Below, one piece after another: positions 1 through 64,000 of a DNA stretch of 64,000 nucleotides. This DNA comes from Phycisphaerales bacterium. Lineage in GTDB: Bacteria; Planctomycetota; Phycisphaerae; Phycisphaerales; UBA1924. The notes beneath the pieces are model-generated. The model saw nothing but the letters and a program-made list of their open reading frames with translations, made no database searches and had not been told where the DNA came from. Within the stretch, counting starts at the first letter, position 1, and each line of letters starts with the position of its first letter. The stretch lies in contig JAEPOJ010000021.1 of the NCBI GenBank assembly GCA_017642965.1, forward strand, positions 1-64,000, in the 5' to 3' direction. A program made the position numbers and the translations under genes.

Positions 1-2360
1 GTCTTGGGGCACTTCACATCGACGAACTCGGCCATCTGCGGGCGTCCCTCGCGGTCGCACGGGCAGGCCCAGTCGCAGTCGGGGTAGGTCGAGCAGCTGA
101 GGAAGCGCCCGTTCTTGCCGAAGCGGTAGACCAGCGTGGAGCCGCACTTCTCACAGCGGTACTCCTCGGGCGCGGGCTTGGTCTCGGCCTTGGCGTGGGT
201 CATCTCCTCGTGCGCTTTTTCCAGCGACTTGGAGAAGCGGCCGTAGAACTGCTCGAGCATCTCGATCCAGTCGAGGTGCTCGTCCTCGATCTTGTCGAGC
301 TCGTCCTCGAGCTGGCGCGTGTAGCTCAGGTCCATCAGGCGCGGGAAGCCCTCGACGAGCTTGTCCGTCACCACCTCGCCCAGGTCCGTCGCGTAGAACG
401 CGCGCTGGATCTGCTCGACGTACTTGCGGTCCTGGATCGTCTGGATGATGCTCGCGTAGGTCGACGGGCGCCCGATGCCCTCGGACTCGAGCGTCTTGAT
501 GAGCGAGGCCTCGGAGTAACGACCGGGGGGCGAGGTAAACTTCTGATCGACCTGGAAGTCGAACGGGTAGAGCCCCTGCTGCTCTTCGAGCTTGGGCAGA
601 TTGAGCTCGTCGCCCGAGGTCGGCACGCCCGACACGCGGTAATGCCCATCGAACGCGAGCGTGCGCCCCGTCGCGCGGAAGACGGCCCTGTTGCCCTCGC
701 CGCCGCGGATCATGACGCTCGTCGCGTCCCATTCCGCCGGCACCATCTGGCAGGCCACGAAGCGCTCCCACACGAGCTTGTAGAGTCGGTACTGGTCGGG
801 CTTGAGGGCGCTCTTGACCTGGTCCGGGTGTCGGCTGACGTCGGTCGGGCGGATCGCCTCGTGGGCCTCCTGCGCGTCCTTGTTGGTCGACTTGAAGAAG
901 TTGGGCTTGGCGGGCAGGTACTTGTCGCCGAACTGGCTCTTGATGTGCCCGCGCACCGCGTTGAGCGCCTCGCCCGCGATGTGCGTGCTGTCGGTACGCA
1001 TGTAGGTGATGAGCCCCACCGGCCCCTCGCCCGGGATGTTCACGCCCTCGTAGAGCCCCTGCGCCGCGCGCATGGTCCGCTGCGCGCCGAACCCCAGACG
1101 CGAGGACGCGCTCTGCTGCATCGTCGAGGTAATGAACGGCGCGGGCGCACGCGACTTGGTGCGTTTGGTCTCGATCGAATCGATCGTGTACGTCGTGTCC
1201 GGGCTCGCGATGCCCGAGATGTTGCGGATCCACCGCGCCGGGCCCTTGCCCCGCTCGTCCTGCGTCACCTCGGTGGATACACCCGACAGGCCAATCTGCG
1301 ACGCGATCGATTCGACCTGCGCACTGATATCGTGCGCGTCGGCCTTGGCGAACGCCTCATCAACCTTCTGCAAACGCTGGGTGACATCGTCCTCGCCGAG
1401 CGTCTTGGGCTCGGGGACAATCTCGGCGCTGAGGATGCGCGGATCGAACTTCTCGCCGTCGAACTCGACGAGCTCGGCGCGGATCGTGTTGTTCTTGCTC
1501 AGCCAGCCGTTCTGCGACTTGACCGTCGGGCCCTTGCCCTTGTCGTCCTTCTCCGCGAGGAACTCCCGCCACGCGTCGCCCAGCGAGCCGGCCTTGGCCT
1601 GATCGAGCGCGAAGTAGCCCGTGATGTTCCAGTACTCGTCGGGGATGAATGCGCGGATCTGGCGTTCACGCTCAACAATCAATCGCACCGCGACCGACTG
1701 CACACGCCCGGCGCTGAGACCCCGCGCGACCTTCTTCCAAAGCAGCGGCGAAACCTGGTAGCCGACGATTCGGTCGAGGATCCGGCGCGCCTGCTGCGCG
1801 TTCACGCGGTCCTCATCGATCGGGTGCGGGTTGTGGAACGCCTTGTCGATCTCGCTCTTGGTGATCGCGGGGAAGATCACACGCTTGGCGTCCTTCGAAT
1901 CGATCTTCAGTTCCTGCGCAAGGTGCCACGCGATCGCTTCCCCTTCGCGATCGAGGTCGGTCGCGAACCAGATGTCGCCGCCCGTGCTCAGCGCGTCCTT
2001 CGCCGCCGCCTTCAGGTCCTTCATGACCTGCTCTTTGCCCTTGAGGATCTCGTAGCTCGGCTGGAAGCGCTTCTCGATCTTCACGCCCGGCACCGGGTCC
2101 TTGACACCCTTCGGGTTCTTGGACGGCAGATCGCGCACGTGCCCCACGGACGCGAGCACAACATACTCATTGCCGAGGTGCTTGTTGATCGTCTTGGCCT
2201 TCGCCGGGGATTCCACGATCACGAGCGACTTGCCCTGGGCGTCGCCCTTCTTGTAGTTCGACCCGAACGACTTGCGCGAGCCCGACTTCTTGGTCGTCTT
2301 CTTCGCGGCCTTCTTGGTCGTTTTCTTCGTCGTCTTCTTTTTGGTCGTCTTCTTGGCCAT
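1..2360 (-). CDS. topA: DNA topoisomerase I (partial, C-terminus outside window)
   Basis: Type IA topoisomerase that relaxes negatively supercoiled DNA. Read from the ATG at 2360 the protein opens with a Lys/Thr-rich basic tail of about 45 residues (MAKKTTKKKTTKK...), then the Toprim domain with SLVIVESPAKAKTI and the acidic metal motif DLDREGEAIAWHL. The active-site block GLITYMRTDSTHI supplies the catalytic Tyr. Near the window edge the topoisomerase C-terminal zinc-finger repeat begins (CEKCGSTLVYRFGKNGRFLSCS), so roughly the last domains are cut off at base 1. It is divergent from astB. The lysine-rich N-terminal extension is unusual, since such tails are more often C-terminal. Identification rests on the Toprim and catalytic motifs and is secure. 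Confidence 0.95.
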   Translation of the reverse strand, partial: MAKKTTKKKTTKKTTKKAAKKTTKKSGSRKSFGSNYKKGDAQGKSLVIVESPAKAKTINKHLGNEYVVLASVGHVRDLPSKNPKGVKDPVPGVKIEKRFQPSYEILKGKEQVMKDLKAAAKDALSTGGDIWFATDLDREGEAIAWHLAQELKIDSKDAKRVIFPAITKSEIDKAFHNPHPIDEDRVNAQQARRILDRIVGYQVSPLLWKKVARGLSAGRVQSVAVRLIVERERQIRAFIPDEYWNITGYFALDQAKAGSLGDAWREFLAEKDDKGKGPTVKSQNGWLSKNNTIRAELVEFDGEKFDPRILSAEIVPEPKTLGEDDVTQRLQKVDEAFAKADAHDISAQVESIASQIGLSGVSTEVTQDERGKGPARWIRNISGIASPDTTYTIDSIETKRTKSRAPAPFITSTMQQSASSRLGFGAQRTMRAAQGLYEGVNIPGEGPVGLITYMRTDSTHIAGEALNAVRGHIKSQFGDKYLPAKPNFFKSTNKDAQEAHEAIRPTDVSRHPDQVKSALKPDQYRLYKLVWERFVACQMVPAEWDATSVMIRGGEGNRAVFRATGRTLAFDGHYRVSGVPTSGDELNLPKLEEQQGLYPFDFQVDQKFTSPPGRYSEASLIKTLESEGIGRPSTYASIIQTIQDRKYVEQIQRAFYATDLGEVVTDKLVEGFPRLMDLSYTRQLEDELDKIEDEHLDWIEMLEQFYGRFSKSLEKAHEEMTHAKAETKPAPEEYRCEKCGSTLVYRFGKNGRFLSCSTYPDCDWACPCDREGRPQMAEFVDVKCPK

Positions 2361-2511
2361 AAAGCGTGTGTTGCCTCGTGATCGGCGGGGTGCAGCACCG
2401 GGCTGTATAAATAAGGATGGGCACAGAGGGAACGCCGCAGATTCGCATTTGTCAAGCCCTCAACTGCAAACTCGGGCAGGATCACGCCGCGGAGTGTCCT
2501 ACGCTTGAGCA

Positions 2512-3849
2512 ATGACCCATGCTCGTGAAGTGAACTTCGACGGACTCATCGGCCCGACGCACAACTACGCCGGTCTCTCGCCGGGCAACATCGCCTCCGC
2601 GTCTAACGCGGGAGGCGTTTCAAGGCCCAAAGCCGCGGCGCTGCAAGGGCTTGCGAAGATGAACACCCTGCGCTCGCTCGGGCTCACCCAGGGAGTTCTC
2701 CCCCCCCAACAGCGACCGGACCTCGGGGCGTTGCGGGCCATCGGATTCAGCGGCGACGATGAGAAGATCCTCCGCGAAGCCCACGAGAGCGACCCCACCC
2801 TCCTCGCCGCCATCTGGAGCGCCAGCAGCATGTGGGCCGCCAACGCCGCGACCGTCTCGCCCAGCATCGACTGTGCCGACGGGCGGGTCCACATGACCCC
2901 CGCGAACCTCATCTCCAACTATCACCGATCGCTCGAGCACCCCACCACCACCCGCATGCTCCGCATGATCTTCAGCGATCAGGACGCGTTCTGCGTCCAC
3001 GAACCGCTCCCGCTGCAGATGCGATACGCCGACGAGGGGGCCGCCAACCACGTGCGATTCGCACCATCACACGCCGAGCCCGGCGTCGAGATGTTCGTCT
3101 ACGGCTTCGACCGTGAGGACCCGGCCGGCGGGGCCCGCAAGTACCCATCCCGCCAGACCCGCGCCGCTTGCGAAGCCATCGCACGACTCCACCAGCTCGA
3201 CCCGACACGCGTTGTGTACACACGCCAGCACCCCGACGCGATCGATGCCGGCGTCTTCCACAACGACGTCATCGCGACCGGGAACGAGCGGGTTTTCCTC
3301 TACCACGAGCAGGCCTTCGCAACATCGCGCTCGCTCATCACCGACATCGCCTCGCCGATGGGTGAGCCGCTGGTCCTCGTCGAGGCCCACGATACCGATT
3401 TCACGCTCGAAGACGCCGTCGCGAGCTACCTGTTCAACTCCCAGATCGTCACGCTCCCCGATGCCTCGATGGCGCTGATCGCGCCGCTCGAATCGCAGGA
3501 AAACCCGCGTGTCGACGCGTTCGTCCAGCAGATGGTCGCATCCGACGACAACCCCATCAACGCGGTCCACTACCTCGATGTGCGTGAGTCGATGCGAAAC
3601 GGCGGCGGCCCCGCGTGCCTGCGCCTGCGCGTCGTGCTCAACGACGAGGAACTCCGCAGCGTCCATCAGGGCGTCATCCTGACCGATGAGCTGAGCCAAC
3701 GCCTCGAATCGTGGATCAACGAACGCTACCCCGAAGAGCTCAGCGCCGATCAGCTCCTCGACCCCAAGCTGGCCCGATCGCTCACCGACGCCCTCGACGA
3801 GCTCACCAGCATCCTCGGGCTTGAGGGGCTCTACCCATTCCAGCGCTGA
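2512..3849 (+). CDS. astB: N-succinylarginine dihydrolase
   Basis: Second enzyme of the arginine succinyltransferase (AST) pathway: hydrolyses N2-succinylarginine to N2-succinylornithine, CO2 and two ammonia. The 445-aa length is that of the family. The N-terminus REVNFDGLIGPTHNYAGLS with the GNIASASNAG stretch is the family hallmark, and further conserved blocks include HNDVIATGNERVFLYHE and MRNGGGPACLRLRVVL, which carry the His and Cys of the catalytic triad of this amidinotransferase-fold enzyme. It is cytosolic. It stands alone here: astA, astD and astE are not adjacent, so the pathway genes must be dispersed or absent. It starts about 150 bp from the divergent topA start. Confidence 0.95.
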   Translation: MTHAREVNFDGLIGPTHNYAGLSPGNIASASNAGGVSRPKAAALQGLAKMNTLRSLGLTQGVLPPQQRPDLGALRAIGFSGDDEKILREAHESDPTLLAAIWSASSMWAANAATVSPSIDCADGRVHMTPANLISNYHRSLEHPTTTRMLRMIFSDQDAFCVHEPLPLQMRYADEGAANHVRFAPSHAEPGVEMFVYGFDREDPAGGARKYPSRQTRAACEAIARLHQLDPTRVVYTRQHPDAIDAGVFHNDVIATGNERVFLYHEQAFATSRSLITDIASPMGEPLVLVEAHDTDFTLEDAVASYLFNSQIVTLPDASMALIAPLESQENPRVDAFVQQMVASDDNPINAVHYLDVRESMRNGGGPACLRLRVVLNDEELRSVHQGVILTDELSQRLESWINERYPEELSADQLLDPKLARSLTDALDELTSILGLEGLYPFQR

Positions 3850-4052
3850 TTCTGCGCGTTGCATCACCACAGCCCTGTGGCATCGGAGCAATGTCGCCCA
3901 TTCTCTGACCCAAAACACACCAACACGCGCACGCAAGCTGAACTCCCGCCTTGAATCGACACGATACAGAGGCGTAACCCTCTGGGTTATCGACCCCCCT
4001 GTTGTGGCGGGTCTGCGTGCGCCCCACCTGACGCATCAACAAGGACGATCCG

Positions 4053-5729
<1,677 letters not shown>

Positions 5730-5752
5730 GCAATAGACCTCTGACAAAGATC

Positions 5753-5782
5753 AAGCCCTCGGCATCTACCGAGGGCTTTTTT
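5753..5782 (+). terminator. Rho-independent terminator after nhaA
   Basis: Perfect 10-bp stem AAGCCCTCGG / CCGAGGGCTT with a 6-nt loop, followed by T residues, 24 nt after the nhaA stop codon and before the convergent DUF3299 gene. Confidence 0.9.
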
Positions 5783-5811
5783 CATCATCCCACTCTGTCA
5801 CGTGCCGGCGT

Positions 5812-6858
5812 TCAGAACTCTGGAAACACGACGCCCTCGCCCGAGCGGTAGGTGGCGTCTTCGATGATGTACACGCCCAGCACCCACCCGTCGACGACGT
5901 AGGGATCGACGTAGAACGTGCCCTGCACCGAGCCGAAGCCGACCGCGGAGTTCCCAAAGTCCACGTCATGGTTCAGCGAGACCTCGACCGCGTCGTACGG
6001 CGTGGGCGGCACGCCGATGCAGCAGCCGTCCCACGGGTTCTGCATCACCAGCAGCTCACGCGTCGTCGAGGCCACAACCGGCACCAGCGTGTTGCCCTCG
6101 ATCTGGACGACCTTGCCTTCGAGCAGATCAAGCCAGTCCGGGATCGTATCCTTGCCGTTCCTCGGGTCGTACTGCTTCTCGATGGACTTGAGCACGTCCC
6201 AGCTCAGCACGTACGGCTCGGATGGCGTCCCCGCACCCTGCACCCACGCGTTCGCCGAGATGACACGGAACGACCCGTCCGCGCGCTGCTCGTACCCGGG
6301 CTCGGGCTCAGCTGGCGACGCGTCCTCGGGCAGGTCGATCACGATCTCGCCCACCGGGGCCGGATCGGGCTCGTCCACCGGGCGTGATTCTGCCTGCGCC
6401 TGGGCGGGCCTGATCTCCGTCGACGGTTGCTGCTTGCGTACCTGCTCCGGGAGCTGCTCGCCCAGCTCATTGATTGTTTCCAGCAACCCATCGACCCGGA
6501 ACGCCGGCCCACCCGCATCTTCTTTCGCGACCCGGTCGGTTTCTGGCACAAGCTCGGTGTCGGTCTCGGCGAGTTCCGTCGCCGACACATCGGGCTCGGA
6601 TGGCCGCGGCTCCTCATCGATCACCGCGTCCGCTTCTGGCTGCGCGGTCGTCGCCGGATCACCATCGGTCGACGGCGCCGACTCTCGTTGAGTCGATCGC
6701 TGGCGATCTCGCGGGCGCCGCGACGGCGCCGCGTTCCGCGCGGCGTCCTCCTCCGCCTGCAGGCGGGCCTGCTCCGCACGCTCCGCGCTGACACGCTGGG
6801 CATAGAGCACCCCGGTGAGCACGCAGAGCGAGAAGATGAAGAGCCAGAACCAACGCAT
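5812..6858 (-). CDS. Membrane-anchored DUF3299 protein
   Basis: A 348-aa protein with one N-terminal hydrophobic segment (MRWFWLFIFSLCVLTGVLYA, signal anchor), then an Ala/Glu/Arg-rich and Pro-rich linker to about residue 210. The C-terminal domain carries the DUF3299 hallmark NPWDGCCIGVPPTPYDAVEV preceded by GKVVQIEGNTLVPVV. It is therefore probably periplasmic and tethered to the inner membrane. The two upstream genes encode an FtsX-type permease and its ATPase, 21 nt away and co-directional, so the three form one operon. DUF3299 proteins are recurrently found beside such ABC modules, in some bacteria in zinc-regulated operons. The CC pair could bind metal, but that is inference. The function is unproven. 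Confidence 0.75.
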   Translation of the reverse strand: MRWFWLFIFSLCVLTGVLYAQRVSAERAEQARLQAEEDAARNAAPSRRPRDRQRSTQRESAPSTDGDPATTAQPEADAVIDEEPRPSEPDVSATELAETDTELVPETDRVAKEDAGGPAFRVDGLLETINELGEQLPEQVRKQQPSTEIRPAQAQAESRPVDEPDPAPVGEIVIDLPEDASPAEPEPGYEQRADGSFRVISANAWVQGAGTPSEPYVLSWDVLKSIEKQYDPRNGKDTIPDWLDLLEGKVVQIEGNTLVPVVASTTRELLVMQNPWDGCCIGVPPTPYDAVEVSLNHDVDFGNSAVGFGSVQGTFYVDPYVVDGWVLGVYIIEDATYRSGEGVVFPEF

Positions 6859-6879
6859 GCAGAATACTTCCTTCCACCG

Positions 6880-8139
6880 TTACATCGAAGGGCGCAGCGC
6901 CCGCACGACACTCGTGCGATACGCGACGACCGCCGGGATCGCGCCCGCCACGCACGACAACGCGACGCTCGCGAGCACAATGAACAGGTACCCGTCGAGC
7001 GGCAGCGCGGGCTCGACCACGATCCCGACCCGCTGCGCGAGCACGCTCGTCACGAGCATACCACAGCAGATCGCCAGCACAATACCGACCACGCCGCCAA
7101 GCAAGCCGATGATCGCGCTCTCGGTAAGCACCATCCCGAACACCCGCTTGCGTGATGCGCCCAGCACACGGATCACCGCGATCTGCTTGCGACGCTGCTC
7201 CATCGAGTTGTACAGCGCGAGCAGGATCGACACGCCCGAGGAGAGCATGACCGCGATCGTCATCGCCAGCAGCACCTGGTCGATGTTCGACACGATCGAG
7301 AACAAGCCGCCCACCGTGTCCGACGGGTTGGCCACGGTCCAGTCCGGATCGCGGCGCAGCGCGGAGAGCACCTGAACGAGCGCGGCCTTCCGCTCGCCGA
7401 GCGACGCGTAGACCGCCGTGATCTTCATGTCCTCGTCGATCAGGTCATCGATCGTGGTCACGATGCCGTGCCCGAAGATCGCCTCACGCCGATCGTGCGC
7501 GTGCAAAATCCAGGACGACTCGAGCGACGTGAACATCGCCCGGTCGTGGGCGGTCCCCGTGGCCTCGAGGACGCCAACCACCTCAAAGCTGAACTCATCG
7601 TGCGTATGCCCGCCCTGCGTGCGCGGGGCGCCGTGCTCCAGCGCCACCGTGTCGCCAAGACCAAGCCCCAGCCGCGAAGCCGCGTCGCTGCCCAGCACGA
7701 TCTCGAAGGGCGCGTCGAAATGCCTGCCCGAACCGACCACCCACTCCACGCCCTGCGCCGGCTGGAACGACTCGAAGAACGAGGCGTCCGTGCTCATCAC
7801 CGGCGCGTCCTGATACGAATCACCGAGCTGCGTAGGAACGGTCCACGCGAACGGGTACGAACGCTTCAGCTCCAGATACTGCGCCCACGTGATCGGGTTG
7901 CCCGGCGCCTCGGCGTAGAACATCGAGTTGAGCACGCTCGGCAGCGGGCCCGGCTCCTTGGAAATCAGCATCTGCACGTTGCCCGTGCCCCGCTTGAAGC
8001 TGTTCTCGCCCGCGTTCCGCATCGAGACGAGCAGCGTCACCAGCCCCACCGCGATCGCGACACTCAGCACGGTCACCACACTCGAGAAGAGGCGCGAACG
8101 CATCGAGCGCGTCACGATGTTCCAGTCACTCATGGACAT
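6880..8139 (-). CDS. FtsX/MacB-family ABC transporter permease
   Basis: A 419-aa inner-membrane permease of the LolE/MacB/FtsX superfamily. It has one N-terminal TM (VVTVLSVAIAVGLVTLLVSM), a large extracytoplasmic domain of about 230 residues, and three C-terminal TMs (VLLAMTIAVMLSSGVSILLA, SAIIGLLGGVVGIVLAICC, LFIVLASVALSCVAGAI). The coupling segment MEQRRKQIAVIRVLGASRKR between TM2 and TM3 is typical. The ATG at 8139 overlaps the ATPase stop (TGATG) and has GGAGG 7 nt upstream; a GTG one codon earlier is possible. Members extract lipoproteins or move envelope substrates rather than pump small molecules. The DUF3299 partner suggests an envelope-facing role. The substrate is unknown. Confidence 0.88.
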   Translation of the reverse strand: MSMSDWNIVTRSMRSRLFSSVVTVLSVAIAVGLVTLLVSMRNAGENSFKRGTGNVQMLISKEPGPLPSVLNSMFYAEAPGNPITWAQYLELKRSYPFAWTVPTQLGDSYQDAPVMSTDASFFESFQPAQGVEWVVGSGRHFDAPFEIVLGSDAASRLGLGLGDTVALEHGAPRTQGGHTHDEFSFEVVGVLEATGTAHDRAMFTSLESSWILHAHDRREAIFGHGIVTTIDDLIDEDMKITAVYASLGERKAALVQVLSALRRDPDWTVANPSDTVGGLFSIVSNIDQVLLAMTIAVMLSSGVSILLALYNSMEQRRKQIAVIRVLGASRKRVFGMVLTESAIIGLLGGVVGIVLAICCGMLVTSVLAQRVGIVVEPALPLDGYLFIVLASVALSCVAGAIPAVVAYRTSVVRALRPSM

Positions 8140-8840
8140 CACGCATCCTCCAACGCGGCCTGGAGTTGCTCGTGCGGAGCGTTCAGGTGCTCCGCAAGAT
8201 CGAAGCGATCAATAAACCGGCGATCGTGGGTCACGCACAGCAGCGCCGCACCCGATGAGCGGCACGCCTGCTGCAGCAGATCCAACGCCACGTCCGCGTT
8301 CTCTGGATCGAGCGAAGCCGTCGGCTCGTCGGCCAGCACAAGCACCGGATCGCACGCCAGCGCCCGCGCAATCGCGACCCGCTGCTGCTGCCCCACGCTC
8401 AGCTTTTCCACGCGCTGCGTCGGTGTCGGGATCCCCAGCGTGTCCAGCAGCGTGCGAGCCCGTGCCCGGTGCGAGCCTCGGGGGATATCCGAGAACATCA
8501 GCGCCGCCATCACGTTCTCTTCCGCGCTGAAGCCGTGCAAGAGGTGGTGCGTCTGGAAGACCATCCCGATGGCCCGCCCCCGGAATCGATCCCGCGCGTG
8601 CCCGTGCAGACTGTGGATATCTGTCCCATCGATGCGAACGCTGCCCTCCGCGGGGTCCATCAGCCCGGCGATCAGGTGCAGCAGGGTCGATTTTCCCGAT
8701 CCTGACGACCCCGTCAGGACCAGCTGCTCACCCGGGCGGACAGCGAGCTCCGCGATGTCGATGACCGGCGTCTGGCCAGCCGTATAGCGGTGAGTGAGTC
8801 CGGAAATCTGCAGCGCGTTATGTGTTTTGGCTTCTGACAC
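8139..8840 (-). CDS. ABC transporter ATP-binding protein (LolD/MacB type)
   Basis: ATPase that powers the following permease. Visible motifs are Walker A GSSGSGKST, Q-loop MVFQTHHLL, signature LSVGQQQRVAIARAL, Walker B VLVLADEPTASLD and the switch His in LCVTHDRRF. Read from the GTG at 8840 it is 233 aa, the usual length for this family. An upstream GTG at 8975 would add 45 residues without homology-like character and would invade the divergent promoter region of the next gene, so it was not chosen. No strong ribosome-binding site precedes 8840, so the start is uncertain. The stop overlaps the permease start by one base, which implies translational coupling. Confidence 0.85.
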   Translation of the reverse strand: MSEAKTHNALQISGLTHRYTAGQTPVIDIAELAVRPGEQLVLTGSSGSGKSTLLHLIAGLMDPAEGSVRIDGTDIHSLHGHARDRFRGRAIGMVFQTHHLLHGFSAEENVMAALMFSDIPRGSHRARARTLLDTLGIPTPTQRVEKLSVGQQQRVAIARALACDPVLVLADEPTASLDPENADVALDLLQQACRSSGAALLCVTHDRRFIDRFDLAEHLNAPHEQLQAALEDA

Positions 8841-8959
8841 GATCAAGGGTATGGTCGATCCCGGGCGGTTCTTGGGTCTGAGGTCGAGGAATCGGGACAG
8901 CGGAACGGATGTTCGGGAAATATTCTGGGATAAACCTTTTAGATTTCGCGGCTTTTCAC

Positions 8960-8989
8960 TTGGCAGGTGCACCAAACGCCTGTTAACCT
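8960..8989 (+). promoter_or_regulatory. Candidate sigma-70-like promoter
   Basis: TTGGCA and TAACCT separated by 18 bp, about 42 bp upstream of the start of the dockerin-tailed secreted protein, within the intergenic region divergent to the ABC operon. Support is by pattern only. Confidence 0.35.
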
Positions 8990-9030
8990 GTGAGAAGTAT
9001 CAAAAACCCCATTTCTGGAGGACAAACACG

Positions 9031-10395
9031 ATGTTCCGAATTTCAGCTATTGCAGCACTCGCTGCGAGCTGTGGTGTAGCCGCCGCAGTTCCCGACGTAA
9101 TCTGTGGCTCGCTCGACGACGTCAACCACTACGGCGTGGTGGGCGATGTTCGCGCCTACGCAGTCGGTACCACCGCGTGTAACGCCGGTACCGTGAACCT
9201 TGACTGGGTCGATGGCACCCCGCGCCACCCGGTCATCTCCTGCACCATCTACAAGCTCGACGACGGCCGCCTCACCCAGCTTGGCGTCACCTTCGTGAAG
9301 CACTCCTTCGCGTCGCTCCAGGGCAACGCCTGCGGCTTCGGCTGTGGATCGGGCGGCACCTTCTCGGCCCTCGGCCCGGGTTGCTCGGACCCCTACGGCG
9401 CAGGTCTCAACGGCGGCCAGACCGGTCTCGGTCCGCGCTCCGAGATCAACGCGTTCAACGGCCAGTTCGTCTACCCCTTCACCACGATCAACCAGAGCGG
9501 AAACTCGATCTTCAAGCGCATCCAGGTCCCCGCGGCCGAGATGCCCGATACCGGCGCTCAGTTCTTCGTTGAAGGCCAGTACGTCATCAAGGACGAGATC
9601 CAGGCCAACGGCACGCCCTACATCGATCCCGATACCGGCCGCCCCGTGAACTGGAACAACGCCAGCTACGAGCGCATGAACGTTCAGAGCAGCGGTTCCG
9701 CAGGCACCACCGGCGCCACCTTCCGCGAGCGTGCAGCCATCTACGCATGGCAGGACCACGGCAACGGCCCCAACAACCCCGACAACTCCGTCGAGGTCGT
9801 TGAAGTCCCCGTTCCCGATGAAGGGCTCCTCCACGTCGCCTGCAAGGTCACCGACCTCGGCGACGGCACCTACCGCTACGACTACGCGGTCCACAACCAG
9901 AACTCCGACCTCAACGTCGGCTCGTTCTCGGTTCCCGCCGCTGGATCGATCTCGGATTACTTCTTCAGCGACGTCGACTACCACGACGGTCCTGACGAGA
10001 ACATCAGCGGTGCAGACTGGGTCCCCGTTGAGGGCGCAAACTCGATCAGCTGGGCATGCGAGCCGTTCATCGGCAACACCAACGCCAACGCGATCCGCTG
10101 GGGCACCATGTACAACTTCTCCTTCGTCTCGGACGCAGCTCCGGTCGACGGCGAAGTGACCGTTGGCATGTGGAAGGCACCCGCCGTCCAGCTCACCGCG
10201 AACGTCCAGGTCCCCGGCGGCGTCAGCTGCCCGGCCGACCTCACCGGTGACAACGTGCTCGACTTCTTCGACGTCAGCGCATTCCTCAACGCGTTCAACG
10301 CGCAGGATCCCATCGCTGACTTCGACGACAACGGCGTCTTCGACTTCTTCGACGTCAGCGCGTTCCTCAACGCGTTCAACGCCGGCTGCCCGTAA
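9031..10395 (+). CDS. Secreted protein with C-terminal GC-type dockerin
   Basis: A 454-aa exported protein. GGAGGA lies 8 nt before the ATG at 9031, and the signal peptide is MFRISAIAALAASCGVAAA. The central roughly 370 residues are of unknown function, Cys- and Asn/Gly-rich and probably beta-rich. The C-terminus holds two near-identical EF-hand-like units, VLDFFDVSAFLNAFN and VFDFFDVSAFLNAFN, each preceded by a D-D-N calcium-loop pattern, and ends NAGCP. This is the tail called GC-type dockerin in Phycisphaerales and is taken to be a surface-anchoring or assembly module. A longer reading back to 8794 runs through the promoter and lacks a signal peptide. It stands alone, with a terminator downstream. 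Confidence 0.85.
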   Translation: MFRISAIAALAASCGVAAAVPDVICGSLDDVNHYGVVGDVRAYAVGTTACNAGTVNLDWVDGTPRHPVISCTIYKLDDGRLTQLGVTFVKHSFASLQGNACGFGCGSGGTFSALGPGCSDPYGAGLNGGQTGLGPRSEINAFNGQFVYPFTTINQSGNSIFKRIQVPAAEMPDTGAQFFVEGQYVIKDEIQANGTPYIDPDTGRPVNWNNASYERMNVQSSGSAGTTGATFRERAAIYAWQDHGNGPNNPDNSVEVVEVPVPDEGLLHVACKVTDLGDGTYRYDYAVHNQNSDLNVGSFSVPAAGSISDYFFSDVDYHDGPDENISGADWVPVEGANSISWACEPFIGNTNANAIRWGTMYNFSFVSDAAPVDGEVTVGMWKAPAVQLTANVQVPGGVSCPADLTGDNVLDFFDVSAFLNAFNAQDPIADFDDNGVFDFFDVSAFLNAFNAGCP

Positions 10396-10442
10396 TCTGA
10401 TCACGCCCAAACGGGCATGATCTCTTACACATCTGTTTGTTC

Positions 10443-10473
10443 AATCCCCGCCCGGCAACGGGCGGGGATTTTT
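10443..10473 (+). terminator. Rho-independent terminator after the dockerin protein
   Basis: Twelve-bp perfect stem AATCCCCGCCCG / CGGGCGGGGATT with GCAA loop and a T run, between the dockerin-tailed gene and upp. Confidence 0.92.
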
Positions 10474-10508
10474 CATGCGCACCCACCACGGCGCGGTACA
10501 CTGTCCCC

Positions 10509-11153
10509 ATGCCCACGCAACACGAGACCGGCGTCGTCGTCTTCGATCACCCGCTGATCGCGCACAAGCTCGCGAGCATCCGCGACCGAAACACAGGCCA
10601 CCGCTCATTCCGCGCGGCCCTCTCCCAGATCGCCGGGCTCATGGTCTACGAGGTCACACGCGAGCTCCCCACACGCGAGCAGACCATCGAGACACCCATG
10701 ATGCAGACCCGCTGCAGGGTCCTCGCCGGCGCCATCACCATCGTCCCCGTGCTCCGCGCCGGGCTCGGCATGATCGACGGCATCCTCGAGGTCATGCCCG
10801 AGGCACGCGTCGGGCACCTCGGGCTCGCACGCGACGAACGCACGCTCGAACCCACCGCCTACCTCAACAAGCTCCCACGCGACCTCGACGACGGGCCCGT
10901 GATCCTCGTCGACCCCATGCTCGCGACCGGTGGCAGCGCGGCTGCCGCGCTCAAAATGCTCCGACAGGCCGGCGCCAGCGACATCCGCATGATCTGCCTC
11001 GTCGCCTCACCTGAGGGTATCGAACGCATGCGCCGAGAGCACCCGGACGTCAAGATCTACGCCGCCGCGCTCGACGACCGCATCGACGAGAACGGCTTCA
11101 TCCTCCCGGGCCTGGGCGACGCGGGCGACCGCATGTACGGCACAGTGGAATAA
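10509..11153 (+). CDS. upp: Uracil phosphoribosyltransferase
   Basis: Salvage enzyme converting uracil and PRPP to UMP and pyrophosphate. The 214-aa length, the N-terminal HPLIAHKLASIRDRNT, the block VPVLRAGLGMIDG, the PRPP-binding loop VILVDPMLATGGSA and the C-terminal uracil-binding DENGFILPGLGDAGDR are all diagnostic. The ATG at 10509 gives the family N-terminus MPTQHETGVVVFDHPL. It is cytosolic. Its 3' end faces the 3' end of a cytosine deaminase only 3 nt away. Together the two enzymes would turn cytosine into UMP, although they are transcribed convergently and must be expressed separately. Confidence 0.96.
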   Translation: MPTQHETGVVVFDHPLIAHKLASIRDRNTGHRSFRAALSQIAGLMVYEVTRELPTREQTIETPMMQTRCRVLAGAITIVPVLRAGLGMIDGILEVMPEARVGHLGLARDERTLEPTAYLNKLPRDLDDGPVILVDPMLATGGSAAAALKMLRQAGASDIRMICLVASPEGIERMRREHPDVKIYAAALDDRIDENGFILPGLGDAGDRMYGTVE

Positions 11154-11156
11154 CTA

Positions 11157-11624
11157 TCACTCCGCCGGCGGCACGCCGATGTCCTCGTCCCAGAGCTCCG
11201 GGTGCTGAGCAATAAACCGCTCCATCAGCTCTACGCACCGCGGATCGTTCGCGAGCACGATCTCCACGCCCTCCTGCGCCATCCAGTCCTCGCGCCCAAG
11301 GAACGTCTCGTGCTCTCCGATCACCACACGCGGGATACGGTGCAGGATCGCCGTCCCCGTGCACATCGCGCACGGCGAGAGCGTGGATGCCAGCGTGAGC
11401 GTGTGCCAATCCCGACGCCGCCCCGCGTTGCGGATGCACACCGTCTCGGCGTGAGCCGTCGAATCGCCGGACTGCACGCGCTCGTTGTGCCCGCGGGCGA
11501 CGATCCTGCCAGCCGGGTCGATCAGCGCCGAACCGATCGGGATCCCCCCCTCGTCGCGCGATTTGATCGCCTGCTCATACGCGGCATCGAGCGCCAGCCG
11601 GTCGTTGTTGCTCAGTGTGCTCAT
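11157..11624 (-). CDS. Cytosine deaminase, yeast (FCY1) type
   Basis: A 155-aa zinc hydrolase of the CDA/tRNA-adenosine-deaminase fold. The zinc site is visible as HAET (His and catalytic Glu) and PCAMC (two Cys). Several segments resemble the fungal cytosine deaminase rather than TadA: GGIPIGSALI, RGHNERVQSGDSTAHAE, TLSPCAMCTG, IPRVVIGEH, and the C-terminal ELWDEDIG, which matches the Trp/Asp lid that contacts cytosine in the yeast enzyme. The likely reaction is cytosine to uracil, feeding Upp encoded next door. A general nucleoside or guanine deaminase remains possible. The gene is convergent with upp and 12 nt downstream of the next minus-strand gene, so the two may be co-transcribed. Confidence 0.82.
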   Translation of the reverse strand: MSTLSNNDRLALDAAYEQAIKSRDEGGIPIGSALIDPAGRIVARGHNERVQSGDSTAHAETVCIRNAGRRRDWHTLTLASTLSPCAMCTGTAILHRIPRVVIGEHETFLGREDWMAQEGVEIVLANDPRCVELMERFIAQHPELWDEDIGVPPAE

Positions 11625-11636
11625 GCCACCAGCGTA

Positions 11637-12503
11637 TCACTCATCGCCCGGCACGTCACGATCCGGATCGTTGATCTCGAGCGGGATCGGCTCGCGCACG
11701 ATTGGCTCAGCGTCCACCGGGATCATCTCCGCCTCCGCGTGCAGATGGATCGGCTCAAAGAACGTGCCAGGCAGCTCGGAGACCCACGGATCCTGCAGAT
11801 GGCGCAGCAGCCCGTATGGCACACGGATGCGGAAATCGACGAGCGTTGGATCATCGGGCTGAACGATCACCTCCACATCGCCCCGCCCCTCGCCGCCGTC
11901 GAGTGCGCCGGGCGTCGCGTTCACCCCACGCTGCACTCGCCCGCCCAGCGTGTCGTCAGGGTCGGACAGCAGATACTGATTCCGCGCCGTCCCGGGCAGC
12001 TCGCACGCCTTGAGGTCCGACAACGCGTACTTGAGGTGCATCATGGCGGTCCCATCGTGATACTTCACGGGCTGATTGAAGCGCACGCCGGAGATCTCGA
12101 TCGACACCTCCGTGAACGGGTCGATGCCCCGGAAGAACGCCTTCGCGTTGTCCGACTTGGTCAGACCCACCCGAACCACCGCGCCCTTCGGGTGCCCGGC
12201 CCCGGTCTCGATCCGTGTGCCGCCCAGCGTGGCGTACGCCAGCGCGTTCGACTCGCCGAGCTGCTCACCGCCCACCGGGGCCGTGTAGGGCATGGTCATC
12301 GTGTACCGCTGCGCCTCGCCGTCAGCGATCCAGGAGATCGTCACACGCGGGTGCTGACGGTCCTCGACGAGGAGCAACGATGGCACGCGCGCCGACCCCG
12401 CCCCAGACGATCCCGACTGCGAAAAAGCCGGATTCACGGGCAGAATCGCCGCGACCAGCACCCAAACAAGCGTCCTCAACGAAGGTCTCATAGCCAGAAT
12501 CAT
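11637..12503 (-). CDS. Exported protein of unknown function
   Basis: About 288 aa with an N-terminal signal peptide (RPSLRTLVWVLVAAILPVNPAFS, cleavage after AFS or nearby). The rest is soluble and probably beta-rich, with an acidic, Pro-rich C-terminus (PLEINDPDRDVPGDE). No catalytic motif was recognised. The ATG at 12503 has GAGG 4 nt upstream; an ATG four codons later (12491) gives an equally good signal peptide. Readings extending to 12839 run antisense through the divergent gene and are rejected. The stop lies 12 nt before the cytosine deaminase start, so the pair may be one transcript, but no functional link is evident. Confidence 0.7.
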   Translation of the reverse strand: MILAMRPSLRTLVWVLVAAILPVNPAFSQSGSSGAGSARVPSLLLVEDRQHPRVTISWIADGEAQRYTMTMPYTAPVGGEQLGESNALAYATLGGTRIETGAGHPKGAVVRVGLTKSDNAKAFFRGIDPFTEVSIEISGVRFNQPVKYHDGTAMMHLKYALSDLKACELPGTARNQYLLSDPDDTLGGRVQRGVNATPGALDGGEGRGDVEVIVQPDDPTLVDFRIRVPYGLLRHLQDPWVSELPGTFFEPIHLHAEAEMIPVDAEPIVREPIPLEINDPDRDVPGDE

Positions 12504-12671
12504 ACCCCCTCGCCAATTTCGCACAAGGGAATCTGGAATTTGGCAACCCCTAACCAGGAATTCTCGAATAGTCTGATGCTCACTCGAGCAAGGGGCGTGT
12601 GTGCGCATGAGCCCCCGAGATACCTCAGCCCGGTTCTCGCGGCTGAACGATACAGAACGAAAGGACGCCCG

Positions 12672-14966
12672 ATGGGTCTTCAACACGGTTCGTGGAACGC
12701 TGTCCGTCTTGGCACCGGCCTGGGTCTGGCACTCGCCATCAGCGCAGGGTCGATCGCCACCGCTCACGACGATGATGTGCGCAAGCTGCTCGACCGCCAG
12801 CCCGCCGTCAAGGGCCCGATCTACTCCTACAACGGGCAACGCTCAGGCCCATACGCCGCCCACAACATCACCCTGCTCGCGCAGATCCCGCTCAACAACT
12901 TCCCCGGCGTCAACACGGGCTCCGGCAACGACTGCTGGGGCTATGTCTCCCAGAGCGGGCGCGAGTACGCCATCATGGGGCTCGAGGGTGGCTACGGCTT
13001 CGTCGAGATCACCAACCCCACAAACCCCGTCATCGTCGACACCGTCTCAGGGCCCAGCTCGCTCTGGCACGACGTCAAGGTTGTCGGCGATTACGCATAC
13101 GGCGTCTCCGAGGGCGGATCGGGCATCCAGGTCATGGACCTCTCCGATATCGACAACGGCAACGTCCGCCTCGTCCGCAACTGGCAGAGCGGCGGCTACT
13201 CCACCACGCACAACATCGTCACCAACGAAGACACCGGCTCGCTCTGGGTCGTCGGCGCCAACATCGGCAACGGCGGGCTCGTCCACATCGACATCTCCAA
13301 CCCCGAGCTCCCCCAGCTCGACGGCGGCTGGACCAACATGTACGTCCACGACGCACAGGTCCTCACATGGAACTCCGGCGCCCTGGCCGGGCGCGAGCTC
13401 GCCTTCTGTGCCGGCGGCTTCTCAGGCGGCTTCTCCGAGACCGGGCTCCGGATCGTCGACGTCACCAACCCCAACAACACGCAGACCCTCGCGACGCTCT
13501 TCTACCCGAGCTCCGGCTACGCCCACCAGGTCTGGGTCACGCCCGACCAGAAGTACCTCTACCTCAACGACGAGCTCGATGAGGGCTCGAGCGTCTCCGT
13601 CACCACCACCCGCGTGATCAACATCGAGGACCCGCAGAATCCGTTTTTCGTCGGGACCTACACCACCGGGCTCCCCGCGGTCGACCACAACCTCTACATC
13701 AACGACGACTTCGTCTTCCAGGCCAACTACCAGTCCGGGCTCCGCGTGTTCGACAACCTCGACCCCGAGAACCCCGTCGAGGTCGCCTGGATCGACACGT
13801 TCCCGGGCGGGAACGACGCTTCCTTCAACGGTGCGTGGTCGAGCTACCCCTTCTTCCCCTCAGGCAACATCATCATCTCCGACATCGAGCGCGGGCTCTT
13901 CATCGTCCGCGTCGACGCCACACCGCTGCAGATCGCCGTCTCCAGCGAGGGCGATCTCCCTTCGGTCGTCAACCCCGCCGGCGGCGAGGTCCTCACCGCC
14001 AAGACCGTCACCCGCGAGGGCGTCGACGTCGCGAGCGTCTCGCTCATGCTCGACACCGGCAGCGGCTACCAGCCTATCGCCATGAGCGACAACGGCGACG
14101 GAACCTACTCGGCGACCATGCCCGTCGTGCCCTGCGGCGATGACATCAGCTACTACTTCCAGGCCGAGAGCTCCAACGGCGCGACCGCCACATTCCCAAG
14201 CGACGCCACGAGCAACCCCCTCACAGCGTCGGTCGTCTCCGACATCGACACCGTCTTCGCGGATAACGCCGAAACCAACACCGGCTGGAGCGTCAGCGGC
14301 GACGCGGGCGACGGCCAGTGGGACCGCGGCGTGCCCGTCGGCGGCGGCGATCGCGCCGACCCGCCATCTGACGCCGACGGCTCGGGCCGGGCATGGCTGA
14401 CCGACAACGAGGACGACAACTCCGACGTCGACAACGGCACAACCACGCTCACCTCGCCCGCGCTCGACGCCAGCGCCGGCAACATGACGCTCAGCTTCGC
14501 ACTCTGGTACAACAACGCCGGGAACAGCGCCGTCGACGACAGCATGACCGTCCAGGCATCCAACAACAACGGCGGATCGTGGACCACCATCCTCGACCTC
14601 GGCCCGGGCGACCCCAACACCGGCGGCGGCTGGGTGAACTACGAGTACGACGTGGACTCGATCTTCGCCAGCCCCTCCACCCAGTTCCGCATCCGCTTCA
14701 ACGTCTCCGACGTCGGCGATGGCTCGATCGTCGAAGCGGGCGTCGACGACATCCGCCTCGAGCAGCGCTCATGCGAGGATGTCGACGCGGGCTGCAACGG
14801 CGCCGACCTCGCCGAGCCCTTCGGCACACTGAACTTCTTCGACGTCTCCGCGTTCCTCAGCGCCTACAACAGCGCCGACCCCGCGGCCGACTTCAACAGC
14901 GACGGCGAGTTCAACTTCTTCGACGTCTCGACATTCCTCAGCGTCTACAACGCCGGCTGCCCGTAA
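12672..14966 (+). CDS. Choice-of-anchor B family secreted protein with GC dockerin
   Basis: A 764-aa exported protein. After a signal peptide (LGTGLGLALAISAGSIATA) comes a region of LVIVD-like propeller repeats matching the choice-of-anchor B family (CWGYVSQSGREYAIMGLEGG, FVEITNPTNPVIVDTV, TTHNIVTNEDTG, VHDAQVLTWNSG, GNIIISDIERGLFIVRVD; about residues 40-425). Then come Ig-like and jelly-roll-like segments (DNAETNTGWSVSG; NNNGGSWTTILDLGPG), and finally two dockerin units (LNFFDVSAFLSAYN, FNFFDVSTFLSVYN) ending NAGCP. AAAGGA precedes the ATG. It probably acts at the cell surface. Its tail is the same class as that of the protein at 9031. The upstream open frame back to 11202 is antisense to two other genes and is not part of it. 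Confidence 0.88.
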   Translation: MGLQHGSWNAVRLGTGLGLALAISAGSIATAHDDDVRKLLDRQPAVKGPIYSYNGQRSGPYAAHNITLLAQIPLNNFPGVNTGSGNDCWGYVSQSGREYAIMGLEGGYGFVEITNPTNPVIVDTVSGPSSLWHDVKVVGDYAYGVSEGGSGIQVMDLSDIDNGNVRLVRNWQSGGYSTTHNIVTNEDTGSLWVVGANIGNGGLVHIDISNPELPQLDGGWTNMYVHDAQVLTWNSGALAGRELAFCAGGFSGGFSETGLRIVDVTNPNNTQTLATLFYPSSGYAHQVWVTPDQKYLYLNDELDEGSSVSVTTTRVINIEDPQNPFFVGTYTTGLPAVDHNLYINDDFVFQANYQSGLRVFDNLDPENPVEVAWIDTFPGGNDASFNGAWSSYPFFPSGNIIISDIERGLFIVRVDATPLQIAVSSEGDLPSVVNPAGGEVLTAKTVTREGVDVASVSLMLDTGSGYQPIAMSDNGDGTYSATMPVVPCGDDISYYFQAESSNGATATFPSDATSNPLTASVVSDIDTVFADNAETNTGWSVSGDAGDGQWDRGVPVGGGDRADPPSDADGSGRAWLTDNEDDNSDVDNGTTTLTSPALDASAGNMTLSFALWYNNAGNSAVDDSMTVQASNNNGGSWTTILDLGPGDPNTGGGWVNYEYDVDSIFASPSTQFRIRFNVSDVGDGSIVEAGVDDIRLEQRSCEDVDAGCNGADLAEPFGTLNFFDVSAFLSAYNSADPAADFNSDGEFNFFDVSTFLSVYNAGCP

Positions 14967-14994
14967 GCGCGTTACCGCAACGTGATACCCCATC

Positions 14995-15033
14995 GAGCAC
15001 CCGTCGCCCCGCGCGTCGGGTGCTCTTTCTTTT
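14995..15033 (+). terminator. Rho-independent terminator
   Basis: Nine-bp stem GAGCACCCG / CGGGTGCTC followed by TTTCTTTT, 28 nt after the stop of the choice-of-anchor B gene and touching the end of the convergent beta-helix gene. Confidence 0.85.
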
Positions 15034-17356
15034 ACTCAACCGCCTGCAAGTCCAGCCCCAGCGTCGCGTACCCGCTGTGCTCAAAGTACTCCACCCGGAT
15101 GCGCGTCGCCTCCTCGCCGCCAACCTCGAACACCACCTCGTCCGGCGTCGGCCCATGGATGTCCCACCGCTCGATGACCACCTCGCCGTTGACAAACACC
15201 CGGATGCCGTCGTCGCTGAGCGTGGAGAGCTTCCATCTGCCCAACGGCAGCGCAATCTCCGTCTCGGCAATCATGCCAAACCGGTCACGCTCGCTCACCG
15301 TCAGCGCATGGTTCACACGCGACGGCCCGTTGTAGCCGAACGGCAGGTCGAGTTGATCGATGGCCGTGAACTCAACACCCTCCGCCTCGGCCCGCCAAGC
15401 CTCAAGATCGACAAGCGGATCGTTCTCCCACGCCCAGCATTTGGCGTTCCACGTGGTGCTGATGAAGCGGCCGGAGATCGGACGAGACCAGTCGTCCCCG
15501 ATGTGCACGGTGCCGGAGTACGAACTGATCGGTGACTGCCCGATGGGCGAAACCCTGAGTCTCCACGGTCTCCAGCCCTCATCCGAATCCGGCTCGATGA
15601 TCTCGGCCTTCGCGCCGTTGATCGTCACGCGCATCGTCAGTTCGTTGCCGACCGGCTGATACAGTTCGAAGTGATCCGCGCTGCCCGACCGGGAGTGCTC
15701 ACGCAACAGCGGCAACTCAAAGTCCCAAGGCCCCCACTCGTCACAGACGATCCAACGACGACCGGAAGGCGAGATTCGTTCAGGCGGTGGGCTGATCCTC
15801 CAGTTCCCCGCTGGCCATTTCACGTCGCTCAGAACTTCGATTCCATCATCAACTTGGTATCGCTCAGCCAGGTTTGAATCGATCGCCCATCGGTTCTGAT
15901 CCGCCGCGAAGGTGTTCACACCAACTCGGGGACCTTCAAAACCAACTGCCCCGCCGATGTCCAGCACTTCGACCCCCACAAGGGTCGTACCAGCGCGGAA
16001 AGGATGATTGTCATTCATTACGAATGAGTTATTGAAAATCTTGTTCCCGGTCACGCCCTTGTATCGATCGTAAACACCGGCTTGGGATAGCAGCGATTCG
16101 TCATGATCCCACCAGAGACGCACGCCAACCTTGTTGTTGATGAACTCGTTATCGAAGATCGAATGGTCCGCCCCGTGCTCGATGTTGATCCCGCCGCGTT
16201 CTTGACCGTACGCCATGCCGCCGTTGGTGATGAAGTCATTGAACGCGATCTCAAATCCCTGCGAGTACCCGCCCCAAATCCCGCAAATCGCGTTGCCCTC
16301 AAACAGATTCCCCTGGACCCGATTCCCCTCGCTGAAGGTCATTTCCAGCCCGTGGGCCGGCGAGAATGAGAGATCGTTCGATGAAAATCGATTATTCGCG
16401 TTCCCCCACGCCCCTTCGGTCACCGTCTTCACCGCGTCGTTTCCACCGAAGCCAAAGATCCCATCACCGCTGTGCGTGCAGGAGTTCCGCACGACCGTGT
16501 TCTCCGTGCACGCCTCGAACATCAGGATGCCCGCCGAGTCCTGCCCACGGTTATACACACCCTCCACGTGCCCGCGCACACAGAAATCAAACCGGTTTTC
16601 ACTGATCGTGTTCTGCGACGCCCGCCACATCGCCAGCCCCCAGCCGCTGAGGAACGAGCAGTCGTTCTTCGTCACCGTTGCGCCGTTGGTGTTGTCAAGA
16701 ATGATCCCGTTCTGCCCGCGCCGCACACGCACGCCCTCGAAGTGCGCACCGTGGCAGCGCTCGGCCCAGATCGCCGCGCCGTAGCTTGTCAGCCACTCGT
16801 TGTCGTCGTTGTTGTGCGGATACAGCCAGTCGCCGCTGCCTTCGCGTGTGGCCGTGGAGGTCAGGCGATGGCGGTACATGTCAACCAGCTCGGTATCCCT
16901 GACAACCAAGCCCGGCGCATCGGTCGCGACGATCCCGTTGCGGTAGCCCCGGATGTTCGCGTGATGAATCTCGACACCCTCGCGACCATCAACAACGATG
17001 CCCGTACCCGTGAGCGTGTCCCAGCCATCGCCATTCTGCGTGGCGCGCGAAAGCCACGCGTCGATGCCGCCCCGACCCCGCAGGACCGATCCTTCCTCGA
17101 ACATCACCACCACACCGTCCGCCACGACATGGATCACGCCGTCACCGTTCGCATCCTCGATGACCAACCCGGCGGGGATCCGCACGATGCAGCTGCGATC
17201 GATCAAGAAGTCGTCGCGATCAACCGTGACCGTCGGCAACGCCTCCTCGATCCGATCGATGCTCGACCGATCGAGCCGCAGATCCTCGGTCGTGAGCGTC
17301 GGCTGGGAGGCCAGAGCCGCACCAGCCGCGAAAAGTGACAAAACGGCGATGCGCAT
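15032..17356 (-). CDS. Secreted parallel beta-helix protein with PA14-like C-terminus
   Basis: About 774 aa. The start MRIAVLSLFAAGAALASQ is a signal peptide with GGAGG 5 nt upstream; an adjacent ATG one codon earlier is equivalent. Residues of about 80-480 form a right-handed parallel beta-helix, seen as repeated rungs rich in Asn, Gly and I/V-x-x-N (HHANIRGYRNGIVATDAPGL, ILDNTNGATVTKNDCSF, EMTFSEGNRVQGNLFEG, NIEHGADHSIFDNEFINN). Such helices often bind or cleave polysaccharide. No pectate-lyase catalytic set was recognised. The last 130 residues resemble a PA14-type lectin fold (GRWKLSTLSDDGIRVFVNGE). Upstream extension is impossible because it would overlap tRNA-Leu. Confidence 0.78.
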   Translation of the reverse strand: MRIAVLSLFAAGAALASQPTLTTEDLRLDRSSIDRIEEALPTVTVDRDDFLIDRSCIVRIPAGLVIEDANGDGVIHVVADGVVVMFEEGSVLRGRGGIDAWLSRATQNGDGWDTLTGTGIVVDGREGVEIHHANIRGYRNGIVATDAPGLVVRDTELVDMYRHRLTSTATREGSGDWLYPHNNDDNEWLTSYGAAIWAERCHGAHFEGVRVRRGQNGIILDNTNGATVTKNDCSFLSGWGLAMWRASQNTISENRFDFCVRGHVEGVYNRGQDSAGILMFEACTENTVVRNSCTHSGDGIFGFGGNDAVKTVTEGAWGNANNRFSSNDLSFSPAHGLEMTFSEGNRVQGNLFEGNAICGIWGGYSQGFEIAFNDFITNGGMAYGQERGGINIEHGADHSIFDNEFINNKVGVRLWWDHDESLLSQAGVYDRYKGVTGNKIFNNSFVMNDNHPFRAGTTLVGVEVLDIGGAVGFEGPRVGVNTFAADQNRWAIDSNLAERYQVDDGIEVLSDVKWPAGNWRISPPPERISPSGRRWIVCDEWGPWDFELPLLREHSRSGSADHFELYQPVGNELTMRVTINGAKAEIIEPDSDEGWRPWRLRVSPIGQSPISSYSGTVHIGDDWSRPISGRFISTTWNAKCWAWENDPLVDLEAWRAEAEGVEFTAIDQLDLPFGYNGPSRVNHALTVSERDRFGMIAETEIALPLGRWKLSTLSDDGIRVFVNGEVVIERWDIHGPTPDEVVFEVGGEEATRIRVEYFEHSGYATLGLDLQAVE

Positions 17357-17380
17357 CATGTCCTCCCAGGGCTCAGGGAA

Positions 17381-17462
17381 TGCGGATGACAGGAATCGAA
17401 CCTGCACGGGTTGCCCCACTGGAACCTAAATCCAGCGCGTCTGCCAGTTCCGCCACATCCGC
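17381..17462 (-). tRNA. tRNA-Leu (UAG)
   Basis: Complete cloverleaf on the minus strand, 82 nt. Acceptor stem GCGGATG / CATCCGC with discriminator A, anticodon stem CTGGA / TCCAG with loop TTTAGGT giving anticodon UAG (reads CUN leucine codons), long variable arm GGGGCAACCC, and T arm with GGTTCGAATCC. The 3' CCA is not encoded. It lies between the beta-helix gene (same strand) and the divergent DoxX gene. Confidence 0.95.
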
Positions 17463-17574
17463 GTTTCAGGGTCGGCAGCGACCCGCTCAACCATACGCAC
17501 GCGTCCGCTTTCAGGTCGCCCCAGAGGCGGAATATGGGCCCCAGACCGCATGATTGGTGGAGTTGAACGCGCAT

Positions 17575-17598
17575 CGCCGATCTGAAATGAGATCGGCG
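17575..17598 (+). repeat. Perfect 9-bp inverted repeat upstream of the DoxX gene
   Basis: CGCCGATCT / AGATCGGCG around a 6-nt centre, about 75 bp before the DoxX start. There is no T run, so it is not a terminator. It could be an operator or an mRNA leader hairpin. Confidence 0.5.
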
Positions 17599-17673
17599 TG
17601 GATTCCAAGAACCCTGTATGCTGTATGTACTTGGGACGATCCGAAGCCGTTGAACCCCCGAGAGGTATCGAAC

Positions 17674-18771
17674 ATGCGCCTGCGCGACTCGATCGCACTC
17701 ACACTGCCGTCCTTCTTCCTGAGACTCGTCCTCGGGATCACCTTCATATGGGCGGGAACGGGCAAGCTGATGGGGACCATGCAGGTCTCCGGCGACGACG
17801 CCGCGCGCCTCGCCAACCTCGGGATCGACCTCAACGTCATCGAAGCCGCACCCGCCCCCACCGAAACCGATACCGACGAGCTCATCGAACCGCTCCCCCA
17901 GGACCCGCCGGTGACCACCGACCCGTCCCCTGCGGACCCGGACACCGAGAACCCCGATCTCGAAGACCCCAACCTTGAGAATCAGGCCAGCGAGATCATC
18001 GAGCGCCTCAACAATGCCGTGGACAACCCGCCGGCAAACACCACACCACCCGCTGAAACCCCCGAGCAGCCCACAAGCGACGACCCAGACGCAAACACCC
18101 CACCCAACACCAGCGGCAACACCATCGGGCGCGCCATCACCCAGGGCACCCGCTGGACACGCGTCCAGAACACCACCGCCGACCGCAGCGCCAGCGACTT
18201 CCCCGAGCCCGTCGAGTGCCAGCGCGTCTACTCCATCGCCCTCATGATCTCCAAGGCCGCCGACCCAGGCCTCACCGCCGACTCGCAGCCCATCACCCCG
18301 ATCATGCCCGCCAAGCTCGCCAACCGCCCATGGCCCAAGGTCCTCGCGTGGTGCGCCGCCATCACCGAGCTCGTGGCCGGCGGCTTCCTGATCCTCGGGC
18401 TCCTCACCCGCCTGAGCGCCTTCAGCACGTTCTTCGTCATGCTCGTCGCCATGTGGATGACCCAGTTCGGCCCCGCCGCGCTGCACACCAACGACGCGAT
18501 CCTCGGCTTCATCCCCCGTGCCGACGACCTCTTCTCGCCCGTCGCCTACGGCCAGCTCTTCTGGCAGCTCGCGCTGGCCACCATGTCGCTCGCCGTGGTC
18601 TTCCTCGGCAGCGGCGCCATCGGGCTCGACCGCCTCTTCTTCTCGCCCCACTCCCGAGACCCCTACCTCCACGGCGACCCCAAGGCCGCGCCCAAGGGCC
18701 AGCGAAAAGCGCCCATGAACCCCGCCACCGCCCAGCGGAGCGAGTTTGACCGCTCACCCGCCGAATCCTGA
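17674..18771 (+). CDS. DoxX-family membrane protein with large disordered insert
   Basis: A 365-aa integral membrane protein of the DoxX/DoxD family. TM1 is FFLRLVLGITFIWAGTGKLM, and the remaining helices lie in the C-terminal half (VLAWCAAITELVAGGFLILG, STFFVMLVAMWM, LFWQLALATMSLAVVFLG). Between TM1 and TM2 is an insert of roughly 150 residues of Thr/Pro/Asp/Asn/Glu (about residues 45-195), predicted disordered and probably periplasmic. DoxX proteins are small quinone- or stress-linked membrane proteins, usually near 140 aa, so this one is more than twice the normal size. The ATG at 17674 has GAGAGG at the right distance. It appears to be the first gene of an operon with the vWA protein, tmk and plsY. 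Confidence 0.8.
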   Translation: MRLRDSIALTLPSFFLRLVLGITFIWAGTGKLMGTMQVSGDDAARLANLGIDLNVIEAAPAPTETDTDELIEPLPQDPPVTTDPSPADPDTENPDLEDPNLENQASEIIERLNNAVDNPPANTTPPAETPEQPTSDDPDANTPPNTSGNTIGRAITQGTRWTRVQNTTADRSASDFPEPVECQRVYSIALMISKAADPGLTADSQPITPIMPAKLANRPWPKVLAWCAAITELVAGGFLILGLLTRLSAFSTFFVMLVAMWMTQFGPAALHTNDAILGFIPRADDLFSPVAYGQLFWQLALATMSLAVVFLGSGAIGLDRLFFSPHSRDPYLHGDPKAAPKGQRKAPMNPATAQRSEFDRSPAES

Positions 18772-18804
18772 ACCGACCCGCCCCTCAACCACTACGATGG
18801 AGTG

Positions 18805-21498
18805 ATGAACCGCTCCTGGCTCAGATGGACCGTGCCGCCCGGCATCTCGCTGCTCGTGCACGCGCTGCTGCTCGCCATCGTCGCCTACATCGGCATGCAG
18901 ATCAGCGCGGCCCAGGCCCCAGAGCAGCGCGTCGCCATCACCGAGCTCGCGCTCCCCGCGCCGCCCAGCGTCCCCGAAACACGCACGCAGGACCCAGCGC
19001 CACCCAACGCCAACGAAGCGCCAGCGCGATCGCTGCCCAGCGCGCCCCAGCTGCCCGACATGGTCGAATCGCAGGCCGAGACCCTCGAGCGGAACCGCCC
19101 CAGCGCCGCGCCCACCATGGACCCCATCACCCTTGAGGCCATGCGCGAGACCACGAGCACCATCGCCCGGCCCGAGAGCACCAGCCCGCCCAGCGTCGCG
19201 TTCGCCGGCGTGCAGTCCAAGGCCGCGCGCACGCTCGTCTACGTGGTCGACGGCTCCGGCGCCACCGCCAACTCCTTCGCCTACCTGCAGAGACAGCTCA
19301 TGCGCTCCATCGACCGACTGAGCCCCACCCAGCGCTTCCAGGTCGTCCTCTTCCGCGAATCCGACGACTCCGCCTACACCCTCGCCCCCATCAACAGCGA
19401 AAAGCTCGCCCGAGCAACGCCACAGCACAAGCAGGCCGTCGCGGACTGGCTCGACTCCGTCTCCGCCCGAGGTCGATCCAACCCGCTCGAAGGCCTCAAG
19501 GGTGCGCTCGCCCTCAAGCCCGACCTCGTCCTGCTCATCACACGCTCCATCCAGCGCACCGAGATGGGATGGGCACAGGGCCAACGCGAGATCCTCCAGA
19601 CCCTCAACGCGCTCAACCCGCAGAACCCCATCAGCGGGCAACGATCCACCGTCATCAAGTGCGTACAGCTCCTCGACGAGGACCCGACCGGCATCATGAA
19701 CGCCATCGGCACGCTCCACGGCGACGGCGTCGATGACTACAAGGTCGTCCGCTACGAGGACCTTGTCTCCAGCGACGAGCCGCAACGCATCGCCGAACGC
19801 TCGATCGGCGCCAGCGACGAGCAGCGCATCGCCACCGCCGCGCAGATATGGGGCGAGCTGGCCCAGTCCGGCACCACACAGAGCGTGCTCACCAGCGTCG
19901 CCGACCGCTCGCAGCGCATGAGCGTCACCGACGCCGCACAAGCCGTGCGATCGCTCACCGCCCCGCTGCGCGAGCAGGACGGACGCGCCGATCTGCTCTG
20001 GGCGCAGGCCACACTCGCGCTCCACAAAGCCGACGCGCTGCGCGAGCCCGAGCCCGCGCTGCGATCCATCACACAGGCCCTCGGCCCCGTCATGTACACC
20101 GACCCAGCGACCGACGCGCAGCGCATCATCACCGTCGCCCTCGCGCGCGATGCGCTCGGCGAGCGTGCACAGGCCGCCCAGCGTCTGCGTGAACTCATCG
20201 AGCTCAGCGATGAACTCGAGCTCGACGCCCTGACCCGCGCCCAGGCGCTGCTCGCGCTCGTCTCGATCGGTGAGGAGCCCGACACCCTCAGCGCCATCGC
20301 CGCGCAGCCACCCTTCACCACGCCCACAGGCAATATCGACGCACTCTGGGGCCTCCTGCTCCGTGAGGGCGTCACCATCGCCCGCCTCAACCGCGAGGCC
20401 GCCAACGCCTGGGCCCCCATGCTCCGCGTCCGCGATGCCGCACACGAATCCCAGGAGATCGTCGACTACATCGACCAGCGCCTCGCCCTGATCTACGAGA
20501 CCCACGCACCCCCGCGGGACCCCACACCCACGACCGTCCTGATGGCCGCGGCCCACGCCCTCTCACGCTCCATCGCGACCCGCGAGCGTGCGCTCGCGCT
20601 CTATGACCGCGTCGCCAACGACCCCGACGCCGCCCCGGCTCACCCCGAAACGCTCTGGCAGATCGGCGTGCTCGGACGCGCAATCGGCGTTACCGACACG
20701 ATCGAGAAATCCAACGCCGCCCTCACGCGACTCGCCCGCGAGCACCCGGCCGACCCACGCGCGCTCGGCGCCATCAGCAGCGCCATCGGATCAACCAGCG
20801 AGCACGAGCACGACGCGCTCACCGACCGCCTCGCGCTCGCGATCGAGACCTTCCCCGAGTCCCCCGCCATCGACCTCTGGCGGCTCAAGCTCGCCGAGCT
20901 CCGCGAGGACTTCGCACGCCTCGACACCCTCGACCCGATCCGCCCCGAGACCCGCGAGGGCGTCCTCGCCGGCGAGCTCTACGAGCAGACCGTCATGGGC
21001 ATGCTCGATCGCTACAACGACCCGCAGGTCCGCAGCGGGCTCGAACGCAGGATGCAGCTCGCCGCCAAGCGATTCGGGCTCCCGAGCGTGGACTTGTGGA
21101 CAAAGCGCAGCGCGATCAGCGCCTCGCTCCACGACCCCCAGGGCGCGCTGGGCAACATCGACACCCTCATCAAGCAGGCGGAATCCAGCGGCGAGCCCAG
21201 CGAGGAGCTCCGCATGCTCCGCGCCCAGACGCTCCTGCGACTCGACCAGACCCAGGCCGCATTCGCCGAGCTGCGCGAGCTGATCGCACGCAGCGACGCC
21301 AACGCCAACTATTCCAGCACCTACTGGCAATCATGGGCGCTCATCCTCGAATCAGTCGCGGAGCACGGCAACGCCGCAGACAAGACGGAAGCGCGACGCC
21401 ACCTCGCACGCCTCCAGCTCATCGATCCAGAACTGGGTGGAAGTCCCTGGCGCGAACGCCTGCACGACGCGCGAGAGACGCTACACTCAGAACCGTGA
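18805..21498 (+). CDS. vWA-like protein with signal anchor and alpha-solenoid
   Basis: An 897-aa protein starting with a signal anchor (GISLLVHALLLAIVAYIGM) and a Pro/Ala-rich linker. At about residue 145 a von Willebrand A-like domain begins: TLVYVVDGSGATANSFAYLQ, later RFQVVLFRESDD and KPDLVLLITRS. The MIDAS motif would be D-G-S-G-A, so the last Ser of DxSxS is missing. The remaining 550 residues are Ala/Leu/Glu-rich paired helices resembling TPR repeats. The layout (N-terminal TM, Pro-rich stretch, periplasmic vWA) recalls planctomycete envelope proteins, but no function is known. The stop overlaps the possible GTG start of tmk (GTGA), indicating operon organisation. Confidence 0.72.
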   Translation: MNRSWLRWTVPPGISLLVHALLLAIVAYIGMQISAAQAPEQRVAITELALPAPPSVPETRTQDPAPPNANEAPARSLPSAPQLPDMVESQAETLERNRPSAAPTMDPITLEAMRETTSTIARPESTSPPSVAFAGVQSKAARTLVYVVDGSGATANSFAYLQRQLMRSIDRLSPTQRFQVVLFRESDDSAYTLAPINSEKLARATPQHKQAVADWLDSVSARGRSNPLEGLKGALALKPDLVLLITRSIQRTEMGWAQGQREILQTLNALNPQNPISGQRSTVIKCVQLLDEDPTGIMNAIGTLHGDGVDDYKVVRYEDLVSSDEPQRIAERSIGASDEQRIATAAQIWGELAQSGTTQSVLTSVADRSQRMSVTDAAQAVRSLTAPLREQDGRADLLWAQATLALHKADALREPEPALRSITQALGPVMYTDPATDAQRIITVALARDALGERAQAAQRLRELIELSDELELDALTRAQALLALVSIGEEPDTLSAIAAQPPFTTPTGNIDALWGLLLREGVTIARLNREAANAWAPMLRVRDAAHESQEIVDYIDQRLALIYETHAPPRDPTPTTVLMAAAHALSRSIATRERALALYDRVANDPDAAPAHPETLWQIGVLGRAIGVTDTIEKSNAALTRLAREHPADPRALGAISSAIGSTSEHEHDALTDRLALAIETFPESPAIDLWRLKLAELREDFARLDTLDPIRPETREGVLAGELYEQTVMGMLDRYNDPQVRSGLERRMQLAAKRFGLPSVDLWTKRSAISASLHDPQGALGNIDTLIKQAESSGEPSEELRMLRAQTLLRLDQTQAAFAELRELIARSDANANYSSTYWQSWALILESVAEHGNAADKTEARRHLARLQLIDPELGGSPWRERLHDARETLHSEP

Positions 21499-21524
21499 GC
21501 ATTGAAACCAAACAGCGTGCACCC

Positions 21525-22220
21525 ATGAGCGAGCCAAAGCCATTCAGAACAGACGCCGACGCGCCCACGCTGCCGGGCGACGTGATCGGCGCGCTCCCGG
21601 GCAAGTTCCTCGTCTTCGACGGGCCCGACGGCTCTGGCAAAAGCACCCAGCTCAAGATGTTCCTCAAGGCCGCGAAGGCAGCGGGCCTCAAGGTCCAGGA
21701 AGTCCGCGAGCCGGGCGGAACCGAGATCGGCGAGAAGATCCGCGACGCGCTCCTCGAGCACCTCGACCGCGAGGAGATGAGCCTCCGCTGCGAGATGCTG
21801 CTCTATATGGCCTCCCGCGCCCAGCTCTGCGAGCAGGTCATCGCACCCGCGCTCGAGCGGGGCGACCTCGTCGTCGCCGACCGCTTCGTCTCCTCCACCT
21901 ACGCCTATCAGGGCTCGGCCGGCGGCATCCCCTTCAGCGAGATCGAGCAGGCAGCCCGCATCGCCATGCAGGGCGTCACCCCGGATTCCACCCTCATCTT
22001 CGACGTCGATCAGGAGACCGCCGCCTCACGCCTCAACCCGCTGCTCGACCGCATGGAGGCCAAGGGCGCCGCGTTCCACAAGCGCGTCCGCGAGGGCTAT
22101 CAGGCACTGATCGCGGGCGACCCGCAACGCCAACGCTACCTCGGCATCGACGCAAGGGGCACCGAATCCCAGGTGTTCTCCAACATCGTCACCGCGCTCC
22201 GCGAACGATTCGTGGACTGA
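21525..22220 (+). CDS. tmk: Thymidylate kinase
   Basis: Phosphorylates dTMP to dTDP, an essential step in dTTP synthesis. Motifs: P-loop FDGPDGSGKSTQ, substrate loop VREPGGTEIGEKIRD, DRFVSSTYAYQG (DRY-type motif with the Arg of the dTMP site) and LIFDVDQETAASR. About 231 aa from the ATG at 21525. An in-frame GTG at 21495, overlapping the previous stop codon, would add ten residues and would be translationally coupled, so either start is possible. It is followed 22 nt later by plsY. A metabolic relation with its neighbours is not obvious, and co-transcription may be housekeeping. Confidence 0.95.
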   Translation: MSEPKPFRTDADAPTLPGDVIGALPGKFLVFDGPDGSGKSTQLKMFLKAAKAAGLKVQEVREPGGTEIGEKIRDALLEHLDREEMSLRCEMLLYMASRAQLCEQVIAPALERGDLVVADRFVSSTYAYQGSAGGIPFSEIEQAARIAMQGVTPDSTLIFDVDQETAASRLNPLLDRMEAKGAAFHKRVREGYQALIAGDPQRQRYLGIDARGTESQVFSNIVTALRERFVD

Positions 22221-22242
22221 GCACCCCTATGCTCACTCGTCC

Positions 22243-23001
22243 ATGAACTGGCTCCTCTTCATCCCCTTCGCATTCCTCTGCGGCTCGATCCCCTTCGGGT
22301 ACCTCATCGCGCGCATCAAGGGCATCGATATCCGAAAGCACGGCTCGGGCAACATCGGCGCCACCAACCTCGGGCGCGTCCTCGGTCGACCCTACTTCTT
22401 CATCTGCTTCTTCCTCGACATGCTCAAAGGCCTCATCCCCACCGCCGTCGCCGGGCAGGTCATGGGCACCCTGGGCACGCTGCAGGTCGAGACCGGCGAC
22501 GCCTTCTGGTGGATGGGCGTCATGTTCGCCACCGTGCTCGGGCACATGTTCACACCCTGGCTCGGATTCAGGGGCGGCAAAGGCGTCGCGACCGGGCTCG
22601 GCGCGCTCGTCGGCGTCTTCCCCGCCATGACCCTCCCCGCCGCGGGCGCACTCATCGTCTACATGATGGTCCTCATGCTCTGGCGCTACGTCAGTCTCGG
22701 ATCGTGCAGCGCCGCCGCCTCGCTCCCGCTCTGGGTCTGGATCATCTTCGCCCAGTACCAGACGCTCATGGAACGCAAGCTCTCCACACGCACAGACTGG
22801 GAACGCCTCACCATCGATCAGGTCGAGCAGCTCAAGTCAGAAATCCCCAACTACGGCATCCCCTTCTTCATCGTCACCCTCGTGCTCGCGCTGCTCGTGA
22901 TCTACAAGCACCGCACGAATCTCGCCCGGATCACACGCGGCGAAGAGCCCAAGGTAGGGGAATCACGCAAAGCCGCGCCGCAACCCGACCCCTCGGGCTG
23001 A
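22243..23001 (+). CDS. plsY: Glycerol-3-phosphate acyltransferase PlsY
   Basis: Inner-membrane enzyme that acylates glycerol 3-phosphate with acyl-phosphate, the first step of phospholipid synthesis. The N-terminus FAFLCGSIPFGYLIARIKGIDIR, the G-S-G-N-I-G-A-T-N-L-GR motif and the second motif FRGGKGVATGLGAL with its GKG loop are diagnostic. Five or more TM helices are visible. At 252 aa it is slightly longer than the usual 200, because of an extra cytosolic or periplasmic stretch before the last TM (about residues 175-205) and a charged C-terminal tail. It is the last recognisable member of the DoxX-vWA-tmk-plsY run. Confidence 0.95.
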   Translation: MNWLLFIPFAFLCGSIPFGYLIARIKGIDIRKHGSGNIGATNLGRVLGRPYFFICFFLDMLKGLIPTAVAGQVMGTLGTLQVETGDAFWWMGVMFATVLGHMFTPWLGFRGGKGVATGLGALVGVFPAMTLPAAGALIVYMMVLMLWRYVSLGSCSAAASLPLWVWIIFAQYQTLMERKLSTRTDWERLTIDQVEQLKSEIPNYGIPFFIVTLVLALLVIYKHRTNLARITRGEEPKVGESRKAAPQPDPSG

Positions 23002-23189
23002 CACGCAACGCGCAGGAATGACTGATCCCCACGCATCCGAAGGGCCGATATCCCTAGTATGGGCCCGCGCATCCCGCACATCCCGCTCTTTTGGCCGCCG
23101 AGTCATGGGTTGGGCTCCAGCGCGCGGAACCCCGCGACGATAGGTAATGCACGATTCCAAGTGCGTCACTCGACGCGAGGAGGTCAAGC

Positions 23190-23459
23190 ATGCCCTATCT
23201 GAAGCTCCACCGGGACGAGCCGGAGCAGCCGGATCCCCCGGCACCAATCCCCTTCAACTCCCCCGACCGCACCTGGCGCAACGCAGGCACGCAGGAGGCC
23301 GCAAAGATGGACACCATCCTCCGTGTCGAACAGGCACTCGCCGATGTGGAATCGAAGTTCGACGAGCTCAAGCAGCACGCCGACGAGCTCGAAGACTCGT
23401 TCCCGCTCTCACGCTGGCTCGACAGCGACGACGACGACGACGGCCCCTGGGCCGCCTGA
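23190..23459 (+). CDS. Small acidic protein, unknown
   Basis: An 89-aa protein with a near-perfect ribosome-binding site (GAGGAGG, 6 nt before the ATG), which is the main reason for calling it. The N-terminus is Pro-rich; residues of about 40-72 form an amphipathic helix or coiled coil (ILRVEQALADVESKFDELKQ), and the C-terminus has an acidic run (DSDDDDDGPW). It is followed by a strong terminator, so it is a single-gene unit. No family was recognised. Confidence 0.7.
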   Translation: MPYLKLHRDEPEQPDPPAPIPFNSPDRTWRNAGTQEAAKMDTILRVEQALADVESKFDELKQHADELEDSFPLSRWLDSDDDDDGPWAA

Positions 23460-23492
23460 GCACGACCCGCCGATCACAGATCAACACCAACG

Positions 23493-23518
23493 CCCCGCGG
23501 AACACGCGGGGTTTTTTT
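23493..23518 (+). terminator. Rho-independent terminator
   Basis: Stem CCCCGCG / CGCGGGG with 5-nt loop and seven T, 34 nt after the small acidic gene. Its T run touches the stop codon of the convergent phosphatase. Confidence 0.92.
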
Positions 23519-25203
23519 CATTCAGCACGATCCGTGACACGCATCACTACCAGCGTCTCGTCGTCCGCCTGCGACGCCAGCCCAGAGAACTGACGCATCG
23601 ACCAGAACACACGCTCGAGCACCTCGTTGGCCGTCGCGTCGGGCTGCTCACCCAGCAGCTCCAGCGCCGAGCCGAGCAGGCGAGCCTTGCCGAAGCGGCG
23701 GTTCTCAAAGTCCGCCGCGTCCGTGATGCCGTCCGTATACGCCAGCAGCACATCGCCCGCCTGCAGCTGGATCTCATGCATGCTGTACTGCTCGCCGGGG
23801 ATCACCCCGATCACCATCCCCTCGCCCGGCAGCTTGTGCTGCGCGTACACACCATCCGCGCCGCGCCGCAGCAGGATCGGCAGGTCGTGACCGGCAACCA
23901 CGCTGCGGAGCACCCGCGTCCGAGGGCACATCATCCCATACCACACCGTCACAAACTCAGAGACCGTCGTGTCCCGGCACACCGCGTCGTTCGTCCGGAT
24001 CATCACGCGGTCAAGCTCCTCAGAGAGCTCCGCGTACGCGCGGATCGTCGCCCGCACCGCGCTCATCAGCATCCCCGCAACGACACCCTTGCCCACGACA
24101 TCCCCTACGACGATGCCCAGCTTGTCGTGCACCTGAAAGAGATCATAGAAATCGCCGCCGATCTCCTGGCTCGGCTGATACCGCGCCGCCAGCTGCAGCC
24201 CGTCATACCGCGGCGTCACTTCAGGAAGCATCCGCTTCTGCACCGCACCCGCGATCCGCAAAGCCCGCTGCGTCCTCCGCTGACGCGCCTGCATCTTCAG
24301 AAGCCGCGCCTGCTCCACCGCCGCGGCCGCCGACTCCCCGATCGAGCGGATCAGCTTCCGCTCCGCGCTCGTGAACTTCCGCGCCTGACGCGAATACAGG
24401 CGGATCACCCCGATCGGCTGATCGTCAAACACCATCCCCGAACCAATAAACGCCGCAAGGTTCTCCTCGCGGCACTCGTCGGGCACCAGCACACGCGGGT
24501 CCTCACGCAGGTCCGTGCTCGTCACCACCTCACCGGCAAGGCACATCCGGTCAAACTGGCGATCGATCGACAACGGCACCGGGTTGCTCAGCCACAGCTC
24601 ACTCAGCCCGATCGCCGCCGAACGCTCGAGCTCGTTCTCACGATCGACCTGCGGCAACGCCTCGGAATCCTCCGGCAGCAGCATGATCGCGCCCGCATCC
24701 AGCCCAAGCACATCCAGCGCCAGCTCCAGCGTCAGCCGCAGCGTGTCGTGCACCCGCCCCCCGCGCACCAGCAGCGAGCTGAGCCGGTAGAGCACCGCGA
24801 CCTCGCTCACGCGATAACGCAGCGCCGCGACATCGCCGCACATCTCGCTCGCGGTCTGCGCGATCAGCTCCGAGATCTGATCGATCAGCGTGGACTGCGT
24901 CAGCTCGTGATCGTGCGGGTGCACCACGATCGACCCGATCGGCTCATCCGCGACCACGATGGGCAGCACCCGCGAGCCCTCAGGAATCTCGCGCTCCACG
25001 CCCGCAGTTTCGCCGAACGTGCCCGGCTTGAGCACCAGCCCGCGCTCGTCACGCAGCTCGATGGGAACACCACCAAGCTCGGACAGCGCCGCGCACAAAG
25101 ACGCGATGGTCCCCTGTGTCCAGTAGTCACGCAGCGAGTGCCCCGGCGTGTGTTCGAGATCGGGAGCCGTGTTCTTCATCAGCCGCGTGTACCCGTGCGT
25201 CAC
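23518..25203 (-). CDS. GAF-domain SpoIIE/RsbU-type PP2C phosphatase
   Basis: A 561-aa cytosolic signalling protein. The N-terminal part (about 25-170) looks like one sensory domain. About 180-330 is a GAF domain (RLTLELALDVLGLDAGAIML, CREENLAAFIGSGMVFDDQP). A helical linker (LLKMQARQRRTQRALRIAGA) leads to the PP2C-type phosphatase: VQKRMLPEVTPRYDGLQLAA, QEIGGDFYDLF with the metal Asp, VVGDVVGKGVVAGMLMS, and LLAYTDGITDAAD with the second metal Asp. Such enzymes dephosphorylate anti-sigma-factor antagonists in partner-switching cascades. No STAS or RsbW gene is adjacent; the nearest regulators are an ECF/anti-sigma pair 2 kb upstream. The GTG at 25203 is used; ATG at 25179 is an alternative. 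Confidence 0.88.
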   Translation of the reverse strand: MTHGYTRLMKNTAPDLEHTPGHSLRDYWTQGTIASLCAALSELGGVPIELRDERGLVLKPGTFGETAGVEREIPEGSRVLPIVVADEPIGSIVVHPHDHELTQSTLIDQISELIAQTASEMCGDVAALRYRVSEVAVLYRLSSLLVRGGRVHDTLRLTLELALDVLGLDAGAIMLLPEDSEALPQVDRENELERSAAIGLSELWLSNPVPLSIDRQFDRMCLAGEVVTSTDLREDPRVLVPDECREENLAAFIGSGMVFDDQPIGVIRLYSRQARKFTSAERKLIRSIGESAAAAVEQARLLKMQARQRRTQRALRIAGAVQKRMLPEVTPRYDGLQLAARYQPSQEIGGDFYDLFQVHDKLGIVVGDVVGKGVVAGMLMSAVRATIRAYAELSEELDRVMIRTNDAVCRDTTVSEFVTVWYGMMCPRTRVLRSVVAGHDLPILLRRGADGVYAQHKLPGEGMVIGVIPGEQYSMHEIQLQAGDVLLAYTDGITDAADFENRRFGKARLLGSALELLGEQPDATANEVLERVFWSMRQFSGLASQADDETLVVMRVTDRAE

Positions 25204-25212
25204 GATCCTGGG

Positions 25213-27057
25213 TTATGGGTTCGTGGAACCCTCCGGCGTGAGCCAGAGCTGCGAGAGCAGGTTCGCAAAGCGCCGGTCCGAATCCGCGCCCAGCTCACGC
25301 ACTGCCGCCAGACCCGCACGGACGATGTCCTCGTCGCCCGTCTGGTAGCCGAGGTACGCGTACAGCATGCCCGCCGACACCCGCACACGATCACCCTCGA
25401 GCGGGCGGGTCCGGATCTCCATTTCGATGATCCCGGCACGCTCGCCCAGTCGCTGCTTGAGCGCCGCAATCCGCTCGGCGTCCGGGAGCAGCTTGCCGGA
25501 ATAACGCGTCGTGATCAGCTCCGGGTGCTCAGAATACAGCGTCTGCATGTTCACCGAGGCGCTCAGCAGCATCCCCGCCCCGATCTGCGCGTGCAGGCGA
25601 CCCTGCTGCGCAATCACATCACGCGGCTTGAGCGATAACGCGTGCGTGAAACGCTCCTCGGCATCGAAGTATCGCCCCGCAGCAATCAGACGCTGACCCG
25701 CGACGATGTGCTCCGCGTACAGGTCACGCGACTCGGCGCCCGGGTCGAGCAGCTGATCGACCTCGTCGGCGGCAATACCACGCAGCACCTCGAGCGTCTC
25801 ACGATCGATCGCAACCTTGGTCGGGTCCTGCAGCTCGAAATCCTCGTTGAGCTTCTCCAGCTTTTCCTGCGTCTCGGCGATCCGCTCAGCGATCGGCGAG
25901 CCCGAGTTGTCCGGGATCGAAACGATCGGCGTCGTCGGCGCACCATCGCCCCCGCCCTGGCCAGAGGGCTCCTCTTCGCCACCGGTACCCGTGCCCTGCT
26001 CCGTGTTCGGATCGTCCGACTCGTCGCCCGCCTGATTCGGCTGGTTCGGCTGCTCGCCGTACAGGTTCCGGCGGATCTCTTCCATCTGACGCACGAGCCA
26101 CGCATCGTTCGACTCGTCCGGCTGGATCGTGGTGCTGGTGCCGTTGACCATGCTCTCATCACGCATCGCCTGCACCCGCTCTCGCATCTGCTCGACGAGC
26201 GCATCATACGAAGTCGTCATGCGGGCGCTGGGGATGGCGCCGGGGACACCCTCCTCGGTCGCCACGCCGTCAGCGCGAGCCACGAGCGGGTTCGCCGGGC
26301 GCTCGTCGGTCTTCAGCGGGGTCGGCGTGATCCCGAGCAGCGGCGACGCGACCAGCCCCACCGGGCGACGATCGATCCCCTCGGTGTACACGCTCAGCAG
26401 CGACGGCTGCATCGTGCTCGTCGTGTTGTACGTCGCCGATGATCGCAGTGTGCCCATCATCGAGCCGGAGTCGAACCCCGTGATGCTCGCCGCGGTCGAC
26501 AACGCCTGTCCCATCGGGTCAAGGTCGCTTTGCTCGCGGTCGATGCCCAGCGTGCCCGTGTTCTGCGTGCCCTGGCTGGACTGGAACTGGCTGCCCGTCG
26601 CGTACGCGTCATCACGCGTGTACGAGAGGTTCCCGATCAGGTTCCGCGGCGGCGCCGAGCCGGTCGTCAGCGCGAACTGGTACTGCAGCGCATCGGTCCC
26701 GCGGATGCCCATGCCCGCGAGCCCCGAATACAGCGAATCCCGCCGGAACGCGAACAGCGAATCCGAGCCCAGATCACCGGTGAACTCGCCGGCACTGCGA
26801 TAGCCCAGATCACCCCGGAAGCTCAGGCCGCCGGGCGCGTTGCCCGTCGCGATCGAGTTGCGGAAACGCAGCTCATCAACCAGGCTCGGGCGGGCGTAGT
26901 TGCTCGAGCCGTACTGCCCGGGGTTCGCGTCCAGCGCGTTGCCATCGCCCAGCGCGTTCTGCGCGTTCGCGGCCGAGCCGGCGAAGAGCAGCAGCGCCCC
27001 CACGCCAAGGCCACCAACCGCCTTCGTGCTCAGGATTGTTCGGGTTCGGATCGGCAT
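25213..27057 (-). CDS. Exported protein with TPR-like C-terminus
   Basis: A 614-aa protein with a signal peptide (GGLGVGALLLFAGSAANAQ). The first 250 residues are Ser/Gly/Asn/Arg-rich with repeated YRSAGEFTG- and FRNSIATG-like phrases, possibly surface-exposed. The centre (about 330-385) is a Gln/Gly/Glu/Asp/Pro low-complexity spacer, followed by a short coiled coil (IAERIAETQEKLEKLNEDFE). The C-terminal 180 residues contain TPR-like helical pairs (AGRYFDAEERFTHALSLKPR). It sits 9 nt upstream of the phosphatase gene, so the two are co-transcribed. It may be a cell-envelope scaffold. No family could be named. Confidence 0.68.
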   Translation of the reverse strand: MPIRTRTILSTKAVGGLGVGALLLFAGSAANAQNALGDGNALDANPGQYGSSNYARPSLVDELRFRNSIATGNAPGGLSFRGDLGYRSAGEFTGDLGSDSLFAFRRDSLYSGLAGMGIRGTDALQYQFALTTGSAPPRNLIGNLSYTRDDAYATGSQFQSSQGTQNTGTLGIDREQSDLDPMGQALSTAASITGFDSGSMMGTLRSSATYNTTSTMQPSLLSVYTEGIDRRPVGLVASPLLGITPTPLKTDERPANPLVARADGVATEEGVPGAIPSARMTTSYDALVEQMRERVQAMRDESMVNGTSTTIQPDESNDAWLVRQMEEIRRNLYGEQPNQPNQAGDESDDPNTEQGTGTGGEEEPSGQGGGDGAPTTPIVSIPDNSGSPIAERIAETQEKLEKLNEDFELQDPTKVAIDRETLEVLRGIAADEVDQLLDPGAESRDLYAEHIVAGQRLIAAGRYFDAEERFTHALSLKPRDVIAQQGRLHAQIGAGMLLSASVNMQTLYSEHPELITTRYSGKLLPDAERIAALKQRLGERAGIIEMEIRTRPLEGDRVRVSAGMLYAYLGYQTGDEDIVRAGLAAVRELGADSDRRFANLLSQLWLTPEGSTNP

Positions 27058-27157
27058 CGTTCACCTGCTTTCTTGCTGTACATATTCTACTCGGCTCGGG
27101 CACGCATCGGTTCGAAGAATTCCATCCCTTGGACGGAGAGATTTCACACCGCCACGC

Positions 27158-27181
27158 AAAAAACGCCCCGATCGCGGGGCG
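27158..27181 (-). terminator. Rho-independent terminator (minus strand)
   Basis: Stem CGCCCCG / CGGGGCG with 4-nt loop followed by six T on the minus strand, 22 nt after the anti-sigma stop. It separates the sigma/anti-sigma unit from the downstream exported-protein/phosphatase unit. Confidence 0.9.
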
Positions 27182-27203
27182 CCGCTGCCTGCCAAGGCGA
27201 TGC

Positions 27204-28184
27204 TCAGATCTCACTCAGGCGATCGGGCGCATTCATGATCGAACGCACGCTCGCGCAGGTCTCGTCCGTCGCCTCGGACACCAGCACGTACTGCACCCCG
27301 CCGCTCACCCACACGAACAGGTTCGCCCCGGCCGACTCGCACGCCGACGAACGCATCTTGTAGGTCGTGCCCTCCTCCAGCGGGAGGATGCCCGGATCGG
27401 GCGCGATGAACAGACTCAGCGCGATGTGCTGGCCAGCATCGTCGTACGCGTCGAAGCGCAGGTGCCCCGACTTGCTCGTCATCGGCAGGTGGCAGTCGCC
27501 GCCGCCGTAGAACTCCACGCGGTGGGCGCTGCGGGCCATGTCCGGCACGCTCAGCATGCAGTCAAAGCGATCGCTGAAATAGGCGAACGCCTCATCGACA
27601 TCATGCTCCACCAGCTTGTTCTGCGCGGCGTCATCCTTGCTGCACCGGTTGTGCTCCGAGATGACAAAGTTCCCCACACGCTCCGAGTAGCTCGCCGGCT
27701 CCATCTGGCCCGGCGAAACCCCGGGGATCAGACTCAGGCTCGCGCTCTGCCAGATCAGCACCCCGGCGACGCCGATCAGCAGCACCGCCGCGATGCCCAT
27801 CATCGGCGAACGCGACCAGAAACGCCGGTCTCGGGTGTACGAGCCCGCGTCCTCGATCCGCTGCGCAAAGCCATCGTCCGCCCCGACCGCCGCCGAACCG
27901 CCGGACGCGACGATCGCGCCGACACGCTCACGCAGCGCCTGCGGGCAGCAGGGCCGCTGCATCGAACGCTTGCAGCAATCGCGGAGCCGCTGCTCGAAGT
28001 CGTGCTGCGACTCCGACTCGGGCCGCTCCGCCAGCAGCTGCTTGAGGCGGGCGCACTGCTCGTCGTTGAGCTCGCCGTCCGCGCAGGCACGCAGGAGTGC
28101 CGCGAAGTTAACCGGTGATTGCTCGAAGAGCGCATCAATGAACGCGTCCTGTGCGTGTTCGTGATGGGGCTTCTCGTTCGTCAT
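27204..28184 (-). CDS. Anti-sigma factor (membrane-anchored)
   Basis: A 326-aa protein encoded 52 nt downstream of an ECF sigma gene. The cytosolic N-terminal half contains an anti-sigma-like helical segment (FAALLRACADGELNDEQCARLKQLL), similar to the DGEL pattern of zinc-finger-type anti-sigma domains, and Cys pairs RDCCKRSMQRPCC. One TM (MMGIAAVLLIGVAGVLIWQ) is followed by a periplasmic domain of about 170 residues with four or five Cys. It would sequester the sigma factor at the membrane and release it on an envelope signal. The start is taken at ATG 28184 with GGAG upstream. A terminator follows directly, so this is a two-gene unit. Confidence 0.82.
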   Translation of the reverse strand: MTNEKPHHEHAQDAFIDALFEQSPVNFAALLRACADGELNDEQCARLKQLLAERPESESQHDFEQRLRDCCKRSMQRPCCPQALRERVGAIVASGGSAAVGADDGFAQRIEDAGSYTRDRRFWSRSPMMGIAAVLLIGVAGVLIWQSASLSLIPGVSPGQMEPASYSERVGNFVISEHNRCSKDDAAQNKLVEHDVDEAFAYFSDRFDCMLSVPDMARSAHRVEFYGGGDCHLPMTSKSGHLRFDAYDDAGQHIALSLFIAPDPGILPLEEGTTYKMRSSACESAGANLFVWVSGGVQYVLVSEATDETCASVRSIMNAPDRLSEI

Positions 28185-28236
28185 CGTCGTGTGTTGCTCC
28201 AGGTTCTGTTCCCTGCGCGGTCGTGCACCAGTGGGA

Positions 28237-28890
28237 TCAATCAGTCTCGGGCGTGGTCTGGTGATACCGCAGCCCAAGTTCGTTCACAATCTCGTCGTCG
28301 CCCATGAGCGCATCGCTCAGGAGCTTGCGTGCCCTGTGGAGACGGCTCATCACCGTGCCGATCGGCACCTCGATGATCTCCGCGATCTCGCGGTACTTGA
28401 GACCATCAACGCCCCAGAGCATGAGCACCTCGCGGTACTCTTCCTTCAAATCGTCGATCGCCGACTTCAGCCGGCCATCCACGTGCTCCCAGTTCAGGTC
28501 GCCACGGTCCCACACCGGCGGCGCCTCGTCAGGAAGCGATTCGGTCGACGACTCGTCAAAGAACGAATCGACGCTTGTCGGCTGGCGAGACTGCTTCTTG
28601 ATCCGCGTGTAGAACACATTGTGGCAGATCGCAAACAGCCATGATCGCATCCCACCGGAGCCCGACGTCGGGTCATCCGGATCGCTCTTGTCCTCGAAAC
28701 GCTCGATCGTCCCCGGACGGAACGCTCTCGTGTACACCTCCTGAACAAGCTCTTCGGCTTCCTCAGGGCGGCGCGCCAGATGCATCGCCATGCGATACAC
28801 CGCGTCAAGGTGCTCAAGGGCGAGTTGTTCGAACTTCTGACGCTCCAACGATCCGCCCTTCTTCACAGTGGAAAACAGCGATCCCCGCAC
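28237..28890 (-). CDS. ECF-type RNA polymerase sigma factor
   Basis: A 217-aa sigma-70-family factor. Region 2 is visible as YRMAMHLARRPEEAEELVQEVYTRAF and GMRSWLFAICHNVFYTRIKK, and region 4 as LKEEYREVLMLWGVDGLKYREIAEI with IPIGTVMSRLHRARK-like HTH (PIGTVMSRLHRARKLL). The start codon is GTG at 28890. It pairs with the anti-sigma gene downstream. Its own promoter must lie in the 105 bp between its start and the prophage end. Before the prophage inserted, this intergenic region was shared with the divergent host gene that now begins at 63968. Confidence 0.9.
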   Translation of the reverse strand: MRGSLFSTVKKGGSLERQKFEQLALEHLDAVYRMAMHLARRPEEAEELVQEVYTRAFRPGTIERFEDKSDPDDPTSGSGGMRSWLFAICHNVFYTRIKKQSRQPTSVDSFFDESSTESLPDEAPPVWDRGDLNWEHVDGRLKSAIDDLKEEYREVLMLWGVDGLKYREIAEIIEVPIGTVMSRLHRARKLLSDALMGDDEIVNELGLRYHQTTPETD

Positions 28891-28994
28891 GCCTATTCCG
28901 GTGCGTAACTGATGATAGCGCAGAACGATCGGTTAGGTTTACGTGTTCTCGGACATACCGCGCATGCGCCCCGTTTCACACCAAAAACAATGAC

Positions 28995-28999
28995 CCACG
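28995..28999. repeat. Left copy of the prophage target-site duplication (CCACG)
   Basis: CCACG directly abuts the left prophage end, and the same five bases, plus the next C, abut the right end at 63939. A five-base duplication is what Mu-type transposition generates. Confidence 0.6.
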
Positions 29000-29046
29000 C
29001 ATGGTCCGCAACAAATCAGTGGAAAGTCCGCAATAGAACCGGAAAG
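29000..29046 (+). repeat. Left prophage end with tandem transposase-site-like repeats
   Basis: Two copies of a related motif: TCCGCAACAAATCAGTGGAAAG (from 29005) and TCCGCAATAGAACCGGAAAG (from 29027). The right end read inwards has GCCGCAAGGAAATACCGGAAGAG. The shared pattern CCGCAA-N8 to 10-GGAA is what arrayed MuA-type binding sites would look like. Confidence 0.6.
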
Positions 29047-29125
29047 CCCCTCAGCGCACAGGATCGCCCACCGTTAAAGTGGGCTGTTTAGACGCCGGGT
29101 TGTCGATCCGCCTCAGCGGACCAAC

Positions 29126-30536
29126 TCATTCACGAGGAGCGTCACAGCACCCCCCCTGTCTGAGTGCACGAGCTTCCTGCTCCGGGTCGTAGCCCATCGC
29201 ATCGAGCTCCTCTTCCGAGATCAGCCCCCGCTTCCGAGGGCCTGTGTTCTTGACGTTCTTGAGCCCAATGGCGCTGCCCGCGTGGGTCCGCACCTGGGCG
29301 ACCTGACGCTGCTGGAACGTCAGGACGGCCGCACAATCGGGGCAGTCGGCGTACCAGGGGGCATCGCAGCACGAGGGCCAGTTGGGCGATCCGAACTGGC
29401 ATGCCGGGTCGTTGCACGGGTTCGTGGGGCCGGGGCCAGCCGTGTTGCAGCCCGACTGTGACCGGCGGATCGTTCGAGGTGATGACCGTGGGGTAGTATC
29501 GCTCGCCCATGTAGATCATGGTGAGCGAGCCTGGATCCAACGACGCGGGGTCGTAGGTGATCTCGCCAGGACCACCCGAGCACTTGCGGGCGATGCGGTA
29601 GGGCGACTGCGGGCAGGGCGTCGTCAGCGCCTCCACGGCGACCGGGCTCTGGGTGGAGAGCTTGCTCGAGATGAAGTAGAGCACCGAGTTGTAACGCACG
29701 GTCTGGGTGCCGCCGGGGATCGTGGCCGGGTCGATGGTGATGGTTCCCGCCTGCCCATCGCATCGGTAGCAAACGGGCCACTCGGCCGGGGTGCATCGCA
29801 GGTCTTCCCAGGTCACCGCGACCGGGGTCTCGTTGCTTCGCTGGCCGGTGAGCCGGTACTTCACGCTGTTGTAGAAGCAGTACTGGTGATTGATCGGCCT
29901 GCCCGAAACATCGACCGTGATGTGATCATCCGGATCATCGCAGTTGATCGCGTAGTAGTTGTTCGAGGGATGCCCGGCCGGGCATTCGATCGGCGTCACG
30001 ATCAGCGTGGCGTTGTTGGGAAGCACGACCTTCTGGCATACCGTCGAGATCGAGTTCTCCAGGACCGTCCCGAATGGGACCGGGTCGCCGCTGTACTGGA
30101 AGAGCACGCCATCGGACGAGCCTGCGCCGCCGAACTGCTCCGAGGTAATCTCCGCCCCAACCACGTGCCACTCATCGAAGAAATCCACGCCGTCGGTGCA
30201 CGTGAGCGTGATCACGATCGTGAACCGCTCGTACACGATGCCGATGTGTGTGACGCCGCTGTCGTCGTACTCACCGCGCACCATGCAGAAGAAGTTGTCC
30301 GACCAGGCGACGCCATCGCCAACGATGTGCGAGCCGTTGATCCCCTCGAAGCTGTGCGGGCGATCGAGCGGGACGGCCGCAGTGAGCTCGGGCACCCACA
30401 TGCTTGAGTTGATGTCCGGGCGTTCACAATCGGCCAGCTCGAAGCCCGCGATCGTCACCAGCAGGCAGACAGGCGGATCTTCATCGCAGGGGAATCCGCC
30501 GGACCCGGTACAGTTGCAGCATCGATCGATGTTCAT
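29126..30536 (-). CDS. Terminal tail-module protein, Cys-rich repeats, frame interrupted near 29450
   Basis: The last late gene, nearest the left end. From ATG 30536 (ATGA overlap with the gene upstream) the frame is coding until PPVTVG, then turns into Pro/Arg/Gly-rich non-coding-like sequence. Skipping the base at 29450 (+1 shift) restores a convincing frame: CNTAGPGPTNPCNDPACQFG, then PSCCDAPWYADCPDC, and GLISEEELDAMGYDPEQEAR to a TGA at 29126, about 469 aa in all. The central part has three repeats of about 60 aa (NETPVAVTWEDLRC, TQSPVAVEALTTPC, NDPPVTVGCNTAG-PC); the third only completes across the shift, which supports the corrected frame. Without the shift the frame ends at 29142. The N-terminus and repeats are Cys-rich, unusual for a virion protein. 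Confidence 0.7.
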
Positions 30537-32848
30537 TCGCACACCCCATCGATCGCGTTCACCGCCTGGAAGAGCCAGTAGTCCGAACCATCGATCTTGA
30601 ATGGGCCGTCAAGGCGCACCACCGCCCGATCGCTGATGGGCTGGATGGCGAAGTCTCCATTGAGGTTGGCGACGTCGACGCCGTTGCCCTGGACGCCGGT
30701 GCCGGTGTTGAGCATCTCGATCGTGTTGTACGCGGTCCCGTGCGTCGAGCTCTTTCGCGATGCGCCTGTGGTGACCGGCTCGCCACCCTCAAACCGAACC
30801 TCCTCCCAGTCGTAGACCCACCTGTTGTCGCCATCCGCCGTGCTGCCCGTGATGCGTGCATAGATCGATCCCATCTCCGGGATCGTCGCCAGCTCAGCTC
30901 GCGGCCGCGGACCCGCATCGATCGTGCCCGTCACACCCGAAACCGAACGCTCACGCCCACGCGTCGAGGCCATCCCCTCTGGCGTGGAGGACTGCATGCC
31001 GCCGCCCGACTTCTCCTCGGCCACGAACGTCGTGCGCAGATCTCCGAGCGACGCGCTGGAACGGTTGAGCTGGATCGCGCCGATGCCCGAAGTGACCGAG
31101 CGGCCCGCGACGCGCTGGAGCTTCTCGAAGTGCGATCGCGGGATCTCGTGCTGGTTGATCGTAATGACCGTCGTGTTGCGGTACACGTCGAAGAGCACGC
31201 TCGTGACCGCACCGTCGAGATCGCCGGGGTTGATGTCCACGATCCCGCGAAGACGGATCACGCCCGCCTGCGCCGAACCGCTGCTCAGGTACGCGATCGC
31301 GTACTGACGCGCGACCTCGTTGATCTGCACCGCGTTGAGCGTGACGCGGATCTGCGTGCCCTCATCCACCGTGTGCACGTTGCGAAGGAAGGGGGCGGCG
31401 ACCTTCACCACGAACGGGTCAGCGAGCGCTTCCTCGAGGCCAGCCGTATTGGTCGGCTCGACGGTGATCACCCCGCCGTCCTCCTGCCACTCGAAGCAGA
31501 TCGCGAAGTAGTCGACCAGGTACTCGCCGGTGTTCGCTTCATGCGCGAACGTGATCGCCAGGTCATCCGAGTTCAGCTCACGCACGTCGCTGCGCCGCCC
31601 GGATTCGAGCCCGTTGACACGCAGGAACTCGGCCGTCGTGGGCAGCACGAACACGCCCTGCCCTGGGATCGCCCGCAGCCCCTCGAGGCGGACGAGCGGG
31701 TCCGCGTCATGGGCGGGGATGTTCTTGAGCTGATCGCCGGGCAGCTTCACGGCGCAGCGTGCCTCCACCACGCCCGCGCTGCCAGCGAAGGGCAGGAACT
31801 CGCCCGCGTCCAGGTTGGTCGGGATATTGATAAATCGCGACTTCGTCGCCAGGTGATTGTCCGCTGGATCATCATCGAGCCGCAGTGCGCGGTAGAGCTG
31901 GCCCAGCTCGCGTGCGCCCTCCGGGTCCGCGTTGCCCGGCTTGAGCCCCTCCTGGTACGTCGCCAGCGCACCCGCGTCCTGGTCAACCCACTCGTTCGTG
32001 ACCGAGTCATACACGACCCAGTTGAACTCGCTGAGTTCGAGCGTGGTGATCTCGACGCTGCGGGTGGTCCCGCTGGTGATCACGATCTTGTTCGCACGCG
32101 CAGCCGGTGTGCTGATCAGCTCGTACGGCTCGGCCACGTCCTGGATCGCCTGGGGGATCGTGACGGGCTGCCCCGCCCGCAGGAGCGGACGCACCGCGAT
32201 CGTGCCATCGTTGAGCTGCACGATCGTCCAGCCGATGCGGCCGAGGATCGCTTCGAGCTCGTAGATCGGGCGGGCGTTGCCCCAGTCCATGGGGCCGGGC
32301 GCATCTATCGGGTTGCCGTCGATGCCGAGGTTCAGCTTGGCGGGGGCGGTTTCGTAGGGGAGCCCGATCGCGGCGAGCGCGTACTCGACCAGCTCCTGGA
32401 TCGTCTTGTAGTCGTCGCCCGCTGTATCGACGAAACCGTTCTCGTCGAGCTCGTTGAACGTCTTCTGCTGGATCAGGTTGCCGTAGCCGTCGCGCTGTGC
32501 ACGCAGGGCGTTCTCGAAGATCAGCCGGTACTGCTTCGGCTCGGGCGTGCCGTCCGGATCGTCGGTCTCGTTCCCGAACGTGATTGGGAGCTTTGATTTG
32601 AGCAGGTAGCCCGAGAGCGTGAGATCGTTGCTCGCCTGGGCTGTGTTGATCTTGAACTCGAAGTCGCCGTGGTCGTCGAAGCCCGCTGGCCACTCGTCCT
32701 TCTGCACGATCATCGTGATCGGGTCACCCGATGCGCCGACGGTGCGCCTGATCGGTCCTTCGAGGTTTGCGCGTACGGTGTCCACGTGCCAGTTCTGGGT
32801 GACGCGATCGCGGTTGCGGATCCGGATGGTGGCTTGGGGAAGCGTCAT
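30533..32848 (-). CDS. Large tail-tip/hub-like virion protein
   Basis: A 771-aa protein positioned after the tape measure and one other tail gene, where siphophages encode tail-tip or hub proteins. It begins TLPQATIRIRNRDRVTQNWH and contains an early alpha/beta segment (YKTIQELVEYALAAIGLPYE, LEAILGRIGWTIVQLNDGTI) resembling the gp27/hub-like region of tail proteins, then long beta-rich stretches. The start (ATG 32848) overlaps the preceding stop by ATGA, and its own stop overlaps the next start the same way. No enzymatic motif was recognised. The assignment is by position and general composition. Confidence 0.6.
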   Translation of the reverse strand: MTLPQATIRIRNRDRVTQNWHVDTVRANLEGPIRRTVGASGDPITMIVQKDEWPAGFDDHGDFEFKINTAQASNDLTLSGYLLKSKLPITFGNETDDPDGTPEPKQYRLIFENALRAQRDGYGNLIQQKTFNELDENGFVDTAGDDYKTIQELVEYALAAIGLPYETAPAKLNLGIDGNPIDAPGPMDWGNARPIYELEAILGRIGWTIVQLNDGTIAVRPLLRAGQPVTIPQAIQDVAEPYELISTPAARANKIVITSGTTRSVEITTLELSEFNWVVYDSVTNEWVDQDAGALATYQEGLKPGNADPEGARELGQLYRALRLDDDPADNHLATKSRFINIPTNLDAGEFLPFAGSAGVVEARCAVKLPGDQLKNIPAHDADPLVRLEGLRAIPGQGVFVLPTTAEFLRVNGLESGRRSDVRELNSDDLAITFAHEANTGEYLVDYFAICFEWQEDGGVITVEPTNTAGLEEALADPFVVKVAAPFLRNVHTVDEGTQIRVTLNAVQINEVARQYAIAYLSSGSAQAGVIRLRGIVDINPGDLDGAVTSVLFDVYRNTTVITINQHEIPRSHFEKLQRVAGRSVTSGIGAIQLNRSSASLGDLRTTFVAEEKSGGGMQSSTPEGMASTRGRERSVSGVTGTIDAGPRPRAELATIPEMGSIYARITGSTADGDNRWVYDWEEVRFEGGEPVTTGASRKSSTHGTAYNTIEMLNTGTGVQGNGVDVANLNGDFAIQPISDRAVVRLDGPFKIDGSDYWLFQAVNAIDGVCE

Positions 32849-34083
32849 GAGAGCTCTCCCAGCTGGCGTGGATCCGGGAGCGGATCGGGCTCGGTCGCGT
32901 AGAGGTAGTTGATGGTGCGCGAGTAGGTGCTGAACAACCCACGGCTCGCCTTGCTGATCCGAGCACCGCCGACCTGGAACTCGCTGTCGAGGTGGGTCGA
33001 AGGATCGACGTCGGCGAACGAGCCGATGAACTCGATCGAGAGCGACTCGGTGAGGTTGTATGGCAGCTTGAGACCGAGGTGCAGCGCGGGGTCGCTCTGG
33101 AGGTAGGACGAGGCGATGAGATCACGCCCGCCACCGCCCTGCGAGATCGACTCGTCGAGTCGGGTGATGAAGATGTTAGGGAAGTCCACGTGCGTGACGC
33201 CCGAGACGTACTGGTAGCTGAAGCTGACACGTCCCGAGGGGAGCGAGGGGGTGCTCGGCCCGTCCTTACGCATGAGCTTGAGGTTCGTGGTCTGGGCGAC
33301 GAGCTGCGAGTTCGCGAACGCCGTCGCGTTGCCACCCTCGGCGTAGCCGCTGATCGTGCGGATCCAACGGCCGGACGAGTCCTTCACCGTGCGGTCCTCG
33401 ACCGATGCCTCGGTCACGTCCTGCTGGCCGGTGGTCGAGGGGGACACCGTGTAGGAGTACTCGCACTCGGCGGGGTTGTTGCCCGTCTTGATCCTCGAAA
33501 CGACGCCATCGCCAGAAGTGCTCGCCGCGTTGCGTGCCGGGGTGATGATGTTCGTTTGCACGTAGTCGGCCGCGTCGTTGCCCTGGTCCATCTTCAGCGA
33601 CCCGCTCACGCTCGTGACGGCCGTGCCGTCCGTGTTGGTCGTGATCTCGGTCGTGGTCGAGTGCTCGTAGATCCCGTTGCCATCGGCCAGGGGGATGCGG
33701 GTGGTGGCGCGGAGATTGAAGCACTGGTACTGGGCTCGCGACTTCTCGGGGATGTCGACGATCTCGACACGCGGGTAGCTGATCATGCTCCCGCCGGCTC
33801 CGCTCGCGGGGAGCTGGCGTGCCGTGCCACGCTCGGTCAGTATGACGGCCACGCCGCGCTTGGCCAGCTCGCTGCGCAGCGTCTGGTTGAGCTGCGTGAT
33901 CGATGTCGGCTCCGCGATCTCGGCCAGGCATTCGAGTTCCCATGTAATCTCCTCGTACGAGTTGGTGTCGGTGTCCTCCAGACCGATCACCTTGCTGGTC
34001 CCTCGGATCTGCGTGACGGGGTACTCGGCGGACGTGCCCACCTTGACCTTGGAGTACGGGATGAGATCGCTGGTGAGCGTCAT
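32845..34083 (-). CDS. Distal tail protein, unknown
   Basis: A 412-aa beta-rich, Ser/Thr-rich protein directly downstream of the tape-measure gene (ATGA overlap at both ends). It has repeated Y-x-Y and strand-like segments (YSYTVSPSTTGQQDVTEASV, GRVSFSYQYVSGVTHVDF). Its place between tape measure and the tail-tip/hub protein fits a distal-tail or baseplate-collar role. No characterised family was recognised. Confidence 0.55.
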   Translation of the reverse strand: MTLTSDLIPYSKVKVGTSAEYPVTQIRGTSKVIGLEDTDTNSYEEITWELECLAEIAEPTSITQLNQTLRSELAKRGVAVILTERGTARQLPASGAGGSMISYPRVEIVDIPEKSRAQYQCFNLRATTRIPLADGNGIYEHSTTTEITTNTDGTAVTSVSGSLKMDQGNDAADYVQTNIITPARNAASTSGDGVVSRIKTGNNPAECEYSYTVSPSTTGQQDVTEASVEDRTVKDSSGRWIRTISGYAEGGNATAFANSQLVAQTTNLKLMRKDGPSTPSLPSGRVSFSYQYVSGVTHVDFPNIFITRLDESISQGGGGRDLIASSYLQSDPALHLGLKLPYNLTESLSIEFIGSFADVDPSTHLDSEFQVGGARISKASRGLFSTYSRTINYLYATEPDPLPDPRQLGELS

Positions 34084-35123
34084 GGTCCCATCTCCGCGAG
34101 GTACTCCTGGCCACGCTCACGGTTACGGTCTTGGGCTGCGCGAATCCGACGTGCTTCGGGGCTGATATCTGTGCTCTGCACAAAGCTCTCGACACGGTCG
34201 CTGGCAACGAAGTAGTTGTAGAAGACCTCCTCGCCTACGTTCTGGATCGAGCCCACCGTTGTCGCGACCGCTTCGAGCACACCGAGCAGTGCCTCGAGGA
34301 TGACCTTGAAGTCGCGAGCCGCAGGACCGAGCTTCTCGTTGATCGATGCCGCAAGGTTGATGATGCTCTCGTCGGAGATCTCAGCAGTATCGGTAAACGC
34401 AAGGATCAGCTCGCGAACCACACTCGCCTGGACACCATCGATCGCCTGCTGCATGATCCCGAGGTTGGTGTTCAGCGCAGCGAGCTTCGAGTTGGCGTTC
34501 CGGTCGACCACATAACCGAGACGCACGTACTGATCGATCATTTTGGCGATCGCTTCAGACCCTCCACCGATCGCATTGATGAGTTCAGGTCCGCCCATAC
34601 GCCCAAAGATCTGCATGGCGATCGCGGATCGTGTTGCGGGATCCGGCAGCTTGCTAAGCGCATCGACGATCGCAGAAAAGCGGGCATCGGTTCCTTCGAG
34701 ACCATTGAGGCTTACGCCCAGCTGCTGTACTAGCTCGTTCGTGAGCTTCCCGCCGCTGTTGTAGTCCTCAATGAACTTGTTGAAGAATGTCATGCCCTGC
34801 GATGCCCGCTCGGCTGTGAAGCCCGCAACTTCGAGACGCTTCTGGAGAGCGATGAGCAGACCCTCGCTTGCGCCGGTCTGCTGACTTAGACGCTCGATCG
34901 TCTCTGCGTATGCGAGCGTCTCCTGCGAGTTCCGGACCAGGTAGCCGCCGACATTCTTGAGGATCTGGATCGAGCCCAACAGCGGATTGCTCACGAAGGA
35001 AGTGAAAGTCTGACCGAAGATCCTGTTCGCGGCCTGCGCGTTGATCATCCCTCGGGCATAGTCCTTCTCATCCAGACCGAGCCGCGCGTTGAATCGCCCC
35101 AAGATGTTCCCGCCGCCGATCAC
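34080..35123 (-). CDS. Short tail tape-measure protein
   Basis: A 347-aa, almost entirely helical protein. It contains NILGRFNARLGLDEKDYARG, a phrase typical of the start of tape-measure proteins of Mu/B3-like phages, then LSQQTGASEGLLIALQKRLE and FGRMGGPELINAIGGGSEAI, which match tape-measure repeats. A GTG start overlaps the previous stop (GTGA). At the usual 0.15 nm per residue the tail would be only about 50 nm long. No sheath gene is present, so the tail is probably short and non-contractile. There are few hydrophobic segments, unlike long siphophage tape measures. Confidence 0.75.
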   Translation of the reverse strand: MIGGGNILGRFNARLGLDEKDYARGMINAQAANRIFGQTFTSFVSNPLLGSIQILKNVGGYLVRNSQETLAYAETIERLSQQTGASEGLLIALQKRLEVAGFTAERASQGMTFFNKFIEDYNSGGKLTNELVQQLGVSLNGLEGTDARFSAIVDALSKLPDPATRSAIAMQIFGRMGGPELINAIGGGSEAIAKMIDQYVRLGYVVDRNANSKLAALNTNLGIMQQAIDGVQASVVRELILAFTDTAEISDESIINLAASINEKLGPAARDFKVILEALLGVLEAVATTVGSIQNVGEEVFYNYFVASDRVESFVQSTDISPEARRIRAAQDRNRERGQEYLAEMGP

Positions 35124-35686
35124 TCTCGCTTGCTCCCGTCTTCGTTGTAGATCAATGGGTTCAGCCGAGCTTCAAACGGGTACGGTTCGCCGGGCTTGAG
35201 CTGCACCATGCCGCCCGCGTTCGGAGCGTCCTCTGCGGGCTGAGGTGACTGACGACGCAGGTGCTCGCTGATGCGTTCGCGGGCGTGGAGTGAGCAGGCG
35301 TGGATCCACTCCTCCTGCGCCGCCATGTAGGTGCTGAAGATCTGCACGCACTCAGCGTGCTTCAGCTCGCTGACGAGATCCGCGTACGCATCGCCCAGGA
35401 TGATGGTGCAGATGCTTCGCGTGTGCGCTGCCCCACCATCGGTCGGAAGATCCTTCACATCGATACGAGGGCCACCGAAGATCACCCGCCACAACCAAAC
35501 GAACAAGCCCGGCCATCGCTTGGTCCTGGCGTCGAGCTGGGCCTGCGTCGGGACGGGTGACTCGTTGATCTCCGGCGCGTCCTGGGGCGAGATCATGGGC
35601 AGCTCCATGCCGCGCACGCGGACGCTGAAGTCCCACTTGGGCATCGCTGCCAGGTCGATCGAGTTGAGCTTGGGCTTGCTGTCCAT
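35120..35686 (-). CDS. Phage protein between tube and tape measure (possible tail chaperone)
   Basis: A 188-aa protein encoded between the tail-tube-like gene and the tape measure, the place of tail assembly chaperones. The N-terminal half is compact (LAAMPKWDFSVRVRGMELPM); the middle is helical with Cys residues (AYADLVSELKHAECVQIFST, EEWIHACSLHARERISEHLR); the C-terminus is Pro-rich. No slippery sequence giving a G/GT-type frameshift product was identified, because the downstream frame is the tape measure itself. The ATG at 35686 overlaps the previous stop (TGATG). Function is inferred from position only. Confidence 0.5.
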   Translation of the reverse strand: MDSKPKLNSIDLAAMPKWDFSVRVRGMELPMISPQDAPEINESPVPTQAQLDARTKRWPGLFVWLWRVIFGGPRIDVKDLPTDGGAAHTRSICTIILGDAYADLVSELKHAECVQIFSTYMAAQEEWIHACSLHARERISEHLRRQSPQPAEDAPNAGGMVQLKPGEPYPFEARLNPLIYNEDGSKRE

Positions 35687-36168
35687 CACGGTGCCACGTA
35701 CCCGATCTGGACCACGTCGCCCGTCGCCGCGTCAAGGATCGCGGTGCCCTTGACCTGCTGCTTGGCGACCGGCCCCCCGTCGATGTTGAAGCCCATTCCG
35801 CCGAAGACAACGGCGGGGAAGACGATGTCCTTGGTGGTGTCATTTCCATCGGCGGCATTGTGCAAGCGCACGCTGATCGCTGGCATCTTCGAGCCAACCG
35901 CAGGGAGCTTGTTCACCGGCGCGGTTGGAGCAGTGATCCCGTTCCACCGCTTCATGTCATCGATCGTGCGCTCGATGAACTCGAACGCGAGCTCGGTCTT
36001 GTGTCCCTGCACCATCATCGCGATCGGCGTGGTGCCGTTCCGCTGGGTGGTGACGGGTGCCAGGTCGAGCCCCTCGCCGACCGACACGCTCATCTCGAAT
36101 GGGGCTGCGCTTCCTCCGAGGAACACGTCCCACTGATTCCCCTGAACGTTGTTGACGTCTTCTGGCAT
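35686..36168 (-). CDS. Tail tube-like protein
   Basis: A 160-aa beta-rich protein with a strong ribosome-binding site (GAGGAG, 7 nt before ATG 36168). Segments such as SVSVGEGLDLAPVTTQRNGT, ELAFEFIERTIDDMKRWNGI and FPAVVFGGMGFNIDGG, together with its position between tail terminator and tape measure, fit a tail-tube subunit. The C-terminal GTAILDAATGDVVQIGYVAP resembles the end of tube proteins. Assignment is mainly syntenic. Confidence 0.6.
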   Translation of the reverse strand: MPEDVNNVQGNQWDVFLGGSAAPFEMSVSVGEGLDLAPVTTQRNGTTPIAMMVQGHKTELAFEFIERTIDDMKRWNGITAPTAPVNKLPAVGSKMPAISVRLHNAADGNDTTKDIVFPAVVFGGMGFNIDGGPVAKQQVKGTAILDAATGDVVQIGYVAP

Positions 36169-36172
36169 CTGG

Positions 36173-36676
36173 TTACTCCTCAACCGTGGCGGTGTACTGC
36201 ACCGCGTGTGTTTCGATCGCGAACTCCGCGACGGCCTGACCGCCGGGGCTTCGTGGTGCTGTCTGCGGGAACGTGAGCTGCTGCATCCCGGTCAGCCGCC
36301 ACACGTAGTGCGTGCCGACCTCGGACGGGACGCCGATCACGCCGGGCATGTACTCGCCCTCGGTCTTGACCTCATAGCGTGAGTTGGGGAACAGCAGGTT
36401 CTGGACCTCGCCGAGCAGCTGCATCACCTCGCTGTTGCTGTCGCCCTCGGCATGGATGACCAGGTCGATCCGCTGGGTCACGCCCAGGACCTCGTCGTCC
36501 GCGCTGGGCTGCTGGCTGATCACCAGCGCGGGCGAGAGCCGGTGCTTCTTGGCGGGGAGCTTGTCGGCGTAGATGTTGCCCTTCGCCGAGCTGCTCGGCT
36601 CGACGAAGGTCAGGTCCATCTCGCGGCCGAGGAAACGCCCCAGCTGCACGCACATGTCGATCGCGTGGAGCTTCAT
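36173..36676 (-). CDS. Tail terminator/completion protein
   Basis: A 167-aa protein, start ATG 36676 overlapping the previous stop (ATGA). It has an alpha/beta layout: N-terminal helix, YADKLPAKKHRLSPALVISQ, a strand DLVIHAEGDSNSEVMQLLGE and a C-terminal beta region ending HAVQYTATVEE. It sits between the gp10-like protein and the tube, the place of tail terminator proteins (gpU-like). A longer reading from 36760 overlaps the neighbouring gene in another frame and lacks a ribosome-binding site. Confidence 0.58.
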   Translation of the reverse strand: MKLHAIDMCVQLGRFLGREMDLTFVEPSSSAKGNIYADKLPAKKHRLSPALVISQQPSADDEVLGVTQRIDLVIHAEGDSNSEVMQLLGEVQNLLFPNSRYEVKTEGEYMPGVIGVPSEVGTHYVWRLTGMQQLTFPQTAPRSPGGQAVAEFAIETHAVQYTATVEE

Positions 36677-37026
36677 TCTGCACCCCGCTCTCTCAGCGCC
36701 TTGATGATCGCCTTGCGGCCGACGCGTGCGAAGTTGCGGACGACGGCGTTCCAGAACCACCGCGACTTGGTCGGGTGGGTCTCGTGGACCGCGAGCCCGT
36801 AGTCGGCGTTGACGCCGATTTCTACGGCATCGCCGTCGAAGTCCTTGCGGTAGTGCGACTCGCCCAGGAAGCCGGTCAGCTTGGGCGCATCGACCTGGGC
36901 CTCGCCGAGGAGACCATCGCCCAGGTCCTCCAGGACCTGGGGCTTGATCTCGTCGGGCAGCCGCTCAAGGCGGTTGAGGAAGTTGCGGATCTGGTGGATG
37001 GGGATCTCGGCGGTGGTCTCCGGCAT
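36673..37026 (-). CDS. HK97 gp10-like neck/tail-completion protein
   Basis: A 117-aa protein. The pattern VDAPKLTGFLGESHYRKDFD, followed by VEIGVNADYGLAVHET and a helical tail AVVRNFARVGRKAIIKALRE, is the hallmark of the HK97 gp10 family (V-D-A-P-x-x-T-G, then Y-A-x-x-V-H). These proteins act at the head-tail interface or tail completion. The ATG at 37026 overlaps the previous stop (TGATG), and the stop overlaps the next gene (ATGA). Confidence 0.75.
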   Translation of the reverse strand: MPETTAEIPIHQIRNFLNRLERLPDEIKPQVLEDLGDGLLGEAQVDAPKLTGFLGESHYRKDFDGDAVEIGVNADYGLAVHETHPTKSRWFWNAVVRNFARVGRKAIIKALRERGAE

Positions 37027-37391
37027 CACGCACCCCCCGCGTTGTCATCGCGCACCGCGAGGGTGAGCTCGAGCACGTTGCCGATCCCGCGCGCGTTCAC
37101 ATCGGTCACGTCGTACTCGGTCTCTGTAGCGTTGAGGGTATTCGGCTTGATGACCAGGCGGTCACCGACCTGGGCCTCGTGCCCGATCACATCGAGCTGA
37201 GAGCGGTTGATCCAGATCATCGCGTCGTTGCGGATATCCCGCTGGCGATCGGTCTCGACCCGGTACGCCTTGGGATTGATCAGCTGAACCGGAACAAGGT
37301 GCGTGACCAGCTCATCGCCCAGCGCGGGTTCGCCCAGACCGGTTGCGCCGGACTGGGTCTTGAGCGAGATGAGCTTTGCGTTCGACATCAT
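37026..37391 (-). CDS. Head closure (stopper)-like protein
   Basis: A 121-aa beta-barrel-like protein. Segments NRSQLDVIGHEAQVGDRLVI and ATETEYDVTDVNARGIGNVL, ending in a strand LELTLAVRDD, resemble SPP1 gp16-type stopper proteins. Position between the adaptor-containing fusion protein and the gp10-like protein supports this. The start ATG at 37391 overlaps the stop of the previous gene by one base (TGATG), with GGAG 8 nt upstream. Confidence 0.6.
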   Translation of the reverse strand: MMSNAKLISLKTQSGATGLGEPALGDELVTHLVPVQLINPKAYRVETDRQRDIRNDAMIWINRSQLDVIGHEAQVGDRLVIKPNTLNATETEYDVTDVNARGIGNVLELTLAVRDDNAGGA

Positions 37392-40300
37392 CACACCATC
37401 TCCGCGCCGCGAGCCAGGTAACGGTCAACCAGACGCCGCACGGTCTCGTGCAGTCGCGAGCTGGGCTGGCGGGCGATCATGCCCTCGGTCGCCCAGCTGG
37501 TCCCCGCGCCGCTGATGCCGGTGATGCCCTGGGCCGCGAGCCCGGTGACCTTCAAGCTCTGATCGATTTCGAGCTGATCCGCGGCGCGGGCGGCCGCCTG
37601 GATCGCGACGCCCAGGCGGATCTCGCGGGGCAGGGATAGGAAGCTCCACTCGCCGCCGCCGAGCGATGAGGGGTACTGGACCTCGCCGCCAGGGAGGATC
37701 AGCTTTCCGTAGCGGTCCTTGCGTGGCCACGCGGTCGGCTGATCCGGATCGAGCTTGAAGCCATCCCAGCGTACGGCGTCGAAGTCGATCGAGGCGTTGG
37801 CGATGCAGGCGATCTTGTCCTCGGTGCTCAGGGTGGCGACCGCCTGACGAAGGATGTGGGCGCTGATCAGGAACTCGGCCAGGATCGCCTCGAACTCTGC
37901 GACGCTCAAGTACTCCTGGCGTGTCTGCGGCCCCGTGTAGTCGTCCGAGGGGTTGGAGGAAGCCGCCACGTTGCCTGTGACGGTCACGACCCATGGAGAG
38001 TCGGGATCATCGCTGGGAACGCTGACAGAGCCGCTGACCGGCCCCACGGCGTCCGTATCGACCTCGATCTCAACCGACGTGGACTCAGCTGGTGCGAGGA
38101 CCTCGCCCGACGGGTCTCCGCCCGCCGCGATCATGAGCCGCCCGCCCACCATCACCGTGCCCAGCGTGAGATCACTCATGCCGCTGTTGGCGATGTCGAG
38201 CGTGAGCACATAGCCCTCACCCTCGATCAGCCCCTCAAGCTCGATCTCGCCGCCGCTCGCGTAGGGATCATCGGCCACGGTGACCGCCAGGTCCGCCCCG
38301 ACGATCGTCGCGTTGATGTTGACGGTGAAGACCGCGTTATCCGGGTCATCGCTGGGAATCTGCACCACGATCGCACGCGCACCCGCCGTGGCCGTATCGA
38401 TCGTGATGGTGGCCGTGACGGAGCTGCCCGCCTCGATCACTGAGTCGCTCGGGTCCGTCGTGAGCGTCCCGCCCGCCGAGACCGCGATGGTGCCGAGCGT
38501 GAGTTCGATCGCGGGCACGGGCGCATTGTTGCGGATGGTCAGGTCGACGGTCTGGACCGATTCCAGCGCGAGGTTACCCAGGTTGATGTCGCCATCGTCG
38601 GGCGACTCGTCCACGAAGATGTTCTGATCCGCGCCGCCGGGGAGGTGGTTGACCGCCCCGCGATTGATCACGCCTGTGAGCTCGTTGCCGTAGTAGTCGA
38701 AGGGGTACACGCCCGGGGCGTTGAAGGTGTTCTCGCCGGTGGCCTTGTAGTCGTCATCGAGCGTGACGAGCGTCTCGCTGTTGTCCCCGATGCCAGCGAG
38801 CGCGTTGAACGCGGCCAATGCGTACGCGACCCCGTCGTAGCTGTACACGTCCAGGTTGGTCGCGTTGCCGAGCGAGAAGTCGTTGGCGTCCACGTTCATG
38901 GTGCCCGTGCCGGTCGTGATCTCCATGATCGTGATGCTCGCGGCCGGGCCGTCGTAGATGAAGATGTTGCCCAGGATCTCCAGATCCGCCTCGGTCGGGA
39001 TCTGGAGCCACGCCGACGTCTGCGCCGAGGAGCACCTGATGGTGTTCCCGACCAGGCTCGCCGAGTAGCAGTTGTTCGCGAGCGTGTTGTCGAAGTCGAA
39101 GATCCGGTTGACGCCGTTGAGCGCCGCGATGTCCATCACGTTGCCCACGAAGGTGATCGTCGCGTTGCTGCGGACTGCGCTCCAGCCGTTGTCGCCGATC
39201 TTGACCATCGGGTCGACGTCGACACCGTTCGCGTAGAAGTTGCAACGGGCGATGCGGATCTGGCCCGGATCGAAGACGGCGTCGCCCATCCACACGCTGA
39301 CCCACGTCCCGGCCGTGAGCCCGCTCAGCTTGCAGTTGGTCATGGTGTGGTGCTGACCGCCCTGGTAGCGGATGCAGCTCTTGAGGCGGGCGATGAGCGT
39401 CACGCAGTTGAGCGTGCTCTTGCCGACGCCCGACGCCCCGTCGTTGATGCGGAGCACCGCCTCGTCGGAGTCGGTGTTGTTCTCGAACCAGCCCCCGAAG
39501 ATGTCGAGCTGCGCGTCGATGAATGCGCACGCGTAGCCGTTCGCGCCCACGCGGTTCTCGCAGTCGTGCATCAGCAGGCGGGTCTCGGTGGTCGCGGTCA
39601 GCCCGATCCATGATTGCAGGCGGTTCGCGCCGCCGGACCTGCACTTGTGCATGTACAGGTCCTGGAAGCCCGAGCCAAGCGCGTCGAGCCCGTACGAAGA
39701 ATCCGCGGCCGCCGAGTTGACGACGATCATGCCCGAGACGGTCATGTTGTGAGTGCCGCGCATCCGGAAGCCGTCGTTGACAGCCTTGTCGAGCGTGAAG
39801 CCGACGTCGGGATCGTCGGCGTAGATGCCGATGTTCACGTCGTCGCGGAAGTCGGTGCGGTTCGCGGGCGTGAAGGTCTGGCCCGATCGCACGTAGAGGA
39901 TCGTGTTCCCGCCGCTGCCCGAGATCGCGGCCGTCGCCTGATCGAAGGTGGTGTACGCGTCCGCCCAGCTCGTGCCATCACCAGCGCCGACCGCGTCCTG
40001 GTCGAGATAGAGGGTGCTGCCCGTGAACGCGGAGACGGTCACGGTTGTCTCGGCCGTCGAGACGTTCCCGTCGAGATCCATCACACTGACGCGGACGGTG
40101 TAGTCGCCCTCGTGGGTCATCGGGAGAGAGAACGACCACCAGTACCAGTCGCCGTCGCGTGCGTTCCTGGTGCTCGAGTATGGCTGACCGGCGAGCTCGG
40201 TGAAGCGTGGATCGAGCGTCGTGAACTCGAAGCCCGCCGGGTACGACGTAACCTCCCACCACACGATGTGCTCGTCGGCTCGGCCAGTCCCGAGCAGGGA

Positions 40301-40393
40301 GTCGACCGCGTGGAACGAGTACGTCCCGCACCCCACCATCTTGGTGGCGGGGATGACGGTGGTATTGACATGGATCGCTGCGGTTGGCGGCAT
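37391..40393 (-). CDS. Beta-helix fibre/decoration protein fused to head-tail adaptor
   Basis: A 1000-aa virion protein. Residues 1-130 are an Ig/PKD-like region (HEGDYTVRVSVMDLDGNVST). About 140-590 is a right-handed parallel beta-helix (TLYLDQDAVGAGDGTSWADA, then rungs such as NMTVSGMIVVNSAAADSSYG). About 600-830 are two choice-of-anchor-D-like beta domains (SVTATITIDTATAGARAIVV, IPSDDPDNAVFTVNI). The last 150 residues are helical and look like a head-tail adaptor (DnaT_2/gp15-like): EFEAILAEFL, VRWDGFKLDPDQPTAWPRKD, LPREIRLGVAIQAAARAAD. No other adaptor gene is seen between capsid and stopper, exactly where one is expected. Start ATG 40393 overlaps the previous stop (TGATG) and has GAGGAG 8 nt upstream. 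Confidence 0.7.
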   Translation of the reverse strand: MPPTAAIHVNTTVIPATKMVGCGTYSFHAVDSLLGTGRADEHIVWWEVTSYPAGFEFTTLDPRFTELAGQPYSSTRNARDGDWYWWSFSLPMTHEGDYTVRVSVMDLDGNVSTAETTVTVSAFTGSTLYLDQDAVGAGDGTSWADAYTTFDQATAAISGSGGNTILYVRSGQTFTPANRTDFRDDVNIGIYADDPDVGFTLDKAVNDGFRMRGTHNMTVSGMIVVNSAAADSSYGLDALGSGFQDLYMHKCRSGGANRLQSWIGLTATTETRLLMHDCENRVGANGYACAFIDAQLDIFGGWFENNTDSDEAVLRINDGASGVGKSTLNCVTLIARLKSCIRYQGGQHHTMTNCKLSGLTAGTWVSVWMGDAVFDPGQIRIARCNFYANGVDVDPMVKIGDNGWSAVRSNATITFVGNVMDIAALNGVNRIFDFDNTLANNCYSASLVGNTIRCSSAQTSAWLQIPTEADLEILGNIFIYDGPAASITIMEITTGTGTMNVDANDFSLGNATNLDVYSYDGVAYALAAFNALAGIGDNSETLVTLDDDYKATGENTFNAPGVYPFDYYGNELTGVINRGAVNHLPGGADQNIFVDESPDDGDINLGNLALESVQTVDLTIRNNAPVPAIELTLGTIAVSAGGTLTTDPSDSVIEAGSSVTATITIDTATAGARAIVVQIPSDDPDNAVFTVNINATIVGADLAVTVADDPYASGGEIELEGLIEGEGYVLTLDIANSGMSDLTLGTVMVGGRLMIAAGGDPSGEVLAPAESTSVEIEVDTDAVGPVSGSVSVPSDDPDSPWVVTVTGNVAASSNPSDDYTGPQTRQEYLSVAEFEAILAEFLISAHILRQAVATLSTEDKIACIANASIDFDAVRWDGFKLDPDQPTAWPRKDRYGKLILPGGEVQYPSSLGGGEWSFLSLPREIRLGVAIQAAARAADQLEIDQSLKVTGLAAQGITGISGAGTSWATEGMIARQPSSRLHETVRRLVDRYLARGAEMV

Positions 40394-41247
40394 CAGGTGC
40401 ACTCCTCGAAGTCGATACCCTTGAGGTACTCACCCAGCGCGAGCAGGCGCTGGGCACCGGCTTCGGCGACGCCCTGATCCGTGGCCTGGATCCAGAGCAC
40501 GATGTTGGGGCAGCGCTGGCGCGACATCTCGATCGCGTGCCGGTTGAACACCTCGCACTCGTGCACGCCCTGGCGGAAGCTCAGCCAGTGCATCGCGAAG
40601 ATGGGGAGGTTGTACTTGCTGACCGCGCGGAAGTGCGTGTCAGCACGCAGGGCCTCATCCCGCAGGAACCGACCCTGCATCGAGTCTCGCTCCTCCGAGT
40701 TGTGCGGGTAGCGGTTGACCTGGACGTAGTCGAAGTGATCGCGATAGAACTTCGCGTCATCGACCACATGCTCGTAATCCTCGTGCGTGAGCTCGCCCTT
40801 AGTCAGGCGGGGGAGGTTGTAGTAGGCGAGCGGGATATTGAGCACATCGCGTGCCCCTTGGAGCATCCAGATAAGGAACGGGAGCTCATTGTCGGCGAGC
40901 CCGTCCTGGAGCACATCGAGCATCCACCGCTGGTTGATCGTGTTCGTGCCAGGCACGTAGCGGCGCGGCTCGTAGTTAATGAACGCCGCCTCCACCTCGC
41001 GCGGACGCCACTTCCGCATCACCGATTCGGTGCGCTCCCGCATCAGGCGACGGGCCTCACCGAGCTGTTCAGCCGTCTTCCACTCGCCCGGCCAGTTGCA
41101 AAGGTTGTAGCGATCGCGGCCGACCGGGGAGTTGAGCTGCTCCATGATGCGCGAGAAGCCTTCGAGCCCGGCGTTAACGACCGCGTCCCAGATGATCTGG
41201 CGGTACTCGGAATGCCCGGCCATGCAGATGTAGAGCTTGTGGTTCAT
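40393..41247 (-). CDS. Unknown protein, possible TIM-barrel glycoside-hydrolase-like fold
   Basis: A 284-aa protein between the capsid genes and the fibre/adaptor fusion. The alternation of strands and helices (FLIWMLQGARDVLNIPLAYY, FDYVQVNRYPHNSEERDSMQ, LPIFAMHWLSFRQGVHECEV, CPNIVLWIQATDQ) and aromatic-lined strand ends such as FAMHW and NIVLWIQ recall TIM-barrel glycoside hydrolases. No catalytic pair can be assigned. It could be a virion-bound glycanase helping entry or lysis, but this is inference. A terminator-like hairpin lies just upstream, so it may be expressed below the capsid level. Confidence 0.5.
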   Translation of the reverse strand: MNHKLYICMAGHSEYRQIIWDAVVNAGLEGFSRIMEQLNSPVGRDRYNLCNWPGEWKTAEQLGEARRLMRERTESVMRKWRPREVEAAFINYEPRRYVPGTNTINQRWMLDVLQDGLADNELPFLIWMLQGARDVLNIPLAYYNLPRLTKGELTHEDYEHVVDDAKFYRDHFDYVQVNRYPHNSEERDSMQGRFLRDEALRADTHFRAVSKYNLPIFAMHWLSFRQGVHECEVFNRHAIEMSRQRCPNIVLWIQATDQGVAEAGAQRLLALGEYLKGIDFEECT

Positions 41248-41276
41248 GGTGCAACTCCGACGAGTGGATCAATCAG

Positions 41277-41306
41277 AAAACACCCTGCCCGATCTCACGG
41301 GCAAGG
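41277..41306 (-). terminator. Terminator-like hairpin after the capsid cluster
   Basis: On the minus strand CCTTGCCCG / CGGGCAGGG (one G-T pair) followed by TGTTTT. It lies between the 132-aa gene downstream of the major capsid gene and the 284-aa gene. Probably partial, reducing read-through into the tail genes. Confidence 0.5.
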
Positions 41307-41321
41307 TATGTGGTGGATTCG

Positions 41322-41720
41322 TTACGCTGCCTTCTGATCTCCCGGCGCGAAAGTCAGCCAGAACTCGTGGCCGTATGCCGGGTGCTGCTTGAGTTTGTCC
41401 GCGACACTCGCATCATCAGTCGCAAAACGATGCTCGAAGAAATCCGCACCGGGTACGCGGTATCGACCGAACTGCGAGTGGAAGTGCCAGTTGCCGTCTG
41501 GCGAAGGAGCGGGATCCTGCTTGGACGATGGCTTGCCAGCAGCTTGCGTTGGTGCCGTATTCACAGCACCGTTCTTGAGCACGTGCTCGGTCTCAGCCAA
41601 GATCTTGTTGGCCTGTTTCTCCGCCGCCTCCTTCGCTGCGTTTGCCGCTTCAAGCTCTTGCTCTTTCGCGTCGAGCTCAGCGATGAGTTCGGCCTTGGTT
41701 CGATTATCCTTTGAAGTCAT
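41322..41720 (-). CDS. Small head-associated protein, unknown
   Basis: A 132-aa protein encoded directly after the major capsid gene. The first 50 residues are a Lys/Glu/Ala coiled coil (ELIAELDAKEQELEAANAAK); a Pro/Ser linker follows. The C-terminal 60 residues are a small domain with aromatic residues (NWHFHSQFGRYRVPGADFFE). Position suggests a capsid accessory or decoration protein. AAGGA lies upstream of the ATG. No family was recognised. Confidence 0.6.
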   Translation of the reverse strand: MTSKDNRTKAELIAELDAKEQELEAANAAKEAAEKQANKILAETEHVLKNGAVNTAPTQAAGKPSSKQDPAPSPDGNWHFHSQFGRYRVPGADFFEHRFATDDASVADKLKQHPAYGHEFWLTFAPGDQKAA

Positions 41721-41801
41721 GGTGATGTCCTTGTCAATGTGCCGGGCATCCCCGGCGCGGTTGTGTGATTGGATCTCTCAGTCCCAACGTCACCGCTCGG
41801 C

Positions 41802-42953
41802 TTAGGCCGCTGCGGTTACGCCACGGATCTGGGCGTGATTCTGCTCTGCGCCGAAGTCCAGGGTGTGCTCGGCGAAGATCTCCTCACGCGAGGAGTCCTG
41901 GCCCTTGTCCTGGGTGTTCTCCTTGAGCTGGAGTCGACCGCCACCGTCCTTCTCGGTCGGGCGCAGCTTGAGGTTGTCGACATCGACGGCGATACCGTCG
42001 CCTGCGAACTGACCACGAAGTCCCTTATGCGGGACGAGATTGAGCCTGCCGTGGGGTGTGTCGATCGCTTGGATACGCAGACCGACGTTCGTCACAGTAG
42101 TGCTGTAACGTGTCTTATCGTCGTAGAATGCGTGGATGGTCGTGAGCAACGTAGGTCCGGAGTACAGTGTCTTCTCCGCTGACCCGGTATCGAATACTGT
42201 CTCGCACCACGCGATGAACTGATCCTTGGTCATCGTCCCGCCCTGATTTGTCACATGGGTAGTGACCATCTCACGCAGGCCGCCCATCGTCGTCACCTTT
42301 TTGCCGTTGACATCAACCAGAGAGTCGTTCCGAGCACCGAAGATCAGCGCGTGCTCGATGTCACGGGTCACGGCCTTGAAAGCTTCGGCACGCTGGAACG
42401 CACGCTCATCCTCGGTGAGTGTTTCGATTCGGTTCTGTCGCCCAGAAATCTCGACAGCATGGCGGAAGGTCTGGAGGTAGTTGAACGCCTTGACCTTGCT
42501 CGCCGCGCTGCTTTCTGGCGAACCCGCGCCCTCGCCATGCGCATTGCCGATATTCATCAGGTACGCATTGTCAGCGACGGACGCATCGGCAGCAGCGACC
42601 GAGCCGATGCCTCTCACGAGGGTGATCGAGTGCTCCGCTGGCTTGGCCGTTACGAGCATCACCTCGCCGGTGGCTTCTGCGATCAGCGTATCGTTGACCA
42701 TGAACATGTTGCCATCGTCAACTGCGACGGTCGTCGTCAGATCGGTGTAGTCATCAGCAGGCCGGTTGATCTGCGTGCGGCGCGAAGCGGCCTGCGTGGT
42801 GTACCACTTAACCTCCTCCGATTTTGCTTTGAGAATCCGATTGCCGCCGAGAAGCATCGCGTAGAGCGGGGTCTCGTTCGCGGCCTGAACACGCACGACG
42901 GTCGAAAGCACATCGGGCGTCACTGCACCTTGAAAGTTCGTTGTATTGATCAT
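41802..42953 (-). CDS. Major capsid protein (SU10/DUF5309-like)
   Basis: A 383-aa protein in the major-capsid position after the scaffold gene. Conserved phrases of the SU10-type HK97-fold capsid family are visible: FRHAVEISGRQNRIETLTED, RDIEHALIFGARND, GGLREMVTTHVTNQGG and PTLLTTIHAFYDD. Start ATG 42953 has GGAGG 7 nt upstream. The 94-nt leader before it folds into three consecutive hairpins, consistent with a processed, stabilised capsid message. The gene is followed by a GCCGGG/CCCGGC hairpin without T run. Confidence 0.85.
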   Translation of the reverse strand: MINTTNFQGAVTPDVLSTVVRVQAANETPLYAMLLGGNRILKAKSEEVKWYTTQAASRRTQINRPADDYTDLTTTVAVDDGNMFMVNDTLIAEATGEVMLVTAKPAEHSITLVRGIGSVAAADASVADNAYLMNIGNAHGEGAGSPESSAASKVKAFNYLQTFRHAVEISGRQNRIETLTEDERAFQRAEAFKAVTRDIEHALIFGARNDSLVDVNGKKVTTMGGLREMVTTHVTNQGGTMTKDQFIAWCETVFDTGSAEKTLYSGPTLLTTIHAFYDDKTRYSTTVTNVGLRIQAIDTPHGRLNLVPHKGLRGQFAGDGIAVDVDNLKLRPTEKDGGGRLQLKENTQDKGQDSSREEIFAEHTLDFGAEQNHAQIRGVTAAA

Positions 42954-42971
42954 GTGTGTGCCTCCATGCAC

Positions 42972-43032
42972 TCCGGTGTTGCCGGACGCGGCGTCCTGCC
43001 GCTACTTGGAATGCGAACGCTCACCGTGAGCG
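42972..43032 (-). promoter_or_regulatory. Triple-hairpin leader upstream of the major capsid gene
   Basis: Three successive small hairpins in 61 nt: CGCTC/GAGCG (43018-43032), GCGGC/GCCGC (42988-43002) and TCCGG/CCGGA (42972-42986), each with a 5-nt loop. None has a T run. Probable RNA-processing or stabilising element giving higher capsid expression. Confidence 0.5.
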
Positions 43033-43047
43033 ATCGCGGTTGATTCG

Positions 43048-43692
43048 TTACGCCTTGGGAAGCTCGGCCTCCATCGCTTCGATCTTGGCCTTCGCTTCCG
43101 CTTCTTCGTTGTCGGGCTCGTTGTGCTTGCCGCCCTCCCCCGAGCTGTCGGCAGAGAACTGCTTCTCGACCGCGTCTTTGCCGAGAATCGCCTCCAGCTC
43201 ATTACGCTCCTTGTCGAACGCGGCCTTCACCGCGTCGTCGTCTTTGGGCTTGGTGGCGCTGATGCGGGCGATGATCACTTCCTTCCCCTTAAGGTTGGGG
43301 AAGTGCTTCTCGATGTAGCCCTGCGTCCTGGCCGATGCGGCGCTGGCCTCGCGCTCTGACTGCGACTTGTTCTCGAACTCTTCCTGCTTTTTGGTCAGCT
43401 CTTCGAGCTTGGAGAGGATCGCCTGGACCGCAGGGTCGTCCGACTTGGGTGTCGTGTTCTCGCCTTCGCCTTCCTTCCCAGATTCACCGATTTTGCCGAC
43501 CTTCTCGATCACCTCGGTGAGTTTGTCCGTGTCGAGCGCGTCGAGCTTCTCGCTCAGCGGCTTGATCGATTCCTGGACCGTGGACGCGAGCTGCGGTGTG
43601 ATGCCACCGAATGCTGAGGTGAGGACCTTGACGACCTTGTCGTCGAGTCCGGTCGTGTCGATTGGCTTTCCTTCTTTGTCTTTCAGTTCCAT
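43048..43692 (-). CDS. Capsid scaffolding-like protein
   Basis: A 214-aa, highly charged Lys/Glu/Asp-rich protein with long predicted helices or coiled coils (LSKLEELTKKQEEFENKSQS, EVIEKVGKIGESGKEGEGEN) and little hydrophobic core. It lies between the minor head gene and the major capsid gene, the normal place of the scaffold. There is no protease domain in it or next to it, so capsid maturation by proteolysis is not evident. Sequence identity with known scaffolds was not recognised; position and composition carry the call. Confidence 0.68.
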   Translation of the reverse strand: MELKDKEGKPIDTTGLDDKVVKVLTSAFGGITPQLASTVQESIKPLSEKLDALDTDKLTEVIEKVGKIGESGKEGEGENTTPKSDDPAVQAILSKLEELTKKQEEFENKSQSEREASAASARTQGYIEKHFPNLKGKEVIIARISATKPKDDDAVKAAFDKERNELEAILGKDAVEKQFSADSSGEGGKHNEPDNEEAEAKAKIEAMEAELPKA

Positions 43693-43705
43693 TTGAGAGG
43701 TTCCT

Positions 43706-44737
43706 TTATCGCTTCACTGGATCGAGCAGCTGACCCCTGTCGAGCCGCTTCTGGTATGTGCGCAACGCGCGGCCCGCGTCGTGGCGGCGCGCCCTGCTGA
43801 CAAGCTCGTGGATATAGGGCGCGGTGCCCTTCGAGCAGTTGGGGTGGAATGGAGGGCCTCCTCCGGGCAGAGACGACAGCGGGACAACGGTCAGACCGTC
43901 AACCTCAGCCTCGCCGTTCAGCGAGCACACCAGCCCGATGAACGCCGTGCAGAAGTTCTCGGAGTTCTTGCCGGTGATCTGGACGAGGTTCACACCACGC
44001 TCGCTCAGGCGGGCGTGGCGGGCGGTCACGGTCGCCTCACGGGTCCGGGTGATCGCGACGGTGCGTGCGTACGCGCGAACGGTCATCGTCGCCTTGCCGA
44101 CCTGGATGCGCTTGTTGCCCAGCTTGCGGACCCGCTGCGCCTCGGCGCTGTCGCTGGCGAAGAGCTCGCGGATCGCGCGGTCGGCGATGATCGGGTTGCC
44201 GGTGATGAGCCCGCGTGCGATCGCGGTGTTGACGCTGGACTCCGCGATCGCCGTTGTGCTCAGGGTCCGGAACAGCTCGATAGCATTGGTCGCGTGCTGC
44301 TGGGCCGCGTTGCCCAGGTCAGAATGGATCGATTGGGCGGTCTTGTTGAGCGTGTCCTGGGCGATGATCTCGACCGCCTCGCCGTTGACCAGGCCAAAGC
44401 TCACGCCCACGGCTTGCGTTGCCGGGTCGGTCGGAATGCCCAGCTCCGCGAGCTCGGCGTCGCCGCGCTTGATCGCGGCGTTGATCTGGTTCTTGAGCGG
44501 GCTGTCCACCATCAGGCGTGTGCGGCCCTCAAGCTGCGCCAGCTTGCTCTGGATCTCACGCGTCATCTGGCCCGCGCGGATCTCACGGAACTGCGACGCC
44601 CGGCGATCAGGATCTGCGGCCAGCTCCTGGAGCGCCTGGCCCGCGAGCTTGTTGATGTCGTCCATCGCGGCGTCGTAGAGCTTGACCATCTGCGCGGCGA
44701 GCTGGTCGCCACCCTCGGGCGTGTGCGGCGGTGCCAT
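43706..44737 (-). CDS. Minor head (MuF/SPP1 gp7-like) protein
   Basis: A 343-aa protein. Start ATG 44737 has GGGAG 5 nt upstream and gives MAPPHTPEGG; an earlier GTG at 44779 would add a hydrophobic, leader-like stretch that is improbable for a head protein. The N-terminal two thirds are helical. The C-terminal domain has ITGKNSENFCTAFIGLVCSL and the conserved end GGGPPFHPNCSKGTAPYIHE, typical of phage minor-capsid/head-morphogenesis proteins with paired Cys/His. It lies between portal and scaffold as in Mu gpF. It probably joins the portal vertex during assembly. Confidence 0.8.
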   Translation of the reverse strand: MAPPHTPEGGDQLAAQMVKLYDAAMDDINKLAGQALQELAADPDRRASQFREIRAGQMTREIQSKLAQLEGRTRLMVDSPLKNQINAAIKRGDAELAELGIPTDPATQAVGVSFGLVNGEAVEIIAQDTLNKTAQSIHSDLGNAAQQHATNAIELFRTLSTTAIAESSVNTAIARGLITGNPIIADRAIRELFASDSAEAQRVRKLGNKRIQVGKATMTVRAYARTVAITRTREATVTARHARLSERGVNLVQITGKNSENFCTAFIGLVCSLNGEAEVDGLTVVPLSSLPGGGPPFHPNCSKGTAPYIHELVSRARRHDAGRALRTYQKRLDRGQLLDPVKR

Positions 44738-44775
44738 GGTGACTCCCATCGCGATCAGGATGATTTGGAAGATGA

Positions 44776-46227
44776 TCACGCGGCACCCCCTTGGAAGCCG
44801 AGCATCAGCGATCGCTGTTCACGCTGGATGCCCGCCTCGTCTTCCTCGAGCAGCCGCTCCATGATGCCAGCCGCTGCCTGCGTGCCGAACACCATCTCGA
44901 CGGCCGTGCGTCGGTCAACGAGCGCGCCGCCAGGTGCACCGCGCAGTTCGGCGACCTCGCTGGCGATCTGCTGCGCGTCCTTGGGCAAGCCGGGGTGCAT
45001 TGTCACGCCGACGGGCGCGACCGCGTAGCCCCGCATCGGCTGGCGGGTGTCGAGCATCGATGCGATGTCGAACACGCGGCCGATCGCTGGCTCCATGTAG
45101 CGAGCGGAGACCTTGCCGCGTGCGATCGTGTTGCTGGCTTCGAGGCGCAGCTTGTCGAACGTGTCTGGCATCGCCCCGCCCTCAAGCTTGATGCCGATGA
45201 GCGCGGGCGAGAGCTGGAGCTGGGCGGCGAGGAACTGGAGCGACTTGTTCATCACGTCGAACATGGGTCCGAAGTCGAACTGCTGACTGATGTACTCGAA
45301 GAACCCGTCCGGGTCCAGGATCGCATCGCCGACGTGCACCTTGCCCGTATCGGGATCGATCATGCCCTCGCCGATCCGAACCTTGGGTGAGCCGTGCTTC
45401 TCCATCGAGCGGTCCAGTCGGCTGACGGCCGCAGCTGACATGTCGAGCAGATCGAGATCATGCTCGCTGATGAGCATCTCAGGCTCGCCGTTGAAGTACT
45501 CGTGGATGAGCCGGGTCACGAGCGGGTAGGGCACGCCGGTTTCCACGACGGGCTCGACGGTGCTCTCGGGCATCGCCTCCTTGAGATCGACACGCTTGGC
45601 CAGGTCGGATGCGAGATCGACGAGCAGGTCACCGCCCGCGTACTCGTACACCTCCTGCTCGACCTTGCCCGCGCTGTGCCGCTCCACGCGGAGGTACCTG
45701 ACCGTGCGGAGCGGTTGCTTGCGTTCGATCATCCAGCGACGCTCCCAGACCGTGGGCTGCATTGCGGCGTCGTCCGGGCCGACCGGGATCATCATCATGT
45801 TCTCGTCGGAGCAGATCACCGTACCCGTGCCGCCCCGCTGATCCACGCGGAGCGTCGAGAAGCTGTCGATGTTCGCGGTACGCACCGCCTGCATCAGCAG
45901 GGCGTCGAAGTGCGACCGGTTGCGGATATCATTCAGGGCCGTGCGCTGTTCCTCGTACCCCTCAGGCACCGAGAGCGAGATCGCCTCGCCCGCCAGGACA
46001 AGGACATGGAACCGGATCGCCATGCGGACGACGTTGACCTTCATGAGCAGTGGCTTGATCTCACCGCTGTAGGTTTCGAGCGACGGGTACCTGTGCTTCG
46101 CCTTCTGGCATTTGAGCAGGAACTTCTCCCAGTTGCCCTGCTCAAGCAGACGCATCAGCATCGCGAAGATGCGGCGTCTGCGCAGCTTCTCCAGCCGATC
46201 CTTGGGGGTGACGTATCCGGGCTTCAT
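44776..46227 (-). CDS. Portal protein (gp29/DUF935-like)
   Basis: A 483-aa portal subunit forming the dodecameric DNA gate of the capsid. Portal features: DLLVDLASDLAKRVDLKEAM, PYPLVTRLIHEYFNGEPEML, a helix DLDLLDMSAAAVSRLDRSME, and the clip/crown part SLQFLAAQLQLSPALIGIKL. It follows the large terminase with ATGA overlap and precedes the minor head gene, as in Mu (gp28-gp29-gp30). The length agrees with the family. Confidence 0.82.
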   Translation of the reverse strand: MKPGYVTPKDRLEKLRRRRIFAMLMRLLEQGNWEKFLLKCQKAKHRYPSLETYSGEIKPLLMKVNVVRMAIRFHVLVLAGEAISLSVPEGYEEQRTALNDIRNRSHFDALLMQAVRTANIDSFSTLRVDQRGGTGTVICSDENMMMIPVGPDDAAMQPTVWERRWMIERKQPLRTVRYLRVERHSAGKVEQEVYEYAGGDLLVDLASDLAKRVDLKEAMPESTVEPVVETGVPYPLVTRLIHEYFNGEPEMLISEHDLDLLDMSAAAVSRLDRSMEKHGSPKVRIGEGMIDPDTGKVHVGDAILDPDGFFEYISQQFDFGPMFDVMNKSLQFLAAQLQLSPALIGIKLEGGAMPDTFDKLRLEASNTIARGKVSARYMEPAIGRVFDIASMLDTRQPMRGYAVAPVGVTMHPGLPKDAQQIASEVAELRGAPGGALVDRRTAVEMVFGTQAAAGIMERLLEEDEAGIQREQRSLMLGFQGGAA

Positions 46228-47678
46228 AGACCCTCCCCTGCGACGCTGTACGACTTCATGACGGCCTTCGCGGACTCATCGGCGACGAGCCCGAGTGCGG
46301 CTGCGGTCGCGCGGTCGGCGTGGCCGTGCTCGTTACTCGCCGCGCTGTAGCGGATGTTCCCCGCGACGGTGACTTCCTTGCGGATGCTGCCGAAATCGCG
46401 GCACGTATCGTCATCGTCAGGCAGCTCGACGGTGATCTCCTCCACACCTGCACGCAGGCGGGTGAACATGTCCTCCTTGACCGCGTTGGTCATGCTGACC
46501 GCCTCGGCTCGGGAGCGATGCTTCTTCACCATTCGCTCTGCCAGCTGCATACCCAGACCGGTCTCATCGATGCTGATGCGAGTGATGCGTTTACCGTTGA
46601 ACGTCGTGTTCATCAGCGTGTTGATCGCGTGCTCCATCACATCGAAGGGCTTGTTGTGCAGGACGAGCACGCCGAGCGTGATCCGCTTGGTGCCGTTGCG
46701 TCCCCAGACCCAGATCACGAAGCGGTCCTTGCGCCGACCGATGTCCGATCCGGCGCTCAGCTTGGTGCATCCCGCGCTCCGCAGCTTGATGTCCGCGATG
46801 AATGTGTCGAGATCTTCGGTCGGCTTCGCTGCCCGATCAGAGACGCAAGGGCGGAGCAGCGCGTGTGGGAAGTACGATCCACCCTCCTTGCTGGGGTTGC
46901 ACTCAAACTCCTCTTCCCAGATCTCCTGCGTCGAGCACAGCGAACGCATTTCTGCGATGAACTCGTCGCGGGTGAGCTCTCGACCGGTGGCACGATTGAT
47001 CTGCTCCACGAGGCCGTCGCTGACCGCGTTGTAGATGTCCGTGCGGTGCACGCTCGCCTTCAGGTCGGTCGGCCTGGGCGTGCCGTAGAGCTCCGGATCT
47101 TCGTGCTTGCGGGCCTGACTGATCAGCGCGTTGAACTTCGTGCCGTGCCCGTTGTGCGTGCTCAGGATCCGGATGCGACCGCCCCAGGTTGCGGTCGGTG
47201 CGGCTGCCTTCCACATCTCGTCTGCGTCCTGGTGGAACGCGAGCTCCGAGAGTGTCACATCGCCGCCCTTCGAGCGGAACCGCTTCGGGTTGCTCGTCAT
47301 CACCGTGATGCGTGGACGACGCCCGTTGATCTTGGGCAGCGTGAATGTCATCTTGAGCCACTCGCGGCCATCGTCGATGCCGTTGGTGGTGACCTCTTCG
47401 CTTACCTTGTCGTACAGCTGGAGCCAAGCCCGCACGTACTCCGCGAACTCGTACGCGGCCGACTCGTCTGCGCTGGAGTACCAGTAGTCCAGCACACGCT
47501 CGCCATTGATCCGCTCACGCACACAGCGGAACGATTCGCAGTAGTCAGCGCCGACGCGTCGCGCCTTCTCCCAGATCGCGACCTCGGACTCATCGTTGAT
47601 CCAGGCGAGCTGGTATGGGAGCCAGACCGTGCTCGCGAGCCCTGCAATCGCTGGCAAGATGGACTTGAGCTTGCTCAT
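46224..47678 (-). CDS. Large terminase subunit (Mu gp28-like)
   Basis: A 484-aa DNA-packaging motor. The start LPYQLAWINDESEVAIWEKARRVGADY corresponds to the adenine-binding and deviant Walker A region of gp28-type terminases (E-K-A-R-R-V-G in place of GxxxxGK). The C-terminal nuclease domain shows KLSAGSDIGRRKDRFVIWVW with its first metal Asp, and RISIDETGLGMQLAERMV with a second acidic site. It packages headful DNA together with flanking host DNA if it behaves as in Mu. ATGA overlaps bind it to both neighbouring genes. Confidence 0.88.
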   Translation of the reverse strand: MSKLKSILPAIAGLASTVWLPYQLAWINDESEVAIWEKARRVGADYCESFRCVRERINGERVLDYWYSSADESAAYEFAEYVRAWLQLYDKVSEEVTTNGIDDGREWLKMTFTLPKINGRRPRITVMTSNPKRFRSKGGDVTLSELAFHQDADEMWKAAAPTATWGGRIRILSTHNGHGTKFNALISQARKHEDPELYGTPRPTDLKASVHRTDIYNAVSDGLVEQINRATGRELTRDEFIAEMRSLCSTQEIWEEEFECNPSKEGGSYFPHALLRPCVSDRAAKPTEDLDTFIADIKLRSAGCTKLSAGSDIGRRKDRFVIWVWGRNGTKRITLGVLVLHNKPFDVMEHAINTLMNTTFNGKRITRISIDETGLGMQLAERMVKKHRSRAEAVSMTNAVKEDMFTRLRAGVEEITVELPDDDDTCRDFGSIRKEVTVAGNIRYSAASNEHGHADRATAAALGLVADESAKAVMKSYSVAGEGL

Positions 47679-48340
47679 GCCGACTTCTTGATCCCCATAG
47701 CTTCATCAACAAGTTCTGCGATTCGCTTCTGTGCCTGCTCGCGGTCGAGCGGTGCACGCTTGTCATCGCCCACGATCTTGACCTGCTCGCGCAGCTTCTG
47801 GAGCACACGCTCGGTGAGTGCTTCGTTGTGTCTGGCCTTGGCCTGGACTTCAGCCGCCTTGATCTGTGTGTCCATGAAACGCAGGAGCGTGTTGTGCTCG
47901 TCCTTCGAGCATTCCGAGAAGTCGAGGCCCTTTCCCCACACAATGAACTGAGGCGCGAGCTGAGACATCGTCACGCCTAGCACAGCGGTCAGATCCCCGC
48001 TCGCGAACGCGATTGACTCGGTCGCGGTGATCTCGTCCATGTACGCGTCCTGCTGAACGCCGAACGCCTTGCGGATTTGTCGCAGCCAGGTGTCGAGGTT
48101 CCGCTTGTTGACCCCTGCTTCCTTGAACCGATGCTCAAGCTCTTCGTAGATCAGCGAGCCGGATTTGTGTTCGATGATGTGCATGCATGCGCACTCGAAG
48201 CGAGTGTGCGTGTCGAGCTTCCAGCACTTCGATGTGTTGCCTCGCTTGTTGCCCGGCTCAGATACACGCAAAGCCTTGAAGATCAGCGACTGCTTGTTCA
48301 TCTCCAGGAATCGCTCGGTGTTGTTGGCGGTCTGGCTCAT
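47675..48340 (-). CDS. Small terminase-like protein (gp27 position)
   Basis: A 221-aa protein immediately upstream of the large terminase (ATGA overlap), the position of Mu gp27. It is helical, with a possible DNA-binding helix pair near residues 60-95 (GSLIYEELEHRFKEAGVNKR, LDTWLRQIRKAF) and a long C-terminal coiled coil (IKAAEVQAKARHNEALTERV). This fits a DNA-recognising oligomeric small terminase. No direct sequence signature was recognised. Confidence 0.62.
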   Translation of the reverse strand: MSQTANNTERFLEMNKQSLIFKALRVSEPGNKRGNTSKCWKLDTHTRFECACMHIIEHKSGSLIYEELEHRFKEAGVNKRNLDTWLRQIRKAFGVQQDAYMDEITATESIAFASGDLTAVLGVTMSQLAPQFIVWGKGLDFSECSKDEHNTLLRFMDTQIKAAEVQAKARHNEALTERVLQKLREQVKIVGDDKRAPLDREQAQKRIAELVDEAMGIKKSA

Positions 48341-48690
48341 GCCTCACCGCCATTCCGGATGTGCTTGATCTGCGATTCCAGTCGCTCGTGCCCCTGCTCC
48401 AGGTGCCCGACGCGGACCTCGACTTTGTCCATCCGATGCGCGACGCCGTCGACGCTCTCCTTCACGCCGCCGATCAGCGTCTTGATCTCGTTGTGGCGTG
48501 CGGAGGTGGCGTCGTCCGCGTTCTTGCTCGCGACCTTCCGGGCTTCGCTCAGCTCCGAGTTCTTGCTCCGGAACGCCGCCAACGCCAACGCGATCAGTGC
48601 GCTCACCACGAGCATGAGCACGGCCCATGTCGCCGTGCTCGTCTCGCTCGCGAGCGTCATTGCTATGATGAGCTTCTGGCCGGGGTTCAC
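48337..48690 (-). CDS. Membrane-anchored coiled-coil protein (Rz/holin-like position)
   Basis: A 117-aa protein with one N-terminal TM (WAVLMLVVSALIALALAAF), followed by a long coiled coil (NSELSEARKVASKNADDATS, GVAHRMDKVEVRVGHLEQGH). This is the design of phage spanins or small membrane stalk proteins encoded between lysis and packaging genes. The GTG start overlaps the previous stop (GTGA). Its function is unproven. Confidence 0.6.
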   Translation of the reverse strand: MNPGQKLIIAMTLASETSTATWAVLMLVVSALIALALAAFRSKNSELSEARKVASKNADDATSARHNEIKTLIGGVKESVDGVAHRMDKVEVRVGHLEQGHERLESQIKHIRNGGEA

Positions 48691-49160
48691 GCCGCCTTGA
48701 CCTCCAGAGCGACCTGACGCTTGCCGACCTTGCCGGTGACGGCGACGGTGGGCTTCGCGCTCGCAGCTCCCGCCTTTGCGGGTGTCGAGTGCTGCTTGGT
48801 CATCTTGCGACGTTTCGCGCAGGTGAGCAGCACCTTGCTGGTCGCGTCGTCCTGGGCGCTGCGCGATTCCTTGTCGCTGCCCTTGTGCCAGGCGAGCGCG
48901 TCGCTGACGAGCTTGTCCGGGTCTTCAGCGTTCGCCATGATGCCGCGCATCACGTCGTTTACGCTAAAGTCGACGACGGTGACCTCGGGACCGGCAGCGC
49001 TGCCCTTCTTGACGAGCAGCTCGCCGACGATCTGGGTCTTGATGTCGAAGGGGTACGAGCCGGGCTCAAGCTCGGCGGTGCCCTGCGATGCGACCTGCTT
49101 GGCGGCGGTCTGGAGCGCCTTGACGGTGATCTGGTTCTCGTGTTTCTTGGTCATCCGCAT
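48687..49160 (-). CDS. Late-operon protein, unknown
   Basis: A 157-aa protein with a near-consensus ribosome-binding site (AAGGAGG, 7 nt before ATG 49160). The first 100 residues look like a compact alpha/beta domain (YPFDIKTQIVGELLVKKGSA, TVVDFSVNDVMRGIMANAED), and the last 45 are basic, Ala/Lys-rich and probably disordered (RRKMTKQHSTPAKAGAASAK). The tail could bind nucleic acid. No family was recognised. It overlaps the next gene by GTGA. Confidence 0.62.
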   Translation of the reverse strand: MRMTKKHENQITVKALQTAAKQVASQGTAELEPGSYPFDIKTQIVGELLVKKGSAAGPEVTVVDFSVNDVMRGIMANAEDPDKLVSDALAWHKGSDKESRSAQDDATSKVLLTCAKRRKMTKQHSTPAKAGAASAKPTVAVTGKVGKRQVALEVKAA

Positions 49161-49274
49161 TCGGTTGCCTCCTTGCAATCCGTGGTGTGTTTTCTCAAAG
49201 CGGGGCGGGGATCATCGCGTCCGTGCTCCCCCCGCCCCGTCCTCTCCCGAGCGTGGTGTGGTGTAGTTCAGCGT

Positions 49275-49315
49275 GGGGGCGGGGTCATGGCGTCGAGTGA
49301 CGCTCACCCGCCCCC
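49275..49315. repeat. Inverted repeat between two late genes
   Basis: Perfect 9-bp arms GGGGGCGGG / CCCGCCCCC separated by 23 nt, with a possible inner GTCA/TGAC pair. It lies in the 165-nt gap between the 367-aa membrane protein and the 157-aa protein. There is no T run. Possible mRNA-processing hairpin. Confidence 0.45.
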
Positions 49316-49325
49316 GTTCCATGGG

Positions 49326-50429
49326 CTATGTCGTTGTCGCGATCCGGGCCTTCGCCTTCGTCGCGTTCACCTCGCTCTTGACGACCGCGAGCTGCTCGCC
49401 TGCGGCTTTACCGATGCTCTGCTTGGACTGCGACCGCGTGACCTCGTCAGCGTCGTTGACGCCCTTCACGATCGCCTTCAGTGCGACCTCGCGCCGCTTG
49501 TTCCGCCACGCCTCGTAGCCCAGCCATCCGGCCACGCCGAGGAACGCGATGATCGCCAGCACGAACACCCACGGTGCCTGCTCGCTGACCACGCCAGCTG
49601 CAACGATCAGCAGCCCGGTCAGCGCGACGATGCCCGACGCGACCCAGCGTCGGGGCGGTGAGATCACAGGGATCACGGCGCAGATCATCACGATCCCGCC
49701 GAGGATCAGCAGGGGGTTCATGCCACGGCTCAGCAGGCTCGCGTCGAGTCCCCACTTGGTCTTGCCGCTCTGTCCGCCCCAGGGCAGCGACGCGCCCGAC
49801 TTGCGGCCGTCGAAGCCGATCGCCGCCTCGTCGCTGGAGGTGGTCAGGCCCGGCCCGGAGTCGTCGAGCGATGAGTTGGATGTGTCGGCGGTGAGGGGGA
49901 TCTCCTCGGTCTCGCGCGTCTTGAGCTTCACGCCGTAGCCGTTGCGGACGGCTTCGCGGATCGCCTCGCCGATCGAGTCCCCCCTTTGCTCCGGCTCGAA
50001 GGCGACAGGCGTGAGCGGGGCCATGCGACCAACCCCGCTCACGCTGTTTACGCCGCCTGGACCGAGAGGAGCTCTCGCTACCGCAGGGCGAATCGGGGAG
50101 GTTGTCGTGGCCCCGATGCCCTCAGCCCCAGTGCTTTGCGGCTTTACCTGGGAATCCGTGTCGCCGCCTGCCGGTGTGCTGGAAGGCGGCGTGATTTCGA
50201 GTTCGGTCTCGCTCGTGACGGTGCGCCCGGCCCGCTCATGACGCGTCTCGTGCGTCGCGCTCGTCGACGCGGGCGAGACGTTGGTGCGTGAGCTGGCGGC
50301 GCAGCCAGTGCTGGCGGTGCTGATCAGGATCGCAAACACAACAAACAGCAGCACAAAGAATGCGCCGCCGCAGATCCACTCAACGGGCGATTGAACGCGT
50401 GATTTACGGTGCGAATGTGTGCTGCTCAT
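49326..50429 (-). CDS. Multi-TM late-operon membrane protein
   Basis: A 367-aa protein with GGAGG 5 nt before ATG 50429. An N-terminal TM (GGAFFVLLFVVFAILISTA) ends in STGCAAS, which could be a lipobox-like site. A long Thr/Ser/Gly/Pro-rich region follows, then three TMs near the C-terminus (PLLILGGIVMICAVIPVI, WVASGIVALTGLLIVAAG, WVFVLAIIAFLGVAGWLG), and a basic, Ala/Lys-rich cytosolic tail. It is the second gene of the late operon. A holin, spanin or exclusion role is imaginable. Nothing in the sequence decides among them. Confidence 0.6.
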   Translation of the reverse strand: MSSTHSHRKSRVQSPVEWICGGAFFVLLFVVFAILISTASTGCAASSRTNVSPASTSATHETRHERAGRTVTSETELEITPPSSTPAGGDTDSQVKPQSTGAEGIGATTTSPIRPAVARAPLGPGGVNSVSGVGRMAPLTPVAFEPEQRGDSIGEAIREAVRNGYGVKLKTRETEEIPLTADTSNSSLDDSGPGLTTSSDEAAIGFDGRKSGASLPWGGQSGKTKWGLDASLLSRGMNPLLILGGIVMICAVIPVISPPRRWVASGIVALTGLLIVAAGVVSEQAPWVFVLAIIAFLGVAGWLGYEAWRNKRREVALKAIVKGVNDADEVTRSQSKQSIGKAAGEQLAVVKSEVNATKAKARIATTT

Positions 50430-50787
50430 GATCGCCTCCATGCGACAACAGCGGCCCGAATCCATCCGGTGCCTGATATTCGTTTTGGTTTAGAACTTGC
50501 GTCTGCTGATGCCGGGCCAGACGCGCCGCGTCCTCGCGGCGGTTGATCCCGTACAGCACGGTGAGGCAGATTACGAAGATCGAGATCGCGACCCATTCGG
50601 AGCCAGGGAAATCCCAGAGGATCCGCTGGCGTTGCGGCTGCGGGTATGCAGTCCGGGTCGTGGATGAGAGGGGCGGGTTACCGCAGAGTTTGGGTTCGTA
50701 TTGCGGTTGCGCGGGCGCATGAGAACGCCCGGCGGCTTCATGCCTCCGAGCGTGTGGTGTGTTCGTCTTGTGGGTTCGCGTGTTCAC
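50404..50787 (-). CDS. Small single-TM protein, first gene of the late operon
   Basis: A 127-aa protein with a GTG start. The N-terminal 60 residues are His/Arg/Pro/Gln-rich and basic; one TM (EWVAISIFVICLTVLYGI) is followed by a short tail (INRREDAARLARHQQTQVLN). It overlaps the start of the next gene by 26 nt. It lies about 100 nt downstream of a consensus-like promoter on the same strand. Function unknown; small membrane proteins here could belong to lysis. Confidence 0.5.
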   Translation of the reverse strand: MNTRTHKTNTPHARRHEAAGRSHAPAQPQYEPKLCGNPPLSSTTRTAYPQPQRQRILWDFPGSEWVAISIFVICLTVLYGINRREDAARLARHQQTQVLNQNEYQAPDGFGPLLSHGGDHEQHTFAP

Positions 50788-50893
50788 GCCCCTGCATCCT
50801 TGAATCAGATGCAGAAACGCCCGCCTGAAGCTGAGACCGTCTTGATCCCGTTGTCCACCTCTCAGGCGCTAGCCCGAGTTCATTCGCGCTGGC

Positions 50894-50922
50894 AGCTTAA
50901 TCGGAACGAATTGTGTTGTCAA
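50894..50922 (-). promoter_or_regulatory. Probable late promoter
   Basis: On the minus strand a consensus -35 TTGACA (50917-50922) and -10 TAAGCT (50894-50899) with the optimal 17-bp spacer, reading leftwards into the late operon with a leader of about 100 nt. It looks like an ordinary sigma-70 promoter rather than one needing a Mu C-type activator. Confidence 0.6.
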
Positions 50923-50961
50923 GGTGAGTGTGAGATATCCACATCTGAATCAAGAAGTGCG

Positions 50962-51327
50962 TTACTGATTCTCGTCTACTTCATCAACTGACCAGATTGG
51001 CTCGATGATCTTCGTCGAGTTCTTATCCCTCTCATTGATGAGCATTTTCATCAACTCAAGCACTCTGCGTTTATCTAAGCCTTCTGGCGATTTGAACGTC
51101 TTCTGGAAGACGTACTTACAGATCGTGTCCCGATCAGTGCTATCTAGCGACATGAAGATCGCAAGCGCCGCTGTGCCAATCACCTTTACCCCGCCATTCC
51201 CAAACTCGCCTGCGGCTTCGCGTAGTTCCTCGCGCAGCCATTTCGGGATTTGAAGCCCCTGACCTTCCCATCCTTCTGGAATTTTGCCGTGGCGATTGCT
51301 GCGTTCTGTGGGCTTCTTTTTGGCCAT
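50962..51327 (-). CDS. Small basic protein divergent from the HTH regulator
   Basis: A 121-aa protein from ATG 51327. The N-terminus is basic (MAKKKPTERSNRHGKIPEGW). A ribbon-helix-helix- or helix-like core follows (LQIPKWLREELREAAGEFGN), then a helical C-terminal half (DRDTICKYVFQKTFKSPEGL, DKRRVLELMKMLINERDK). It lies divergent to the XRE regulator with the operator region between them, so it is a candidate regulator or antirepressor of the lysis-lysogeny switch. That role rests on position. No family was recognised. Confidence 0.6.
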   Translation of the reverse strand: MAKKKPTERSNRHGKIPEGWEGQGLQIPKWLREELREAAGEFGNGGVKVIGTAALAIFMSLDSTDRDTICKYVFQKTFKSPEGLDKRRVLELMKMLINERDKNSTKIIEPIWSVDEVDENQ

Positions 51328-51362
51328 GGTGCATTTTTTTCCCCAAATGGCATCGATGCCGG

Positions 51363-51420
51363 TTGACAAACCGATAACACCTCGGTTTGATGGAAGGCCG
51401 AGAATGGTTTGAAAACCATT
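51363..51420 (+). promoter_or_regulatory. Early promoter with two palindromic operators
   Basis: TTGACA (51363-51368), a 17-bp spacer and TTTGAT (51386-51391) form a sigma-70-like promoter. Operator 1, AAACCG-N9-CGGTTT (51368-51388), spans the promoter. Operator 2, AATGGTTT-GA-AAACCATT (51403-51420), lies just downstream. Both share the half-site AAACC(G/A), so one dimeric repressor probably binds both. Confidence 0.65.
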
Positions 51421-51446
51421 TGAAATCGACTATCGGGAATCATGTC

Positions 51447-51662
51447 ATGACCAACAGGATTCGAGAACGTCGGGAAAAGCAGGGTATTTCTCAACGAGAG
51501 CTTGCCGCCCGTGTCGGATTGGACCACAGGACCATCAGCAACTTCGAACGAGATCGCACCTCTCCGAAGATCTGTGATCTTGTGAAAATCTCTAACGCTT
51601 TAGGTACCCGTTTGGTTGATCTCCTTCCTGCTGAGTTACTGAAACCACCTCGTGCGGCTTAG
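51447..51662 (+). CDS. XRE/Cro-CI family HTH regulator
   Basis: A 71-aa single-domain HTH_3 protein: MTNRIRERREKQGISQRELA, then ARVGLDHRTISNFERDRTSP and the final helices ICDLVKISNALGTRLVDLL. The helix-turn-helix is complete and nothing else is attached, as in Cro/Ner-type phage regulators. It is the first gene rightward from the operator pair and probably binds it. It starts at ATG 51447 with GGGA upstream. It may be the repressor of the late or early promoter, or a Ner-like early repressor. Which of the two HTH proteins maintains lysogeny cannot be told from sequence. Confidence 0.85.
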   Translation: MTNRIRERREKQGISQRELAARVGLDHRTISNFERDRTSPKICDLVKISNALGTRLVDLLPAELLKPPRAA

Positions 51663-51680
51663 CCGCACTTCATCGCAACA

Positions 51681-51885
51681 GATGGGCAGAGATGCCCGTC
51701 TGAAGCTTCGACCCAGACGCCGACGCGAAGTGCTCGGCAAGCCAGGGCATTGATACACCGAGGTTCCCACGGGGCAAACGGTGAGCCACACCTTGGAGCA
51801 TGATGCGTCGCGTCTGGGTCACTGAACATCATCGCGACCTACGGACGGTTCGCGTAGCACATTCTCGGGTGACTTCGTGTCACCC
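51681..51885 (+). ncRNA. Strongly structured RNA candidate between two HTH genes
   Basis: Three elements in 205 nt without a gene. (1) Hairpin GATGGGCA-GAGA-TGCCCGTC with a GNRA tetraloop (51681-51700). (2) A long-range 16-bp stem with one bulge, 51710-51726 paired with 51805-51820 (GACCCAGACGC / GCGTCTGGGTC plus GACGC / GCGTC), enclosing about 78 nt that can fold further (CCGAGG / CCTTGG). (3) Hairpin GGGTGAC-TTCGT-GTCACCC (51867-51885) ending 18 nt before the next start codon. It could be a leader controlling the second HTH gene or a separate small RNA. No known RNA family was recognised. Confidence 0.5.
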
Positions 51886-51903
51886 ACGCGAGGGCATGAC
51901 GCC

Positions 51904-52410
51904 ATGAACGACCACCAAGAGATCAGCGTCATGCAATACCACAACACCATCGCCGCCCGCGTGCTCGACCGCCACGACCTCACTCAGGATCAGCTCGCAC
52001 GCGAAGCGCAGATCGACCCATCACATCTCAGCCGCATGCTTCGCGGCGAACGGACCCTCTCTCCCGAGGTGCTCCGGGCTCTGTTGAAACTGACACGAGA
52101 CCCGGAGCTCCTCGCTGCCATCACCGGCGAACCAGGCATCATCTATCTCTACAACGCCGAAGGCGACGGCGATCCAGGCGAGCTCAAAGCCAACTGCGTC
52201 GTCTCCCTCGCCTACATGCTCAACCAGTGCCACACGCCGATCAGCAGCGACGATGACCGCATGCGGCGCGTCGCGGATATCGACCAGACGATGAGCGCAC
52301 TCGCGTCCATGCGGAGCAGCCTGCTCAGCTCACCCCTTCCCTCAACCCAGCAACCCCGCGAGCGTCGGACGGTCAAGCACCCGCCCAACGTGCTCGATGA
52401 GGTTGCGTAA
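51904..52410 (+). CDS. Phage HTH regulator (XRE-type N-terminus)
   Basis: A 168-aa protein. An HTH occupies about residues 10-65 (ARVLDRHDLTQDQLAREAQI, DPSHLSRMLRGERTLSPEVL, RALLKLTRDPELL). The remaining 95 residues contain a small domain of unknown role and a disordered Ser/Pro/Arg-rich C-terminus. The start is ATG 51904 with GAGG upstream. It is the first of a closely packed run leading to the transposase, so it is a plausible CII- or Ner-like regulator of early transcription. The preceding 240 nt are strongly structured. Confidence 0.72.
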   Translation: MNDHQEISVMQYHNTIAARVLDRHDLTQDQLAREAQIDPSHLSRMLRGERTLSPEVLRALLKLTRDPELLAAITGEPGIIYLYNAEGDGDPGELKANCVVSLAYMLNQCHTPISSDDDRMRRVADIDQTMSALASMRSSLLSSPLPSTQQPRERRTVKHPPNVLDEVA

Positions 52411-52430
52411 CCCATGCGGAGACCTAGCCA

Positions 52431-52760
52431 ATGAAATCGGAACTCACCCCCCTCGCGAGAGAGCTCAGCGAACATCTCGAAGACATCAAAGCGATGTTCC
52501 GCGAGGAGCATCACCCGCAAGTCGTGATCGTGGTCATGAACGACCACAGCCACGAGGAGCACGATCGAGATCTCGTCATCGGTGACCTCCAAGATCGTGA
52601 GCGAGTGATCCACACGATCCGAGCGCTGGACCCCGAGCCGTTCAGCCCGGAAGAGGTAGAACCCAAGGCGCACCTACTACCAAAGCGTCAACCCAAGGCC
52701 CCCGGCCCGGACATCGACATCGAGTTCACCATCCTCAATCGGAAGGGAGCCTTGGTGTGA
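52431..52760 (+). CDS. Early-operon protein, unknown
   Basis: A 109-aa acidic protein. An N-terminal helix (LTPLARELSEHLEDIKAMFR) is followed by a strand VVIVVMNDHSHEEHDRDLVI and a Pro-rich C-terminus ending in a strand (DIDIEFTILNRKG). It lies 20 nt after the HTH gene, and its stop overlaps the next start (TGATG). No family was recognised. The tight spacing marks it as part of the early operon. Confidence 0.65.
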   Translation: MKSELTPLARELSEHLEDIKAMFREEHHPQVVIVVMNDHSHEEHDRDLVIGDLQDRERVIHTIRALDPEPFSPEEVEPKAHLLPKRQPKAPGPDIDIEFTILNRKGALV

Positions 52761-53179
52761 TGATGAACACTTCAAAGCCGAATGTGCCGGTCAGCACGAC
52801 CGAGCAGCCCAAGCCCGGCCCGCTCGCCTCCTCGGTCTCACGGGGCAAGTACCTGGAGCTGACTCCCGCAGAAGAAACCGTGCTCGCGATGCTCGACCGG
52901 TTCGCCCCCAGCGGCAGCCCCGCCGCGTGGCCCTGCGACTTCGATTCCATGATCCGCCTCGCGGAGCAGAAGCCCAGCATCGCCCAGGACAAGCTCATCG
53001 GCGCACTGGTCAAGCTTGCCAGCAAGCACATCATCGACTACCAGCTCGCCGTCGTTGATGGCAAACTCCAGATCTGGGTGAGCCAGTGGGCGCACCGAGC
53101 ACGCCTCCGCCACGAGCTGCTCACCCTCCTGCACAGCACCACCAAGCGCGTCAGCGCGGTCCAGTTCCCAGCCGCATGA
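52760..53179 (+). CDS. Early-operon protein with winged-helix-like domain
   Basis: A 139-aa protein. After a disordered N-terminus (about 30 residues), helices TPAEETVLAMLDRFAPSGSP, FDSMIRLAEQKPSIAQDKLI and LVKLASKHIIDYQLAV with a following hairpin (VVDGKLQIWVSQW) look like a winged helix. It overlaps the transposase gene by ATGA, so it is translationally coupled to it. It may assist or regulate transposition. This is an inference from fold impression and context. Confidence 0.62.
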   Translation: MMNTSKPNVPVSTTEQPKPGPLASSVSRGKYLELTPAEETVLAMLDRFAPSGSPAAWPCDFDSMIRLAEQKPSIAQDKLIGALVKLASKHIIDYQLAVVDGKLQIWVSQWAHRARLRHELLTLLHSTTKRVSAVQFPAA

Positions 53180-55401
53180 CCGCACTACCGATCCATCGCG
53201 AGCAAACCACCGATCAGGAATGGATCCCGATCGATGACTGCGCCGAGCTGCTCGGCAAGTCCGAGGGCAACCTGCGTCGAGTCTGTGACAAACAGCTCGC
53301 GCCCAAGGGGCAGGCCAAGAAGGTGCTCTGCGGTGGCACCTACAAGTGGCACATCCATACCAGCTACTCGCCGCGCCTGCGCCGATGCAGTGTCGAGGCC
53401 GATGCCGAGGGCAGGTCAAAGCTCCGTGAGCTCATGGAGACGATGCCAGCTGACAAGATCGAGCAGGCACAGATCGATGCCCAGATCGTGATCGCGTTCC
53501 GCCAGTTCCGGGCCAAGAACCCCACGAGCCGGATTCCGGCATTCCAGGCAGCGATGAAAGAGAAGTACGGTCGCTGCCCAGGCAAGACCCGCCTCTACGA
53601 CATGGACAAGAACTCGCCCGCGTCTGACGATATCGAAGGCATCGTCTACGAGGTGATCGATCGACGCGGCCGCAAGAAGGGGGACATCCAGACCTGCTCG
53701 GAAGCCGCATGGCAGTTCTTCTGCGCTCTCTACCTCCACCCCAATCAACGCTCGCTCGCCAAGTGCTGGAGGCACACCAAGGAGCACGCCAAGCAGGAGC
53801 GATGGGCGTGGCCTTCAGAGCGTCGCGTCTACCAACTCGTCCAGGAGCGGATCGACCCTTCCATCCTTTGCCTCAAGCGTGAGGGGCACGACGCCTGGAA
53901 CCGCAAGTTCCTTGCCCCCATGGAGCAGGATCCCAATGCCTGGGAAGTGGGCCAGTGCTGGGAGTCAGACCACTCCGTCTTTGACTTCCACATCCGCGTG
54001 ATCAAGGGCGGTAAGTGGACCCGCACCCGACCGCAGCTCACATCGTGGATGGATCGACGCACCCGGCTCATCACCGGCTACCACGTGAGCGAGCAGGGCA
54101 ACCAGTTCACCATCCGCGCCGCGCTGCTCAACGCGCTCAAGAACCCGGAGATCTCCTCGCCCGAGATCGTCTGGCTCGACAACGGTAAGGACTTCATGGC
54201 GCAGTCGATCGGCGGGCTCACCAAGAAGCAGCGACGGGCGATCCCCAAGGACGAACGCGAGGAGTACGAACGCTCATCCACCGGACTCCTCGCGATGCTC
54301 GATATCACCCCGCACTTCGCTGCCCCGTACAACCACGACGGCAAGGCACGCATCGAGCGATTCCACGGGACGATGCACGGCGAGTTCGACAAGGACTTCA
54401 CAAGCTACTGCGGCAACAAGCCGGGCATGCTCGACAAGCTCGCGCACCAGGCGACGCAGGGTGACGTGATGAACCTCCCCACTCTCGAGGAAGTCCGCGA
54501 GCTGTTCGACGGGTTCATCGCCTGGTACAACACCCGGAGCGAGCACCGCATCGACGATCTCAAGGATCCCGACACCCTCGAACGCTTGAGCCCGATACAG
54601 TTCTACGACCGTCACCTCCCCACCAAGCGGGTGGTGAGCCGCGATGCGCTCAAGTACCTCGAGCCCGTCTGGTCGCGCCCGCTGAAGGTGCAGAAGAACG
54701 GGATCGCCGTCGCAATCGGGGGCGGCACCGTACGCTTTGGCGATACCGAGGTGGCCCTTGAGCCCTTCGTTGGATCCGACCGGCGCGTGTACGTGAGCTG
54801 GGATCCGGACGACACCACCCAGGTCACTGTCTGGGACGAGGACTTCAAGTTCGTCTGCAACGCGATGGAGAACAAGCGCTATGGCGGGCTCGCGAGCGAT
54901 CGCGTCACGGTCCAGGACCGTCGGGCAGGCTTCGGCGAACGCCGCGCCCAGAAACGCCGCGTGAAGCAGCGCGCCGACCTCATCACCCTCACGCTCGACA
55001 ACGCCGAGCTCGCCTCCCGCGAGACACGCAAGCGCGAAGTCGCCGAAACGCAGGCCCGCCTCGAGGCCGAGCGTCGTGACCGTGATCCCAACGACACACC
55101 GCCGCTCCGCCTCGTGCGTACGCGGCTCGACGATGCGCCCGACGACATCGAGGAGAACAAGCACCGCAAGGCTGCGGGAGCGGAGCACTACGAGGATCCG
55201 GACGACTGCGGATCCATCATCGACGCAGCGCGGGATCTTCACCTAGGCGAGGAGTCCGACTTCAGCTCGACGTCGCTGATCAGCTCAGATCTCGATATCG
55301 AGCACGACGAGTTCGCGGGCGGGAGCTTGTGTGACCACGACGAGCTCGACTTTGAAACCGAGGCGATCGAGAGCGATCTCCGCATCATGGATCACCTCTG
55401 A
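53176..55401 (+). CDS. MuA-type DDE transposase
   Basis: A 741-aa transposase. An N-terminal winged HTH (PIDDCAELLGKSEGNLRRVC) corresponds to the MuA DNA-binding part, then further helical DNA-binding domains. The RNase H-like core holds the catalytic triad D265 (CWESDHSVFDF), D335 (VWLDNGKDF) and E394 (GKARIERFHGTMHG), almost the same positions as in MuA (269, 336, 392). The Mu-type beta-barrel follows (VAIGGGTVRFGDTEVALEPF). The basic segment RRAQKRRVKQR near residue 595 and an acidic C-terminal tail of about 100 residues complete it. The tail probably contacts the ATPase encoded next (TGATG overlap). All catalytic residues are present. Confidence 0.93.
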   Translation: MTALPIHREQTTDQEWIPIDDCAELLGKSEGNLRRVCDKQLAPKGQAKKVLCGGTYKWHIHTSYSPRLRRCSVEADAEGRSKLRELMETMPADKIEQAQIDAQIVIAFRQFRAKNPTSRIPAFQAAMKEKYGRCPGKTRLYDMDKNSPASDDIEGIVYEVIDRRGRKKGDIQTCSEAAWQFFCALYLHPNQRSLAKCWRHTKEHAKQERWAWPSERRVYQLVQERIDPSILCLKREGHDAWNRKFLAPMEQDPNAWEVGQCWESDHSVFDFHIRVIKGGKWTRTRPQLTSWMDRRTRLITGYHVSEQGNQFTIRAALLNALKNPEISSPEIVWLDNGKDFMAQSIGGLTKKQRRAIPKDEREEYERSSTGLLAMLDITPHFAAPYNHDGKARIERFHGTMHGEFDKDFTSYCGNKPGMLDKLAHQATQGDVMNLPTLEEVRELFDGFIAWYNTRSEHRIDDLKDPDTLERLSPIQFYDRHLPTKRVVSRDALKYLEPVWSRPLKVQKNGIAVAIGGGTVRFGDTEVALEPFVGSDRRVYVSWDPDDTTQVTVWDEDFKFVCNAMENKRYGGLASDRVTVQDRRAGFGERRAQKRRVKQRADLITLTLDNAELASRETRKREVAETQARLEAERRDRDPNDTPPLRLVRTRLDDAPDDIEENKHRKAAGAEHYEDPDDCGSIIDAARDLHLGEESDFSSTSLISSDLDIEHDEFAGGSLCDHDELDFETEAIESDLRIMDHL

Positions 55402-56498
55402 TGGGTGGTGATCGCGACAACCCGAGAGACAAGAGTCTCGTCAATCAGGCCGCGAAGGAGTCGCGGGCTATGGAGGCAAGGATGCTGCCAACCTCTGGAG
55501 AGCTGACGCAAGAGCAGCTCGACTACGTGCGGAAGCGCGTAGACGAACGATGCGATGAGCAGTCGCTCAACTACGAGCAGATCGACAAGAAGGTCGGCGT
55601 CTCACGCAAGGCCGTCAGGCGGTTCATGGAGGACCGCTACGAGCACAACGACACAATCATCGCCCGCAAGCTCGATCGCTGGCTCCGGGGCTCCGAGGGC
55701 GGCGTGGGCGAGATGCCAGGGCAGTACGTCTCCACTGACGTCGCTGAGAAGATGATCGGCGTGATCAAGCAGATCTACCGCCGCAAGTCGATGGGGGCGA
55801 TCGTCGGCCCATCCGGGACCAGCAAGACCACTGTGCTCAAGGCACTCGAAGTGTTGATCCCCAACGCGGTACACATAGAGTTCACGCACGCGGACGGCTC
55901 ACCCTCCACCGTGCTGCGCCGCCTCTCCGCCGAGCTGGGGCTCAACGATCGCTACACCACCTACCGCATGATGCAGAACTTGATGAAACTGCTCAAGGAC
56001 AGCGATCGCCTCATCATGCTCGACGAGGTCCACTACCTGGGCAAGAAGGCGATGAACATCCTTCGCGACATCCATAAGCAAACGGGCTGCCCGATCGTGC
56101 TCGTGGGCACCCAGGACCTCCTTGAAACAATCGACGACTTCGATCAGTTCCACGGGCAGATGAAGTCGCTTGTATCCATGACCTACAACATCACCGCCGA
56201 GTGCATGGCCACCGGCGAGCCGCTCTACAGCGTGGACGACATCAAGAAGTACGCGGCCGAGATGAAGATCAAGATCGATCTCTCCGGCGCGGATTTCGTC
56301 GCGTCGCTCGCGAGCACGCTCGGCTGGGGCGGGCTCCGCAGCGCCGCGTACCTGCTCCTCAACGCGAACATGCTCGCCAAGGACAAGACGGTCACCCTCA
56401 AGCACCTGAACTCTGCCCTGCGTGAGATGGAAGGCTACGACGGCTTCCAGCGGACCAAGCAGAAGCAGACCCAGAGCAGGAAGGCAGCGGTCGCATGA
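55401..56498 (+). CDS. MuB-type AAA+ target-selection ATPase
   Basis: A 365-aa protein. An N-terminal HTH (NYEQIDKKVGVSRKAVRRFM), as in MuB, precedes an AAA+ domain with Walker A GPSGTSKTT, Walker B RLIMLDEVHYLG, a sensor motif CPIVLVGTQDLLETI and a C-terminal helical domain (SLASTLGWGGLRSAAYLLLN). In Mu-like phages this ATPase coats target DNA, activates the transposase and gives target immunity. It is translationally coupled to both neighbours. Confidence 0.9.
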   Translation: MGGDRDNPRDKSLVNQAAKESRAMEARMLPTSGELTQEQLDYVRKRVDERCDEQSLNYEQIDKKVGVSRKAVRRFMEDRYEHNDTIIARKLDRWLRGSEGGVGEMPGQYVSTDVAEKMIGVIKQIYRRKSMGAIVGPSGTSKTTVLKALEVLIPNAVHIEFTHADGSPSTVLRRLSAELGLNDRYTTYRMMQNLMKLLKDSDRLIMLDEVHYLGKKAMNILRDIHKQTGCPIVLVGTQDLLETIDDFDQFHGQMKSLVSMTYNITAECMATGEPLYSVDDIKKYAAEMKIKIDLSGADFVASLASTLGWGGLRSAAYLLLNANMLAKDKTVTLKHLNSALREMEGYDGFQRTKQKQTQSRKAAVA

Positions 56499-57070
56499 GC
56501 TGGACAGAGAAGCAACAGAAGCTGGTGATCGTCGCGACGCGGCTCGCGGGCTGGAACATCCTACAACGCTACATGGTGATGAAGCACTGCGGCTGCCCGA
56601 TCGATCGCGAGACCGGTCACCCATCGACCAAGCACGAGCGGAACACGAACCAGCAGTTCGCGATGTTCATGAGCTACGCCGAGCCGGTCGCCCGCGATCG
56701 CGGCAAGCCCCTGCACCCACCCCGCGGCCACGCGTCCTGGGAAGCCGTTGTCCGCGACGACGCGCACCGCCTGCGTGAGCGCGCCCATCGGATCATGCTT
56801 GAGGCGATCGAACGGGTGCCGAGCAAGTACGACGGTGGCATGGAGCAGTACGTGGTCCGCCACGTGTACAAGTGCGATCAGTCGGAGAGCGGTGCCGGGT
56901 TCCTGGAGTACGAGCCCGAGAACTTCTCGCAGTGTGATGCGCCGACGCTGGTCCGCTGCATCGAGTGCATGCGGGCGTTTGTCGGCCGCGAGTTTGAATC
57001 ACGCGGGATCAAGCCGCAGTCGTTCGAAATCCCCAGGAAGGCAAGGGAGCGGGCGAGGCGAGCGAGTTAA
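56495..57070 (+). CDS. Early-operon protein, unknown (GemA-like position)
   Basis: A 191-aa helical protein overlapping the ATPase gene by ATGA. It starts WTEKQQKLVIVATRLAGWNI, similar in feel to the first helix of GemA/gp16-type proteins, but the rest does not match. It contains Cys residues spread along the sequence (KHCGCP, YKCDQ, SQCDAP, IECM), which might bind zinc, and a basic C-terminal helix (RKARERARRAS). Role unknown; the position suggests replication or regulation. Confidence 0.6.
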   Translation: MSWTEKQQKLVIVATRLAGWNILQRYMVMKHCGCPIDRETGHPSTKHERNTNQQFAMFMSYAEPVARDRGKPLHPPRGHASWEAVVRDDAHRLRERAHRIMLEAIERVPSKYDGGMEQYVVRHVYKCDQSESGAGFLEYEPENFSQCDAPTLVRCIECMRAFVGREFESRGIKPQSFEIPRKARERARRAS

Positions 57071-57110
57071 GCAACCGAGTAACCAACCGCCCGAGTGCAT
57101 GGAGGCACGG

Positions 57111-57623
57111 ATGGCACCCATCGAAGATGACTACGACCAAATGAGCTTCGCTGACTTGGACCACCTGCCCAAGCCGGGCCGTCGCGTACACGACCTGGGG
57201 ATCCGTGTGATTGAGTCCACGTCGTCACCCAACACACCCTCGCCCGAACGCAACCGCAAGGTGCTCAAGCTGCGCTGGCTGCTTTGGACGTACGTGCGCA
57301 TCCATGAGGTTGGCCACGAGTTCCAAGCGATCGACTTCTCTCACTGGGCAGCTGCTCAGCCGCAGTATGACGACGACATCGATCTGCGCAGCTCGGGCGG
57401 GATGTTTCGGACGATGGTCAATGCGGGCGTCCTGGCGCAGATCGGCTTCAGGAACAACGGCGGCAACAAGGACACCGGCTACCACGGCACACCACGTGCC
57501 GTGTACCGCACCGCGCACCTGGACTACTCGCTGCTCGGCTGGCCCGAGGACCTCTCAGGCATCGAGCAGGACGGCGTATGGACCGACGACGTCCCACCTA
57601 GGAGAAAGGGGGACGCAGCATGA
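57111..57623 (+). CDS. Early-operon protein, unknown
   Basis: A 170-aa protein whose ATG at 57111 has GGAGG 5 nt upstream. A winged-helix-like central domain is suggested by KLRWLLWTYVRIHEVGHEFQ, FSHWAAAQPQYDDDIDLRSS and GMFRTMVNAGVLAQIGFRNN. The N- and C-termini are disordered and charged. Last gene of the early operon: its stop lies 2 nt from the stop of the convergent cargo gene. It may be a transcription activator of the late promoter (Mor/C position), but no Mor signature was recognised. Confidence 0.6.
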   Translation: MAPIEDDYDQMSFADLDHLPKPGRRVHDLGIRVIESTSSPNTPSPERNRKVLKLRWLLWTYVRIHEVGHEFQAIDFSHWAAAQPQYDDDIDLRSSGGMFRTMVNAGVLAQIGFRNNGGNKDTGYHGTPRAVYRTAHLDYSLLGWPEDLSGIEQDGVWTDDVPPRRKGDAA

Positions 57624-57625
57624 GA

Positions 57626-57949
57626 CTACTGAATTTCATATGCGTGAATGAAACAAAGTGCTCCCCTTCCGGACGGAAAACTGATCTCTACTACTGCACC
57701 TCGTGGAACAAATATGCCGCCAACCTGAGAATGTGGATTCGAGTAAGCAAGCTGGTGATTGCCCGCCGGCAACTGAAAACTCGTTTCTCCATGAATCCGA
57801 ACATTGACGAACTCTGTGTTGGATATATACAAGATTACTGCGTCATGCGTTTTACTTACAGGACGAGAAGTATTGGGATCCCAATTGCCTGTGATCGTCT
57901 TTATGGGCGTGCCGGGGTTCAGTGTTTCACTCGAGTTTTGTGCTGCCAT
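57626..57949 (-). CDS. Small beta-type protein, unknown
   Basis: A 107-aa protein called because of an excellent ribosome-binding site (AAGGAG, 5 nt before ATG 57949) in low-GC surroundings. Its sequence alternates short strands (AVILYISNTEFVNVRIHGET, FQLPAGNHQLAYSNPHSQVG, VPRGAVVEISFPSGRGALCF), giving a compact beta domain with PEGA-like features. No signal peptide. It is the first cargo gene, oriented against the early operon. Function unknown. Confidence 0.6.
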   Translation of the reverse strand: MAAQNSSETLNPGTPIKTITGNWDPNTSRPVSKTHDAVILYISNTEFVNVRIHGETSFQLPAGNHQLAYSNPHSQVGGIFVPRGAVVEISFPSGRGALCFIHAYEIQ

Positions 57950-58108
57950 GTTGTCTCCTTAGGTGTACGAGGACTTGACTGTACTTCTTTGTGTCACACA
58001 GCCAAAGGTTTCAGAAAACTGGCATCAAATCTTACACCGCGTTCAATTCCCATCAAATTAGGGGGGAGGCAAGAAAGTCAACAACGAGCGCCGAGTGTGG
58101 GCAGGATG

Positions 58109-58337
58109 AAAAAAAGGCACCGGCCTCGGTGACTTTTGGGGCGAGGCCGGCACCAGTGGAGCGCAGCCAGCAGAAGCCGAGCTGCACTTTGTTTTCAAAG
58201 GGAGTTTCGAAGATACCACAAAGCACGATCGGAGCCAGTGGGCTTCGGATGAAAATAGAAAGAATCTCACCACGCAAGGAGGCGTGGCTGAGACTCAAAA
58301 AAGGAGTGGGGCCGGGCGCGGGAACGCCCGGCACCCC
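58109..58337 (-). ncRNA. Structured intergenic region with two terminator-like hairpins
   Basis: The 473 nt between the beta-type gene and the methyltransferase carry no convincing gene. On the minus strand, GGTGCCGGCCTCG / CGAGGCCGGTGCC followed by seven T (58109-58154) and a GC-rich hairpin followed by six T (58297-58337) look like intrinsic terminators. Between them lies a third hairpin, CTCACCACGC / GCGTGG(C)TGAG, with AAGGAG in its loop (58266-58292). No protein gene upstream on that strand needs them. A short minus-strand RNA of about 150 nt ending at 58109 is the simplest reading; a leader of the plus-strand methyltransferase is the alternative. Confidence 0.42.
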
Positions 58338-58422
58338 TGACGACGGCCAGCCTAGAAGCAAAAACCGTCGCCAACCGAGGATATGAGCATGGAAGCGAAG
58401 TATCTCAATGAAGAAGGAATCA

Positions 58423-59100
58423 ATGCAGCGTCTCGTCAAGGGGGACGCGATGGTCAAACTGCGCTCGGTGAAGACCGAGAGCGCTCAGCTGGTCCTGACG
58501 GACCCACCGTACGGGATCGGGTACACGTCCAGAACCGGTGTCAGGATCAAAAACGACGAGCACCCGTTCATCTGGTGGATGCACGACGCATTCCGGATCT
58601 GCAAGCCGGGCGGGGGCATCCTCTGCTTCACCAGATGGGATATTCAGGACAGCTTCAAGCTCGCCCTGGAGTCCGCGGGCTTCAAGATCCGCTCACAGAT
58701 CGTCTGGGACAAAGGGGGAGGCGGCAAGGGCGACCTTCGGGCTCAGTTCAGTCCGCGTCACGAGCTGATCTGGTGGGCGACAAAGGGGCGGTTCGCGTTC
58801 CCAGACAAGCGACCAATGAGCGTGTTCCCGATCGCCAAGCCATCAAACCACAAACGCACACACCCGACCGAGAAGCCCGTCGAGCTGCTCTGCCAACTGA
58901 TCAACGCGACCACCCGGTCAGGCGACCTAGTCGTCGATCCGTTCTCTGGTACTGGCTCCTGCGGTGTGGCATCGACGCTCTGCGGAAGGCGGTTCTTCGG
59001 AGTCGAGCTCAACGCCAAGTACGCGATGATCGCTCGCCGACGCATCGCGTCAGCCCGAGGAAACACGTACGACGGCTCGCGCAAGTCAACGGAGTTCTGA
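58423..59100 (+). CDS. DNA methyltransferase, beta class (N4-C or N6-A)
   Basis: A 225-aa SAM-dependent amino-methyltransferase. The target motif IV DPPYGIGY comes near the N-terminus and the SAM motif I VVDPFSGTGSCGVA near the C-terminus, the order of the beta class. A motif X-like helix (HPTEKPVELLCQLINATTRS) lies between them. Start ATG 58423 has AAGGA upstream and gives MQRLVKGDAM, the usual opening (G-D-x-M) of such enzymes. There is no partner endonuclease, so it is an orphan, probably protecting phage DNA or modifying host sites. The target-recognition region (about residues 90-125) is short. Confidence 0.85.
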   Translation: MQRLVKGDAMVKLRSVKTESAQLVLTDPPYGIGYTSRTGVRIKNDEHPFIWWMHDAFRICKPGGGILCFTRWDIQDSFKLALESAGFKIRSQIVWDKGGGGKGDLRAQFSPRHELIWWATKGRFAFPDKRPMSVFPIAKPSNHKRTHPTEKPVELLCQLINATTRSGDLVVDPFSGTGSCGVASTLCGRRFFGVELNAKYAMIARRRIASARGNTYDGSRKSTEF

Positions 59101-59109
59101 GTGCGCATG

Positions 59110-59136
59110 AAAAAACCCGCGACTCGCAGGCGCGGG
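59110..59136 (-). terminator. Terminator of the cargo sigma-kinase operon
   Basis: On the minus strand CCCGCG / CGCGGG with a 9-nt loop followed by six T, 8 nt after the last cargo gene's stop. Confidence 0.8.
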
Positions 59137-59144
59137 CATTGGTG

Positions 59145-59426
59145 TCAAATCGAGAGATTGTTGATGAATCTTCGGAATCGAGAATGCTTGATTCTCAAGA
59201 GCTCATCTTGCTTCTCCTTGCGGAGTTGCTCGATGCGGCCAGTCGTTCGAGAGATCGAATCCTCGATCAACTGCTGCGCCTCACGCTTCTGAACTTCAGT
59301 CAGTTCTGCCTTGATCTTCGCTGCCTTCTTGTGACCCATTCGAAACGTCGCTTTCCGTTTCACGCCCAGCTTCATCTCGGTTACCACCGCTGGTGGGCGA
59401 TTCACTCGCTTGTCTTTCGGGTTCAT
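59145..59426 (-). CDS. Small basic coiled-coil protein, last gene of the cargo operon
   Basis: A 93-aa, strongly basic protein. The ATG at 59426 follows GAGAGGG by a few nt. A basic N-terminal part (MNPKDKRVNRPPAVVTEMKL, KRKATFRMGHKKAAKIKAEL) is followed by a coiled coil (EVQKREAQQLIEDSISRTTG, RIEQLRKEKQDELLRIKHSR). Its first 131 nt overlap the end of the upstream membrane-protein gene in another frame. The downstream terminator supports its being the real end of the operon. It could bind nucleic acid or the membrane proteins' tails. Confidence 0.6.
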   Translation of the reverse strand: MNPKDKRVNRPPAVVTEMKLGVKRKATFRMGHKKAAKIKAELTEVQKREAQQLIEDSISRTTGRIEQLRKEKQDELLRIKHSRFRRFINNLSI

Positions 59427-60042
59427 CATCGGCCCTCTCATCTACGCACTTTAATCGATTTGGGTTGTCGATTATTGCCTGTCTTGGTGAGAAAGTATCG
59501 GACATTGTCGCAAGAACCAAACACAGAAAGGTGGCTCCAAGCCAGAATGCCCCCATTTTCAGGTGCTCAGATACGGTTCGGTTGGCCTGCGCCAGTTCGT
59601 AAGTGGCCAGCCGTCGGAGCTGAGTTTTCAACATTAAAGCACTTTCAGGATGGATCTCTCCCTGATGCAGTGCTTTGACTTCATCGTTCGAAATGTCCGC
59701 GTACTCCGACGCACGCGTCTTGGTGTAGCCGCTCGCTTTGCGGATCGTGCCGCCTTTAAAGAGGTAGTGAACAGACGTTATCAAACAGATCACAGCGAAG
59801 AAGATGAACGTTTTCACAAATCCGATCGTGATGTCCGGCTTGACCTGAATGAATTTCGGGTCGGCGTAGAGCTCGATTTTAAACACGCCGAGTCCGACGA
59901 TCAGCGCGAGCAACGTGGTGTACATCTTGCGGCGATCACGAAGAGTCTCAGCGTACTCAACCTCATCATCCCAGCGAAGCTGACTGATTTCGTTGCAGAC
60001 CTTCGTCGCCAGATAGCTCCGATCCAGATTGTCATCATCCAT
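59296..60042 (-). CDS. Three-TM membrane protein (SLATT-like layout)
   Basis: A 248-aa protein from ATG 60042 (AAGGG upstream). Charged N-terminal helices (SQLRWDDEVEYAETLRDRRK) precede two TMs (MYTTLLALIVGLGVFKIELY, FVKTFIFFAVICLITSVHYL). A cytosolic helical region of about 65 residues, a third TM (MGAFWLGATFLCLVLATMSD) and an acidic, disordered C-terminal tail follow. The two close TMs after a charged helix resemble SLATT-type membrane effectors found in conflict systems, but no certain match was recognised. Part of the cargo operon between the one-TM protein and the small basic protein. Confidence 0.66.
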   Translation of the reverse strand: MDDDNLDRSYLATKVCNEISQLRWDDEVEYAETLRDRRKMYTTLLALIVGLGVFKIELYADPKFIQVKPDITIGFVKTFIFFAVICLITSVHYLFKGGTIRKASGYTKTRASEYADISNDEVKALHQGEIHPESALMLKTQLRRLATYELAQANRTVSEHLKMGAFWLGATFLCLVLATMSDTFSPRQAIIDNPNRLKCVDERADDEPERQASESPTSGGNRDEAGRETESDVSNGSQEGSEDQGRTD

Positions 60043-60053
60043 GCGTATGCCCT

Positions 60054-60620
60054 TCAGACTGACGGAAAACTCAGCTTTGAATCAGACGGATCCCAGCCGT
60101 CAATAGAATGTAGATACTTGGTTGCTCGCATGATTGAGCTGGCTGTGTCTACCCATTTCAAATTTGCTTCATCTGCTAGTTCGTTCGACAAAGGCACTTC
60201 CGCTTGGATACTGTCGGCGATCACGCCATGGAATGCCCGAAATTTGATATCTAGATCATTCATACACTCTTCCCACCCAGAGGTATCCAGTTGAACTCTA
60301 CAGAGCTTCAACTTTGCAATAGCCGTAGATGTCGCGATGAGATACGGCAGCCAATGCTGCCGTCTAGTTTTCTCACCGGTAGCATCGTATCGATTAACCA
60401 CCGCAATCATGTACTGCTGATGAACCTCGTACACGCTGCTGATCAACTCAGAGAAAGAGTTTCTTATCATGCTCATCCTCACATCGACTTGACGGCATCG
60501 ATACAAAAAATGAGCTATATAAAGCGTGAGGACACTACCGAGAAAAAGAGAGCCGATGGCAACAGAGATATTCAGCCAAAGACCGCTAGATCCAATCTGA
60601 GCATTACTGAGCATAATCAT
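60054..60620 (-). CDS. Single-TM protein with helical cytosolic domain
   Basis: A 188-aa protein whose ATG overlaps the kinase stop (ATGA). One N-terminal TM (SVAIGSLFLGSVLTLYIAHF) is followed by about 150 residues of predicted helices (QVDVRMSMIRNSFSELISSV, QHWLPYLIATSTAIAKLKLC, DLDIKFRAFHGVIADSIQAE). No family was recognised. Co-translation with the kinase suggests that the two products act together at the membrane, for example as substrate, anchor or sensor. Confidence 0.66.
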   Translation of the reverse strand: MIMLSNAQIGSSGLWLNISVAIGSLFLGSVLTLYIAHFLYRCRQVDVRMSMIRNSFSELISSVYEVHQQYMIAVVNRYDATGEKTRRQHWLPYLIATSTAIAKLKLCRVQLDTSGWEECMNDLDIKFRAFHGVIADSIQAEVPLSNELADEANLKWVDTASSIMRATKYLHSIDGWDPSDSKLSFPSV

Positions 60621-62254
60621 GGACTTTCCCCCTCGCTTGAACCATGGATCATATCCAACTTCAAAGACTCAACCAGAGGATCATGTTCACCTAACTTGCT
60701 GACCAAGAGCGTCTTGGCTTGCTCGAACGAGCTCCTATACACCTCTTCTTTACGCCCAGCTGCTCGCTCAACCTTCGCAAGCAACCACCACCAGTATGCA
60801 ACTGTGATCCGAGATACAGAGGCGTCGCGAGTATGCGATTCTACTTCACTCCGAAGCATCATCTCACCATCCATTGTCGTCAAAGCGGCATACGACCAGA
60901 CTTCCCACTCTGGAACCACTTTGCTTAGCTCAATGATCGCCCAGTATGTTGCGGGGTTTAGTTCGCCATCACGCAAACGGGCATCGAGGATGGTCTTCTG
61001 GAACGTACCCTTCATCTCCTCCACCTGCATACGGAGCAAGTGTCCCTGCTTAACCTGCTCTCGCTGGTTGAGAATCGTTGTCAGGAGCACCGCTAGGACA
61101 ACAAATAGGCCCAAGAGACCGATCGCATTGCGACGCGCAAACAGAGCTGTTCGAGTACCAACCTGCTGCTTTGGCAGACCAGAACCCCTGAAGTGCTTCA
61201 AGTCAACGAGTGCGATCCGGATTGCCTCCGCAGACTGGTATCGATCAGCTGGCCTGCGAGCCAAGCATCCTTTCAGGATGTGTCGGATGCGTTTGGGCAC
61301 CTTACTGAGATCAACCTCGTCCTTGCTGGCAAGGAACGCAAGTGCCATTGCGTCGCTGTTCCCGTTCGGGTACTCCCCGGCGAGAAGGAAGAACGCGACC
61401 GCACCGATGCCGTATATGTCAACGAGCGTCGAGTCCGCGTCGTGCGTCAGCTGCTCGGGTGCCATGCACTTCGGCGATCCCGCAACACTCTGGTCATCAT
61501 CCGCGTGCGCGGCGATCCCGAAGTCCGCGATTACTGGTCGCCCCTTAAGCATAATGATATTCGACGGCTTCAGGTCGCGGTGCACGATGGGGAGCGTATG
61601 AATGGCTTGCACACCCAGGCAGATCTGCATCAGGATCTCGATCACCTCGCTCATCCGAGGTGTGTGCTTAGGTGCCCACTCTTCAAGCGTCGGCCCGTCG
61701 AGATACTCGTACACGATGTACGAGACCGGGCTCCCATGGAGATCGACGTCGTGATCGTGAACGCGGACAACATTCGGGTGGTCCATGCTTTGAACTCGGA
61801 CACTTTGGACAGCGTCGGGGTTCTTGTGGATCTTGATCGCCACGTGGGATCGGTTCGCGGTCCTGAACTTCCGATCGACTGCGCGGTAGACCCAGCCTTG
61901 GGAGCCTTGAGCAATCAACGCCTCAATTCGGTAGCGACCCTTGCCATCAGTCAGAGTGGGACCAAAGTACGCACCCTCATGAAGCTGTTCACGCGGCTGC
62001 CTGATCAGTGCTCGGCGATTCGACTCGGCGACGATCGCTGCCCGAAGTTCATCATCAACCAGGTCAGGAAGCTCTCGCTCGATGTGCTCGATCGCTTCGC
62101 GGCCTTGTGTTTGCGCGATGATCATCTCGGTGTGTTCGATCCAGACATGCAGTACATCGCGGACAATGACTTGATCGGAAGGCTCTCGATTCCTCAGGAC
62201 CTCCTCGATCGCCTCGCCATTTGCAAGCTGGTCTTCGTAACGCGGATCGATCAT
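60617..62254 (-). CDS. Membrane-anchored Ser/Thr protein kinase (prophage cargo)
   Basis: A 545-aa eukaryotic-type kinase. A helical N-terminal region of about 100 residues precedes the kinase domain: glycine loop IAQGSQGWVYRAVD, VAIKIHK with the Lys, HRDLKPSNI catalytic loop, ADFGIAAH metal motif and MAPEQL. All catalytic residues are present. A TM (AIGLLGLFVVLAVLLTTIL, near residue 355) leads to an extracytoplasmic helical domain of about 170 residues, probably a sensor. The gene overlaps the sigma factor gene upstream and the membrane-protein gene downstream (ATGA both). Kinase-sigma pairs are common in planctomycete chromosomes, but here the pair lies inside a prophage. Phage 933W Stk is a precedent for a prophage kinase acting in exclusion. 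Confidence 0.88.
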   Translation of the reverse strand: MIDPRYEDQLANGEAIEEVLRNREPSDQVIVRDVLHVWIEHTEMIIAQTQGREAIEHIERELPDLVDDELRAAIVAESNRRALIRQPREQLHEGAYFGPTLTDGKGRYRIEALIAQGSQGWVYRAVDRKFRTANRSHVAIKIHKNPDAVQSVRVQSMDHPNVVRVHDHDVDLHGSPVSYIVYEYLDGPTLEEWAPKHTPRMSEVIEILMQICLGVQAIHTLPIVHRDLKPSNIIMLKGRPVIADFGIAAHADDDQSVAGSPKCMAPEQLTHDADSTLVDIYGIGAVAFFLLAGEYPNGNSDAMALAFLASKDEVDLSKVPKRIRHILKGCLARRPADRYQSAEAIRIALVDLKHFRGSGLPKQQVGTRTALFARRNAIGLLGLFVVLAVLLTTILNQREQVKQGHLLRMQVEEMKGTFQKTILDARLRDGELNPATYWAIIELSKVVPEWEVWSYAALTTMDGEMMLRSEVESHTRDASVSRITVAYWWWLLAKVERAAGRKEEVYRSSFEQAKTLLVSKLGEHDPLVESLKLDMIHGSSEGESP

Positions 62255-62754
62255 GCGCGTCTCGATTCAATGTGCGCGCGGATCTCTCGCTTGCAATCGG
62301 CGATCCGGGTTCGGACTGTCGAAGCCTTCATGCCCATCTGGTCTGCGATCTGCCGTGAGCTGAACCCCTTGCAGTACTGCTGGAGGATCGTCCGTTGACC
62401 TGTATCGAGCATCAACATCTCGTTGATCGTCTCAACGACGAGCTCCTGCTCGAGATCGGGGAAGTCGATGCTCGCAAGCCGCAGCATGATCTCCTTCTGC
62501 TCGCGCTTGAATTGCTCAGACTTCGCCTTTCGAGCGTGATCGATGGAGGCGTTGGTCATCACCCGGTTGGTGTAAGCGCAGAACTCGTCCGTCGAGCTGA
62601 AGCGGTCTGCGTCGGGCAGCTCGCCCATTCTCCGGCACGTCGTCGAGACCAGCTCGTGCGTGTCGGTGTGGTGGTTCTTCCTGGCGATCCGGCTTGCATG
62701 CGTCCGGAACCATCCGAACCTTGCAGCGATGAACTCAAGATCACGAATCCCCAT
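62251..62754 (-). CDS. ECF-like sigma factor (prophage cargo)
   Basis: A 167-aa sigma-70-type factor with regions 2 and 4 only. Region 2 includes EFCAYTNRVMTNASIDHARK. Region 4 is the HTH block RTILQQYCKGFSSRQIADQM followed by KASTVRTRIADCKREIRAHI. It is the first gene of the cargo operon, and its stop overlaps the kinase start (ATGA). The kinase may phosphorylate it, or it may drive the operon itself. A low-GC promoter-like stretch (TTGTGT-N16-TACAAG) lies directly upstream on the minus strand. Confidence 0.82.
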   Translation of the reverse strand: MGIRDLEFIAARFGWFRTHASRIARKNHHTDTHELVSTTCRRMGELPDADRFSSTDEFCAYTNRVMTNASIDHARKAKSEQFKREQKEIMLRLASIDFPDLEQELVVETINEMLMLDTGQRTILQQYCKGFSSRQIADQMGMKASTVRTRIADCKREIRAHIESRRA

Positions 62755-62948
62755 GGTTCGGCCATCTTACTTGTAATTTTTCTCAAACACAACACAACAG
62801 GGGGGTACTCGGCTCCGCTCTATTTGCATGGGAACCATGTTTTCGCTCCGATGCCTACAAGCTGTTTCTTTGCAGGCCGATTTGACTCGGATCTGTGGCA
62901 GACGTGTCGTACCGCGAATCACCCAGTTTCTCCGATTGAAGAGGCATG

Positions 62949-62969
62949 GGCTCACCGTAGTGGTGAGCC
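62949..62969 (+). repeat. Perfect 8-bp hairpin upstream of the Cys-rich secreted protein
   Basis: GGCTCACC-GTAGT-GGTGAGCC, about 30 nt before the ATG at 63000, just upstream of the ribosome-binding site. There is no T run. Possible 5'-UTR control element or operator in the 245-nt divergent region. Confidence 0.45.
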
Positions 62970-62999
62970 ATCTACACCTCCCAAAAACGGAGATCCATC

Positions 63000-63344
63000 A
63001 TGTTCATTGCTACAGCTGCCGTTGTCGCAGTCCTCCATTTCTCAGGCGGCCAGCAGCCCGCTGGACCCACTTGCCAAACAGCACCGGATGGTGCACCTCC
63101 ACAAGTCGTCGATTGCTACGACATCGAATGCAAGCTTTACAGAGACGCTTGGAACGCATGCTCGGACTCGGACTGCCGAGCAGCGGCGGCTGCGGCATAT
63201 GCATTCGCGATTGGTGAGTGCTGGGAAGGGTACCTACAGCAAGTCAGTCATGACTCGTGGGTCACGCTCTGGTACGCGGGCGATGAGTTCGGGGTTTCAT
63301 ACGACAACAGCATCCCGGTCGGCGCACACGCCTTCCTCTTCTGA
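63000..63344 (+). CDS. Small secreted Cys-rich protein
   Basis: A 114-aa protein with GGAG 7 nt before the ATG. A short signal peptide (MFIATAAVVAVLHFSGG) is followed by about six Cys in a pattern CQ...DCYDIEC...NACSDSDC...GEC, then a domain ending VPVGAHAFLF-like (IPVGAHAFLF). The Cys spacing suggests disulfides outside the cytoplasm. It is divergent from the sigma-kinase operon and may be a lysogenic-conversion gene. No family was recognised. Confidence 0.66.
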   Translation: MFIATAAVVAVLHFSGGQQPAGPTCQTAPDGAPPQVVDCYDIECKLYRDAWNACSDSDCRAAAAAAYAFAIGECWEGYLQQVSHDSWVTLWYAGDEFGVSYDNSIPVGAHAFLF

Positions 63345-63417
63345 TCCTCGAACGCCACAAGGCACGGAGGGCGGCTGGGAGGCTAGCCGTCCTCAGATTC
63401 GACAAGGTGATAGAGAG

Positions 63418-63840
63418 ATGGACGCAAGGACGCAGACGCAGCTGAGGAAGCTCACGGAGCAGCATGCCCCGCACCTCACCGCCGCACTCGACGAGCTGAT
63501 CCTACAGACGCCCCGCCTGGCCGATGGGAGCATCCACGACCCACGTGAGCCCGTCTTCCATGCGAGCACAGCATCCGATGACTATCCACCGCTCCAATTG
63601 GGGTTCACTCCGTCACTCGGCTACCACGTGATGGTGTTCCAGGATCTTCCTGATGGACCCAGCCTGATCCGTTACCCGATCGCAGACTGTGATCGATCAC
63701 CTGAAGCAAGCGAGCAGCGTCGGCGCGCAGCGCGCACCAAAGGCGCACACCCGATCCCGCTTGTCGGCTTGAGATCCGCAATCCCGTCCGGATTCAAATC
63801 GCGCACTCTTGATCACGCGACCGGTTTTCCCGCATTTTGA
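63418..63840 (+). CDS. Hypothetical protein near the right prophage end
   Basis: A 140-aa protein from ATG 63418. An N-terminal helix (RTQTQLRKLTEQHAPHLTAA) precedes a mixed region with QLGFTPSLGYHVMVFQDLPD and a basic C-terminus. A longer upstream reading in the same frame passes antisense through the sigma gene and is not accepted. Last gene before the right end of the prophage. Function unknown; moderate confidence that it is translated. Confidence 0.5.
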   Translation: MDARTQTQLRKLTEQHAPHLTAALDELILQTPRLADGSIHDPREPVFHASTASDDYPPLQLGFTPSLGYHVMVFQDLPDGPSLIRYPIADCDRSPEASEQRRRAARTKGAHPIPLVGLRSAIPSGFKSRTLDHATGFPAF

Positions 63841-63920
63841 GTTCTGGCCCGACGGCTCGCGTAAACGCTGACCATACCGAGATATACCGCAATACGTCGC
63901 TATACGAAGGCTCTTCCGGT

Positions 63921-63938
63921 ATTTCCTTGCGGCTCATG
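63921..63938 (-). repeat. Right prophage end (inverted repeat)
   Basis: Read inwards on the minus strand this is CATGAGCCGCAAGGAAAT, matching the left end CATGGTCCGCAACAAAT at most positions. It is followed by CCGGAAGAGCC, as in the left-end repeats. CCACGC follows outside at 63939. Confidence 0.6.
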
Positions 63939-63943
63939 CCACG
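63939..63943. repeat. Right copy of the target-site duplication (CCACG)
   Basis: Same five bases as at 28995-28999, directly outside the right inverted repeat. Confidence 0.6.
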
Positions 63944-63954
63944 CCCCACGCGAT

Positions 63955-64000
63955 CTACAATCCCGCGATGTCCACCCAGACCACCAATCAGAAGCCGTAC
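63955..64000 (+). CDS. Start of a host gene (partial) with -10-like TACAAT
   Basis: After the right end an open frame starts at ATG 63968 (MSTQTTNQKPY...) and runs off the window. TACAAT at 63955-63960 lies 7 nt before the ATG and could be the -10 box of a nearly leaderless transcript. Too little is visible to identify the product. The feature includes the -10-like element; the coding part begins at 63968. Confidence 0.4.

Follow-up and report, generated by a model that had tools for sequence, protein, structure and literature searches.

What would a transposable prophage do with a sigma factor, a Ser/Thr kinase and three further genes arranged as one operon? This question is raised by five genes near the right end of the window (the whole stretch of 64,000 nucleotides analyzed here), which an earlier note had described from the letters of the sequence. 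Sigma-kinase pairs are a known, little-studied bacterial route from an outside signal to a new transcription programme.

The cassette is located in a transposable prophage

We delimited a prophage of 34,939 bp at positions 29000–63938 by its target-site duplication, its termini, empty sites in related genomes, a transposase and a B-like ATPase. The duplication CCACG is present at 28995–28999 on the left and at 63939–63943 on the right. The inverted termini CATGGTCCGCAA and CATGAGCCGCAA are matched at 13 of 20 positions, and within the window the exact sequence CATGNNCCGCAA occurs only at the two ends of the prophage. Empty sites were found in the genomes G216 and G200; in G212 the two genes flanking the insertion site lie 2.8 kb apart, so we claim an empty site for the former two only. 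The transposase matches phrog_310 (2.8e-75) and the ATPase phrog_296, a DNA transposition protein (1.8e-38). Genes for a transposase A and an ATPase B, the 5-bp duplication, inverted ends and a non-fixed site identify the element as a Mu-like transposable prophage. From the 25 other transposase matches we examined 16 loci in 14 genomes.

A sibling prophage of 33,062 bp was found at a different locus in G212, another genome of the genus (target-site duplication TCAGG). The two have 30 of the 40 listed phage ORFs, the neighboring methyltransferase and the right end in common. The target-site duplication, the termini, the empty sites and the right end of the sibling confirm that the prophage contains the five genes, close to its right end and at a distance from the virion and transposition genes. 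That the cassette could instead belong to host DNA adjoining the prophage is ruled out by the termini, the duplication and the right end of the sibling.

None of the five genes is present in the G212 sibling, whose corresponding slot holds other genes instead. By blastn the flanks are conserved between the two prophages, on the left up to position 59024 (80%) and on the right from 63691 (70.5%), whereas the slot between them (59025–63690) is not. Since the sibling shares the flanks but carries other genes in the slot, the cassette is moron-like, being replaced between conserved flanks in the one sibling phage. A lower GC content than that of the host had also been noted, and it holds: the cassette has 0.537, compared to 0.631 in the prophage core and 0.65 in the host flanks, and the lowest value of any 3.6-kb interval outside 57000–63944 is 0.591 (n = 5561 intervals).

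Organization of the five genes

All five ORFs are present on the minus strand. An ECF-type sigma factor of 167 aa (62251–62754) is followed by a transmembrane Ser/Thr kinase of 545 aa (60617–62254), a one-TM protein of 188 aa (60054–60620) with a single N-terminal hydrophobic stretch at about residues 9–38, a three-TM protein of 248 aa (59296–60042) and a small basic protein of 98 aa with a net charge of +15 (59145–59441). The strand is opposite to that of the early genes of the prophage. In the Pfam search the sigma factor and the kinase passed the cut-offs; the one-TM, three-TM and small proteins all stayed below them.

The proposal that all junctions are ATGA overlaps or short gaps applies to the first three of them: sigma and kinase genes (62251–62254) as well as kinase and one-TM genes overlap by ATGA, and a gap of 11 bp separates the one-TM from the three-TM gene. 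It does not apply to the last, because the three-TM and small genes share 146 bp, read in different frames. Within this overlap the GC pattern is coding-like in the frame of the small gene (0.54/0.42/0.67) and not in that of the three-TM gene (0.67/0.56/0.42). This pattern, together with candidate small basic ORFs at the same place in relatives, led us to reject an overlap artefact as the explanation of the small ORF. A hairpin followed by a T-run on the minus strand (59131–59115) agrees with a terminator of the operon's own; the match by itself is weak, since there are 10 such sites in the region versus 5.6 expected. A sigma-70-type promoter-like match was not found upstream of the sigma gene.

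Sigma factor and kinase

The sigma factor was recognized by Sigma70_ECF (4.5e-7; 30.4 bits, cut-off 21.1) and Sigma70_r4_2 (5.3e-7, above cut-off) and by alignment with kinase-paired sigmas; Sigma70_r2 stayed under its cut-off (17.8 vs 24 bits). It consists of regions 2 and 4 only, as is typical of the ECF type. Its sigma2.2 motif is DTHELVST, with Ser-Thr where canonical sigmas have Gln-Glu. Among 17 kinase-paired sigmas, the phage sigma included, this position is ST in 13, AT in 2 and HE in 2. In ECF43 sigmas the acidic DxxD is replaced by uncharged residues and a phosphorylated Thr; as the D and E of DTHE are both kept here, we did not file the phage sigma under ECF43. With these acidic residues retained, the sigma may be able to bind core polymerase even when it is not phosphorylated.

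The kinase gene directly adjoins the sigma gene, and its product matches Pfam Pkinase with 8.7e-32. The kinase domain (residues 108–345) is followed by a TM segment at about 377–395, where hydropathy reaches its maximum of 2.76, and by about 150 C-terminal residues that match no Pfam domain, are predicted to lie outside and appear to form a helical domain. The single-sequence structure predictions were poor (means 55.9 and 43.4), the kinase model reaching a pLDDT of about 70–89 only around residues 461–530. The earlier description as an active-looking kinase is borne out by K141, H225-R226-D227, N232, D244-F245-G246 and the APE Glu E267, all of which are present; Lys141, Asp227, Asn232, Asp244 and Glu267 are kept in 28/28 aligned kinases. 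It fails at helix C, where the Glu of the 27 other kinases in this alignment of 28 rows is Gln150, so that the standard Hanks-type catalytic set is incomplete. In addition, the first Gly of the glycine loop is replaced by Ala at position 115 (Gly in 5/5). Because of these two losses the kinase may be weak or dead.

In a kinase tree the phage kinase clusters with a solitary kinase from a chromosome of the same genus (100/99), within a clade of 20 rows from the host's family (100/99). Sigma and kinase are members of an ECF-sigma/kinase subfamily of the host's family. A genome_contigs scan with the kinase alignment gave generic kinase-domain matches throughout the best 80 of 588 (28–35%). Sigma-kinase pairs also exist on chromosomes of this genus and family (own copy: G000:C30). 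They lie outside this prophage and share with the phage pair the ST motif in sigma2.2, the sigma-then-kinase order and 36–39% kinase identity over the kinase and TM region. A phmmer search of these chromosomal loci (about 4 kb each) gave no relatives of the one-TM, three-TM or small proteins.

Origin of the membrane-protein genes

Of 400 genomes of the order, 16 contain a member of the three-TM family. In all six relatives examined first, the three-TM gene is followed by a small basic ORF, and none of the six has a sigma of this kind next to the pair. The two genes stand alone on other chromosomes. In a second batch of relatives the candidate small ORFs of L149, L150, L152, L153 and L155 looked alike and those of L156–L158 doubtful, while the L151 and L154 loci end at the three-TM gene. 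When PDB sequences were searched with a profile from the three-TM alignment, the best E was 0.025. Single-protein pattern scans, which reach close relatives only, detected no relative in IMG/VR (kinase, three-TM, one-TM and transposase) or in genome_contigs (three-TM). For the one-TM gene no relative was found elsewhere in any of the searches made.

The expectation that the five genes would recur together as a cassette was disappointed: the three-TM and small genes form a pair of their own, the closest relative of the kinase stands by itself and the one-TM gene is unmatched, which excludes one conserved five-gene unit. Nor did we see the five genes together at a fixed chromosomal site without a prophage. 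To judge from these relatives, the cassette is composed of two modules, the sigma-kinase pair and a separate three-TM/small basic pair.

Comparison with known sigma-kinase pairs

Phosphorylation by a neighboring kinase is experimentally known for ECF43 sigmas (PMC13147305, PMC8999054, PMC8103513). In EcfP/PknT of Vibrio parahaemolyticus and EcfK/PknS of Xanthomonas citri, both of group ECF43, the ECF sigma gene adjoins that of a transmembrane Ser/Thr kinase as it does here, and the two named sigmas likewise have Thr/Ser in the sigma2.2 region (PMC8999054, PMC13147305). The ECF43 members described there have lost the acidic DxxD (STTA, QATE), whereas in the phage sigma the change is from QE to ST. 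EcfP/PknT and EcfK/PknS are chromosomal, in contrast to the pair investigated here, which is located in a prophage with membrane-protein genes behind it. ECF59, ECF61, ECF62 and ECF217 are kinase-linked planctomycete groups tabulated under phosphorylation (PMC8999054); the likeness to them is one of gene arrangement, with the kinase as neighbor, and not a group assignment. Their named members are chromosomal as far as described in that paper, unlike the prophage pair.

Carriage by a transposable phage with three partner genes had been called unusual, which holds in part. In IMG/VR an ECF sigma lies directly upstream of the kinase in 3 of 65 kinase-bearing loci, and phage carriage of such pairs does recur: one of the three pairs certainly lies within a serine-integrase prophage, with portal and terminase on either side; a second probably lies in a prophage, and the third is located at a contig end. 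Like the phage pair, these viral records (IMGVR_UViG_2936165592_000001, IMGVR_UViG_3300048589_001590, IMGVR_UViG_3300048837_002094) have the sigma gene directly upstream of a large kinase. They differ in the phage type (serine-integrase phages, with the integrase visible on two of the three records, versus a transposable phage), in sigma2.2 (ALVHEAY, ALVNEAW or ALVHDAY type versus DTHELVST) and in the kinase (931–1281 aa with TPR or WD40 repeats versus 545 aa). Five weak ECF matches (0.0028–0.045) were also noted among the 65 loci. Of the 32 phage records that matched a kinase, 6 were examined, and an ECF profile gave one marginal match (0.051). The three-TM family was not matched in the loci of the three sigma-kinase records. 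An alignment of the phage terminase matched one short IMG/VR contig.

Possible function of the cassette

With somewhat less than even confidence we favor reading the five genes as an accessory operon of the moron type, carried by a transposable temperate phage, in which a sigma-kinase pair related to chromosomal pairs of the host's family and membrane-protein genes from elsewhere work as a kinase-activated sigma switch. This reading builds on the phage location, the operon layout, the relationships of sigma and kinase, the composition from two modules and the absence from the sibling slot. In such a switch the membrane kinase, with its helical domain outside the cytoplasm, would respond to an envelope signal in the lysogen and phosphorylate the ECF sigma transcribed with it, within or beside sigma2.2, the region where Ser-Thr replaces Gln-Glu. 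The phosphorylated sigma would bind core RNA polymerase and then transcribe its own operon, possibly with further host or phage genes. Several sigma genes on chromosomes of the genus are preceded by a promoter-like sequence for which the window contains no match, so autoregulation via the same promoter type is unsupported. Levels of the one-TM, three-TM and small basic proteins would rise, and these would act at the membrane, perhaps to the benefit of the lysogen.

The accessory slot is also where a superinfection-exclusion or abortive-infection module could be expected, in which an infecting phage triggers phosphorylation of cellular targets by the kinase, or is kept from entering by the membrane proteins, and the sigma only regulates expression. 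The prophage 933W, cited in the earlier note, has a kinase that is expressed in the lysogen and aborts its infection by HK97 (PMC3564112). It is a precedent for phage kinases and abortive infection but not for a sigma-kinase pair, because it is described there as a tyrosine kinase co-transcribed with the repressor, without mention of a sigma partner, whereas here a Ser/Thr kinase accompanies a sigma. In PADLOC the kinase scored best against PD-T4-6 (9.5e-44) and mad6 (1.1e-39); these matches, confined to residues 103–354, a kinase domain that matches 35 models, indicate a Ser/Thr kinase only. The other four proteins gave no convincing PADLOC match (best 0.00061), and in the loci examined the related chromosomal kinases adjoin sigma genes, not defence genes. 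We consider an exclusion module unlikely, and rate only slightly lower the view that the cassette is passenger DNA, a host signalling pair acquired by the phage that is decaying or without selected function. Its foreign composition, its absence from the sibling and the lost helix-C Glu and glycine-loop Gly of a kinase that would be losing activity fit passenger DNA, but five open frames, two intact ATGA couplings and the retained catalytic residues speak against it. Least probable to us is control of the prophage or host takeover, with the sigma redirecting host polymerase to phage or host genes at induction and the kinase reporting the envelope state. It is known that sigma factors encoded by phages can change host programmes (PMC9429907), and the divergent early and late blocks of the phage need a regulator; however, the sibling phage manages without the sigma, orientation and terminator-like site are the cassette's own, and a shared promoter element was not demonstrated.

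Implications

Beyond this locus, it is possible, though less likely than not, that unrelated temperate phages have time and again taken over whole kinase-gated ECF sigma switches from their hosts as envelope-sensing morons that redirect host RNA polymerase. The transposable phage with its small ST-type sigma and added membrane genes and the serine-integrase phages with their large TPR/WD40 kinases would then be two independent lines of one strategy. With a single sigma, a single kinase and three outputs, the cassette is also a small natural model in which to ask how phosphorylation activates sigmas with retained acidic sigma2.2 residues, a question called open in the reviews consulted. If phages carry whole pairs, a prophage could sense the envelope and reprogramme its host via a single portable module, and phages would be a route of spread for signalling pairs, explaining part of their scatter.

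The cassette lies inside a transposable prophage

The window (G000:C13:1-64000, G000 being the organism's own genome) is part of a 69,772-base contig. Using blastn against relatives we found that the left-flank DNA ends at about 28939-28954 and the right-flank DNA starts at about 63951; in the genomes G200 and G216 both flanks are only 54-71 bases apart. The target-site duplication CCACG is located on either side of a 34,939-bp prophage (29000-63938). Duplication and nearly joined flanks together place the five minus-strand genes at 59145-62754 within a prophage, as had been proposed. The prophage ends CATGGTCCGCAA and CATGAGCCGCAA are alike at 13 of 20 positions, and the exact pattern CATGNNCCGCAA occurs within the window at the two prophage ends only. 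The genes at 53086-55401 (transposase A) and 55401-56498 (ATPase B) match phage transposition families; those for tape measure, minor head and terminase are found to the left of them.

The start codon of metG is located just 24 bp from the right target duplication (window 63939-63968), and 717 bp of its former upstream region now lie to the left of the prophage. Because this region was displaced and the organism's own genome yielded no further full-length copy of metG, metG expression after the insertion may depend on a promoter in the right end of the phage. The right part of the prophage contains further low-GC orphan ORFs without Pfam match (57626-57949 and 63000-63840); by eye, the start of the ORF at 63000-63344 resembles a secreted protein.

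All five cassette genes were recovered where the earlier note had placed them: sigma factor (62251-62754; Pfam Sigma70_ECF, 4.5e-7), kinase (60617-62254; Pfam Pkinase, 8.7e-32), one-TM protein (60054-60620), three-TM protein (59296-60042) and small basic protein (59145-59441), the last three staying below the Pfam cut-off. The description of the genes as joined by ATGA overlaps or short gaps holds for sigma/kinase and kinase/one-TM (ATGA) and for the 11-bp gap before the three-TM gene; it fails for the small gene, which shares 146 bp with the three-TM gene in a different frame. This overlap has a coding-like GC pattern in the small gene's frame. A terminator-like hairpin is located beyond the last gene, at 59131-59115, and the claimed lower GC is borne out (0.537, versus a minimum of 0.591 among 5561 windows of 3.6 kb outside 57000-63944).

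The cassette is missing from a sibling prophage

When 301 genomes of the order were searched, transposase relatives turned up in 19, own genome included. In G212, a genome of the same genus, a transposase A relative (60%) is located in a 33,062-bp prophage with the target-site duplication TCAGG, whose ends start with CATG and are alike at 12 of 14 positions. This prophage matches 30 of the 40 listed window ORFs; none of the five cassette genes has a match in it. Common to both are 58298-59024 (methyltransferase, 80%) to the left of the cassette and 63691-63940 (70.5%) at the right end. Between these blocks lie 4.67 kb in the window versus about 1.95 kb, with other genes, in G212. Other related prophages (L098, L108, L112) carry relatives of the phage DNA methyltransferase (58408-59100) in the corresponding region.

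We compared 16 of 25 other transposase loci, several of them shortened downstream by contig ends, and phmmer detected a kinase relative only in G260:C49, adjoining an ECF sigma factor. We read these two genes as probable host flank.

Relatives of the sigma factor and the kinase

The organism's own genome contains 11 kinase matches, the phage kinase itself counted. Among 100 genomes of other relatives the top match is a full-length kinase (40%) on G202:C75, which lies alone in a 5,446-base contig with no sigma gene found. The next relatives (33-39%) belong to the same genus and are mostly located behind a sigma gene. A tree built from 28 kinases joins the phage kinase to that of G202 (100/99), and the enclosing clade comprises 20 rows, all from the host's family (100/99), its limits being no wider than a sample made of the top hits of one search. 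By eye, a similar sequence (approximately TGCCC, 8-10 bases, GTGGnCGC) was noticed upstream of chromosomal sigma genes of the genus (L002, L015, L016, L017, L019, L020); it could be an autoregulated promoter.

The membrane-protein genes show a different distribution. The one-TM protein has no match in other genomes among the 301 of the order, in phage records at 0.01, or on IMG/VR contigs (pattern scan). The three-TM protein matched no protein but itself when 198 genomes of the phylum were searched, and six others in the 301 of the order; a profile search of 400 genomes of the order found the family scattered over 16, including the own genome. Within 17-18 kb of the first six relatives (L126-L131) no worthwhile sigma or kinase match was found, and in G284 a three-TM-like gene is located immediately behind a 1387-aa kinase gene (L156:8100-12896). 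Judging from these comparisons, the history of the membrane genes appears to be separate from that of the sigma-kinase pair. The three-TM family has no name, and a small basic ORF mostly comes next: directly after the gene in all of the first six (54-73 aa), and in similar form in five of a second batch of ten (L149-L158), with three doubtful cases and two loci ending at the gene.

Sigma-kinase pairs in other phages

The sigma factor matched no phage record at 0.01. The kinase domain was matched by 32 phage records, in none of which more than 80% of the protein was covered. Scanning IMG/VR with a kinase alignment yielded 65 loci, three with an ECF sigma gene directly upstream on the same strand (confirmed by Pfam PF07638) and 62 without a strong ECF match; a second scan with the kinases of the three pairs as queries returned the same three and one kinase without ECF match. 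In IMGVR_UViG_2936165592_000001 (54,785 bases, including a serine integrase) the pair, with a 1281-aa WD40-repeat kinase (L263:5740-9585), is located between portal and terminase large subunit and thus certainly inside the phage. In IMGVR_UViG_3300048589_001590 the pair, whose kinase is a TPR protein of 931 aa, lies at about 15.7-19.1 kb and is probably inside as well, having integrase, Sak4, helicase and primase on one side (1.6-11.4 kb) and a DNA methylase on the other (25.2-26.5 kb). The pair of IMGVR_UViG_3300048837_002094 lies at the contig end (about 22.2-26.1 of 26.56 kb), with portal and tape measure at the opposite end; a second sigma-region-2 protein is encoded near it (L317:6893-7516; PF04542, 3.4e-8).

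Possible function of the cassette

According to passages of PMC13147305, PMC8999054 and PMC8103513, the kinase of known ECF-kinase pairs phosphorylates the sigma factor, allowing it to bind core polymerase. By analogy, the phage kinase probably phosphorylates its co-encoded sigma factor, which would then bind core polymerase. The candidate site is the ST of sigma2.2; the window sigma reads DTHELVST, and 17 sigma factors ahead of such kinases have ST (13), AT (2) or HE (2) at the canonical QE position. The rule for ECF43, a known kinase-linked sigma group, does not apply unchanged because D and E are retained in the window sigma. Output would run via the membrane proteins, with the sigma factor presumably autoregulated and some benefit to the lysogen.

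Alternatively, the cassette might act as an exclusion module, or control the prophage or host takeover. It might also be passenger DNA with a failing kinase, for which the best argument is the missing helix-C Glu, replaced by Gln in the phage kinase alone among the 28; the first glycine of its glycine loop is Ala as well. The kinase does retain K141, HRD, N232, DFG and the APE Glu.

Sigma-kinase pairs and morons (accessory transcription units of phages) are each already known, and sigma factors of phages are likewise known to modify host programmes (PMC9429907). Titles and abstract beginnings of the open-licence literature listed in our searches yielded no paper that deals with an ECF-kinase pair carried by a phage. 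Put boldly, such sigma-kinase switches would have been adopted repeatedly by phages.
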